A DNA stretch of 39,892 bases from an uncultured Pseudomonadota bacterium. Lineage in GTDB: Bacteria; Pseudomonadota; Gammaproteobacteria; Methylococcales; Methylomonadaceae. Where the stretch lies: assembly GCA_903834465.1 (NCBI GenBank), contig CAILJB010000126.1, positions 1 to 39,892 of the forward strand, given 5' to 3'. A program made the translations under genes and the position numbers. Shown one piece after another: positions 1 through 39,892 of this stretch; position 1 is the stretch's first letter, and each line of letters begins with the position of its first letter. The notes beneath the pieces are model-generated. The model saw nothing but the letters and a program-made list of their open reading frames with translations. It made no database searches and had not been told where the DNA came from.

Positions 1-365
1 TGCTGCTCGCTTTGCCAATCAAAACCCGCCGCACACAGCCAAATCAAAAGTGGCGCGATAATCATGCCGCCCACTGTTAGCAACGCGAGTAATAACGCTA
101 AATGTCCCGCGATTTTGTTAATAATTGATTGAAGATTTTGATTTTTATATTCACTCAAAAGCGGAACAAAGGCTTGCGCGAATGCGCCTTCAGCAAACAA
201 GCGTCGTAAAAAATTGGGAAAACGAAATGCCACAAAAAAAGCATCTGTTTCCGCATTCACGCCAAAGTAACGCGCAATGAGCATATCGCGCCCAAAGCCC
301 AGTAAACGTGAAAAGAGTGTTAAACCACTGACCAGTAAGGTTGATTTTGAAAGCGTTTGACTCAA
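1..365 (-). CDS. murJ: lipid II flippase MurJ, N-terminal part (runs off the window)
   Basis: This is the first ~121 residues of MurJ (MviN), the inner-membrane flippase that moves lipid II to the periplasm for peptidoglycan synthesis. Reading the minus strand gives SKSTLLVSGLTLFSRLLGFG, then a stretch containing NAETDAFFVAFRFPNFLRR and FAEGAFAQAFVPL, all hallmark MurJ/MATE-like segments. A stop codon lies in frame upstream and there is no ATG before the conserved region. The best start is therefore TTG at 365-363 (MSQTLSKS...), with a weak GGCGG ribosome site a few bases upstream. The remainder lies beyond position 1. Divergent neighbour rpsT is the usual gammaproteobacterial arrangement. 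Family identity is certain; the exact start is inferred. Confidence 0.93.
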   Translation of the reverse strand, partial: MSQTLSKSTLLVSGLTLFSRLLGFGRDMLIARYFGVNAETDAFFVAFRFPNFLRRLFAEGAFAQAFVPLLSEYKNQNLQSIINKIAGHLALLLALLTVGGMIIAPLLIWLCAAGFDWQSEQ

Positions 366-406
366 AAGATACGCCGCCTGCAAGTGTTTATATCGTAGTT
401 AAATGA

Positions 407-435
407 TTGACAATCATAGCATTTACTAACATAAT
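407..435 (+). promoter_or_regulatory. sigma-70 promoter of rpsT
   Basis: A perfect -35 box TTGACA (407-412) is followed by a 17-base spacer and a -10 box CATAAT (430-435, five of six consensus bases). It lies 54 bases upstream of the rpsT start, giving a predicted leader of about 45 bases. This fits a strongly expressed ribosomal protein gene. Confidence 0.8.
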
Positions 436-488
436 TTGCCCCTTTCGAACCATTCTAATCCTTTTTAAATTATTTCCTAAGAGACATC

Positions 489-761
489 ATGGCTAATTCA
501 CCACAAGCAAAAAAACGCGCAAGACAAGCAGAAGACAACCGTAAACGTAATGCTAGCCAACGCAGCAACTTACGCACTTTTGTTAAAAAAGTATTAGTCG
601 CAATTAAAGCGGGCGACAAAACACAAGCCGTTGCAGCATATAAAGTTGCAGAATCTGTTTTAGATTCAGCGGTAACAAAAGGCATCATTCATAAAAATAA
701 AGCCGCTCGCGGCAAAAGCCGTTTGAACTTAAAAGTTAAAAATTTAGTTTTAGCTGCCTAA
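489..761 (+). CDS. rpsT: 30S ribosomal protein S20
   Basis: Encodes the 90-residue primary 16S rRNA-binding protein S20 of the small subunit. The sequence is highly basic and starts [15 protein letters not shown], matching the family's N-terminal helix. It ends with the conserved region around [16 protein letters not shown]. Length is typical (85-90 aa). The start is set by the conserved MANS N-terminus, with a purine-rich AAGAGA upstream. It is transcribed alone from the sigma-70 promoter at 407-435, divergently from murJ, and followed by a hairpin element (774-800) and a terminator (828-850). Confidence 0.98.
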
Positions 762-773
762 GTTTCAAACCTG

Positions 774-800
774 TAGAGACGTTGCCACGCAGCGTCTCCA
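774..800. repeat. palindromic element downstream of rpsT
   Basis: A 12-base arm TAGAGACGTTGC (774-785), a 3-base loop, and a complementary arm GCAGCGTCTCCA (789-800) form a near-perfect palindrome with one mismatch and one G-U pair. It has no T-run, so it is not the terminator itself. The GTAGAGACGTTGC core resembles small interspersed palindromes that I associate with filamentous cyanobacteria and sulfur bacteria. That family link is from memory and not tested. Confidence 0.55.
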
Positions 801-827
801 GACAACAAAAATAGTTTCCTTAAAATT

Positions 828-850
828 AGCCGCTTGCGGCTTTTTCTTTT
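828..850 (+). terminator. Rho-independent terminator of rpsT
   Basis: Stem AGCCGC (828-833) / GCGGCT (836-841) with a TT loop, followed by TTTTCTTTT. It is a compact GC-rich hairpin with a T-run, 66 bases after the rpsT stop and 21 bases before metZ. Confidence 0.85.
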
Positions 851-871
851 TATAGCCTACTGAAAAAAACT

Positions 872-2059
872 ATGAACGACATCGACTGGAATGAATACGC
901 TTTAGAAACGCAAGCCATCCGTGCAGGTCATCATCGCACGCACGAAGATGAACACAGTATACCCATCTTTGCGACATCCAGTTATGTGTTCAAAAGCGCA
1001 CAAGACGCGGCGTTACGTTTCACCGGTCAGCAAGCAGGAAACATTTATTCGCGTTTTACCAATCCAACTGTTGCCGCATTTCAAGACCGTTTAGCGTTAA
1101 TGGAAAAAGGCGAACGTTGTTTAGCCTTTTCGTCAGGTATGGCGGCGATTATGGCAGTTGGCATGGGCTTACTCAAAGCAGGCGATCATGTCGTTTGTTC
1201 GCGTGGGGTGTTTGGCAATACGGTTTTAATGTTCCAAAATTATTTTGGCAAATTTGGAGTTGAAACCGATTTCGTAGATTTAACCGACGTGAATGCGTGG
1301 GCAGCGGCAATTAAACCCAATACATGTTTATTATTTTTAGAAACACCGTCGAATCCGTTAATTGAAATTGCCGACATTCGCGCGTTAGCGGATGTTGCTC
1401 ATGCACACGGTGCGTTGTTGGTTGTTGATAATTGTTTTTGTACACCCGCGTTGCAAAAGCCACTCACATTAGGCGCAGATATTGTTGTGCATTCAGCAAC
1501 AAAATATATCGATGGACAAGGTCGTTGTGTCGGTGGCGCAGTTGTCGCAAGCGAAGAAATTATTGAAAAATACATTTATCCCTATTTACGCACGGGTGGC
1601 GCGACCATGAGTGCGTTCAATGCGTGGGTATTTTTAGGTGGTCTGGAAACGCTTGCTGTGCGAATGAAAGCGCATTGTGATAACGCCACCGCGTTGGCGC
1701 AATGGTTAGTCGAACAGCCCAATATTTCAAAAGTGAATTATCCTGCCCTCACCTCGCACGCTCAACACGAACTCGCTAAAACACAACAAAGTCATTTTGG
1801 TGGCGTGGTGAGTTTTGAAGTGGTCGGCGGTAAAGAAGCCGCATGGCAGTTGATTGATTCGACGCAAATGTTATCGATTACGGCAAATTTGGGTGATGTC
1901 AAAACCACGATTACTCATCCTGCTACAACAACGCATGGCCGTTTAACGCCAGAAGCCCGCGCTAAAGCTGGCATTAACGATAATTTAGTGCGGATTTCGG
2001 TTGGCTTAGAAGCCATTGACGATATTAAAGCGGATTTGGCGCGAGGACTTAACCGTTAA
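872..2059 (+). CDS. metZ: O-succinylhomoserine sulfhydrylase
   Basis: Cytoplasmic PLP enzyme of the Cys/Met metabolism family, 395 aa. It would convert O-succinylhomoserine plus sulfide to homocysteine in methionine synthesis. Visible motifs are YSRFTNPT (residues 59-66), the FSSGMAA substrate loop (86-92), VVDN (184-187) with the PLP-contacting Asp186, and HSATKYIDGQG (207-217) with Schiff-base Lys211. The GQGRCVGG extension after the lysine is more like MetZ than MetB or MetC. A cystathionine gamma-synthase role cannot be excluded. The ATG at 872 has no clear Shine-Dalgarno and sits just after the rpsT terminator, so its promoter is unclear. It overlaps the convergent glutaredoxin gene by 11 bases. 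Confidence 0.9.
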   Translation: MNDIDWNEYALETQAIRAGHHRTHEDEHSIPIFATSSYVFKSAQDAALRFTGQQAGNIYSRFTNPTVAAFQDRLALMEKGERCLAFSSGMAAIMAVGMGLLKAGDHVVCSRGVFGNTVLMFQNYFGKFGVETDFVDLTDVNAWAAAIKPNTCLLFLETPSNPLIEIADIRALADVAHAHGALLVVDNCFCTPALQKPLTLGADIVVHSATKYIDGQGRCVGGAVVASEEIIEKYIYPYLRTGGATMSAFNAWVFLGGLETLAVRMKAHCDNATALAQWLVEQPNISKVNYPALTSHAQHELAKTQQSHFGGVVSFEVVGGKEAAWQLIDSTQMLSITANLGDVKTTITHPATTTHGRLTPEARAKAGINDNLVRISVGLEAIDDIKADLARGLNR

Positions 2060-2303
2060 GCAACGGGTCTAATTTCCCTGCCTTATTCAACGCATTCAAA
2101 TCATCAAAACCGCCGACATGAAAATCGTCAATGTAAATTTGTGGGACTGTTCGGCGTTTTGTTTTTTGCATCATTTCTTCACGCGCCCCTTCTTTTTCAT
2201 CGACGTTAATTTCCGTGTACGTTGCATTTTTGCTATCCAGTAAGCGTTTTGCCATGACGCAATAGCCACAACGATGAGCTGTGTAAATCAAAATTTTTTT
2301 CAT
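2049..2303 (-). CDS. grxC: glutaredoxin 3 (GrxC-type)
   Basis: Small dithiol glutaredoxin, 84 aa from the chosen start, a glutathione-dependent thiol-disulfide oxidoreductase of the cytoplasm. It starts MKKILIYTAHRCGYC, with the active site CGYC (Cys12, Cys15; CPYC is commoner, and Gly in the second position is seen in some members). The TVPQIYID segment with the cis-Pro follows, then GGFDDL, the glutathione-binding GG-D motif. A longer reading from 2354 adds 17 residues unlike the family. ATG 2312 is also possible because a GGAAAA sits just upstream. I chose 2303 from family length. Convergent with metZ, overlapping its stop by 11 bases. Confidence 0.9.
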   Translation of the reverse strand: MKKILIYTAHRCGYCVMAKRLLDSKNATYTEINVDEKEGAREEMMQKTKRRTVPQIYIDDFHVGGFDDLNALNKAGKLDPLLNG

Positions 2304-2388
2304 GCCGTGCATTTTTCCAAGTTTCAACGAATTGCTGGCAAATTTAACATACAATCAACGCCATTTTAATAACTCTTGAGGAAAATCT

Positions 2389-3246
2389 ATGTTCACAGTC
2401 GGCATGATAGGCTTAGGTGCAATGGGTCAAGGCATGGCAAGAAATTTAGCTAACGCCGGATTTTTAACCGTTCTTTACAATCGCACCACAGAAAAAGCGC
2501 AAACACTCGGACAAGAATTAGGTGTTCTCGTTGCGCTATCGCCCGAAGAACTCGCTGAACAGGTTAATGTTATTTGTTTATGTGTTTCACGCGACGAAGA
2601 TGTATTGGACGTTGTTCACGCACTGACTAAAACTATTCAAGCCAACAGCGTAGTCATTGATATGTCTACCGTTAGCAGTCATACCGCCAAACAAGCGGCA
2701 GCAATTTTAGCGTGTCATAACGTAGATTTTCTCGATGCACCTGTTTCCGGTGGTGTGGAAGGTGCGAAAACGGGAAAATTGGCAATGATGGTAGGCGGCG
2801 AGGTTTCTGTTTTAGAAAAAGTGCGTCCAATTTTAGAATCCATGGCAACACGCATTGTGCATATTGGTGAAACAGGAAGCGGTCAAGCCACAAAAGCGGT
2901 TAATCAAATTATGGGCGCAGGCATCAATCAAGCTGTCACTGAAGCCTTAGCCTTTGCCAAAGCGCAGAATTTGCCCATAGAAAAAATTATTGATGTGATT
3001 TCGGGTGGTGCGTCAGGCAATTGGTTTTTACAACATCGTGGTTTAAGTATGACCCAAGGGGATTATCCCGCCGGTTTTAAAGTTGCCTTGCACCATAAAG
3101 ATTTAGCCATTTGTGAGCGAATGGGCGAAAACGCAAAGATGGCGTTGCCGCTGACAACGCAAACCCGTTTAGATTACGAACAGTTAATAGCGGACGGTTT
3201 GGGTGATTGTGATATTTCCGCGCTCTACCATTTGAAAGTGAAATAA
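2389..3246 (+). CDS. NAD(P)-dependent beta-hydroxyacid dehydrogenase (3-hydroxyisobutyrate dehydrogenase family)
   Basis: 285-residue oxidoreductase of the 3-hydroxyisobutyrate / tartronate-semialdehyde / 6-phosphogluconate dehydrogenase-like superfamily. The Rossmann fold begins GMIGLGAMGQGMA (residues 5-17). DMSTVS (91-96) and DAPVSGGVEGA (117-127) are the substrate-binding signatures, and Lys169 in GQATKAVNQ is the expected catalytic lysine. Start ATG 2389 has a strong GAGGAAAA ribosome site. The true substrate (3-hydroxyisobutyrate, tartronate semialdehyde, succinic semialdehyde or gamma-hydroxybutyrate) cannot be told from sequence, and the flanking genes give no pathway clue. Confidence 0.88.
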   Translation: MFTVGMIGLGAMGQGMARNLANAGFLTVLYNRTTEKAQTLGQELGVLVALSPEELAEQVNVICLCVSRDEDVLDVVHALTKTIQANSVVIDMSTVSSHTAKQAAAILACHNVDFLDAPVSGGVEGAKTGKLAMMVGGEVSVLEKVRPILESMATRIVHIGETGSGQATKAVNQIMGAGINQAVTEALAFAKAQNLPIEKIIDVISGGASGNWFLQHRGLSMTQGDYPAGFKVALHHKDLAICERMGENAKMALPLTTQTRLDYEQLIADGLGDCDISALYHLKVK

Positions 3247-3422
3247 GTATGACACACGCACGCGCTTGCCTTTTAACCATTAGCAAAATGAATTAAACTT
3301 AACAGATAAAATCTGCCGTTAGAGGTTGGATTTTTAATCGTCAAACACAACAATAACAAGCAATCAGTCGCGTGCTGATTTCATAAAAATCGCTTCAATG
3401 CCCATTAGGAACATTAGATCAC

Positions 3423-3755
3423 ATGAACAAAGTTAAAATTAACGTCGCTTTAATTAGATTGTTTCAATTTGTCGTTTTTGTGTTATTCACTTTTATGGTG
3501 ATGGCTTACACATTTGCGATGATTCTCCTCCCTTTAGATGCTGTCGTGATGTTGATTAAATTCTTATCACTTTTCGGTCTTGGCGGTGTTATCGGTGCAA
3601 TTATCGCTGTTCCAGCCGTTGGCTATTTAGGTTTGATGGTCTACAAAACGCCTGCGTTGTGCCAATTGATTGTCGAAATCGGCATGGATTTAGTCAACAC
3701 TGGCAAAGCGCGTATCGAAGCGTTTAACAAAATTGCCGAAACTGCTAAAGCCTAA
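3423..3755 (+). CDS. small hydrophobic membrane protein, unknown function
   Basis: 110 aa, not recognised. Hydrophobic segments at about residues 10-40 and 45-75 suggest two or three inner-membrane helices, followed by a short amphipathic tail rich in Lys and Ala. The first segment contains FQFVVFVLFTFMVMAY and the second GLGGVIGAIIAVPAVGYLGL. AGGAAC upstream of ATG 3423 is a fair ribosome site. The 176-base gap before it holds only two small hairpins without T-runs (around 3302-3315 and AATCAG/CTGATT at 3362-3380). A strong terminator follows, so it is probably a single-gene transcript. No function is claimed. Confidence 0.7.
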   Translation: MNKVKINVALIRLFQFVVFVLFTFMVMAYTFAMILLPLDAVVMLIKFLSLFGLGGVIGAIIAVPAVGYLGLMVYKTPALCQLIVEIGMDLVNTGKARIEAFNKIAETAKA

Positions 3756-3774
3756 GCAATCACTTTTTTACAAA

Positions 3775-3809
3775 ACCGCCCCGAATGCGAATGACGGGCG
3801 GTTTTTTTA
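3775..3809 (+). terminator. Rho-independent terminator
   Basis: Stem ACCGCCC (3775-3781) / GGGCGGT (3796-3802), followed by seven further T/A bases. It ends the transcript of the small membrane protein gene. Confidence 0.9.
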
Positions 3810-3833
3810 TAGCTATACATTGGATTATTTTTT

Positions 3834-4400
3834 ATGAACACACACCCTACTCTCTTAAAAACCTTAGATAGCGTTCTTGTCGTTGTCGATATGCAAGGCA
3901 AATTGTCGGCTGTCATGGCTGAAAGTGATGCCGAAGCAATGCACGAAAATACGATTAGCTTACTCGAAGCGGCAAAAAATTTAGCCATTCCAGTGCTTGT
4001 CACAGAACAATATCCGCAAGGTTTGGGTCAAACTGAATCGAAAGTCAGTGAAGCCTTGCCCGACACCGCGCAAGTTTTTGAAAAAACGGCTTTTTCATGT
4101 TGCGGCGCGAGTGGTTTTATTCCGGCGTTGAATTTAATTGCGCGTAAACAAATTATTCTCGTCGGACAAGAAGCACACGTTTGTGTTTTGCAAACGGCGT
4201 TAGATTTAATCGCGCTCGGCTATCAAGTGCATGTAGTTGAAGATGCGATTTGTTCACGAAAAGCCGAACATAAATTTTACGCACTGCAACGTTTACAAAC
4301 GCAAAATGTGGTGATTACTAATTATGAATCTGTTTTATTCGAGTGGTTGCGCGATGCAAATCACCCCGATTTCAAAACCATTTCTAGTTTATTACGTTGA
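3834..4400 (+). CDS. isochorismatase-family cysteine hydrolase
   Basis: 188-residue member of the isochorismatase/nicotinamidase-like fold, of the YcaC-like branch with unknown substrate. The expected catalytic triad is visible: Asp19 in VVVDMQGKL, Lys84 in FEKTAFSC, and Cys117 in GQEAHVCVLQTA. The HVCVLQTALDL helix and VVEDAICSR strand are family-typical. It sits 9 bases upstream of the HopJ-family gene, so the two are likely co-transcribed. It starts shortly after a terminator. Hydrolysis of an amide or ester is expected; the substrate is unknown. Confidence 0.88.
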   Translation: MNTHPTLLKTLDSVLVVVDMQGKLSAVMAESDAEAMHENTISLLEAAKNLAIPVLVTEQYPQGLGQTESKVSEALPDTAQVFEKTAFSCCGASGFIPALNLIARKQIILVGQEAHVCVLQTALDLIALGYQVHVVEDAICSRKAEHKFYALQRLQTQNVVITNYESVLFEWLRDANHPDFKTISSLLR

Positions 4401-4409
4401 GATTGTGCG

Positions 4410-4757
4410 ATGACTTTAAATGATTTTCTGACACAAGTTAAAGCAAATACGCCTATAAGTTTTGCAGATACAATGACCGTAATTTCCGAAAATTACACTT
4501 ATCACCCTACAACTTTTCGTAACGGCACACTTGAAAATACGGCAGGACAAAACGAAGGGTCATGCAAAATTTTCACTTTTGCGCGTTTGCATAACTTGAC
4601 TGAAGCACAGACATTGCAATTATTTGATGACTATTACCGTGTCGATGTTTTGGCGCATCCTGACGGTACAGACCATCAAAATATTCGCCAATTTATGCAA
4701 CACGGTTGGTCAGGTATTTCCTTTGAAAATGAGGCGTTGCAGATTTTAAACGCTTAA
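4410..4757 (+). CDS. HopJ type III effector family protein
   Basis: 115 aa resembling the HopJ (HopPmaJ) family, named from a Pseudomonas syringae effector but found widely as a lone cytoplasmic protein in gammaproteobacteria without type III secretion. Recognisable features are F-x-D-T-(M)-x-V-I-x-x-x-Y near residues 18-30, FRNGTLENTAGQNEGSCKIF (36-55), LFDDYYRVDVLAHPDGTDHQ, and the C-terminal HGWSGISFE. It is a common stress-associated housekeeping protein of unknown biochemistry; nothing here suggests an injected effector. It follows the isochorismatase gene by 9 bases. Confidence 0.85.
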   Translation: MTLNDFLTQVKANTPISFADTMTVISENYTYHPTTFRNGTLENTAGQNEGSCKIFTFARLHNLTEAQTLQLFDDYYRVDVLAHPDGTDHQNIRQFMQHGWSGISFENEALQILNA

Positions 4758-4881
4758 TTTTTTATGCTAACAAAAGTTGATGTCGGACAGCCGTTTTTTA
4801 CCGGTGTGTTTAAGATTACCTAGCATTTCTCAATAAATGGCGTGAATATTGCTTTATTATGACGTATTACATAGGGTCAAA

Positions 4882-4921
4882 ATCGCCTAGACTAATGAAA
4901 TAGTTTAATCAGCTGGGCGAT
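4882..4921. promoter_or_regulatory. inverted repeat in the region upstream of the secretion operon (distal)
   Basis: ATCGCCTAG (4882-4890) and CTGGGCGAT (4913-4921) are inverted copies matching at eight of nine positions with a 22-base spacer. It lies about 150 bases before the secretion operon, inside the 314-base gene-free stretch 4758-5071. It could be a regulator site or an mRNA hairpin. Confidence 0.4.
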
Positions 4922-4987
4922 GTAACTTTCCAAATAATGCCCTTGTTTTAACTGAAATACACACCATTATTGGTAATAACTGGTCGG

Positions 4988-5025
4988 TTTCATAAGCGGT
5001 TGTTTTATAGAAAGTCCTTATGAAA
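4988..5025. promoter_or_regulatory. perfect inverted repeat immediately upstream of the type I secretion operon
   Basis: TTTCATAAG (4988-4996) and CTTATGAAA (5017-5025) form a perfect 9-base inverted repeat with a 20-base spacer. The centre-to-centre distance is 29 bases, close to three helical turns. It ends 46 bases before the operon's first ATG. This geometry fits two half-sites of a dimeric or tetrameric regulator, or a leader hairpin. Together with the distal repeat it is the only structure I see in 4758-5071. Confidence 0.5.
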
Positions 5026-5071
5026 TATGCCATAATAATAAACTTTGAAAGTAAATTCTAACTTCGTACAC

Positions 5072-6793
5072 ATGAAAACAATCAACAAGTCAGATTTAGA
5101 AGAAGCACTAAAATTATGTAAAGGCGCATTTATTTCTGCGGCAGGTTTTAGTCTAGTGATTAACATTTTGCAACTCGTGCCAACTATTTACATGTTGCAA
5201 CTATACGATCGCGTCGTACCAACCGGCAACCATTCGACTTTAGTAATGCTGACGCTGATTATGATGGTGTTGTTTGTCACGATGGGTACGTTGGAATGGG
5301 TGCGTTCGCAAATTTTAGTGCGCGTCAGTACCCGTTTAGAAACATTACTTAATGAACGTTTATTCAAAGTTGCTTACAAACAAGCTCTTTACACTGGTGG
5401 ACAACGCGCTTCCTCGCAACCGCTTGATGATTTAACCGCATTGCGTCAATTTATGACAGGCAACGGCTTATTCGCTTTTTTTGACGCGCCGTGGTTGCCA
5501 ATTTATATTGCGTTAATGTTTGTCTTCCATTGGATGTATGGCTGGATGGCAGTCGGTACAGCGATTTTATTGATTATTGTTGCTATTGTCCAAGAAAAAG
5601 CGACCAGCAAAATGCTCAGTGAAGCCAATAATTTATCAATGGCTGGACGCGGTTTGGTGAATAAAAATTTACGCAATGCTGAAGTTATCGAATCAATGGG
5701 AATGTTAAACAACATTCAAAAACGTTGGTTAAAAAGCACCAATCAAGTTTTAGTATTACAAGCCACTGCCAGTTCACGCGCGGGTTTGATTAGTGCAGTG
5801 TCTAAACTCATCCGTTTATCATCGCAATCGTTAATTCTCGCCGTCGGTGCTTACCTCGTAATTGAAAACGAAATTACCTCTGGCTTGATGATTGGTGGCT
5901 CGGTGTTATTAGGGCGTGCGTTAGCCCCTATCGATATTGTCATCGGTTCATGGAAAGGGTTTATTAGTGCGCGAGGACAATATTCACGATTAAATGAATT
6001 GTTACGTCAAATTCCTGCTGATGCAGAGCGCATGACACTACCCGCACCAGAAGGTACTTTCCAATTTGAATCTGCTGTTGTTGCACCACCAGGGGCAAAA
6101 TCTGCGGTGTTGAAAGGCATTACATTAAATATTGCCAAAGGGGATGTTGTTGGTGTGATTGGTCCCAGTGGTGCAGGTAAATCTACTTTTGCTAGAGCAT
6201 TGCTCGGTATCTGGCCAACAGCCAATGGTAAAATTCGTTTGGATGGTGCAGACGTATTTACTTGGAACCGCGATGAGTTGGGACCACATATTGGTTATTT
6301 ACCGCAAGATATTGAACTGTTTGAAGGTACTATTAGCGAAAATATTGCCCGCTTTGGTGAAATTGATCCTGAAAAAGTGGTCAATGCCGCAAAAATGGCA
6401 GACGTACACGATTTGATTCTACATTTACCAGATGGCTATGACACCATGATTGGTGTAACCGGTGGTAACTTATCAGGTGGTCAACGTCAACGTGTTGGTT
6501 TAGCACGCGCATTATATGGTGAGCCACGCATTGTTGTGTTAGATGAACCTAATTCGAATTTGGACGAACTTGGTGAGGCGGCGTTAGGTAATGCAATTCA
6601 ACGTTTAAAACAAAAACAAACCACTGTCATCGTTATCACACACCGGAACAATGTGCTGGCAAACGTCGATAAATTGCTCATTTTAAATGATGGGTTAGTT
6701 TCTGTGTACGGACCAAAAGATCAAGTCATCGCGCATTTGCAACAACAGCAAGCACAAGCTCAAGCGGCACAATCTGCTGCAATCGCTAACTAA
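5072..6793 (+). CDS. type I secretion ABC transporter (PrtD/AprD/HlyB-like, without peptidase domain)
   Basis: Inner-membrane ATPase-permease of a type I secretion system, 573 aa from the chosen ATG. The N-terminal half has about six membrane helices, including the PrtD-type motif VPTIYMLQLYDRVVPTGN. The ABC domain follows with Walker A GPSGAGKST (about residues 364-372), Q-loop YLPQDIELF, signature LSGGQRQRV, Walker B IVVLDEP and switch VITHR. There is no N-terminal C39 peptidase or peptidase-like domain, placing it with protease/lipase/S-layer exporters. A TTG at 5045 would add nine unconserved residues; I prefer ATG 5072, though neither start has a clear Shine-Dalgarno. First gene of an operon with the adaptor 12 bases downstream. 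Confidence 0.92.
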   Translation: MKTINKSDLEEALKLCKGAFISAAGFSLVINILQLVPTIYMLQLYDRVVPTGNHSTLVMLTLIMMVLFVTMGTLEWVRSQILVRVSTRLETLLNERLFKVAYKQALYTGGQRASSQPLDDLTALRQFMTGNGLFAFFDAPWLPIYIALMFVFHWMYGWMAVGTAILLIIVAIVQEKATSKMLSEANNLSMAGRGLVNKNLRNAEVIESMGMLNNIQKRWLKSTNQVLVLQATASSRAGLISAVSKLIRLSSQSLILAVGAYLVIENEITSGLMIGGSVLLGRALAPIDIVIGSWKGFISARGQYSRLNELLRQIPADAERMTLPAPEGTFQFESAVVAPPGAKSAVLKGITLNIAKGDVVGVIGPSGAGKSTFARALLGIWPTANGKIRLDGADVFTWNRDELGPHIGYLPQDIELFEGTISENIARFGEIDPEKVVNAAKMADVHDLILHLPDGYDTMIGVTGGNLSGGQRQRVGLARALYGEPRIVVLDEPNSNLDELGEAALGNAIQRLKQKQTTVIVITHRNNVLANVDKLLILNDGLVSVYGPKDQVIAHLQQQQAQAQAAQSAAIAN

Positions 6794-6805
6794 GGCGGCA
6801 AAATT

Positions 6806-8149
6806 ATGAAAGTAGAAACAGCAAAAATTCATCCTGAGCAATTAAAAAAAGAAGCAGATGTGTCGCTCGTCACGAACGATATGCCAATTCGCGCAATCGG
6901 TATGGCCGTCTTGATTAGTACGGTAGGTATTTTAGGGGCGTGGAGTTATTTCGCGCCCATTAGTAGTTCTGCCGCCGCCCCTGGTTTTGTGACGGTTAAG
7001 TCACACAGCAAAACGGTGCAACATTTGGACGGTGGTATTGTCAAAGAATTGATTGCCAAAGACGGCGACATTGTGAACGAAGGTGACGTACTATTGATTT
7101 TGGATGGGACGGACATTAAAGCGCAATTGGAAATTTTACGCGGTCAACAAATTACTCTCGCAGCACAAGCCGCCCGTTTGAGCGCAGAACGTGATCGTTT
7201 AGGACAAGTGGTTTATCCTAAAGAAGTTCAGAATATGAATGATGCGCGTGTTGTGGAAGCACGACAAGGTGAAAACCAAATTTTCAATGCCCGGAAAAAT
7301 GCCCATGAAGGTGAGGTTTCAGTTTTAAATCAACGTATTAGTCAATTAAGTTCGCGTATTCAAGGTTTGCAAGGTCAACGTAGCAGCAAACAAGAACTTA
7401 AAGTCTCTTACACCGACGAAGTGAAAGATTTACGCGAATTGGTTGCAGATGGTTTTGCTGATAAGCAGCGTTTGCGTGATATTGAACGTAATTTAGCATC
7501 GGTAACGGGTGAAATTGCATCATTAACATCAGAAATTGCTAGCAGTGAAATGCAAATTGGTGAAACCCGTTTGCAAATTATGCAAGTACAAAAGCAATTC
7601 CAAGAAGAAGTCGCCGATAAATTTGGCGAAGTCCAAGCACAACTCTATGATGTCAATCAACGTTTAGCAGCGACGAATGACAAAGTCAATCGTATTCAAA
7701 TTAAATCTCCTTCAGCAGGTCGCGTGATGGGAATGTCCGTCCATAACGTTGGCAGTGTAATTACCCCTGGAAAACCTATCCTTGACATTGTGCCACAAGG
7801 TGAAGAGCTAATTATCGATGCGCGTGTTTCGCCGATGGATATTGACCGTGTTCATATTGGTTTATTAGCAGAGGTACGATTCAGTGCTTTTAAACAGGCA
7901 TTAACACCTAAAACCGAAGGCAAGTTAATCGGATTGTCGGCAGACAGAATCACTGATGAACGCACTGGTCAGCCCTATTATGAAGCGAAAATCGAACTCA
8001 CACCGGAAAGTTACACTAAATTAGGTGATTTGGAATTATTGCCAGGTATGCCTGCTGATGTGTTAATTAACACAGGTGAACGTACGGTGTTTGAATACTT
8101 GATGCAACCGATTACGAACGCTTTCTCGCGTGCCTTTATTGAAGACTAA
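6806..8149 (+). CDS. type I secretion periplasmic adaptor (HlyD/PrtE family)
   Basis: 447-residue membrane fusion protein linking the ABC exporter to the outer-membrane channel. It has a short cytoplasmic N-terminus and one membrane helix at about residues 29-50. The first half of a lipoyl/biotinyl domain contains VKSHSKTVQHLDGGIVKEL. A long alpha-hairpin runs from about 105 to 290 with coiled-coil character. The second lipoyl half (KSPSAGRVMGMSVHNVGSVI) and a beta-barrel domain follow. The C-terminus LLPGMPADVLINTGERT is typical of HlyD/PrtE/EmrA proteins. A GGCGG ribosome site precedes ATG 6806. The tolC-like gene starts 3 bases after its stop. Confidence 0.93.
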   Translation: MKVETAKIHPEQLKKEADVSLVTNDMPIRAIGMAVLISTVGILGAWSYFAPISSSAAAPGFVTVKSHSKTVQHLDGGIVKELIAKDGDIVNEGDVLLILDGTDIKAQLEILRGQQITLAAQAARLSAERDRLGQVVYPKEVQNMNDARVVEARQGENQIFNARKNAHEGEVSVLNQRISQLSSRIQGLQGQRSSKQELKVSYTDEVKDLRELVADGFADKQRLRDIERNLASVTGEIASLTSEIASSEMQIGETRLQIMQVQKQFQEEVADKFGEVQAQLYDVNQRLAATNDKVNRIQIKSPSAGRVMGMSVHNVGSVITPGKPILDIVPQGEELIIDARVSPMDIDRVHIGLLAEVRFSAFKQALTPKTEGKLIGLSADRITDERTGQPYYEAKIELTPESYTKLGDLELLPGMPADVLINTGERTVFEYLMQPITNAFSRAFIED

Positions 8150-8152
8150 CCT

Positions 8153-9544
8153 ATGAAGAAATTGAATAAATTAAAACGTTTAGTCGCCTGCATGATTTTG
8201 GCGCAAGCTCCTAATGCTTATTCCGAGGATTTGCTCACTATTTATCAACAAGCCTTAGAGGCAGATCCGGAATCAAAAGCCGCATCGATAAATGTAGACA
8301 TCAGTAAAGAACAAACGCAAGAAGCCCTTGGTCAAATGCTACCGCAAATCAGTGGTAGTGCCAACTGGTCTAAAAATAGTCAAGATACGACAGCAACCCC
8401 AGGAAGAGCAGCGGCAACAAGTAAATATGATGGTACGCGCTATTATGTATCACTAAGTCAGACTTTATTTGATTTTGCCAAATTTTGGAATTGGCGGCGG
8501 GCGAATACTGTCGAGGAACAATATAGTGCCGAAAATCTAGGTGCTCAACACGCCTTGATGCACAACGTTATTGAGAAATATTTTGGCGTGTTAGAAGCAG
8601 AAGATCAGTTGTTTTTTTACCAAACTGAAAAAAAGGCGATGGAGAAGCGATTAGAACAGACGCAACATCAATTTGCCAAACAAATGGTTAAAATTACCGA
8701 TGTTTATGAAGTCGAAGCGCGAGTGGATCAGTTAAGAGCCTCTGAAATTGAGGCGGAAACGATTGTCGTTACGGCTAGAGAAAGTTTAAAAGAATTAACA
8801 AATACACCTTTTAAAGATTTGTATAAATTGAAAGATGAGGTGAATTATAAGCCTTTAGAGGGTCAATTAGATCAATGGATAGAAGTAGCTAAAAGTGAAA
8901 ATCCGACTTTAGCCGCGCAATTGAAAGCCATTGAAGCCGCGCATGATGGCGTTACAATGCAGAAATCAAAATTTTTACCCGAAGTTGATTTGCAGTTAAA
9001 TTACTACGACACAAATACGGGTTATCAAAGTTCGAATTTAGGCACACAGTATTCTACCCAAGTGGGCGCAATTAACGTCTCTGTACCATTATTTGACGGT
9101 GGCGTGAGTATTCATCAACTGTTTGAGTCTGAACACAAGTTGGAATTGGCAAAAAATCAAAATGAAGCAAAAGTTCGAGCATTGATTAAAGAAACCAGTG
9201 ATTCATTTTTAAGTTCTAATGCCAGCGTACGCCGTATTGATGCCTCGCGTAAAGCGTTAGCATCCGCGACAAAATCTCGAGAAGCGACAGAAAGTGGATT
9301 TAAACGTGGGGTCGAAACGATAACAGACATTTTGAATGCTCAACAAGAAGAGTTCAAAGCAAAACGAGATTTATCTCAAGCAAAATATGCTTATATTAAG
9401 CACCGAGCGCGTTTTATGCGTTCAGTAGGAATGATTACGGAGCAAAACATTCAAGAAGTGAATAATTGGCTACAACCTAAATCATTATTACCGCCTGCTG
9501 AACCGATTGAGCAAAAAGAAAAAGACACTAAACCATCTATTTAA
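8153..9544 (+). CDS. TolC/PrtF-family outer-membrane channel of the type I secretion system
   Basis: 463 aa with an N-terminal signal peptide (basic KKLNKLKR, hydrophobic VACMILAQAP, probable cleavage near residues 22-24 before EDLLTIYQQAL). The mature start EDLLTIYQQALEADPE is the classic TolC opening. Two repeats of the outer-membrane efflux domain are visible, including SQTLFDFAKF and SVPLFDGGVS, the paired strand regions that build the trimeric barrel. A Pro- and charge-rich tail (LLPPAEPIEQKEKDTK) closes it. Third gene of the secretion operon. Its stop overlaps the stop of the convergent FliT-like gene by 4 bases, and no terminator is visible between them. Confidence 0.92.
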   Translation: MKKLNKLKRLVACMILAQAPNAYSEDLLTIYQQALEADPESKAASINVDISKEQTQEALGQMLPQISGSANWSKNSQDTTATPGRAAATSKYDGTRYYVSLSQTLFDFAKFWNWRRANTVEEQYSAENLGAQHALMHNVIEKYFGVLEAEDQLFFYQTEKKAMEKRLEQTQHQFAKQMVKITDVYEVEARVDQLRASEIEAETIVVTARESLKELTNTPFKDLYKLKDEVNYKPLEGQLDQWIEVAKSENPTLAAQLKAIEAAHDGVTMQKSKFLPEVDLQLNYYDTNTGYQSSNLGTQYSTQVGAINVSVPLFDGGVSIHQLFESEHKLELAKNQNEAKVRALIKETSDSFLSSNASVRRIDASRKALASATKSREATESGFKRGVETITDILNAQQEEFKAKRDLSQAKYAYIKHRARFMRSVGMITEQNIQEVNNWLQPKSLLPPAEPIEQKEKDTKPSI

Positions 9545-9843
9545 GTGGTGTAGTAAGCACGAATGCTTTTTTTCCCGTGAGTAATAGATTTGAACTGTTT
9601 AAGCAGTTCAGTTTTTTTCAACTGAACTGCGTCAATAAACAACTCATCCATTGCCTTGATAGATTCTAAAATACCCTGAACAGTTTGTTGATCTTCAACT
9701 GATAAAGGCGAACTTAGTAATATTTCCAAATATTCTTGACGTTGTCTCAAAATACTAGAAAGTTGTTCCCAATCGTTCAGTTCAATGGCTCGTGTTATTC
9801 TTAACGAAAAGTCATTCAACTCTTGTAATAGCCGTTCTCTCAT
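9541..9843 (-). CDS. fliT: FliT-like flagellar chaperone
   Basis: 100-residue, predominantly helical protein located 1 base after fliS in a flaG-fliD-fliS series, the usual position of fliT. FliT binds the cap protein FliD and keeps it export-ready; in enterics it also restrains FlhDC. The sequence has heptad-like helices (for example ELNDWEQLSSILRQRQEYLE) and a basic C-terminus KSITHGKKSIRAYYTT. FliT family members diverge strongly, so the call rests on position, size and helical character. The 3' end overlaps the convergent secretion operon by 4 bases. Confidence 0.7.
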   Translation of the reverse strand: MRERLLQELNDFSLRITRAIELNDWEQLSSILRQRQEYLEILLSSPLSVEDQQTVQGILESIKAMDELFIDAVQLKKTELLKQFKSITHGKKSIRAYYTT

Positions 9844-9844
9844 T

Positions 9845-10246
9845 TCAATGGTGTTCTTCAGGAATTGCGTCCCATGCCTCTTTTACAGAACGCATTAAAT
9901 CGCTCACTTCATCCAAAATTTCAATATTATTTTCAGCACTTGCTTGAAATAATTTTGTACTAATATATTCATAAAGCTGCGCTAGATTTTCGGCAATTGA
10001 ACCGCCACGTTCCATGTCAATGCCATCAATCAAACCACCAACAATTGAAATTGCACGAGAAATATGGGTGCTTTTACTTTCCCAATTGTTTTGAACAATT
10101 GCACCTTTCGCAGCGTTCACCTGCATCAAAAATCCCCCCATCAACATTTGAATTAACGCATGTGGGGTCGATTCTTCAACAATACTTTCTGTATACACAG
10201 AAGCATACTGATTTGCGTATCGTCTGTTATTCATTACTGCTGCCAT
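9845..10246 (-). CDS. fliS: flagellin export chaperone FliS
   Basis: 133-residue cytoplasmic four-helix chaperone that binds the C-terminal disordered segment of flagellin and prevents premature polymerisation. Family features include the Y-x-x-x-x-V-x-x-x-x-P-H-x-L-I-Q-x-L region (YTESIVEESTPHALIQMLMGG, residues 18-38), a central helix with KGAIVQNNWESKSTHISRAI, and GGSIAENLAQLYEYI. Start ATG 10246 has an AAGAG ribosome site. Located 29 bases after fliD and 1 base before the FliT-like gene, so co-transcription is likely. Confidence 0.95.
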   Translation of the reverse strand: MAAVMNNRRYANQYASVYTESIVEESTPHALIQMLMGGFLMQVNAAKGAIVQNNWESKSTHISRAISIVGGLIDGIDMERGGSIAENLAQLYEYISTKLFQASAENNIEILDEVSDLMRSVKEAWDAIPEEHH

Positions 10247-10275
10247 GATTTACTCTTAATTTTAGGTTGTCGGAA

Positions 10276-12591
10276 TTAGGCGGTTTTGGGAGCAAATGCC
10301 TGTGTTAAATAAGTTCCTGTATTCTTAAACTGAGCAACTGTACTATCCATCGCCGTAAATTGCGAGAGTAAGGTTGCTTGTGTTGCACTTAAACGTGTTT
10401 GAACATCCGCTTGTTGCGTTTTCAAACTTGCAAGCGTTTGATTTAGACTTGCTTGCTCTGTACTAATGGGACCTTTTGCCCCTAAATATCCTGTAATTTT
10501 AGAATCCAATTGTGCAGCAACACCATTGGTAGATGAAAATACATCGCCTACAGAAGTAAGATTTGTCGAAAGGGCTGTTTGCAATATCGTGGTATCTACA
10601 GACATTACCCCAGTTTTATCGAAGGTAATACCAAGCTGATTTAAAGAACTGTATCCACCTGTTGCAGAAGGCACCTGACTATTGATTATATTTTTTATTT
10701 GAGACGTAACTGTTTGTATAGTCGAGTCACCAAGTAACGGTCCATTAGAGCTACTACCAGGACCAACATAACTCGTCAATTGATTAAGTGAACTAATTAA
10801 CGTGTTATAGGCACTAACAAAGTTACTAACCGGTTGCACAATAGCGGATTGATTTAGCTGAACATTAATGTCGGCTGAACCTACTGCGACCAAATTCAGT
10901 GTTACACCTGGTAAGGCATTACTAATTGAATTTGAACTTTGAGTAACGGATTGACCACCATCACCACTATCTGTCGCATTAGTAGTGTTATAATCTCCAA
11001 CCGTTGTTGTCGTAGCAAAATTAGCGGGGGCATTAACAGGATCAAGCGTGAAACGTGTATCCCCCGCACTACCGTCAACCGAAAATCCTTTATCTGTTCC
11101 CGAATTCAACGCAGTTAAAACCAGTTTTGATGTGGTTTGCGCCGGAACAGGAGTCATAATGGGATTACCTGACGAATCAACTTGTCCAGAATCTACCGTT
11201 GTGGCGGCAACTGTTGTACTAGCAATACTCGCTACAACTAATTTATTTTGTGGGTTGTAATTAATCGCATCCCGTAATTGTGCTAATGTGTTATTCCCAC
11301 TAACAGTTTGTGTTGTCGTCGGAACCGGATTGCCATTCGCATCATTAGGGATAACGGGGTTGCCATTTGCATCAACTGGAATAGCATTACCATTTGAATC
11401 CACTGTTGTTGTGGTATCTGGTGTAATCGTGACAGAAAACTTAGCTGTTCCCGTTGCATCCTTAAATGTCAGCGTACCTGGCGCAACTTTATCTGTGTCT
11501 GAAAATACTGTGTTAGAGACAGATTGTTGTGCATTAGCGGGCGATGTGCCTAACGATAAACGGTTATCACCTTGAGACGCATCGATTGAAAATTGATTAG
11601 CGACACCAGGCTGTTTAGCCGTAAAAACTAATTTAGAAACAGTCGTCCCAGGATTTGTTTGTGATGCTACGTTAATAACACTCGCTACAACGCTATTATT
11701 GTTCGGCGCGTTATTGACAGCACTCATTACTTCATAAGGCGTATCGTTAGTTCCAGCAACAATATTAACCGAGAAATTTACAGCACCCTGTGCATTTTTA
11801 AAAGAAAGCGATCCAGGCGCGACAACATCTGAATTACCAAACTCAACATTCGCAATAGAACTTTGAGGGGTCGCTGGAGTAGCTTGTGGATCAATAAGTA
11901 TATGCGCGTCCGTCGCGTTCGTTGTACCAAAATTTGTAGGTGTCGTAGAATTCAAATTAAATCGAGAATCACCTTGTGACGCATCAATAGAAAATGAATT
12001 TGCAACCCCTGGTGTTTTGGATGTTAACACCAATTTAGAAACAGTTGTTCCTGGTGACGTTGTCGAATCTACATTCATGATACTTGCGACAACGCTATTA
12101 TTTCCTTTAGCATTGTTAATTGCATCACGAACATTTACCAATGAGTCGTTTGTACCTGCCGTAATAACAACAGAAAACTTAGCAGCTCCCTTATTGTCGT
12201 TAAAAACAAGCGTACCAGGACTAACAACATCTGTGCTTTTAAATTCTGATGTAGAAACCGATTTTTGTACTGTAGCTAAAGCTGTTATTTTAACTGTATG
12301 TGATGCCGCCGTTGCCGTAGGATCAGCCGTCACATTTAAAGTTTTTGTATCGCTTGATGTTATTTGTTGTGCTTGGAATGTTGTATTTTGATTAAGTACA
12401 TGAACTGCACTTTGAAAAGAGGACAAGGCACCTTGTAATGTGCCTAGTCCACTCAGCGTAGTTTGTGCATTAGTTGTTTGAGTTGCGATTGCGTCGAGCT
12501 GAGGTTTACCTTCAGCAGCGGTGAGCTGACTTACGGTACCCGTAATATCGATGCCACTACCGACACCTAGTGTAGTTGTTATCCCCGTCAT
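10276..12591 (-). CDS. fliD: flagellar filament cap protein FliD, enlarged by internal repeats
   Basis: 771-residue hook-associated protein 2, which caps the growing filament and folds incoming flagellin. The N-terminus (GVGSGIDITGTVSQLTAAEG, residues 9-28) and the C-terminal domain (NTLISSLNQLTSYVGPGSS through a coiled coil ending in FTAMDSTVAQFKNTGTYLTQ) are canonical. It is longer than usual (about 450-680 aa). The middle carries three copies of a ~100-residue hook-IN-type unit, at about residues 116-216, 250-348 and 362-516. The third is interrupted by a DANGNPV-rich insert. GGAG precedes the ATG. The gene lies 26 bases after flaG in the same transcription unit. Confidence 0.95.
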   Translation of the reverse strand: MTGITTTLGVGSGIDITGTVSQLTAAEGKPQLDAIATQTTNAQTTLSGLGTLQGALSSFQSAVHVLNQNTTFQAQQITSSDTKTLNVTADPTATAASHTVKITALATVQKSVSTSEFKSTDVVSPGTLVFNDNKGAAKFSVVITAGTNDSLVNVRDAINNAKGNNSVVASIMNVDSTTSPGTTVSKLVLTSKTPGVANSFSIDASQGDSRFNLNSTTPTNFGTTNATDAHILIDPQATPATPQSSIANVEFGNSDVVAPGSLSFKNAQGAVNFSVNIVAGTNDTPYEVMSAVNNAPNNNSVVASVINVASQTNPGTTVSKLVFTAKQPGVANQFSIDASQGDNRLSLGTSPANAQQSVSNTVFSDTDKVAPGTLTFKDATGTAKFSVTITPDTTTTVDSNGNAIPVDANGNPVIPNDANGNPVPTTTQTVSGNNTLAQLRDAINYNPQNKLVVASIASTTVAATTVDSGQVDSSGNPIMTPVPAQTTSKLVLTALNSGTDKGFSVDGSAGDTRFTLDPVNAPANFATTTTVGDYNTTNATDSGDGGQSVTQSSNSISNALPGVTLNLVAVGSADINVQLNQSAIVQPVSNFVSAYNTLISSLNQLTSYVGPGSSSNGPLLGDSTIQTVTSQIKNIINSQVPSATGGYSSLNQLGITFDKTGVMSVDTTILQTALSTNLTSVGDVFSSTNGVAAQLDSKITGYLGAKGPISTEQASLNQTLASLKTQQADVQTRLSATQATLLSQFTAMDSTVAQFKNTGTYLTQAFAPKTA
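11044..12246 (-). repeat. three tandem hook-IN repeats inside fliD
   Basis: Repeat 1 spans about 11944-12246, repeat 2 about 11548-11844 and repeat 3 about 11044-11508 (minus strand order). Each unit opens with a (V/K)V-(S/A)-P-G-(T/S)-L-x-F-x-(N/D) strand. Each continues with A-x-F-S-V-x-I, a DAINNA-like helix, N-S-V-V-A-S-I, T-T-V-S-K-L-V-(L/F)-T, and closes at S-(I/V)-D-x-S-x-G-D-x-R. The third copy contains two insertions with the short motif DANGNPV or SGNPI. The unit resembles the flagellin hook-IN motif family (inferred). Confidence 0.8.
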
Positions 12592-12617
12592 TTCTCATCT
12601 CCGCTCTCAAAAATAAA

Positions 12618-12998
12618 CTATGCTTTAGCCTGGTAAAGCTTACCACTATTGGTTTCCTGCTCTTTCATTGCGCGAATAAAATCGAGCATTTCCACAGTCG
12701 GAATTTGGCGAACAACCTCGCCGGTTTTACTGTCAACTACTTTCACTATCACTTGCTTTGTCACGTCATCCACTTGAAACTGTAAATCTTTGTTTGACGA
12801 TTCTTGAAGTATTGCATTACCGGCAACAGCTGCAGCTTTCACAGCCTCTGCATTCAACGGTTGACTACTACTTTCTTTCAAACTATTGGTTTGTATTGCA
12901 GGAAGTGGATTGACCGCTGAAGTGTAAGCAAGTTGTTCGCCCAATTGATTTTTAAAAATTGGACTAGTAGCAGGCGTTATATTTGATATATCACTCAT
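12618..12998 (-). CDS. flaG: FlaG family flagellar protein
   Basis: 126 aa. FlaG homologues influence filament length and sit between flagellin and fliD in many polar flagellates. The conserved C-terminal domain is clear: LQFQVDDVTKQVIVKVVDS, then GEVVRQIPTVEMLDFIRAMKE. The first ~70 residues are low-complexity and poorly conserved, as usual. A GAGGGTG ribosome site lies just upstream of ATG 12998. Its leader carries a 9-base-pair hairpin (13020-13051). Co-transcription with fliD, 26 bases downstream, is likely. Confidence 0.9.
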   Translation of the reverse strand: MSDISNITPATSPIFKNQLGEQLAYTSAVNPLPAIQTNSLKESSSQPLNAEAVKAAAVAGNAILQESSNKDLQFQVDDVTKQVIVKVVDSKTGEVVRQIPTVEMLDFIRAMKEQETNSGKLYQAKA

Positions 12999-13019
12999 GA
13001 CACCCTCGTTTTTTCATCT

Positions 13020-13051
13020 CGAGTGAGTATCCTTATTGAAACACTCACTCG
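13020..13051 (-). promoter_or_regulatory. leader hairpin upstream of flaG with a GGA-containing loop
   Basis: CGAGTGAGT (13020-13028) pairs perfectly with ACTCACTCG (13043-13051). On the flaG strand the 14-base loop contains AAGGATA, a good match to the core ARGGAU recognised by CsrA/RsmA proteins, which favour GGA in hairpin loops. No T-run follows on either strand, so it is not a normal terminator. A second, imperfect hairpin (GCAGGTCG 13082-13089 / CGACCATGC 13105-13113) lies further upstream in the same flagellin-flaG gap. Confidence 0.5.
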
Positions 13052-13130
13052 GATTTGATTAGGAACTTTCTAATTAACGATGCAGGTCGATGCTAATAAA
13101 TCACCGACCATGCGTCTAAAGTATAGAACC

Positions 13131-14747
13131 TTATCTCAACAAAGTCATTACACCTTGACCTGATTGATTTGCTTGTGCCAACATTGCGGTACCAGCTTGT
13201 TGTAAGATTTGGTATTTGCTCAAGTTCGCTGTTTCAGCAGCAAAATCAGCATCCATGATGCGTGATTTAGCAGCACTTTGGTTTTCAATACCGTTTTGCA
13301 AGTTAGAAATCGTTGTTGTGAAACGGTTTTGAGTAGAACCTAAGTTAGAACGTTCTGTATCGATTGAAGCAATTGCCGCGTCGATATTGTTGATTGCTGA
13401 CAACGCATAGTCTGTCGCAACGCCGTCTGTTTTTGTTGTTTGAGCAGTAACTAACGCATTGTTGTTAATGAAAGACTGTTTGTTTGTTTCATTTGCAGTA
13501 GTTGTTGCCAAAGGATCTTGAACATAAGACGCGCCAGCGATAGCTTGAGCAATTTGCAAACCAGCTAATGATTTTTGAGCTTCTCTGTCACCTAAGAATG
13601 TGCCTGGAGTTGCTCTCAATATTGCATCATTAAGTGTGTTACCACCTGCAATTTTTCCAGTTGTTGGATCAACATTTCCTGTTGTTGTGTTAAGCGTATC
13701 ACCAGTCAATGTGAACATCGTTGTTGCATAAGCATTTTGCCCAGCAGAACCCACATCAGCTGCCGCTGCTGCTGCCAATTGTGTAGCAGTTGTCAACAAT
13801 GAAGAAGATTGTGCTGCATCTGTTGATGTTGCAGATTGAACATTCGCATCAGTAGTAGCAATAGCAGTTGCTGCTGCAACGTTAGAACCATTTGCTGCAG
13901 TAACCGCATTTGTAAATGCGTTTGACACAAGACCAGCTTGAAGATTGGTATTTGTTGTGCCTAAAATGTTTGTTGATGATGCAGAAATTGCGTTAGCAGC
14001 TAACAAGTTAGCGGCTGAAGCTGCTTTAGCCAAAGCAATGTCTGTTGGCGATGCTGCAGCGGCTTTTGCAGCAACAACTGCTGCATTCGCTAATTTAGCG
14101 GCTGCATTTGCGGCACCCAATTGTGGTTCAGCTGCTGCTGTCGCACCTGCTGCCAAGTTAGTAACAGTTGACGCTAATGTTGAATCCAATGGTTGGTCAT
14201 TAGGGCTTAAAGTTGCTTTCGTAACAGGTGACAATAACGTTGACATGTTTGATACAGAAACGTTAATTTGACTGTTTGTATCAGTGGTTGCGCCTACTTG
14301 AACGCTCAAACCACCTGCCAAATCACCATTTAAGACTTGTTTACCGTTGAATTGTGTATTTTGAACAATACGACCTAATTCGTCTTGTAACGCAGAAAAT
14401 TCTGTGTTCATTTTAGCACGGTCACCTGCAGACACACCCGCGTTGCTTGACGCTTGAACTGACAAGTCGCGCATACGTTGCAATGTAGTGGTTAATGAGC
14501 CTAATGCGCCCTCAGCAGTTTGCGTTAATGAAATACCGTCATTTGCATTTCTTGTCGCAACGGTCATACCGTTGATTTGTGAAGTCATACGATCCGCGAT
14601 TGCCAAACCCGCCGCATCGTCTTTCGCATTGTTAACGCGAACACCTGAAGACAAACGTTGCATTGCAGTCGAAAGACCTGATGCTGAATTGTTTAGATTT
14701 TTTTGACCGTTGATTGAGCTAAGGTTAGTGTTGATTACGAGTGACAT
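13131..14747 (-). CDS. fliC: flagellin (paralogue 1)
   Basis: Filament subunit, 538 aa from ATG 14747. The D0/D1 N-terminal part (INTNLSSINGQKNLNNSA, then MQRLSSGVRVNNAKDDAAG and LQRMRDLSVQASSNAGVS) and the C-terminal part (NLGSTQNRFTTTISNLQNG, LQQAGTAMLAQANQSGQGV) are canonical. The ~250-residue centre is Ala/Ser/Thr-rich and is shared with the two neighbouring flagellins. A reading upstream to 14786 adds 13 unconserved residues. ATG 14747 has GGAG correctly spaced and gives the standard MSLVINTN start. It is the only one of the three with a consensus sigma-28 promoter. FlaG, FliD, FliS and FliT follow on the same strand. Confidence 0.96.
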   Translation of the reverse strand: MSLVINTNLSSINGQKNLNNSASGLSTAMQRLSSGVRVNNAKDDAAGLAIADRMTSQINGMTVATRNANDGISLTQTAEGALGSLTTTLQRMRDLSVQASSNAGVSAGDRAKMNTEFSALQDELGRIVQNTQFNGKQVLNGDLAGGLSVQVGATTDTNSQINVSVSNMSTLLSPVTKATLSPNDQPLDSTLASTVTNLAAGATAAAEPQLGAANAAAKLANAAVVAAKAAAASPTDIALAKAASAANLLAANAISASSTNILGTTNTNLQAGLVSNAFTNAVTAANGSNVAAATAIATTDANVQSATSTDAAQSSSLLTTATQLAAAAAADVGSAGQNAYATTMFTLTGDTLNTTTGNVDPTTGKIAGGNTLNDAILRATPGTFLGDREAQKSLAGLQIAQAIAGASYVQDPLATTTANETNKQSFINNNALVTAQTTKTDGVATDYALSAINNIDAAIASIDTERSNLGSTQNRFTTTISNLQNGIENQSAAKSRIMDADFAAETANLSKYQILQQAGTAMLAQANQSGQGVMTLLR

Positions 14748-14861
14748 GATATTATCTCCAAAAGCCTCTTGAGCGGAATTGCCCAAAAGTGATTTAAATT
14801 AAAAACAACCAAGAAAAGTTTTATATCGCAAAAAAGTTTGTAAATTCGAAACTCGCACAGG

Positions 14862-14888
14862 TTATCGGCTCACTTTTTCGTTACTTTA
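14862..14888 (-). promoter_or_regulatory. consensus sigma-28 (FliA) promoter of flagellin 1
   Basis: On the minus strand a TAAA -35 element (14888-14885), exactly 15 intervening bases, and a perfect GCCGATAA -10 element (14869-14862) match the FliA consensus. It lies 115 bases upstream of the flagellin 1 start, implying a leader of roughly 105 bases. This makes flagellin 1 and probably flaG-fliD-fliS-fliT class 3 flagellar genes. Confidence 0.9.
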
Positions 14889-14914
14889 ATTTTTTCTTCA
14901 TGAATTTTTTAAGA

Positions 14915-14939
14915 TACAAAAAAATGCGTCAGTGCATTT
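14915..14939 (-). terminator. terminator of flagellin 2
   Basis: On the minus strand AAATGC / GCATTT with a 6-base loop is followed by a run of T bases. The stem begins inside the flagellin 2 stop codon. The hairpin is short but the T-run is good. Confidence 0.6.
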
Positions 14940-16533
14940 ATCTCAACAGCGTCATGACAGATTGTCCCGATTGATTTGCTTGCGCGAGCATTGCTGTTGA
15001 AGATTGTTGCAGAATTTGAGCGCGACTTAAATTAGCGGTTTCAGCAGCAAAGTCCGTATCCATAATGCGTGATTTCGCAGCAGATTGGTTTTCAACGCCG
15101 TTTTGCAAATTCGAAATAGTAGTTGTAAGACGATTTTGCGTCGAACCTAAACTTGAACGTTCCGTATCAATAGACGCAATTGCATTATCAATAGCATTCA
15201 CCGCTGACAAAGCATAATCTGTGGCAACAGCATCGGATTCAGAAGATGCTGCCTGAACTAACGTGTTATTGTTGATAAATGATAATTTGGCGACTTCATT
15301 TGCTGATTGTGTTGCGTTGGGATTATTGACATATACCGCGCCGGCTACGGCTTTCGCAATGTCTAACGCTGCCATGGCTTTTTGTGCCACTCTGTCTGCT
15401 TTAAACGAACCTTTTTCTGCAATTGAGACGGCTGAATTTAAAATACTCGTCGTGCCTGTCACACTTGAATCGGGAACAGCCAAACTATCGCCGGTAATCG
15501 AATTCATCGCATTTTCGTAAACATTTTGCCCCATCGATTGCACATCAGTCGCCGCCGCGGTAGCAAGTTGTGTTGCTGTTGTGAGTAATGCAGACGCTTG
15601 AGCCGCATCTGTTGAAGTCGAACTTTGGATTGTTCCGTCTGTGGTGGAAATTGCACCCGCTGCCGCCACATTTGTGCTATTTGCTGTTGTGACTGACGCT
15701 ACAAATGCGTCTGTTACTAGGCTATTGGCTTTATTCGCATTAGTCGTTGCCAAAATATTCGTGGACGATGCTGAAATTGCATCTGCCGCCGCTTTGTTTG
15801 CAGCAGATGCCGCTTTTGCTAAAGCAAGATCAGCCGGTGAAGCGGCGGCTAATTTAGCCGCTACAACAGCCGCATTAGCGAGTTTTGCAGCATCATTTGC
15901 CGCTTTAAGTTGTGGATCAGCGTTAATTGTTATTGACGTATCTGCCACTGTCGCGGCGAAAAATGTCGCGTCCACAGATTCGTTTTTAGGATTCAATGAC
16001 GCATTTGCCACAGGTTTCAACAAAGAAGTCATGTCAGGAATAGCAACAGAAATTTGACTGGTTGAGTCGGTATTTGCACCAACTTGAATTCCCAAACCAC
16101 CGACCAAATCACCATTTAGAATTTTTTTACCGTTAAATTCACTGTTTTGAATAACACGCTGCAATTCGTCATTTAATGCTTTAAATTCAGTTTGCATTTT
16201 TTCACGATCTGTCACAGAAACACCAGCCGTGCTTGATGATTGCACCGCTAAATCACGCATCCGTTGCAATGTGTCGGTAAGTGAACTTAGCGAACCTTCC
16301 GCTGTTTGCGTTAGCGAAATACCATCGTTGGCATTTCTCATGGCGATATTCATGCCATTGATTTGCGATGACATACGATCTGCAATGGCTAAACCTGCGG
16401 CATCGTCTTTAGCATTATTGATTCGCACGCCTGAAGAAAGGCGTTGCATTGAAGTAGCCAACGACGCAGCAGAACTACTTAAATTCTTTTGCCCGTCAAT
16501 TGAAGCTAAATTTGTATTGATTACGAGTGCCAT
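14938..16533 (-). CDS. fliC: flagellin (paralogue 2)
   Basis: 531-residue flagellin. N-terminus MALVINTNLASIDGQKNL, the LSSGVRINNAKDDAAGLAI and LQRMRDLAVQSSSTAGVS blocks, and the C-terminus NLQNGVENQSAAKSRIM through AMLAQANQSGQSVMTLLR are all typical. ATG 16533 has a perfect GGAGG five bases upstream, so the four extra residues in frame before it are not used. The central region shares the Ala-rich block (for example KLANAAVVAAKLAAASP) with paralogues 1 and 3. Upstream I see only an imperfect sigma-28-like box (CGCGATAA at 16620-16627 with TAAA 13 bases away), so expression may be weaker or differently timed than paralogue 1. Confidence 0.95.
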   Translation of the reverse strand: MALVINTNLASIDGQKNLSSSAASLATSMQRLSSGVRINNAKDDAAGLAIADRMSSQINGMNIAMRNANDGISLTQTAEGSLSSLTDTLQRMRDLAVQSSSTAGVSVTDREKMQTEFKALNDELQRVIQNSEFNGKKILNGDLVGGLGIQVGANTDSTSQISVAIPDMTSLLKPVANASLNPKNESVDATFFAATVADTSITINADPQLKAANDAAKLANAAVVAAKLAAASPADLALAKAASAANKAAADAISASSTNILATTNANKANSLVTDAFVASVTTANSTNVAAAGAISTTDGTIQSSTSTDAAQASALLTTATQLATAAATDVQSMGQNVYENAMNSITGDSLAVPDSSVTGTTSILNSAVSIAEKGSFKADRVAQKAMAALDIAKAVAGAVYVNNPNATQSANEVAKLSFINNNTLVQAASSESDAVATDYALSAVNAIDNAIASIDTERSSLGSTQNRLTTTISNLQNGVENQSAAKSRIMDTDFAAETANLSRAQILQQSSTAMLAQANQSGQSVMTLLR

Positions 16534-16644
16534 GTCAGCCTCCAAAATGAATTAAATTAAATAAATACGCTGTATTTTTATGGGATAAATTACAAACACA
16601 CTCATCCCCAGCGGATTATTTATCGCGTTACATGGCATTTTTTA

Positions 16645-16682
16645 AAATAAAAAAAGGACGGGGCTATAAAATCCGTCCTTTT
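16645..16682 (-). terminator. terminator of flagellin 3
   Basis: A 10-base-pair perfect stem AAAAGGACGG (16652-16661) / CCGTCCTTTT (16673-16682) with an 11-base loop, followed on the minus strand by a long T-run. It lies about 95 bases after the flagellin 3 stop and separates it from flagellin 2. Confidence 0.88.
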
Positions 16683-16777
16683 CCCTTGGAGTTTTTAGAT
16701 TTTCAATATGAAGGTTGAGTGGCTTCTCAGCCCACATATCACCTCATATTTAAATCAATGGCAATGACTTGTAGAGT

Positions 16778-18367
16778 TTATCTCAACAATGTCATAACTG
16801 TTTGACCGGATTGATTTGCTTGCGCGAGCATCGCTGTTCCGGCTTGTTGTAAAATTTGCGACCGACTTAAATTTGCTGTTTCTTGAGCAAAATCTGCATC
16901 CATAATGCGTGATTTCGCGGCAGATTGATTTTCAATACCGTTTTGCAAATTAGAAATGGTGGTTGTAAAACGGTTTTGTGTTGAACCTAAATTAGAACGT
17001 TCGGTATCAATACTTGCAATCGCATTATCAATTGCGTTAATCGATGACAAAGCATAATCAGTACCAACATGATCAACAGCCATTGATGAATCCGCGACCA
17101 ATTTACTGTTGTTAATGAATGAAAGTTTATCGGTATCATTAGCTGTTTGGGTTTTAGTTGGATCATTAACGTAAGAGGCAGCGACGATGGCTTTCGATAC
17201 TTCCAACGTTGCCAATGCTTTTTGAGCATTTCTATCTGCACCAAATGTTCCTGGGGCGTAGCCAGCAACAGCTGTATTTAACGCATTTGTTGACTGTCCG
17301 GTTGAATCGACGACACTTAAATTATCACCCGTCAATGTATTCATCGTGGTTGCTAAAACGTTTTGACCCGCAGACGCTACATCAGCATTAGCCGCTGCCG
17401 CTAGTTGGTTTGCAGTGGTCATCAATGAGGCAGCTTGCGCGGCATCTGTCGAGGTCGCCGCTTGTAGTGTCGCGTCAGTGCTAGCAATGGCTGTTGCCGC
17501 CGCTACACTAGCACCATTTGCCGCTGTCACAGAATTTAAAAATGCGTCAGGAACAAGTAAATTTGCTTTATTCGCAACACTTGTTGCTAGAATATTTGTC
17601 GATGATGCAGAAATCGCATTTGCCGCTGCAACATTTGCAAGTGAGGCGGCTTTTGCTAATGCGACATCGTTTGGCGATGCTGCCGCTAATTTCGCTGCAA
17701 CAACAGCGGCGTTAGCCAATTTTCCGGCATCATTCGCCGCTTTTAACTGTGGATCATTTGCCGCTGCCGCTGCACTATTTGTTACTGTTGAAGCCAATGT
17801 TGCATCAACAGGTTCACCGTTTGGATATAAAGTGGTTTGGGTAACAGGTGTTAATAATGAACTCATGTTAGAAATGGCAACACTAATTTGACTATTTGTA
17901 TCCGTCGTTGCACCAACTTGAATATCTAAACCGCCGGCTAAATCGCCATTAAGAATTTTTTTGCCGTTAAATTCGCTACTTCCAACAACACGCACTAATT
18001 CTTCGTTTAAGGCTTTGAATTCTGTTTGCATTTTTGCACGATCAGAAGCAGAAACACCTGCTGTACTAGACGCTTGAACTGACAAGTCACGCATCCGTTG
18101 CAGAGTATCGGTTAATGAACCTAACGCACCCTCTGCTGTTTGAGTCAATGAAATACCATCATTTGCATTTCTTGTCGCAACAGTCATACCATTGATTTGC
18201 GAAGTCATACGATCTGCAATGGCTAATCCCGCTGCATCGTCTTTTGCCGAATTGACACGCAAACCTGAGGATAATCGTTGCATAGCGGTAGCTTGTGCTG
18301 TAGCTGAACCGCTTAAATTACGTTGTCCGTTAATTGAACCTAAGTTTGTATTGATTATGAGCGACAT
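16778..18367 (-). CDS. fliC: flagellin (paralogue 3)
   Basis: 529-residue flagellin beginning MSLIINTNLGSINGQRNL, with MQRLSSGLRVNSAKDDAAG, LQRMRDLSVQASSTAGVS and the canonical C-terminus ending SGQTVMTLLR. The Ala-rich centre aligns with paralogues 1 and 2. GGAGG lies five bases before ATG 18367. It has its own strong terminator (16645-16682), so it is an independent transcript. Upstream, a poor sigma-28-like arrangement overlaps a perfect inverted repeat (18462-18477). Multiple flagellins are common in polar flagellates, where one is often the structural majority subunit and the others proximal or minor. Confidence 0.95.
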   Translation of the reverse strand: MSLIINTNLGSINGQRNLSGSATAQATAMQRLSSGLRVNSAKDDAAGLAIADRMTSQINGMTVATRNANDGISLTQTAEGALGSLTDTLQRMRDLSVQASSTAGVSASDRAKMQTEFKALNEELVRVVGSSEFNGKKILNGDLAGGLDIQVGATTDTNSQISVAISNMSSLLTPVTQTTLYPNGEPVDATLASTVTNSAAAAANDPQLKAANDAGKLANAAVVAAKLAAASPNDVALAKAASLANVAAANAISASSTNILATSVANKANLLVPDAFLNSVTAANGASVAAATAIASTDATLQAATSTDAAQAASLMTTANQLAAAANADVASAGQNVLATTMNTLTGDNLSVVDSTGQSTNALNTAVAGYAPGTFGADRNAQKALATLEVSKAIVAASYVNDPTKTQTANDTDKLSFINNSKLVADSSMAVDHVGTDYALSSINAIDNAIASIDTERSNLGSTQNRFTTTISNLQNGIENQSAAKSRIMDADFAQETANLSRSQILQQAGTAMLAQANQSGQTVMTLLR

Positions 18368-18455
18368 GTTGCCTCCAAAAAGTTTTTAAAAAGTAAGTAC
18401 CCTAAATAAAAAGCGTGCGAGCGTCTCAATGCTGTCAAAATGTGCCAAAATGTTT

Positions 18456-18483
18456 TTATCAATTGTCGCGTGACAATCTTTTT
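18456..18483 (-). promoter_or_regulatory. possible sigma-28-like promoter with internal operator, flagellin 3
   Basis: On the minus strand TAAA (18483-18480), a 16-base spacer and ATTGATAA (18463-18456) only partly match FliA consensus (GATAA is kept, GCC is not). A perfect inverted repeat ATTGTC-GCGT-GACAAT (18462-18477) occupies the spacer and could be an operator. The rest of the 333-base gap 18368-18700 shows nothing further that I can defend, and no clear recC promoter. Confidence 0.3.
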
Positions 18484-18700
18484 AATTAGCCGTTCATTTT
18501 TGAACAAAAAACGCTAGTGCGACGCTAAAAAATTGTTGCGAAAAACCAGTTGCCAATACATAAGCATAATAAAGACCAATTATTTTAAAATATAAATTTA
18601 ACAATTAGTTATACTAATAAAATTATAAAAATGCCAATCAATTGACGGTCAAACATGACTAAAAATTTGAATCTTTCACTTATATTTTTGACCTTACCCT

Positions 18701-21700
18701 ATGTTTGTTTTACACAGCTCAAATAAAACCGAAAATTTAGTAACGCAACTGAGCGTTGTGATTGAAACCTTGCCGCTGAGTTCACCACTAAGCAAAGAAG
18801 TGTTTTTAATTCAAAGCCAAGGCATGGAACGGTGGTTGTCGCAGCAATTAGCGCAACAATTTCAGGTGTGGGCGAATTACGAGTTTTTATTTCCGGCGAA
18901 ATTTTTTAGCACCGTCGCGCAACGTTTAGACAGTCGTTTAACGGATGCCGCGTTTGACCGCCATAAAATGATATGGCGCATTGAAAGTGTTTTACGCGAA
19001 TTGACCGACGAGGATTTTTTGCCATTGCAATATTATTTATCTGGTGACAATTCCGAATTAAAACGTTATCAACTCGCTCAAGAATTAGCGCAACTTTTTG
19101 ACCAATATCAAATGATGCGCCCTGATTTACTCGCGGCGTGGCAGGAAAATAAATTGCTTTACGACACGCCTGCAGAACGTTGGCAAAAAGCCTTGTGGCG
19201 CAACATTACCGCGCAAATTGGCTTTCAACATCGTGGCGCGTTGTGGCAAAAAGTGATTGATAAATTATTGGAAACAGACGACGGTTTTTACGCCAACAAA
19301 TTGCCTGAACGTGTGATTGTGTTTGGGATTAACACGATGCCGCCATTATTTCTGGCGTTTTTACACGGACTGTCAAAACATTGTCAGTTACATTTATTTT
19401 TGCTCAATCCGTCGCAAGATTATTGGGCGGATATTCCCAGCAAACGCACGCGCTTAAAACAAACGCCCGACTCTCATCCGTTACTTTCGTCGTTAGGGCA
19501 ACAGGGACGCGAATTTCAAGCCTTATTGCTCGAACAGAATTTGGATATTGATTTAGATTTGGATACGTTTGAACAGGCAGAAGGCGTGACAAATTTGCAG
19601 CATTTGCAAAATGACTTGTTAAATAATGAAGTACATTCCCCTGACTTAGCTCCCCCCTTTGAAGGGGGGCGGGGGGGATGTGCTTTAGACGATTCCATTC
19701 AAGTTCACGCTTGCCATTCTCGAATGCGTGAAGTTGAAGTATTAAAAAATCAGCTCATTCACGCACTTGAACACGACGAAAGTTTGGAATTGCGCGACAT
19801 TGTGGTGATGGCACCTGATATTCAAAATTACGAGCCGTTTATTTCAGCGGTTTTTGATGATATTCACCACACGATTGCCGATAGAAGTTTACGTTTGAGT
19901 AATCACGCGCTAGATATTTTTATTCGCTTTTTGCATTTATCACAAAGTCGTTTTGGTTGGCAAAGCGTGTTGGATTTACTCATGCAACCGATGGTGCATA
20001 CCCGTTTTGATTTATCCGAAACGGATTTGGCGTTAATTCATCATTGGGTTTCGGATACGCAAGTGCGTTGGGGAAAATCGGGCGAACACAAAGCCGAATT
20101 AGATTTGCCTAATTTGGATGCAAATACTTGGCAAGCCATGTTAAACCGTTTATTTATGGGCTATGCCATCGGCAATGACGATGATTTTGTGCAAGATATT
20201 TTGCCTTATCCGCATATCGAAGGTTCTAGCGCGTTGGCTTTAGGTGGATTGCATGATTTCTTAAAATTACTTTTTGATGCCAGCACCGCATTTAAAACCG
20301 CTAAATCGCTGAATGCGTGGCGAAACTGTCTTTACGATTACGCTGAAACGTTATTGAGCAATGCAGAAGGTTTAGAACGCCAACAAGTCAATGAATTACT
20401 CGACGAATTACCTGACCAATTAAATCATTTAGCCGATGCAACAGTTGCGTTGCAAGTCATTATCAGTTGGTTAGAAAGTCGCGTCGAAGAACGTAAATCT
20501 GCCAACGGTTTTTTGCGTGGTCAATTGACGTTTTGTTCAATGCTGCCGATGCGTTCGATTCCGTTCAAAATTATTGCATTACTCGGTATGAACGACGGTG
20601 AATTTCCCAAAATAGACCGTCCGCCGACCTTTGATTTAATCGCGCAATATTTCCGCAAAGGCGATCGCTCACGTCGAAATGATGACCGCTATCAGTTTTT
20701 AGAAATTTTATTATCCACGCGCCAACAATTGATTTTGACGTATCTTGGGCAATCGTTAAATCACAATGAAAAAATCCCACCATCTGTGATTATCAGCGAA
20801 TTACTTGACGTGTTAAGCGAATCGTATTCGCTTAAAGATTTAACCATTTTTCATCCGTTGCATGGTTTTAGTCGGCGTTATTTTGACGGTTCAAATCCAA
20901 AATTGGTCAATTATTCATCCCGTGATTACGACACTGCACAAGCGTTAAGTTCGCCCAAGTCGCCAACTGAACAATGGTGGCAAGGCGCATTAACTCCTAC
21001 AGTTGAATCCATTATTGAATTGAGTGATGTGTTTGATTTTTTCCGTCATCCACAAAAACATTTTCTGCGTCGCCAACTCGCCGTGCGTCTTAAAACGTTA
21101 GATAGTGTAATTGAAGAACGTGAACCATTTCGGATTGAAAAATTGGAAAAATACAAAGTCCAACACGATTGGCTACAAAAACATTTGCAAGGTGAGACGA
21201 TTTCGGTAACTCGTTTAAAAGCCGAAGGTTTATGGCTTTCAGGAATTTTAGGGGATTTGGAATTTGAGCGACAAGGCGCAAACATTTCGGAATTTGCCGC
21301 CAAAATCAATGCAAAAAATTTGGGCGAACGCATTGAAGACGTAGTAATTGATTTGCATGTGGACGGTTATCGATTGGTCGGAAAATTGGCGCACTGTTAT
21401 GAAAATGGTGGACTTTATTATCGTTACACCAGCTTGAAAGGCAAAGATTTTATGAGCGCGTTGCTACATCATTTGGTGATAAACCAAGTGCAATCTCAAT
21501 CGACGTATTTGTTTAGCTATGATGCGAAAGAACCTAAGTTAAACGAGCTAGTTTTTTTACCTGTTTATGCGACAAGTGAGTTATTACACTATTTACTCGA
21601 TATTTACCGTAATGGGCTGCAACATCCCGAAGCCTTTTTTACCGAAGCGACATTTGCGTATTTGAAACAATCGTGGAAATTAGCGGCGGATAATCGAGCG

Positions 21701-21880
21701 AAAATTCCCGCTATTCAAACAGCGCGTTATGCGTTAATCAATGCACTTGAGCAAGATTTTGAACCGGAAATTAAACGTCTATTGAATGATGAGGCGGCAA
21801 TTGAACGGGTTTTGAATGACGATTTTGAGCGACAATGTGAACAATTTTTACCGTTATGGAATGCGTTGGTGAGCGAATGA
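18701..21880 (+). CDS. recC: RecBCD exonuclease V subunit gamma (RecC)
   Basis: 1059 aa, close to E. coli RecC (1122). RecC lacks catalytic activity itself; it splits the duplex and recognises Chi in the RecBCD recombination nuclease. Visible segments include the start MFVLHSSNKTENL, IQSQGMERWLSQQLAQQF (about residues 33-50), the ALWQ-type helicase-like core, CHSRMREVEVLKNQLIHAL after residue ~335, and FCSMLPMRSIPFKIIALLGM near 605-625. ATG 18701 has no clear ribosome site. recB and recD are not adjacent here. Residues about 311-328 (SPDLAPPFEGGRGG) are encoded by a palindromic repeat, unlike the surrounding protein. It overlaps the next gene by ATGA. Confidence 0.95.
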   Translation: MFVLHSSNKTENLVTQLSVVIETLPLSSPLSKEVFLIQSQGMERWLSQQLAQQFQVWANYEFLFPAKFFSTVAQRLDSRLTDAAFDRHKMIWRIESVLRELTDEDFLPLQYYLSGDNSELKRYQLAQELAQLFDQYQMMRPDLLAAWQENKLLYDTPAERWQKALWRNITAQIGFQHRGALWQKVIDKLLETDDGFYANKLPERVIVFGINTMPPLFLAFLHGLSKHCQLHLFLLNPSQDYWADIPSKRTRLKQTPDSHPLLSSLGQQGREFQALLLEQNLDIDLDLDTFEQAEGVTNLQHLQNDLLNNEVHSPDLAPPFEGGRGGCALDDSIQVHACHSRMREVEVLKNQLIHALEHDESLELRDIVVMAPDIQNYEPFISAVFDDIHHTIADRSLRLSNHALDIFIRFLHLSQSRFGWQSVLDLLMQPMVHTRFDLSETDLALIHHWVSDTQVRWGKSGEHKAELDLPNLDANTWQAMLNRLFMGYAIGNDDDFVQDILPYPHIEGSSALALGGLHDFLKLLFDASTAFKTAKSLNAWRNCLYDYAETLLSNAEGLERQQVNELLDELPDQLNHLADATVALQVIISWLESRVEERKSANGFLRGQLTFCSMLPMRSIPFKIIALLGMNDGEFPKIDRPPTFDLIAQYFRKGDRSRRNDDRYQFLEILLSTRQQLILTYLGQSLNHNEKIPPSVIISELLDVLSESYSLKDLTIFHPLHGFSRRYFDGSNPKLVNYSSRDYDTAQALSSPKSPTEQWWQGALTPTVESIIELSDVFDFFRHPQKHFLRRQLAVRLKTLDSVIEEREPFRIEKLEKYKVQHDWLQKHLQGETISVTRLKAEGLWLSGILGDLEFERQGANISEFAAKINAKNLGERIEDVVIDLHVDGYRLVGKLAHCYENGGLYYRYTSLKGKDFMSALLHHLVINQVQSQSTYLFSYDAKEPKLNELVFLPVYATSELLHYLLDIYRNGLQHPEAFFTEATFAYLKQSWKLAADNRAKIPAIQTARYALINALEQDFEPEIKRLLNDEAAIERVLNDDFERQCEQFLPLWNALVSE
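19633..19681. repeat. palindromic repeat element inside recC
   Basis: A strong palindrome with core CCCCCCTT (19652-19659) / AAGGGGGG (19662-19669) separated by TG, a second G-run at 19671-19677, and outer arms ACAT (19633-19636) / ATGT (19678-19681). Such extreme C- and G-runs occur nowhere else in this AT-rich gene. It is read through in frame, giving SPDLAPPFEGGRGG. It resembles C-rich/G-rich palindromic elements dispersed in cyanobacterial and sulfur-bacterial genomes (from memory, untested). Confidence 0.7.
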
Positions 21881-22737
21881 AAGTTTTAATTTTTGAATAC
21901 ATTACCGGTGGCGGTTGTAATTCCAAAGAATTGCCCGAAAGTTTAGCCAGTGAAGGGCGAATGATGGTGGATGCACTGTTGGCTAACTTTGCAAAATTAC
22001 CTGATATTAAAGTGGTTGTAATGGGATTTGCGTTAGAAACGGAATTTCAACAATTAGTTGAAACAGTGGATGCCGTATGGGTCATTGCACCCGAATCTAA
22101 TGGCATTTTGGAACGTTTTTGCCGCTACGTTGAACAAGCGGGCAAACATTTACTTACTTCACCCGCCAAAGCTGTTGCATTAGCGGCAAATAAATTAACG
22201 ACTTTTCAGATTTTACATGCCGCGCAAATTCAAACTGTACCGACAGCAATTTTTAATCCTGCGTTGCCTTACGATGTAACGAAAGAATGGATTATTAAAC
22301 CCATTGACGGCGTGGGCGCAGAAAATACTTATTTGCTTACGTCCGAAAAAGACTGGTCTGCCCTACCCGCGTTTAAAAATCCCTGCATTATTCAACCGCA
22401 TTTATACGGCGATAAAACCAGTTTGTCGTGTGTATTTAAAAACGGTCAGGCGCGATTGTTGTGTGTAAATTTGCAGATTTTTGAAATCAAAAATCAACGC
22501 TATGCGTTGCAAACTATCGAAGTAAATTACAAATCCGACGATGGTCGTTATCAAAAACTTGCGTCTCAAATCGCACAGGCATTTCCTGATTTATTTGGTT
22601 ATGTCGGCATTGATTTGATTGAAACTGACGATGCTTGTTTTGTTCTTGAAATCAATCCGCGTTTAACGACTTCATTTGTGGGCATTGAAAAAGCGTTAGA
22701 TTTAAACGTGGCGGAATTAGTTTTGAAATTACTTTAA
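21877..22737 (+). CDS. ATP-grasp ligase, MfnD-like (tyramine-glutamate ligase family)
   Basis: 286-residue ATP-grasp protein. The N-terminus MKVLIFEYITGGG and the LPESLASEGRMMVDALLANF segment strongly recall MfnD (tyramine:L-glutamate ligase of methanofuran synthesis) and its homologues in bacteria with methanopterin-linked C1 metabolism. ATP-grasp landmarks follow: NKLTTFQIL, EWIIKPIDGVGAENTYLL (the ATP-lid lysine strand), CIIQPHLYGDKTSLSCVF, and the metal-binding FVLEINPRLTTSF. It starts within the recC stop (ATGA), so its translation is coupled to recC. A role in methylofuran-type cofactor synthesis is inference; other peptide-ligase functions are possible. Confidence 0.8.
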   Translation: MKVLIFEYITGGGCNSKELPESLASEGRMMVDALLANFAKLPDIKVVVMGFALETEFQQLVETVDAVWVIAPESNGILERFCRYVEQAGKHLLTSPAKAVALAANKLTTFQILHAAQIQTVPTAIFNPALPYDVTKEWIIKPIDGVGAENTYLLTSEKDWSALPAFKNPCIIQPHLYGDKTSLSCVFKNGQARLLCVNLQIFEIKNQRYALQTIEVNYKSDDGRYQKLASQIAQAFPDLFGYVGIDLIETDDACFVLEINPRLTTSFVGIEKALDLNVAELVLKLL

Positions 22738-22831
22738 AAATTACGGCTTGTGCTAGCAAACCGTTCAAGAGTGATTGGTAGAATCCGTTATACTGATATT
22801 TTTATAGATTTAAAAAATTATTTAAAACCGA

Positions 22832-25800
22832 ATGATTACAGAAACCACGTTCAAACAATTACTACACGCGCTTAATTTCACAGCACAAAGCAACAAAAAA
22901 TTTAGCAAAATTTTTGCGAATGGTACAAATTTAGCGGTCGATTTTGAAAATAAAAAACTGATTTATCCCAATGGATTGAAAATCAACGAACAGCAAACCT
23001 GCAATTTTTCAGCAAGTGAGAATTTTGTGGTGTTTGAATGCGTTCATCGATTGCTTGAAAAAGGCTATGCACCTGAATCGATTGAACTTGAACCAAAATG
23101 GAAACTCGGACGTGGTGCAAGCGGTGGACGTGCGGATATTTTGGTTAAGAATTTACAGAATAATCCGCTGTTAATTGTCGAATGCAAAACGGCGGGCAAA
23201 GAATTTGATAAAGCATGGAAAGCGACCGAATTCGATGGCGACCAGCTTTTTAGTTACGCACAACAAATTCCAGCTACGCAATTCTTGTGTTTATACACAT
23301 CCGATTTCACGACTGAATTAACGTACATTTCGCACATCATTCCACACCGCGATAATGAAAAAATTCTAGCCGATGATAACAATTTAAAAAGTTTCAAAGA
23401 CGCTCAAAGTGTCAAAGAACGTTACGCCGTTTGGCGCGACACTTACAAACTCGAATTTACACGACAAGGTATTTTTGAAAATAACATTGCCACTTACACC
23501 ATCGGCAAAGACAAATACCAACTTGATGATTTAAATCAAATTGATGGTCGTGATAAAGAAGGCAAATATCATCAATTTCGCACTATTTTACGCAAGCACA
23601 ACGTGGCGCGACGTGAAAATGCGTTTGAAGTGTTGGTGAATTTGTTTTTGTGCAAAATTGTTGATGAAACCGAGCATCCACGCGATTTACATTTTTATTG
23701 GAAAGGCATTGCGTATGACAGTTATTTTGAATTGGTTGATAGATTGCAAAGCCTTTACAAAATTGGCATGGAACGATTTTTAAATCAAGACATCATTTAT
23801 ATCAGTAATGACGAAATCGATAATGCTTTCTGGGCGTTCAAAAATGACAAAAACGCTACGAAACAAACCATCAAAAAACTTTTCACACAATTGAAATTCT
23901 ACAAAGGGTTGGATTTCGATTTTATCAAAGTTCACAACAAAGAGTTGTTCGAGAAAAACGCCAAAGTTTTAATTGAAATCGTGCAAATGTGGCAGGATTC
24001 ACGTTTGAAAACGCACGAGCAAAATCAATTTTTAGGCGATATGTTTGAATACTTTTTAGACAACGGTATCAAACAATCCGAAGGGCAATTTTTCACGCCG
24101 ATGCCGATTTGTCGTTTTATTTTGATGTCGTTGCCACTCGAAAATTTAATTAAAGAAAGCGAATATCCACCACACGTCATTGATTACGCCTGTGGAGCAG
24201 GACATTTCTTAAATGAATATGCCGCGCAAATTCGCCCGTTTGTTTCGCAACATAAAGACTCAACACCTTTAAACGATTTTTACAAAAAAATCGTTGGTAT
24301 CGAAAAAGAAGACCGTTTAGCCAAAGTCGCAAAAGTTTCTGCTTTTATGTACGGACAGGACGAAATTCAAATCATCGATGCTGACGCGCTGGCAAATCAC
24401 AAAAATATAAAACCTGACAGTTTTAATGTTTTAGTGGCTAATCCGCCGTTTGCGGTGGAAGGTTTTTTAGAAACACTCGATGAAAAAGACCGTGAAAATT
24501 ATGAATTGTTAAAAACAGTTTCAGATGTGATGAATAATCGTAATGTGCAATGCTTTTTCATTGAACGCGCCGTGCAATTACTCGCACCACACGGCATGGC
24601 AGCCATTATTGTTCCGTCATCCGTACTTTCAAATTCGGATGCTACGCACGTTGGCAGTCGTGAAATTCTGTTAAAACATTTCGATATTATTGCGCTAGTT
24701 GAATTAGGCTCTGGCACATTCGGCAAAACAGGAACACATACCGTTGTGTTATTTTTGCGACGCAAACATAAACAACCCACCGAAGCAGAGCAGTATTTGA
24801 ACCGCGTCAATGATTGGTTTGATAATTGGCAAGAAGAATTAAATTGTGAAGGTGGCGCGTATAAAGATATTCATTTTGTTAGAAATTATTGCCAACATAT
24901 CGGCATTTCATTTGACCATTATCAAACGCTTTTAAATGGCAAACCGTCTGCCGAATTACTCTCGCTTGAAATGTTTGTGGATTATCGAAAAGATTTTGAT
25001 AATTCGAGCGACATCACAAAATTGAAAACGCAAAAATTTTTCAAAGATTTCACACTTGAACAAAAACAAATTGAGCTTGAAAAACGTTTTTTAACGTATC
25101 TTCGCGCCATCGAAAAAGACAAACTCTTTTATTTCGCGTTGGCTTCTGAAAATCTGCAAAAAGTCTTAATTATCAAAAGTCCATCCGACAACAAAGAACA
25201 AAAAGCATTTTTAGGTTATGAATGGAGTGCGGCAAAAGGCAATGAAGGCATTAAATTAACCACCGATTCAAACGGCAACCATGTAACGCCGCTTTATGAC
25301 TTAACCAGCCGCAACAATCCCGAAAAAATTAACGCTTTAATCACGCAGAATTTTTTAGGTCAATTAACCGACATTCCCGAAGTGTTACAGCCTTTCGCAT
25401 CACTTACGAATTTAGTTGATATGCTTGATTTTTCTCGCAAGGATTTTGATAAAACGATTTCGTTGATGGATAAAAAAGCATTTGTAGAAATTGAATCGCG
25501 TTGGGATTTAATGAAGTTAGAAAATTTAATGACTATCGTTAGAGGAGCATCACCGCGACCAATAGACAAATTTTTAACTAATGATTTAAGTGGTATCAAT
25601 TGGATAAAAATAGGAGATGTTAAAGAAGGCGACAAGTACATTACGCAAACGGCAGAAAAAATAACACTAGAAGGTGCTGAAAAATCCCGATTTGTGAAAG
25701 AAGGTGATTTTATTCTGTCCAATTCAATGAGTTCAGGCAGACCGTATATTTTAAAAATTTCGGGTTGTATTCATGACGGCTGGTTACTATTAAGTCAATT

Positions 25801-26632
25801 TGATAATCGATTAACGCCAGATTATTTTTATTATCTTTTATCGCATTATGACGGTGCAAAACAACAACTTTCTGATAATGCTTTAGGTGGAATTGTAAAA
25901 AATTTGAATATCGACAGAGTTAAAAATATAAAAATTCCCCTTCCTCCTTTAGAAATTCAACAGCAAATCGTGAGCGAATGTGAAGCGGTTGATTTGGAAG
26001 TTGAAACGGCGCAATCCAGTATTGAACAAACGCTAAGTGAAATTAGTAACAAAATTCAAGCTGTATTTAAAGAAGGGAAGGAAACAAAAATTTCCAATCT
26101 TCACACATTGTTAAAGCGTGGAAAATCGACAAAATACGGCGGATCAACCGTTCAAGTTATTAAGTCTGGACAAGCACGAGGTTATACAGAGTTTGATTTT
26201 TTTGAACGACATTTTGCAATTGATACTTTTCAATCGGACGAAAGAAATTTACAAAAAGGAGATTTACTTATCAATTCCACAGGAGTTGGCACGGCTGGTC
26301 GAGTAACACTTTTTGAATTAGATGGTCATTTTGTAGCAGATGGTCACATCACAATTTTTAGACCGAACAGCGAAATTTTATCTCGATACGCCCTTTATTG
26401 CCTCGCTCACATTGGATTTAAAAATATAGAAAAAATGGCAAAAGGTTCAACTGGGCAAATCGAATTAACACTTCAAACGATTGAGGAAATTAAATTGCCA
26501 CTTATTTCTCTTGAAAACCAACAAACGCTAGTCACCCAAATTGAAACCTTTGAAAAACAAATCGACGACGCACAAAAAGTGATTGATGGCGCGGTGAGTA
26601 GAAAGACGGCAGTTTTGAGTAAGTTTTTATAA
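22832..26632 (+). CDS. fused restriction-methylation-specificity enzyme (type IIG / single-chain type I-like)
   Basis: 1266-residue protein with three activities in one chain. N-terminal nuclease of the HsdR_N/PD-(D/E)xK type: Asp102 in GGRADILV, and Glu117 and Lys119 in IVECKTAG. Central HsdM-type N6-adenine methyltransferase: a helical domain from about 380, motif I DYACGAGHF (451-459) and catalytic NPPF (537-540). The C-terminal third, from about residue 890, has two HsdS target-recognition domains, each followed by the conserved LPPLEIQQQIV- or LISLENQQTLV-type helix, ending RKTAVLSKFL. It should cleave and methylate a bipartite target without separate subunits. No Shine-Dalgarno; a possible -10 TATACT lies at 22789-22794. 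The recognition domains use AT-richer codons than the body. Confidence 0.9.
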   Translation: MITETTFKQLLHALNFTAQSNKKFSKIFANGTNLAVDFENKKLIYPNGLKINEQQTCNFSASENFVVFECVHRLLEKGYAPESIELEPKWKLGRGASGGRADILVKNLQNNPLLIVECKTAGKEFDKAWKATEFDGDQLFSYAQQIPATQFLCLYTSDFTTELTYISHIIPHRDNEKILADDNNLKSFKDAQSVKERYAVWRDTYKLEFTRQGIFENNIATYTIGKDKYQLDDLNQIDGRDKEGKYHQFRTILRKHNVARRENAFEVLVNLFLCKIVDETEHPRDLHFYWKGIAYDSYFELVDRLQSLYKIGMERFLNQDIIYISNDEIDNAFWAFKNDKNATKQTIKKLFTQLKFYKGLDFDFIKVHNKELFEKNAKVLIEIVQMWQDSRLKTHEQNQFLGDMFEYFLDNGIKQSEGQFFTPMPICRFILMSLPLENLIKESEYPPHVIDYACGAGHFLNEYAAQIRPFVSQHKDSTPLNDFYKKIVGIEKEDRLAKVAKVSAFMYGQDEIQIIDADALANHKNIKPDSFNVLVANPPFAVEGFLETLDEKDRENYELLKTVSDVMNNRNVQCFFIERAVQLLAPHGMAAIIVPSSVLSNSDATHVGSREILLKHFDIIALVELGSGTFGKTGTHTVVLFLRRKHKQPTEAEQYLNRVNDWFDNWQEELNCEGGAYKDIHFVRNYCQHIGISFDHYQTLLNGKPSAELLSLEMFVDYRKDFDNSSDITKLKTQKFFKDFTLEQKQIELEKRFLTYLRAIEKDKLFYFALASENLQKVLIIKSPSDNKEQKAFLGYEWSAAKGNEGIKLTTDSNGNHVTPLYDLTSRNNPEKINALITQNFLGQLTDIPEVLQPFASLTNLVDMLDFSRKDFDKTISLMDKKAFVEIESRWDLMKLENLMTIVRGASPRPIDKFLTNDLSGINWIKIGDVKEGDKYITQTAEKITLEGAEKSRFVKEGDFILSNSMSSGRPYILKISGCIHDGWLLLSQFDNRLTPDYFYYLLSHYDGAKQQLSDNALGGIVKNLNIDRVKNIKIPLPPLEIQQQIVSECEAVDLEVETAQSSIEQTLSEISNKIQAVFKEGKETKISNLHTLLKRGKSTKYGGSTVQVIKSGQARGYTEFDFFERHFAIDTFQSDERNLQKGDLLINSTGVGTAGRVTLFELDGHFVADGHITIFRPNSEILSRYALYCLAHIGFKNIEKMAKGSTGQIELTLQTIEEIKLPLISLENQQTLVTQIETFEKQIDDAQKVIDGAVSRKTAVLSKFL
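26613..26631 (+). repeat. 19-bp direct repeat, copy 1 (end of the R-M gene)
   Basis: The last codons of the restriction-methylation gene (LSKFL and the start of its stop). The same 19 bases recur perfectly at 27116-27134, beyond the DUF4160-DUF2442 pair. Confidence 0.85.
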
Positions 26633-26643
26633 TGGAGGATAAA

Positions 26644-26880
26644 ATGCCAGAAATTTGTAAATTTTATGGAATCATCATCAGAATGTATTTGATTGATAAC
26701 GAACATCCGCCACAACATATTCACATAAAATATATGGAATTAACAAATCTAAATATCATCGATGGGGCGTTACCTAAAAAATGTCGGCAATTAGTACGCG
26801 AATGGGCAGAAATTCATCAAGCTGAATTGATTGAAATGTGGAATAGCCAAAATTTTCATAGTATTGAACCGTTGGAATAA
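26644..26880 (+). CDS. DUF4160 family protein
   Basis: 78 residues from ATG 26644, beginning MPEICKFYGIIIRMYLID, the characteristic DUF4160 opening, followed by HPPQHIHIKY and the C-terminal REWAEIHQAELIEMWN. An in-frame ATG at 26632 overlaps the upstream stop. A perfect GGAGG at 26634-26638, six bases before 26644, decides for the later start. DUF4160 genes are usually paired with a DUF2442 gene as here, and the pair is often suspected to be a toxin-antitoxin-like or mobile module. No biochemical function is established to my knowledge. It sits 11 bases after the R-M gene. Confidence 0.9.
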   Translation: MPEICKFYGIIIRMYLIDNEHPPQHIHIKYMELTNLNIIDGALPKKCRQLVREWAEIHQAELIEMWNSQNFHSIEPLE

Positions 26881-26882
26881 TT

Positions 26883-27104
26883 ATGAAACTTCAAAATTTC
26901 ACACAACAAGACGGTTATCGATTTGAGTTAGTTTTTAAAAATGGCGAAATTAAAAATGCTGATTTGAAAAATCTAATTGGTCATTACGTCGAATTAAATG
27001 AGTTAAAAACTGCGCGAATTGATAACGAATGGGGCTGTTTAGAATTTAAAAACGGTTGTGTCGATATTGAACCTAAAACGTTATATCGTTATGTTACATC
27101 GTAA
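26883..27104 (+). CDS. DUF2442 family protein
   Basis: 73 aa starting MKLQNFTQQDGYRFELVFKN. The F-x-N-G-E-x-K-x-x-D-L-K-x-L segment and closing WGCLEFKNGCVDIEP-x-x-LY are the DUF2442 signature. It lies 2 bases after DUF4160, so the two are translated from one mRNA. Some DUF2442 proteins carry a DNA-binding-like fold, which has prompted antitoxin or regulator proposals; that is inference. Its last codons overlap a fragment of a second HsdS-type tail in another frame. Confidence 0.9.
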   Translation: MKLQNFTQQDGYRFELVFKNGEIKNADLKNLIGHYVELNELKTARIDNEWGCLEFKNGCVDIEPKTLYRYVTS

Positions 27105-27135
27105 AAAAGCGGCGATTTTGAGTAAGTTTTTATAG
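27100..27135 (+). pseudogene. remnant HsdS-type 3' end
   Basis: Twelve codons reading RKKAAILSKFL plus stop, overlapping the end of DUF2442 in a different frame. HsdS proteins, including the R-M fusion here (RKTAVLSKFL), commonly end this way. No start or upstream coding sequence belongs to it, so it appears to be the displaced tail of an R-M gene left behind by insertion of the DUF4160-DUF2442 pair. Confidence 0.65.
27116..27134 (+). repeat. 19-bp direct repeat, copy 2 (downstream of DUF2442)
   Basis: Perfect copy of 26613-26631, in the frame that encodes LSKFL. The two copies bracket the DUF4160-DUF2442 pair with 484 bases between them. Confidence 0.85.
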
Positions 27136-27152
27136 CTCGATGTGTGTAAATT

Positions 27153-27632
27153 TTATTTCCGCCGCGCAGCAAAAAAATCTTTTAATAATTGTGAGCAGAC
27201 ATCTTCTAACACGCCGCCTTGCCAATCAACCCGATGGTTTAAAAATGGCGCGGCGGCAAGATTTAACGCATTGCAAACTGCGCCACGTTTTTCATCAAAT
27301 GCGCCAAAAACCAACCGTTTTACTCGTGCATGACTAATCGCCCCCATACACATTACGCACGGTTCTAACGTGACATAAAGCGTGGTGTCGATTAAACGGT
27401 AATTTTCAAGCACTTTCCCCGCGCGTCGAACGGCAACCACTTCGGCGTGTGCGCTAGGGTCATGCGTTTCAATGACTACATTCCAACCTTCGGCAATCAC
27501 TTTTTCGTTTTTCACCAGCAACGCGCCGACAGGAACTTCGCCAGCGGTTTCGGCACGTTGCGCTAAGCGAATCGCATAACGCATCCAGCTTTCATCAATT
27601 TCATTTTGGTTTTCAGTTAAAATGTGAGCCAT
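27153..27632 (-). CDS. tadA: tRNA-specific adenosine deaminase TadA
   Basis: 159-residue zinc deaminase that converts A34 to inosine in tRNA-Arg(ACG). The zinc site is complete: HAE (His62, catalytic Glu64) and PCVMC (Cys92, Cys95). SWMRYAIRLAQRAETAGEVPVGALLV opens the fold, ISHARVKRLVFGAFDEKRGA follows the second motif, and LNHRVDWQGGVLEDVC is TadA-typical. It reads toward the defence island, ending 17 bases from the HsdS remnant. Start codons of tadA and hisC are 25 bases apart, so at least one promoter must overlap the other's coding region. Confidence 0.95.
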   Translation of the reverse strand: MAHILTENQNEIDESWMRYAIRLAQRAETAGEVPVGALLVKNEKVIAEGWNVVIETHDPSAHAEVVAVRRAGKVLENYRLIDTTLYVTLEPCVMCMGAISHARVKRLVFGAFDEKRGAVCNALNLAAAPFLNHRVDWQGGVLEDVCSQLLKDFFAARRK

Positions 27633-27657
27633 TCTTTAAATCTCATAATACAAATCA

Positions 27658-28734
27658 ATGACAAAACTTAATTTACAAACGCTGTTTCGTCCCGAAGTTT
27701 TAGCGTTATCAGCTTATCACGTCGCCGACGCGCAAGGTTTTATTAAACTCGATGCCATGGAAAATCCTTACACTTGGTCAGAAGACCTTAAACAATCGTG
27801 GTTGGCAAAACTAAAAGATGCGCCGTTAAATCGTTATCCCGACCCAGAAGCGCGTGAACTTACGCAAACATTGAAAATTTCAAATCAACTTCCTGACAAT
27901 ATCGATTTGTTATTGGGCAACGGTTCAGACGAGATTATTCAATTATTACTCATGGCATTACCAGTAAATTCGCACGTTTTAAGCACCACGCCCAGTTTTG
28001 TGATGTACAAACAAATCAGTGATTATTTAGGTTTGAATTATCACGGCGTTTCGTTGCGAGCCGATAATTTCGATTTGGATTTACCAGCGATGTTAAACGC
28101 AATTGAAAAATACAATCCGGCAATTATTTTTCTCGCGTATCCCAATAATCCGACCGGAAATTTATTTAGCTCGGATGCAATCAACACGATTATCGACGCA
28201 GCAAATGGTTTAGTGATTATCGACGAAGCCTACGAACCGTTTGCGAATGCGAGTTTTATGAATCGTGTGGCAAATAATGTTTTAGTGATGCGAACTGTCT
28301 CAAAATTAGGTTTAGCAGGTTTGCGTTTAGGTTATATTGCTGGCGAACACGAAATTATTGAACAACTGCACAAAATTCGTTTGCCTTACAACATCAATGT
28401 TTTAACGCAATCGAGCGTGCAATTCGCGTTAGAACATAAAAATGTTTTTGAAGAACAAACTCGTGCGATTTGTGCAGAACGGACAGTGATGTTGTCTGCG
28501 TTAAATTCACTTAATGGCATTACGGCTTATGACAGTGCCGCAAATTTTATTTTGTTTAAAACACCTGAAAATCAAGCCACTAAAATTTTTGAAGCGATTA
28601 AAGCGCAGGGCGTGTTAATTAAAAATGTACATCCTCAAGGCGGACTTTTAACCGATTGTTTGCGTGTGACCGTTGGCACGCCTGAAGAAAATCAGGCGTT
28701 TTTGCAAGCATTGAAAGTCGCGTTATCACGTTAA
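27658..28734 (+). CDS. hisC: histidinol-phosphate aminotransferase
   Basis: 358-residue class I/II PLP aminotransferase that makes histidinol phosphate in histidine synthesis. Landmarks: KLDAMENPYTW (residues 30-40), RYPDPEARELTQ (59-70), LLGNGSDEIIQLL (85-97), YPNNPTGN (161-168), VIIDEAYEPF (186-195), and TVSKLGLAGLRLGY (213-226) with Lys216 as the PLP lysine. The LDAMENPY opening is typical of the proteobacterial HisC group. No other his genes are in the window. A hairpin at 28751-28776 follows. Confidence 0.93.
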   Translation: MTKLNLQTLFRPEVLALSAYHVADAQGFIKLDAMENPYTWSEDLKQSWLAKLKDAPLNRYPDPEARELTQTLKISNQLPDNIDLLLGNGSDEIIQLLLMALPVNSHVLSTTPSFVMYKQISDYLGLNYHGVSLRADNFDLDLPAMLNAIEKYNPAIIFLAYPNNPTGNLFSSDAINTIIDAANGLVIIDEAYEPFANASFMNRVANNVLVMRTVSKLGLAGLRLGYIAGEHEIIEQLHKIRLPYNINVLTQSSVQFALEHKNVFEEQTRAICAERTVMLSALNSLNGITAYDSAANFILFKTPENQATKIFEAIKAQGVLIKNVHPQGGLLTDCLRVTVGTPEENQAFLQALKVALSR

Positions 28735-28739
28735 TATTA

Positions 28740-28776
28740 TTTCAAAAATAAAGCGACTTTCTTATGAGGGTCGCTT
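28740..28776 (-). terminator. terminator between hisC and the PAS gene (best on the minus strand)
   Basis: AAGCGAC (28751-28757) / GTCGCTT (28770-28776). On the minus strand it is followed by TATTTTTG, a good T-run for ending the PAS gene; the stem overlaps that gene's stop codon. In the hisC direction the tail is only ATTTAAAA, so termination there may be partial. Confidence 0.7.
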
Positions 28777-29206
28777 ATTTAAAAGGCATAAAACTCCAAG
28801 AATTTCCTGCATTTATATCCGCATATAATTTTTTTGCTTTTTCAATCTCTTTGGGGGAAACGTGTCTTCTGACCGACATGTAACCAATAGATTTTCTATT
28901 TTCATCGTAAATTTGCGTAATATCTGCACGAACCCAATAAAAACCACCGTGTTTTGTTCTATTTTTAACCACGCCTGACCAAAAAACTCGCTGTTTGATT
29001 GCACGCCATAAACTGGCAAACACTTCTTTTGGCATATCAGAATGACGAAAAATATTGTGTGGCATACCAATTAGTTCTTCTCGAGTATAGCCACTAATAC
29101 GAATTAAATCGTTATTGACGTAAGTAATGTTACCTTCTAAATCGGTTTTGGAAATAATCAAATCTTTGGGGGTTAAGACATATTCTTGATTGTGCAGCGT
29201 TCTCAC
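28775..29206 (-). CDS. lone PAS-domain protein (Aer-type PAS)
   Basis: 143 aa consisting almost entirely of one PAS domain like the sensory module of aerotaxis receptors: LIISKTDLEGNITYVNNDLI, SGYTREELIGMPHNIFRHSDMP, VKNRTKHGGFYWVRADITQ. Aer proteins usually continue into membrane and methyl-accepting domains. Here the chain ends after a short helix (EIEKAKKLYADIN) and GNSWSFMPFK, so it cannot signal like Aer by itself. The start is GTG (29206-29204), with AGAGAG upstream. It may bind a flavin or haem cofactor and act on a partner; that is inference. The PAS resembles the first PAS of the hybrid kinase nearby. Confidence 0.85.
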   Translation of the reverse strand: MRTLHNQEYVLTPKDLIISKTDLEGNITYVNNDLIRISGYTREELIGMPHNIFRHSDMPKEVFASLWRAIKQRVFWSGVVKNRTKHGGFYWVRADITQIYDENRKSIGYMSVRRHVSPKEIEKAKKLYADINAGNSWSFMPFK

Positions 29207-29296
29207 TAAACTCTCTTCTAAATAAAACAGGACGCAAATAATAATTGCACCACGTCAATAACACAATATTTGTAAAAAAATACGACATTTTATTCA

Positions 29297-31090
29297 TCAA
29301 TTTGTAACAGGTCGTGTGACTTGTTTACCAATAAACAAGTCATTACTCACAATTTTGACCGCATTAACCCATTCCAAAGATTGCTCACACTCTTGCGAAT
29401 ACGGTGGTGCTTTGCAAACGCTGATTCGTCCATCTTTAAATTCATCAAAATGAAAATTTACCAGCGGACGAATCCGTCTATCATCAGGCGGAATCGTATA
29501 ATCCATAATCGTCGGTTCACTAAAATGCAATAAATTCAAAATCAATTTCGGCACTTGATAAAGTGGCAAACGACCTGTTTTGACCGCTCCTCTTTTCCCG
29601 TCAATCACAATAAGTGGCGTACTGACGTGGAACTGAAACATCGCGTCGGAAAATTCACCCCGATTATTTGCTAATACACCGGATTCTGCGTAACCTGCAA
29701 AATTCTCACCCAAAAATGGTAAATGATCGCCAAATGCGACGATAATTCCATCAGGATCGCGTTTTTGTAAAGCCTTTACAAAATCCATAAATTCACGCGA
29801 TTTATAGTAAGTGGTGTTCGCATAGCCATTTACCTCTTCCACTTGGCTATTACTGGTAATTTGCACGGGACGATTTTCATTGAGCGGATAATCCCAATGT
29901 CCAAAATATGTCACGATATAATCTAAAACGGGTTGTCCATCATTTAATGGCAGCTTTTCTAAGACTTGGCGATAAAGTGAACTATCGCCTAAAAATTCAC
30001 GATTAAGGTCGTCCAAAACAAAATCTTTTTCTGACCAATACGTTTGAAAACCAACCCGATTGTAAGCATTTACTCGATTCCAAAACACCGGCGTATTGGG
30101 ATGTGACGCAATCGTTTTATAACCATTATCTGCAAGTAGTCTGGGTAAACATGGCACTGCATTGGTTAATTGACGTTCAAATTTTACCGTGTCTTTCATC
30201 ACCGGAAAACCACACAATACTTCAAATTCAGAATTCGCCGTCATTCCCGCAAAAACAGGTACAACCGCTGTTGAATTATCCGCACTTTTCCATAATTTAC
30301 GAAAGTCATCAGCTAATGGATTTTTGCTGAATTTGACTTTTTTCAATTGATTAGCATCCCAAAACGATTCTAGCAAAATCAAATGTACATTGCGGGGCGT
30401 AAATTCTTCAAAGGTATTTTTTTTCGCTTGCAGACTGTGTAATTTTTCAGCTGCTTCGCGAGCATCATCAATGTCTGGTGCAGTATCCGCAACTAAAAAA
30501 TAACGGGCGGATTCAACGAGTGTGAACATTGTCGCACCTTGCCAAACGTAATTTGCTCGCTGATTCCAAGGCATCGTGCCGATATAGGTGTCGATAGGAT
30601 TCACAATCAAATTCGGCTGATATAACATTGTTAACGTCAATAAACTAGCAAACACCCCTCCAATATAATTTTGCCAATGTCGAACCGTGAGATTGAAAAA
30701 AATTAAACTGACCAGTGACGCTAAAACTAATGCCAATGCGATAAATTGCCAACCCGATAAAATTAACAATAACGAGCGCAACGCAAAAATATCGTCAGGC
30801 ATAATCGGACCGCCAAAAAAAGCGATTTTTATCGGATTCCCGACATACAAAATCCCCATCATGAGCGCGTGCAAAATAATAAAACTCCACGCCCGACGTG
30901 ACAGCGCGTACAGAATATAAGCAAAAACTAACTGGACAAAATAATCGAGTGGAATGGCTTCCATTTCAATTTGAACGTCAAATTGAAATACACTGATAAA
31001 GTAATATAGCGCATAAAAAAACGTGGTCGAATAGAGGGGCAACAACGGTAGGTTGCGAAAATTGGCACGAAAGAAATTTTGATAAGTCAT
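29297..31090 (-). CDS. LTA synthase-family phosphoglycerol transferase / sulfatase
   Basis: 597-residue inner-membrane enzyme of the LtaS/MdoB alkaline-phosphatase-like superfamily. About five membrane helices fill residues 20-160. The periplasmic catalytic domain begins near 230: RNVHLILLESFWD (metal-binding Glu241), then FAGMTANSEFEVLCGFP with nucleophile Thr284 (GxT-NSEFE), and a distal metal site in FGDHLPFLG. In Gram-negative bacteria such proteins add phosphoglycerol or phosphoethanolamine to periplasmic glucans or surface lipids; the substrate here is unknown. Its ATG overlaps the lpxB stop by 1 base (TAATG), pointing to translational coupling. Confidence 0.88.
   Translation of the reverse strand: MTYQNFFRANFRNLPLLPLYSTTFFYALYYFISVFQFDVQIEMEAIPLDYFVQLVFAYILYALSRRAWSFIILHALMMGILYVGNPIKIAFFGGPIMPDDIFALRSLLLILSGWQFIALALVLASLVSLIFFNLTVRHWQNYIGGVFASLLTLTMLYQPNLIVNPIDTYIGTMPWNQRANYVWQGATMFTLVESARYFLVADTAPDIDDAREAAEKLHSLQAKKNTFEEFTPRNVHLILLESFWDANQLKKVKFSKNPLADDFRKLWKSADNSTAVVPVFAGMTANSEFEVLCGFPVMKDTVKFERQLTNAVPCLPRLLADNGYKTIASHPNTPVFWNRVNAYNRVGFQTYWSEKDFVLDDLNREFLGDSSLYRQVLEKLPLNDGQPVLDYIVTYFGHWDYPLNENRPVQITSNSQVEEVNGYANTTYYKSREFMDFVKALQKRDPDGIIVAFGDHLPFLGENFAGYAESGVLANNRGEFSDAMFQFHVSTPLIVIDGKRGAVKTGRLPLYQVPKLILNLLHFSEPTIMDYTIPPDDRRIRPLVNFHFDEFKDGRISVCKAPPYSQECEQSLEWVNAVKIVSNDLFIGKQVTRPVTN
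29317..29342. repeat. perfect 11-bp hairpin within the 3' coding end of the LTA synthase-like gene
   Basis: TGACTTGTTTA (29317-29327) and TAAACAAGTCA (29332-29342) are perfectly complementary with a 4-base loop. It lies 20 bases inside the gene's 3' end and has no T-run on either strand. It could shape mRNA decay or serve as a DNA site. Confidence 0.6.
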
Positions 31091-32244
31091 TATGTTTGAG
31101 GTTTTAGCATTTCCTTTACCAACGCAGCCATATTTTGAATGCCGCCGCCCTGCCCTAACTTTTCGCGCACAATTTCTAAATCCGCGCGTAAATTTTGGGC
31201 TGCTTCAGAATCGGTCAATAAGTGATGAATTTCTTTTGCTAAATTTTCTGCTGTGGCATCATCTTGAATTAACTCACGCACAATGTTTTCACCAAAAATA
31301 ATATTTGGTAAACCAATGAAGCGCGTTTTTACCAGCTTTCGTCCCAACCAATACGTTAGCGCATTCAAACGATAACAAATCACCATCGGAATGCCCAATA
31401 ACGCAATTTCCAACGTCGCAGTCCCCGAACACGTCATAATCGCATCGCAACATTGCATCACATCGTAAGGCTGATTTTTAACGACCGTAACGTTTACATT
31501 GGTGTGTTTCAAATAATTTTGAATTAAAGCATCTGAAATCGAATCGGCTTGCGGCAAAACAAATTGGCAGTTAGGAAAATCAACCCTCAAATATTCCGCT
31601 GCCGTTAGCATCACAGGTAATAATCGTTTAATTTCATTGGTGCGACTGCCAGCAACTAAACCGACAATGGGGAAATGAGAATTTAAATTGAATTTTTTGA
31701 TAGCTTCCAATTTGGAAAATTTTGGAATGACTTTATCAACGGACGGATGTCCCACATAACGCACGGGGATTTTTTCTGCTTCGTAATACTTTGTTTCGAA
31801 TGGAAAAATCACCGCCATCATGTCAATAACCGCACCGTATTTTTTCACACGATTTTTGCGCCACGCCCATACTTGCGGACTGACATAAAACAACACTTTG
31901 ATGCCGTGTAACTTTGCAAATTTTGCTAATTGATAATTAAATTCTTTGTAATCGACACAAATCAATAAATCCGGACGTTCATTGAGTAATAATTCCTGCA
32001 TTTTTTTTAACGCGCGACGAATTTCAACGTAATGTTTGATAACTTCTACCACGCCAATTACCGCAATTTGGCTCGAATCGTAGCACAACGAAATTCCCGC
32101 TTGCGCCATTTTCGCGCCGCCCATGCCAATCGCATTTAATTTAGGTAATTGTTTTTTAAGTTCGAGATAAAGATTTGCTGCGTGTTGGTCGCCAGAGCTT
32201 TCGCCGGCACTCAAACAAATAGTCAAAGAAGCATTAGCTAACAT
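31090..32244 (-). CDS. lpxB: lipid-A-disaccharide synthase
   Basis: 384-residue peripheral glycosyltransferase (GT19) joining UDP-2,3-diacylglucosamine and lipid X to make the lipid A disaccharide. Signatures: CLSAGESSGDQHAANLY (about residues 9-25), GMGGAKMAQAG, PDLLICVDYKEFN, VLFYVSPQVWAWRKNR, YVGHPSVD, GLVAGSRTNEIKRLLP, and CSGTATLEIALLGIPMVICYR. In most gammaproteobacteria lpxB follows lpxA in a fabZ-lpxA-lpxB-rnhB cluster. Here it instead follows an HD-GYP regulator by 5 bases, an unusual context. Confidence 0.96.
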   Translation of the reverse strand: MLANASLTICLSAGESSGDQHAANLYLELKKQLPKLNAIGMGGAKMAQAGISLCYDSSQIAVIGVVEVIKHYVEIRRALKKMQELLLNERPDLLICVDYKEFNYQLAKFAKLHGIKVLFYVSPQVWAWRKNRVKKYGAVIDMMAVIFPFETKYYEAEKIPVRYVGHPSVDKVIPKFSKLEAIKKFNLNSHFPIVGLVAGSRTNEIKRLLPVMLTAAEYLRVDFPNCQFVLPQADSISDALIQNYLKHTNVNVTVVKNQPYDVMQCCDAIMTCSGTATLEIALLGIPMVICYRLNALTYWLGRKLVKTRFIGLPNIIFGENIVRELIQDDATAENLAKEIHHLLTDSEAAQNLRADLEIVREKLGQGGGIQNMAALVKEMLKPQT

Positions 32245-32249
32245 AGCTT

Positions 32250-33314
32250 TTACAACTGTTCCATATTAACAATCTCTTCATCTTGATAACGCTCATGGAT
32301 TTTTAAAACCTCATCCCATGCTCGAAAAAATGCGTCTACACATTGCGGATCGAAATGCGTTCCAGTTTGGTCTTTTAAAAATTGCACAGCATCTTCTAAT
32401 GACCATGCTTTTTTGTAAGGTCGCGCTGAGGTGAGCGCATCAAATACATCGGCAACGGCCACAATACGTCCACTAATCGGAATTTCTTCGCCTTTCAATC
32501 CGCGCGGATAACCATTACCGTCAAATTTTTCATGATGATTGAGAGCCATTGTGGCGGCAGTGCGAAGTAATAACGAATCACTGTCACGCAAAATACTGTA
32601 ACCCGTTTCGGCATGTTGTTTCATAATAACAAACTCTTCCTCAGTCAATTTCCCCTGTTTCAACAAAATCGCATCTGGCGTTGCCACTTTACCAATATCG
32701 TGCATCGGTGCGGCTTCTAAAATCAATTCTTGTTCGGCTTCAGAAAGGTTTAATTCACGCGCAATTAAACGCGAATAATTTGCCATGCGTAGTAAATGTT
32801 GTCCCGTTTCAGGATCACGATGCTCTGCGGCTTTTGATAAGCGTAAAACCATTTCTTTTTCACGCGCCATCAATTCGGCAGTCGCTCTTTTAATTTCTAT
32901 TGCCAGCCATGCGGCGCGATCGGAAAGTTCAAGTTGCGTGTGTCTTAATGCTAATAAATTTCTTACCCGCGCCAACAATTCTGTTTTATCAATGGGTTTA
33001 TTCAAGAAATCATGTGCGCCCAATTCTAACGCTCGATGCCGTACATCATTTTCGGTATCCGCCGTGACCATAATGATTGGAATTTCTTTATAACCATCAA
33101 TGATACGGAAGCGTTCGATAAATTCCAAACCATCCATGAAGGGCATCATGTAATCGAGTAATACTAAATCGGGTTCACTCGTTTGACACCACTCAATGGC
33201 TTTTAGAGGATCATCAAAACAAATAGACTCAATCGTATCGTCTACTTTTTTTAACAAATGACGAAATAACGTTAAGTTGGTCGCATTATCATCAACGATT
33301 AGTACACGAGGCAT
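32250..33314 (-). CDS. HD-GYP response regulator (predicted c-di-GMP phosphodiesterase)
   Basis: 354 aa from ATG 33314, which begins MPRVLIVDDN and has an AGGA ribosome site. A longer frame to 33365 adds 17 residues overlapping the kinase gene and is unlikely. The receiver domain (1-125) carries Asp9/Asp10 in VDDN, phospho-acceptor Asp54 in VLLDYMMPFMDG and Lys107 in NKPID. A helical linker leads to an HD-GYP domain with HRDPETGQHLLRM, HDIGK (205-209), KQHAETGY and NHHEKFDGNGYP (259-270), all the expected metal and GYP residues. It should hydrolyse c-di-GMP when phosphorylated. It lies 7 bases after the hybrid kinase gene, its probable partner. Confidence 0.93.
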   Translation of the reverse strand: MPRVLIVDDNATNLTLFRHLLKKVDDTIESICFDDPLKAIEWCQTSEPDLVLLDYMMPFMDGLEFIERFRIIDGYKEIPIIMVTADTENDVRHRALELGAHDFLNKPIDKTELLARVRNLLALRHTQLELSDRAAWLAIEIKRATAELMAREKEMVLRLSKAAEHRDPETGQHLLRMANYSRLIARELNLSEAEQELILEAAPMHDIGKVATPDAILLKQGKLTEEEFVIMKQHAETGYSILRDSDSLLLRTAATMALNHHEKFDGNGYPRGLKGEEIPISGRIVAVADVFDALTSARPYKKAWSLEDAVQFLKDQTGTHFDPQCVDAFFRAWDEVLKIHERYQDEEIVNMEQL

Positions 33315-33321
33315 AAAAATC

Positions 33322-36075
33322 CTATTTTCTAGTTTCGATAAAATGTTTGGCACGCCCGATTTCACCTTGAATTTTCATCATCAAAGTATCGATAACTAAC
33401 CAATCTTGCTGGGGTGCGGCTTGTTCGAGTTGTTCTGCTAAAGAAGCTAAAACTATCGCGCCAACGTTAAAAGCAGAACCTTTGATTTCATGAGCAACCA
33501 TTTTAATATTTACGGTACGTTCTTGAACCGCATTTGCTAATTTAACCTTCAACGGCTCAAGTGAATCATAAAAAACGCCTAATAATTCATCAATAATTTC
33601 ATCATCATCGCCAAATAATTCTGTCAAACGACTCATTTCAATGGCGCAACTTGCACTGACTTCGACAGCAGACTCTTCGCTTTTAGGCAACCATCTTTCC
33701 AACGCAGCGGTTAAAATGCTAGTGTTAATGGGTTTAGTCACATAATCATCCATGCCCGCCGCTAAACAGCGTTCTTTATCACCAAGCATCGCGTTTGCTG
33801 TCATGGCAATAATTGGCGTATGTTTTTTCTTTGCTTCAAATTCATCGTGACGAATAGCGCGTGTTGCTTCAAAACCATCCATAACTGGCATCTGACAATC
33901 CATTAACACCAAGTCGTATGATTCATTTTTCAAAATATCAAAGGCTTCTTGACCATCATTTGCTATCTCAGCATCAAACCCCATTTTTGCTAACAAGCGA
34001 ATCGCAATTTTTTGATTAACCACATTGTCTTCGACTAATAACAAGCGATATGTTAATAACGCAACCGTCGTCGAATCTTTCAAAATATTATTATGCGGTG
34101 TTGATGTTTTTTCGAACGTATCATGATACTGAAAAGTTTCAATCAAACTGTTAAACAACGTTGATTGTTTTACAGGATTAGTTAAAACGTGATTTGCCCC
34201 ACTATCGTATAATTCATGACGTACACTGGATTCGCGTGAGGATTGGCAAACGATTATTGGTAATGAACTAAGATTTTCTTGAGCGCGAATGCTACGAACG
34301 GTATTTAATAATTCGTTGACAGAAAGTCCTGCTAACAAAATCGCTTCATAAGGTTTACCCGCTGCTTGCGCTTGCTGTAACAATGTTTTTGTTTCAGCCA
34401 ACTCTTCACTGGTTTGCACCGATAATTCCCATGCTTGTAAATACGATAAATAAATATCGTGATGCCCCGCATGATGCCCTAAAACGAACATTAAGCGATT
34501 TTTAACTTTTAAAACATCGATGTCATTTTCTTGTATTGCCGCAATTTCTAACGGCAATTCCATCCAAAATGTTGAGCCTTCGCCTAAAATACTGTTTAAA
34601 CCAATACGTCCGCGCATGAGTTCAACTAATTTTTTACAAATCGATAACCCTAAACCCGTACCGCCGTATTTTCGCGTAGTTGAGCTGTCGGCTTGTGAAA
34701 AGGGTTGAAATAATCGTTGTTGTGCTTCGGACGAAATACCAATGCCATTATCGCTAATTTCAAACCGTATCCACGCAATGGAATCTATTTCATTTTGCAA
34801 AAAGACCTTCGCCATCACTGTGCCTTCGGTCGTAAATTTCACCGCATTACTGAGGAAATTTAACAAAATTTGCCGCAACCGCATTGGGTCGCCAATTAAA
34901 CGATTAGGAATTTTCGGATCAACATAACTAACCAACGATAACGATTTTTCATGAGCGCGTGTTGAAACCAAATCTGTGCTACCTTCTAACACTTGATTGA
35001 GCGCAAACTCAACATGCTCAATTTCTAATTGCCCCGCTTCAATTTTCGAAAAATCTAAAATATCGTTAATAATCCCTAAAAGGGCATTGGCAGAACTTTT
35101 AACAATTTGCGCGAATTCCAATTGTTCATCATCTAATGCCGAATCGAGTAATAAATCCGTCATGCCAATAATACCGTTCATTGGCGTGCGAATTTCATGA
35201 CTCATCGTGGAAAGAAAATCTGATTTTAAACGCGAGGCTTGTTCGGCGGCTTCTTTGGCTTTGGTTAATTGCAGCTCTATCATTTTCTGCATACTAATAT
35301 CACGAAAACACGCCACTGAACCGATTAACACACCTTCATCGAGCAATGGCGCACCCACCATACTGACGGGGATAGCACGCCCATCCTTATGAAAAAATAC
35401 TTCATCGTCTGAGCGATAAACTTTATTGTCACGCATACTAAGCGAGATTGGACATTCCTCAAACGGCAACGATACACCATCAGCACGGTGATGATGAATG
35501 ATATTGTGGACGTTTTTGCCATTCATTTCGTTGAATTTCCAACCTAACATCCGTTCTGCTTCAGCATTCAAGTAGGTTAAATTCCCTTTCGCATCTAACG
35601 TATAAACACCGTCGCCCAAATTATTTAAAATCGTCCTTTGCCACTCTTCTGCTTTATGTGCAGCCGCTTCCATTTCCACTTGCGCCGTGATGTCGGTACG
35701 TATAGAAATATAACGTTCGATGTCCCTATTAGCATCAAGAAATGGCACAATCGTCGAGCGCACCCAATAAGTTTTGCCATTTTTTGTGCGATTACAAACA
35801 TTCCCATGCCACGATTTTTTACGCGTAATGGTTGTCCACATATCGATAAAAAATGCTTTCGGATGATAACCCGAATTGAGCAGTCGATGATCCTGCCCCA
35901 CTAGTTCTTCGAGCGTGTAACCGCTGATGTCGCAAAATTTTTGATTACAGTACAAAATTTTGCCAGACTTATCAGCAATACTGACGATGGCGTGTTGATC
36001 GAGCGCGTCTTGTCGCCGCTCTAATTCGAGATTTGCTTGCTCGCGTTCTATTGTCATAGCTTTGATGAAATTCAT
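33322..36075 (-). CDS. hybrid sensor histidine kinase (PAS-PAS-HisKA-HATPase-REC-REC-HPt)
   Basis: 917-residue, apparently cytoplasmic kinase. PAS 1 (about 25-130, Aer-like with GYTLEELVGQDHRLLNSGYHP); PAS 2 (145-262). HisKA has His293 in STMSHEIRTPMNG. HATPase has N box Asn410, DNGIG (442-446) and GGTGLGL (471-477). A degenerate receiver spans about 525-650, with AILLAGLS where the phospho-Asp should be. The active receiver (675-795) has Asp726 in LMDCQMPVMDG and Lys781. The C-terminal HPt has His862 in MVAHEIKGSAFN. No membrane helix is visible, so it senses an internal signal. It probably relays phosphate to the HD-GYP regulator next door. ATG 36075 lacks a clear ribosome site. Confidence 0.93.
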   Translation of the reverse strand: MNFIKAMTIEREQANLELERRQDALDQHAIVSIADKSGKILYCNQKFCDISGYTLEELVGQDHRLLNSGYHPKAFFIDMWTTITRKKSWHGNVCNRTKNGKTYWVRSTIVPFLDANRDIERYISIRTDITAQVEMEAAAHKAEEWQRTILNNLGDGVYTLDAKGNLTYLNAEAERMLGWKFNEMNGKNVHNIIHHHRADGVSLPFEECPISLSMRDNKVYRSDDEVFFHKDGRAIPVSMVGAPLLDEGVLIGSVACFRDISMQKMIELQLTKAKEAAEQASRLKSDFLSTMSHEIRTPMNGIIGMTDLLLDSALDDEQLEFAQIVKSSANALLGIINDILDFSKIEAGQLEIEHVEFALNQVLEGSTDLVSTRAHEKSLSLVSYVDPKIPNRLIGDPMRLRQILLNFLSNAVKFTTEGTVMAKVFLQNEIDSIAWIRFEISDNGIGISSEAQQRLFQPFSQADSSTTRKYGGTGLGLSICKKLVELMRGRIGLNSILGEGSTFWMELPLEIAAIQENDIDVLKVKNRLMFVLGHHAGHHDIYLSYLQAWELSVQTSEELAETKTLLQQAQAAGKPYEAILLAGLSVNELLNTVRSIRAQENLSSLPIIVCQSSRESSVRHELYDSGANHVLTNPVKQSTLFNSLIETFQYHDTFEKTSTPHNNILKDSTTVALLTYRLLLVEDNVVNQKIAIRLLAKMGFDAEIANDGQEAFDILKNESYDLVLMDCQMPVMDGFEATRAIRHDEFEAKKKHTPIIAMTANAMLGDKERCLAAGMDDYVTKPINTSILTAALERWLPKSEESAVEVSASCAIEMSRLTELFGDDDEIIDELLGVFYDSLEPLKVKLANAVQERTVNIKMVAHEIKGSAFNVGAIVLASLAEQLEQAAPQQDWLVIDTLMMKIQGEIGRAKHFIETRK

Positions 36076-36127
36076 TAGACGGAACTAAACGATGAGACTG
36101 TTTGATGCCGATGTATGCTAATTACGA

Positions 36128-36727
36128 TTACTTCTTCACAATCGCATTCCACGCTGCAAGCCATGCTTGCGATTGATATAAATCGCTTTTTTTATCGAGC
36201 GTTCCGTTAAGCATGAGTTCTAACGTCGTGTTAATAATACCGAAAAAATAACTATAAACTAGCATTGGCGCAAGGCTGCGAATCTCACCGTTGTTAATGC
36301 CTAATTGAATCATTTTTAGCATTTTATTGACGGCTGGAGTTTGTAAGAAGGGTTTTTCGTCTGGTAAAAATTCTGCGGCATTTATCGTAAATAAAAAACG
36401 TAATACGTTGGGTGCTTCTTCGGTGAGTTTAAATAACAAATTAACTAAACTGTGCAATTGTTCGGCAGCTTTTTTGTTGCGACGACGAATTTCGTCAATG
36501 GACACACTTAAACTGTCTACAATGCTGTTATATAACGTGGCGGCGAGCTGTTGTTTACTGTCAAAATGTTCGTAAATATCTTGCGTGTGCGTCAATTGTG
36601 CGGCTTGAGCAATTTCGCTTAATGACGTATTAAAATACCCTTTACTAACAAATAAATTCAATGCACAACGTAATATTTCATCTTGTGTATCATTTTTGTT
36701 CTGAATCAAAATTTTTTCCTGTTCCAT
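36128..36727 (-). CDS. TetR-family transcriptional regulator
   Basis: 199 aa with an N-terminal helix-turn-helix: ILRCALNLFVSKGYFNTSLSEIAQAAQLTHTQDIYEHFDSKQQL (residues 18-61), the TetR pattern, with YEHFDSKQQL as the recognition and following helix. The ligand-binding C-terminal domain is all-helical and not assignable. It begins 5 bases after pgsA ends and stops 52 bases before the hybrid kinase gene, so it may be co-transcribed with both. Its targets are unknown; I see no obvious operator near it. Confidence 0.9.
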   Translation of the reverse strand: MEQEKILIQNKNDTQDEILRCALNLFVSKGYFNTSLSEIAQAAQLTHTQDIYEHFDSKQQLAATLYNSIVDSLSVSIDEIRRRNKKAAEQLHSLVNLLFKLTEEAPNVLRFLFTINAAEFLPDEKPFLQTPAVNKMLKMIQLGINNGEIRSLAPMLVYSYFFGIINTTLELMLNGTLDKKSDLYQSQAWLAAWNAIVKK

Positions 36728-36732
36728 ATTTT

Positions 36733-37314
36733 CTAACCTTCCATCGGCGGTTGTGAATTGTTAATAGCGTTAAATGCCGCACACAAATATTGAACCATAG
36801 ACCATAACGTCAAAACGGCGGCGATATAAAGTAAACCATAGCCTAGCGAGAGCATCGGCAATCCAAATAAATCATCACGATAAAGTAGTAAGGTCATGGC
36901 AAGCATTTGTGCGCTCGTTTTCCATTTACCCATTTGTGATACTTTGACTTGAGCGCGTTTGCCCATTTCCGCCATCCATTCGCGCAAGGATGCAATAGTA
37001 ATTTCACGTCCAATAATGACTGCGGCGGGAATGGCTAAATAAGGATCAGGTTGTTGTTGCACTAAAAGCACCAGCACCACAGCAACCATCAATTTGTCTG
37101 CAACGGGGTCTAAAAATGCACCAAACTGTGTTTCTAAATTCATCCGCCGCGCTAAATAACCGTCCAGCCAATCCGTAAATCCCGCTAGCATGAAAATTAA
37201 CGTACACGCGACATTTGCATATTGCCACGGCAAATAAAAAACAACCGTCAACAATGGAATTAACGCGATGCGTAACAAGGTTAAATAGGTTGGAATATTG
37301 AATGCCAGTATCAT
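36733..37314 (-). CDS. pgsA: CDP-diacylglycerol-glycerol-3-phosphate 3-phosphatidyltransferase
   Basis: 193-residue integral membrane enzyme making phosphatidylglycerol phosphate, the committed step to phosphatidylglycerol and cardiolipin. The CDP-alcohol phosphotransferase motif is complete: Asp48, Asp51, Gly52, Ala55, Arg56, Gly65, Asp69 and Asp73 in TDWLDGYLARR and FGAFLDPVADK. NIPTYLTLLRIALIPLL is the typical N-terminus, and four or five membrane helices are apparent. Near the C-terminus, MGKWKTSAQMLAMTLLL is also family-typical. The usual uvrC or tRNA neighbours are absent. Confidence 0.95.
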   Translation of the reverse strand: MILAFNIPTYLTLLRIALIPLLTVVFYLPWQYANVACTLIFMLAGFTDWLDGYLARRMNLETQFGAFLDPVADKLMVAVVLVLLVQQQPDPYLAIPAAVIIGREITIASLREWMAEMGKRAQVKVSQMGKWKTSAQMLAMTLLLYRDDLFGLPMLSLGYGLLYIAAVLTLWSMVQYLCAAFNAINNSQPPMEG

Positions 37315-37383
37315 GTGAATTGCGCTAAGTCGCTTGTGAATGGGGTTATCATAACACTGTTTGATGGCAAACTTTAGATGGAA

Positions 37384-38025
37384 TTATTGTTGTTGTAACA
37401 ACGGCATAATCGTTTGAAAAACGGCATTGAAATTTTCAGCAGTCAGCCGTTTGGTTTGCACGTTGTAGCGGCTGGTGTGATACGAATCAATCAAAAAATG
37501 TCCGTTTGGCAATTCATGTTTAACGTTGTGAGCAAATTTCGCACTCGATACTTTCAAATTGTAGGCTTTTAAAACCGCTTGATGCGCGATTAAGCCTAAC
37601 GCCAAAATCACCGAATTTTCAGGAAGTGTTTTTAATTCTTTGGCTAAAAACGCATTACAAACGTTAATTTCTTCGCCCGTCGGTTTATTTTGTGGTGGCA
37701 AACATTTTACGGCGTTAGTAATTCGGGCATTTTGCAAAACTAAACCATCACTTAATGATTCCGACATTGGACAATTACTAAAACCAAAATCATACAACGC
37801 TTGATACAGCAATAAACCTGCATAATCTCCCGTAAAAGGTCGCCCCGAAGCGTTTGCGCCGTGCATCCCTGGGGCGAGTCCGACAATCACTAATTTCGCT
37901 TTTTCGTCACCAAATGGCGCGACAGGTTTGCAGTGATAAGTCGGATTTTTTTCTTTTACTTCACACAAAAATGCCGCGAGACGCGGGCATTTTTGGCAAT
38001 TCAAATCGAAATAATCAACGGTCAT
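37384..38025 (-). CDS. uracil-DNA glycosylase, iron-sulfur type (family 5/4-like)
   Basis: 213-residue DNA-repair enzyme excising uracil. It has four candidate 4Fe-4S cysteines: two in NCQKCPRL (9-14), one at about 20 or 32, and one in NAVKCLPPQNKP. Motif 1 GLAPGMHGANASGRPFTGDYAG is closest to the UDGb (family 5) consensus, where the catalytic Asp of other families is replaced. Motif 2 is DSYHTSRYNVQTKRLT, here YHTS where HPS is usual. Family 5 members also remove hypoxanthine and other deaminated bases. The gene abuts the cysJ stop directly (TAA then ATG), so the two are co-transcribed, although no functional link is obvious. Confidence 0.87.
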   Translation of the reverse strand: MTVDYFDLNCQKCPRLAAFLCEVKEKNPTYHCKPVAPFGDEKAKLVIVGLAPGMHGANASGRPFTGDYAGLLLYQALYDFGFSNCPMSESLSDGLVLQNARITNAVKCLPPQNKPTGEEINVCNAFLAKELKTLPENSVILALGLIAHQAVLKAYNLKVSSAKFAHNVKHELPNGHFLIDSYHTSRYNVQTKRLTAENFNAVFQTIMPLLQQQ

Positions 38026-39822
38026 TTAGTACACGTCACGAACGTAACGTTTATCTTTTTTGAGCTGATTGACATAATCAATGGCTTGTTCCAGAGTTCT
38101 ACTTCCATGCGTTGCAATCACATCGTGCAAGACTTTATCAACATCTTTTGCCATGTGATACGCATCGCCGCACACGAAGAAATAACCACCTTGTTCGAGC
38201 CAGTCGAATAATTCTGCACCATGTTCACGCATTTTGTCTTGAACGTAGATTTTTTCTTCTTGGTCGCGCGAGAATGCTAAATCTAAACGGTTCAACAAAC
38301 CACTTTGTTGCATTTCTTCTAATTCGTCACGGTAAATAAAATCGGTTGCCGCGTTGCGGTCGCCGAAAAATAACCAATTTTTACCTTTCGCGCCGCGTGT
38401 GTGGCGTTCTTGTAAAAATGCACGGAAGGGCGCAATCCCCGTTCCAGGTCCGACCATAATCATTGGCAAATCATCATTGTCTGGCACACGGAACACGTTA
38501 TTAGGAGTAACAAAGCAACGAATTTCCGTCGCATTTAACTCAACCAAATCGGCGAGGAATGTTGAGCAAACACCTTTGTGATTAGAACGGTTCTTGCCTT
38601 CGTAACGCACGCTAGCAACAGTCAAATGCACCGTTTCAGGATTTGCTTTTCTGCTTGATGAAATCGAATAAGCGCGATGTTGTAATGGTTTTAATAACTT
38701 CACAAAGTCTTCGGCTGAAAATTTAACTATCGGTGGATTTTGCAACAACAAATCAAGTGTATCGCGTCCCCATAAATAATCATTTAACACTTCTTTATCA
38801 GATAATACTGCCCTAATCAGTTCGGCATTATCAGAACGAAGTGCAACTTCCCTCAACAATTCTTTGCTCGGAGATTTGATTTCATAATCTTTGCGTAACA
38901 TCTCACGCAATGGAACATCGTTGATAATTTCGTTTCCGTCACATTCGATAGCTTTCAGAATTTCGCTAACCAAATCAGGACAATTCGTTGGAATAATGCA
39001 AAGAGCGTCACCAGCTTCGTAACTTATGCCAAAACTTCCAGGACCTGCAATTGAAATTTCATAATGGCGAATCTCTTTTGAGGAGTTTTCAGCCGTCAAT
39101 AATTTATTCACAAGCAATTTTGCAGGAAATGGATTTTTACGATCACAGTGCTGTCTTGCTTCTCCAATAGCATGACCTACAGCAGGTGAGGACGATATTC
39201 CTGTAAATTGAATATCAAGAGGGGGGTTATCCCAAGGTTTTATTTGTTCTGGAATAGTAGAACCCGCTAACGCAGGAATTACCGAGTGCATCCATTCTTC
39301 GGCAGGTTCTTCATATTCGACATCGCAATCGACGCGCGTTTGTAAACGGGTTGCGCCGAGTTTGGCTAAACGGTTGTCCCAATCAATCCCCGCTTGGCAG
39401 AATAAATCGTAACTGGTGTCGCCTAACGCTAAAACCGCGAATTGCAAATTTTCTAATTTCGCCATCGAATCAGCTTTGACCGCAGACCACAACACTTGTG
39501 CATTGTCAGGCATTTCGCCTTCGCCATAAGTGCTGGTAACGATGAGCAAGGTTTCCATTTTTGTCAGCGCGTCGGCATCGACTTCGTCCATGCTTTTGAT
39601 GACAGGATTTAAACCGTGTGCTTTGGCGGCTTTTACGGCATCACGCGCAACCGATTCGGCTGTGCCAGTTTGTGAACCATACAAAATATGGATGGTGCTA
39701 GCGGTTTGCGCGTTGCCACTGTTTTGCACAAGTTGCGAATGCAAGCCAGCAAAAAATCCGCCGAGCCATGCACGTTGATTGTCGCTGTAAGGTGCGTCGT
39801 TTGGAAGTTGGTGTGTTTTCAT
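38026..39822 (-). CDS. cysJ: NADPH-dependent sulfite reductase flavoprotein subunit (CysJ)
   Basis: 598 aa, matching E. coli CysJ (599). It passes electrons from NADPH via FAD and FMN to the CysI haemoprotein for sulfite reduction to sulfide, which MetZ in this window could use. FMN/flavodoxin domain: ILYGSQTGTAES, TSTYGEGEMPDNA, VLALGDTSYD. FAD domain: RAYSISSS and GVCSTFLADL. NADPH domain: MIMVGPGTGIAPFRAFLQER and FVCGDAYHMAKDVD; the C-terminus RYVRDVY is near-identical to enteric CysJ. The linker and connecting domain (about residues 185-340, roughly 38800-39270) use GGA, AGA/AGG, ATA and CTT codons more than the rest. Confidence 0.93.
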   Translation of the reverse strand: MKTHQLPNDAPYSDNQRAWLGGFFAGLHSQLVQNSGNAQTASTIHILYGSQTGTAESVARDAVKAAKAHGLNPVIKSMDEVDADALTKMETLLIVTSTYGEGEMPDNAQVLWSAVKADSMAKLENLQFAVLALGDTSYDLFCQAGIDWDNRLAKLGATRLQTRVDCDVEYEEPAEEWMHSVIPALAGSTIPEQIKPWDNPPLDIQFTGISSSPAVGHAIGEARQHCDRKNPFPAKLLVNKLLTAENSSKEIRHYEISIAGPGSFGISYEAGDALCIIPTNCPDLVSEILKAIECDGNEIINDVPLREMLRKDYEIKSPSKELLREVALRSDNAELIRAVLSDKEVLNDYLWGRDTLDLLLQNPPIVKFSAEDFVKLLKPLQHRAYSISSSRKANPETVHLTVASVRYEGKNRSNHKGVCSTFLADLVELNATEIRCFVTPNNVFRVPDNDDLPMIMVGPGTGIAPFRAFLQERHTRGAKGKNWLFFGDRNAATDFIYRDELEEMQQSGLLNRLDLAFSRDQEEKIYVQDKMREHGAELFDWLEQGGYFFVCGDAYHMAKDVDKVLHDVIATHGSRTLEQAIDYVNQLKKDKRYVRDVY

Positions 39823-39851
39823 TTCATTAAACCTAAAATTTATTTTCCCGA

Positions 39852-39892
39852 TTAAGCCGCAAGTCCATCTTGTGCCAATTCCAGCCCAACCA
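39852..39892 (-). CDS. C-terminal end of an unidentified gene (runs off the window)
   Basis: The minus strand reads VGLELAQDGLAA then TAA (39854-39852) in a frame open to the window edge, ending 29 bases before the cysJ start. Position and codon use suggest the 3' end of an upstream gene in the cysJ unit. Twelve residues are too few to identify; cysI would be a natural guess but nothing in the peptide supports it. Confidence 0.35.
   Translation of the reverse strand, partial: VGLELAQDGLAA

Follow-up and report, generated by a model that had tools for sequence, protein, structure and literature searches.

A predicted toxin-antitoxin (TA) module of the DhiTA type stands immediately after the stop codon of a type IIG restriction-modification (R-M) gene, bracketed by two copies of the 3' end of that gene, and we favour, with moderate confidence, the view that the module was added there by a homology-driven insertion which left the second R-M 3' end behind it. 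The locus is part of the window, the whole stretch of 39,892 nucleotides that was analysed here (contig C126 of genome G000), and was compared with a set of 18 congeneric genomes, Methylococcales MAGs. Its features are collected in Table 1.

Table 1. Features at and around the R-M gene and the TA cassette in the window.
Feature	Position	Strand	Basis or remark
ATP-grasp gene, left neighbour of insertion	21856..22737	+	Pfam ATP-grasp_3 over cut-off
94-nt segment preceding R-M gene	22738..22831	+	Not seen in the empty sites (sequence)
Type IIG R-M gene, 1266 aa	22832..26632	+	PADLOC PDLC03624, 1443 bits, residues 1-1266
Upstream tail copy (R-M 3' end)	26598..26631	+	Repeat search of the window
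DUF4160 gene, putative DhiT-like toxin	26632..26880	+	Pfam PF13711, 57.8 bits, cut-off 23
GGAGG, Shine-Dalgarno-like	26634-26638	+	Five bases ahead of ATG 26644; putative function
DUF2442 gene, putative DhiA-like antitoxin	26883..27104	+	Pfam PF10387, 32.6 bits, cut-off 23.9
Downstream tail copy	27101..27134	+	29/34 nt match, exact over the last 19 nt
tadA-like deaminase gene, right neighbour	27153..27632	-	Pfam dCMP_cyt_deam_1 and MafB19-deam over cut-off

The R-M protein combines a nuclease-like N-terminus with an N6 methylase and two specificity stretches; the Pfam models N6_Mtase and Methylase_S score over their cut-offs and HSDR_N_2 slightly under (23.4 of 25 bits). By this layout it is a single-chain type IIG enzyme in which methylase and specificity domains are fused, and its activity is predicted. 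The segment that precedes the gene contains TATACT, by eye a candidate -10 box.

When the 3'-terminal 34 nt of the R-M gene were used as a query, the downstream tail copy was the sole other position in the window with at least 24 of 34 matches, and the minus strand of the window held none. An earlier, sequence-only reading of this DNA had pointed out that 19 bases at the R-M stop (26613-26631) recur exactly at 27116-27134; this is borne out, within the longer imperfect repeat, as are the frames that it gave (RKTAVLSKFL-stop at the R-M end, RKKAAILSKFL-stop downstream). The 19-mer occurs twice in the window, counting either strand, and is absent from 2,265,035 bases of other loci (those overlapping the window left out). 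The same reading had called the bracketing sequences HsdS tails: R-M ends are indeed duplicated, whereas there is no separate HsdS, the ends being those of a type IIG single chain. As the DUF2442 stop codon (27102-27104) falls within the downstream copy, cassette and repeat are fused. Both window tails carry the variant GAGTAAG, which is missing from all the other tails listed; this favours a recent duplication or homogenisation over an old foreign tail. Within 400 kb of G011, a background not selected for such repeats, one of 639 gene-end tests (338 ORFs) found a nearby end copy, apparently that of a tandem paralogue. A chance origin of the window repeat is unlikely and was rejected on the gene-end tests, the control windows given below and the uniqueness of the 19-mer.

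DUF4160 and DUF2442 are described in passages of PMC8198452 as the domain pair of dhiTA, a toxin-first TA operon whose activity was shown in Dickeya dadantii and E. coli. In the window the two genes follow each other in the DhiTA order, 2 nt apart, with both Pfam models over cut-off; an NCBIfam profile search returned no match for the DUF2442 protein. The ORF list puts the DUF4160 start at 26632; ATG 26644 is the likelier start because GGAGG, present and perfect as previously noted, sits just upstream. Against the curated DhiT model NF048015 the DUF4160 protein scores 66.3 bits (E 2.7e-18), below the cut-off of 100, and the window toxin is therefore named DhiTA-like, not DhiT. Relative to its counterpart in G017 the gene lacks 18 nt (six residues), a gap that is found only in the window's two rows among the 75 of a DUF4160 alignment, from which entries that contain a stop or fall short of 68 aa had been removed; the window toxin may be weakened or inactive. 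We regard the pair as a probable DhiTA-type TA module, with the toxin function assigned by similarity, toxicity and neutralisation being established for the Dickeya pair only, and the earlier guess that it is an addiction unit fits DhiTA, a TA system established elsewhere (PMC8198452, in part). DUF4160 relatives are also carried by 26 plasmid records, with a top identity of 70.2%.

Seven loci of the window's R-M family were read in the genus, and at five of them (window, G014, G011, G002 and G005) the R-M end is followed by a cassette and a tail copy; at the other two (G015 and G012) it is not. In G015 a single tail joins directly to the next gene, FAH, and thus provides the uninterrupted relative that the sequence-only reading had proposed to look for. 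By eye, the final tails of G014, G011 and G002 enter the same pre-FAH sequence as this single tail. Together with the five loci that have cassette and copy, G015 supports the claim that related R-M ends bracket a two-gene cassette, and the adverse case, a relative with two tails and no cassette, is found at none of the seven congeneric loci; outside the genus, a Cytophagales MAG (L098, below) has a tail copy of this kind. The R-M C-terminus of G012 differs. At this locus (L268, G012:C7) the R-M stop is followed, before FAH, by CGGAGAAAATGAAA, which by eye is the leader ahead of cassettes in G002 and may be the scar of a cassette loss.

The cassettes at this gene end are of several kinds. The first cassette of G002, which scores over cut-off as RelB-like and ParE_toxin, has a nearly identical counterpart in G014 and G011, where a 34-aa tail copy comes next; over 36 nt, the downstream tails of these two loci are identical to each other but not to the upstream tail of the same locus. 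G005 has a YafQ toxin paired with an antitoxin that no Pfam model matches over cut-off; behind the pair is a short degenerate tail that was detected by reading alone and missed by the tail screen. Behind the R-M gene of G002, which is broken, stands an array of five cassettes and six tail copies, with a tail copy behind each cassette: a RelB/ParE-like pair, a DUF4160/DUF2442 pair, a pair with a weakly DUF2281- or VapB-like first ORF and a broken second one, an antitoxin/YafQ pair, and a RelB/ParE-like pair again. Three different cassettes of this array have one common joint to the tail, CGGCGAGTAG. In G017 (72% complete), where the R-M gene was not detected, DUF4160/DUF2442 is kept between two tail remnants, and the window's DUF2442/tail joint recurs there (465 of 562 aligned columns identical). 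These loci suggest that gene ends can serve as landing strips for small cassettes.

The R-M gene itself has more than one genomic home. Among the 18 genomes, the upstream neighbour of FAH is argH within about 20 nt in seven (G000, G001, G003, G006, G008, G009 and G016) and at 103 nt in G004, and the R-M gene in six (G002, G005, G011, G012, G014 and G015). At this place G017 and, by eye, G010 have tail remnants but no R-M gene, G007 has a pilin-like ORF, and the contig of G013 ends. About 100 nt of the argH-FAH interval in G004 (L270, G004:C6) resemble, by eye, a second, degenerate argH end. In the window, R-M gene and cassette are inserted between the ATP-grasp and tadA genes, whose aligned ends lie 3 nt apart in four of 16 other loci (G004, G007, G009 and G010), these four being the loci where both genes were found. 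No copy of a neighbour-gene end was noticed around R-M and cassette at this site.

Comparable repeats flank DUF4160 genes elsewhere. Flanking direct repeats (E<=0.01) were found at 25 of 66 DUF4160 loci, the window being counted with its 19 nt, and reached at least 30 nt at 14; at 41 loci a flanking repeat was absent. Control windows behind ORF stops in the 400 kb of G011 had repeats in 10 of 304 cases, one of at least 30 nt, and random windows in the same DUF4160 loci in 25 of 273, some of which may fall in arrays. Some sites are represented by loci from more than one genome, and the Fisher p values (1e-13 and 1e-10) therefore assume more independence than there is. The 66 loci are a subset of 94 matches, many of the omitted ones lying in long frames of other proteins; four sources near a contig edge were omitted, identical starts merged and stopless frames skipped. 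The repeats of at least 30 nt group into fewer site families, several of which are ends of other genes: the 3' end of a gene without Pfam match, here called gene X (L202, L206, L207), the 5' head of a class-III aminotransferase gene (L194), and a fused head and tail of an FkbM-domain gene (L176, L178). At L008 the repeat is 30 nt across a stop and a ribosome-binding site, and at L013 a 16-nt piece of an hsdS-like head stands on either side of the pair. The insertion pattern is not R-M-specific. At L013 (G007:C182) and L179 (G007:C81), DUF4160/DUF2442 neighbours genes that resemble type I R-M genes, and on each side of the pair lies a 15-16-nt repeat that matches an hsdS-like head.

Gene X of G010 (L223, G010:C110:20500-39500) has behind it AAA-ATPase and AriB-like genes, then a 1.4-kb X 3' piece, an Mrr/helicase gene and more genes including a PtuA-like one, a 1.6-kb X piece, DUF4160/DUF2442 and finally a 44-nt X tail. 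The gene X 3' end appears there as a hotspot, with defence-like groups and a TA pair between X pieces. The resident X and the two 3' fragments are 90.8-90.9% alike; for comparison, the resident X is 87.7-91.8% identical to ten X copies in nine other genomes and 78.5-81.0% to three others. By this divergence the pieces resemble alleles of foreign origin more than they resemble recent duplications; a very old duplication is the alternative.

Repeats derived from the FkbM gene, a family that is partly palindromic by eye, separate cassettes in G010, G007 and G002; dense rows of TA-type cassettes with the FkbM head-tail repeat are seen at L237 (G010:C34), L238 (G007:C158) and L178 (G002:C105). The order of PemK/MazF-like and nucleotidyltransferase/HepT-like cassettes is conserved between G010 and G007, and DUF4160/DUF2442 stands behind HepT in G007 and behind a ParE-like pair in G010.

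The sequence-only reading had further suggested a unit possibly linked to R-M loci; that the pair is particular to such loci does not hold. With nine R-M query proteins, an R-M gene was found on the stretch around DUF4160 pairs at four distinct sites (5 of 72 sources, one site twice); in 400 kb of G011, taken as 20 control tiles, the same queries gave no hit. The pair may be somewhat enriched near R-M genes; the great majority of pairs lie elsewhere, and a cargo specific to R-M loci is rejected on these 5 of 72 sources.

R-M relatives beyond the genus were sought in a contig scan (best 80 of 125, some from genomes already read). A tail-copy screen covered 901 ORFs, 69 of them called R-M (at least 700 nt downstream), with some loci under two ids; it scored the broken G002 R-M gene as non-R-M, which was corrected by reading. 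At L093, from an uncultured Methylococcaceae of uncertain kinship, an R-M gene is followed by an ORF without Pfam match, a PIN piece slightly under cut-off (22.4 of 23.6 bits) and a tail copy (16 nt exact in one comparison, 20 nt in another); the pair looks degraded. Behind this copy lies a stub which by eye resembles the DUF2281-like ORF of L099, where an R-M gene is followed by that ORF (under cut-off) and a PIN gene (over cut-off) up to the contig end. Two Cytophagales MAGs have R-M tail sequence downstream of type IIG genes with no TA pair between: a tail copy after about 60 nt at L098 (9853-10026), and a tail remnant about 330 nt downstream at L110 (~9630-9744), the L110 hit of the screen being weak. 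The remaining R-M ORFs of the screen gave nothing save weak hits (L131, L165). Among non-R-M ORFs, protein matches were mostly in low-complexity frames, and nucleotide matches occurred in the window's tandem paralogues, L106, L109 and L138. The tandem paralogues (window 14938-18367, minus strand) are adjacent ORFs of 535 and 529 aa, chemoreceptor-like by eye, with similar 3' ends and another copy downstream; at L106 (12112-12624, minus strand) an ORF end is copied exactly over 60 nt, about 1.9 kb downstream.

In a homology-driven insertion, incoming and resident DNA would have a gene end in common and recombine there, leaving the R-M gene intact, the cassette added and a tail fragment behind the cassette. 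The route may have been one-sided homology with an illegitimate joint, or a single crossover of a circle; either would keep the host gene whole and place a gene piece behind the cargo, and an insertion at a 5' end would be the mirror image. Recombination between tails could then lead to cassette loss, exchange or stacking with no integrase of the cassette's own, which would account for the arrays in relatives. The module would be translated from the R-M mRNA through its own Shine-Dalgarno sequence, assuming co-transcription, and addiction would favour its retention. This insertion is supported by the empty G015 locus, by the cassettes at five of seven loci with several unrelated TA types at one gene end, by the cassette between tail remnants in G017, by the repeats of at least 30 nt at 14 of 66 DUF4160 loci against one of 304 control windows, by the same anatomy at other gene ends and by the foreign-allele divergence at gene X; that the G010 X pieces diverge within the range of other species is the strongest argument for recombination at gene ends. 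The variant private to the two window tails, the DUF4160 loci without a repeat, the repeats in random windows and the lack of a neighbour gene-end copy at the window site count against it. Independent illegitimate joints would not be expected to give the single joint of three G002 cassettes, which calls for cassette exchange or for a precise process. Of the 18 genomes, 15 have ComEC over cut-off, which is compatible with DNA uptake and no proof of it. All 18 genomes contain tyrosine recombinases that match the integron family weakly, and these count against an insertion free of recombinases; the integron integrase TIGR02249 is over cut-off in none of the 18, and an integron is not supported.

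An insertion with target duplication, in which 20-100 nt of the recipient's own sequence are copied and no foreign gene end is involved, would explain direct repeats that are tens of nt long and have a sequence particular to each locus, as well as the private variant common to both window tails, and PMC3031569 and PMC3874152 contain passages on long, variable duplications of this kind in R-M systems. Yet the gene X copies measure 1.4-1.6 kb and are about 9% off the resident gene, like alleles of other species, and the downstream tails of G014 and G011 match each other and not their own upstream tails, which later divergence could explain; we hold this account to be rather unlikely. Target duplication by an IS or transposon was rejected, since the insert consists of only two small genes without a transposase and the repeats are gene ends of variable length. 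Still less probable is a site-specific integration, by a trans-acting recombinase that uses gene ends as attachment sites in the manner of islands at gene 3' ends. The single joint in three G002 cassettes, the gene that stays whole and the ubiquitous tyrosine recombinases speak for it; however, the repeats vary by site from about 20 nt to 1.6 kb, at some sites (L194, L013) a gene 5' end is copied, and no recombinase gene was noted inside the cassettes read.

Tandem R-M genes with TA cassettes between them, of which the downstream copies were deleted to the last codons, would leave a remnant tail, and tails without an R-M gene are known from G017 and, by eye, G010. Such a history is improbable, as deletions would have had to stop again and again at similar short tails (five times in G002), tandem R-M genes of this family were seen at none of the seven loci read, and the same pattern is seen at other gene ends. 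An assembly artefact has to be weighed because all 18 genomes are fragmented (40-550 contigs) and assemblers can be misled by repeats, but with the window joint recurring in G017, the RelB/ParE-tail joint common to three assemblies, and copies that differ in sequence, it is very improbable.

Beyond the favoured homology-driven insertion at the R-M end, we tentatively suggest that, in this lineage of methanotrophs, the ends of ordinary protein-coding genes might act as improvised attachment sites, with TA or defence cassettes that carry an end copy spreading by short homologous recombination. Spread among strains would be possible because nearly every strain has the gene, and successive insertions could build integron-like arrays without an integrase, retained through addiction. 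This generalisation is put forward as a possibility only, because the common G002 joint and the common window variant speak against it.

Common as they are, TA modules often have no recognisable mobile element around them, and how they move is an old question. Each insertion is marked by a scar that can be read, the gene-end copy between cassettes, and the copies suggest a route open to test: gene-end homology without transposase or integrase. If this is true, any genome collection could be screened for the scar, which would show where TA and defence cassettes land and why some arrays resemble integrons without being integrons.

Integron arrays are rows of small cassettes, often TA, with similar repeats between them. 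The arrays described here share the row, the repeats and the frequent TA cargo; in contrast to integrons, the repeats are pieces of neighbouring protein genes and the integrase model is not over cut-off. In minimal mobile elements, cargo is swapped between conserved genes via flanking homology, whereas here the insertion is additive and leaves gene-end copies. The DhiTA system of Dickeya dadantii has the same domain pair and toxin-first order as the window, but the window toxin is shorter by six residues and under the curated DhiT cut-off, and the passages on DhiTA in PMC8198452 mention no place behind an R-M gene with a tail copy. Homology-facilitated illegitimate recombination (one-sided homology; PMC3240628, in part) and transformation-made merodiploids (about 100-900 kb; PMC3784515, in part) resemble our loci in their one-sided homology, additive outcome and duplicated sequence; they differ in being laboratory events, and the link to TA cassettes is one we infer here. 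Closest is the insertion with long target duplication of R-M systems, credited to Nobusato 2000 and Furuta 2010 in passages of PMC3031569 and PMC3874152. As there, the inserts have no transposase of their own, long and variable direct repeats bracket them (window, G014, G011 and G002), and relatives have an empty site, with a single copy in G015; in contrast, the TA pair is here the cargo and the R-M gene the target, the repeats are gene ends, cassettes are stacked in arrays, and the copies at one site look like foreign alleles. At the level of titles and abstract starts, we found no description in the literature of TA arrays with gene-end copies between the cassettes. The combination of TA cargo, gene-end repeats and arrays looks like a novel variation on long target duplication.
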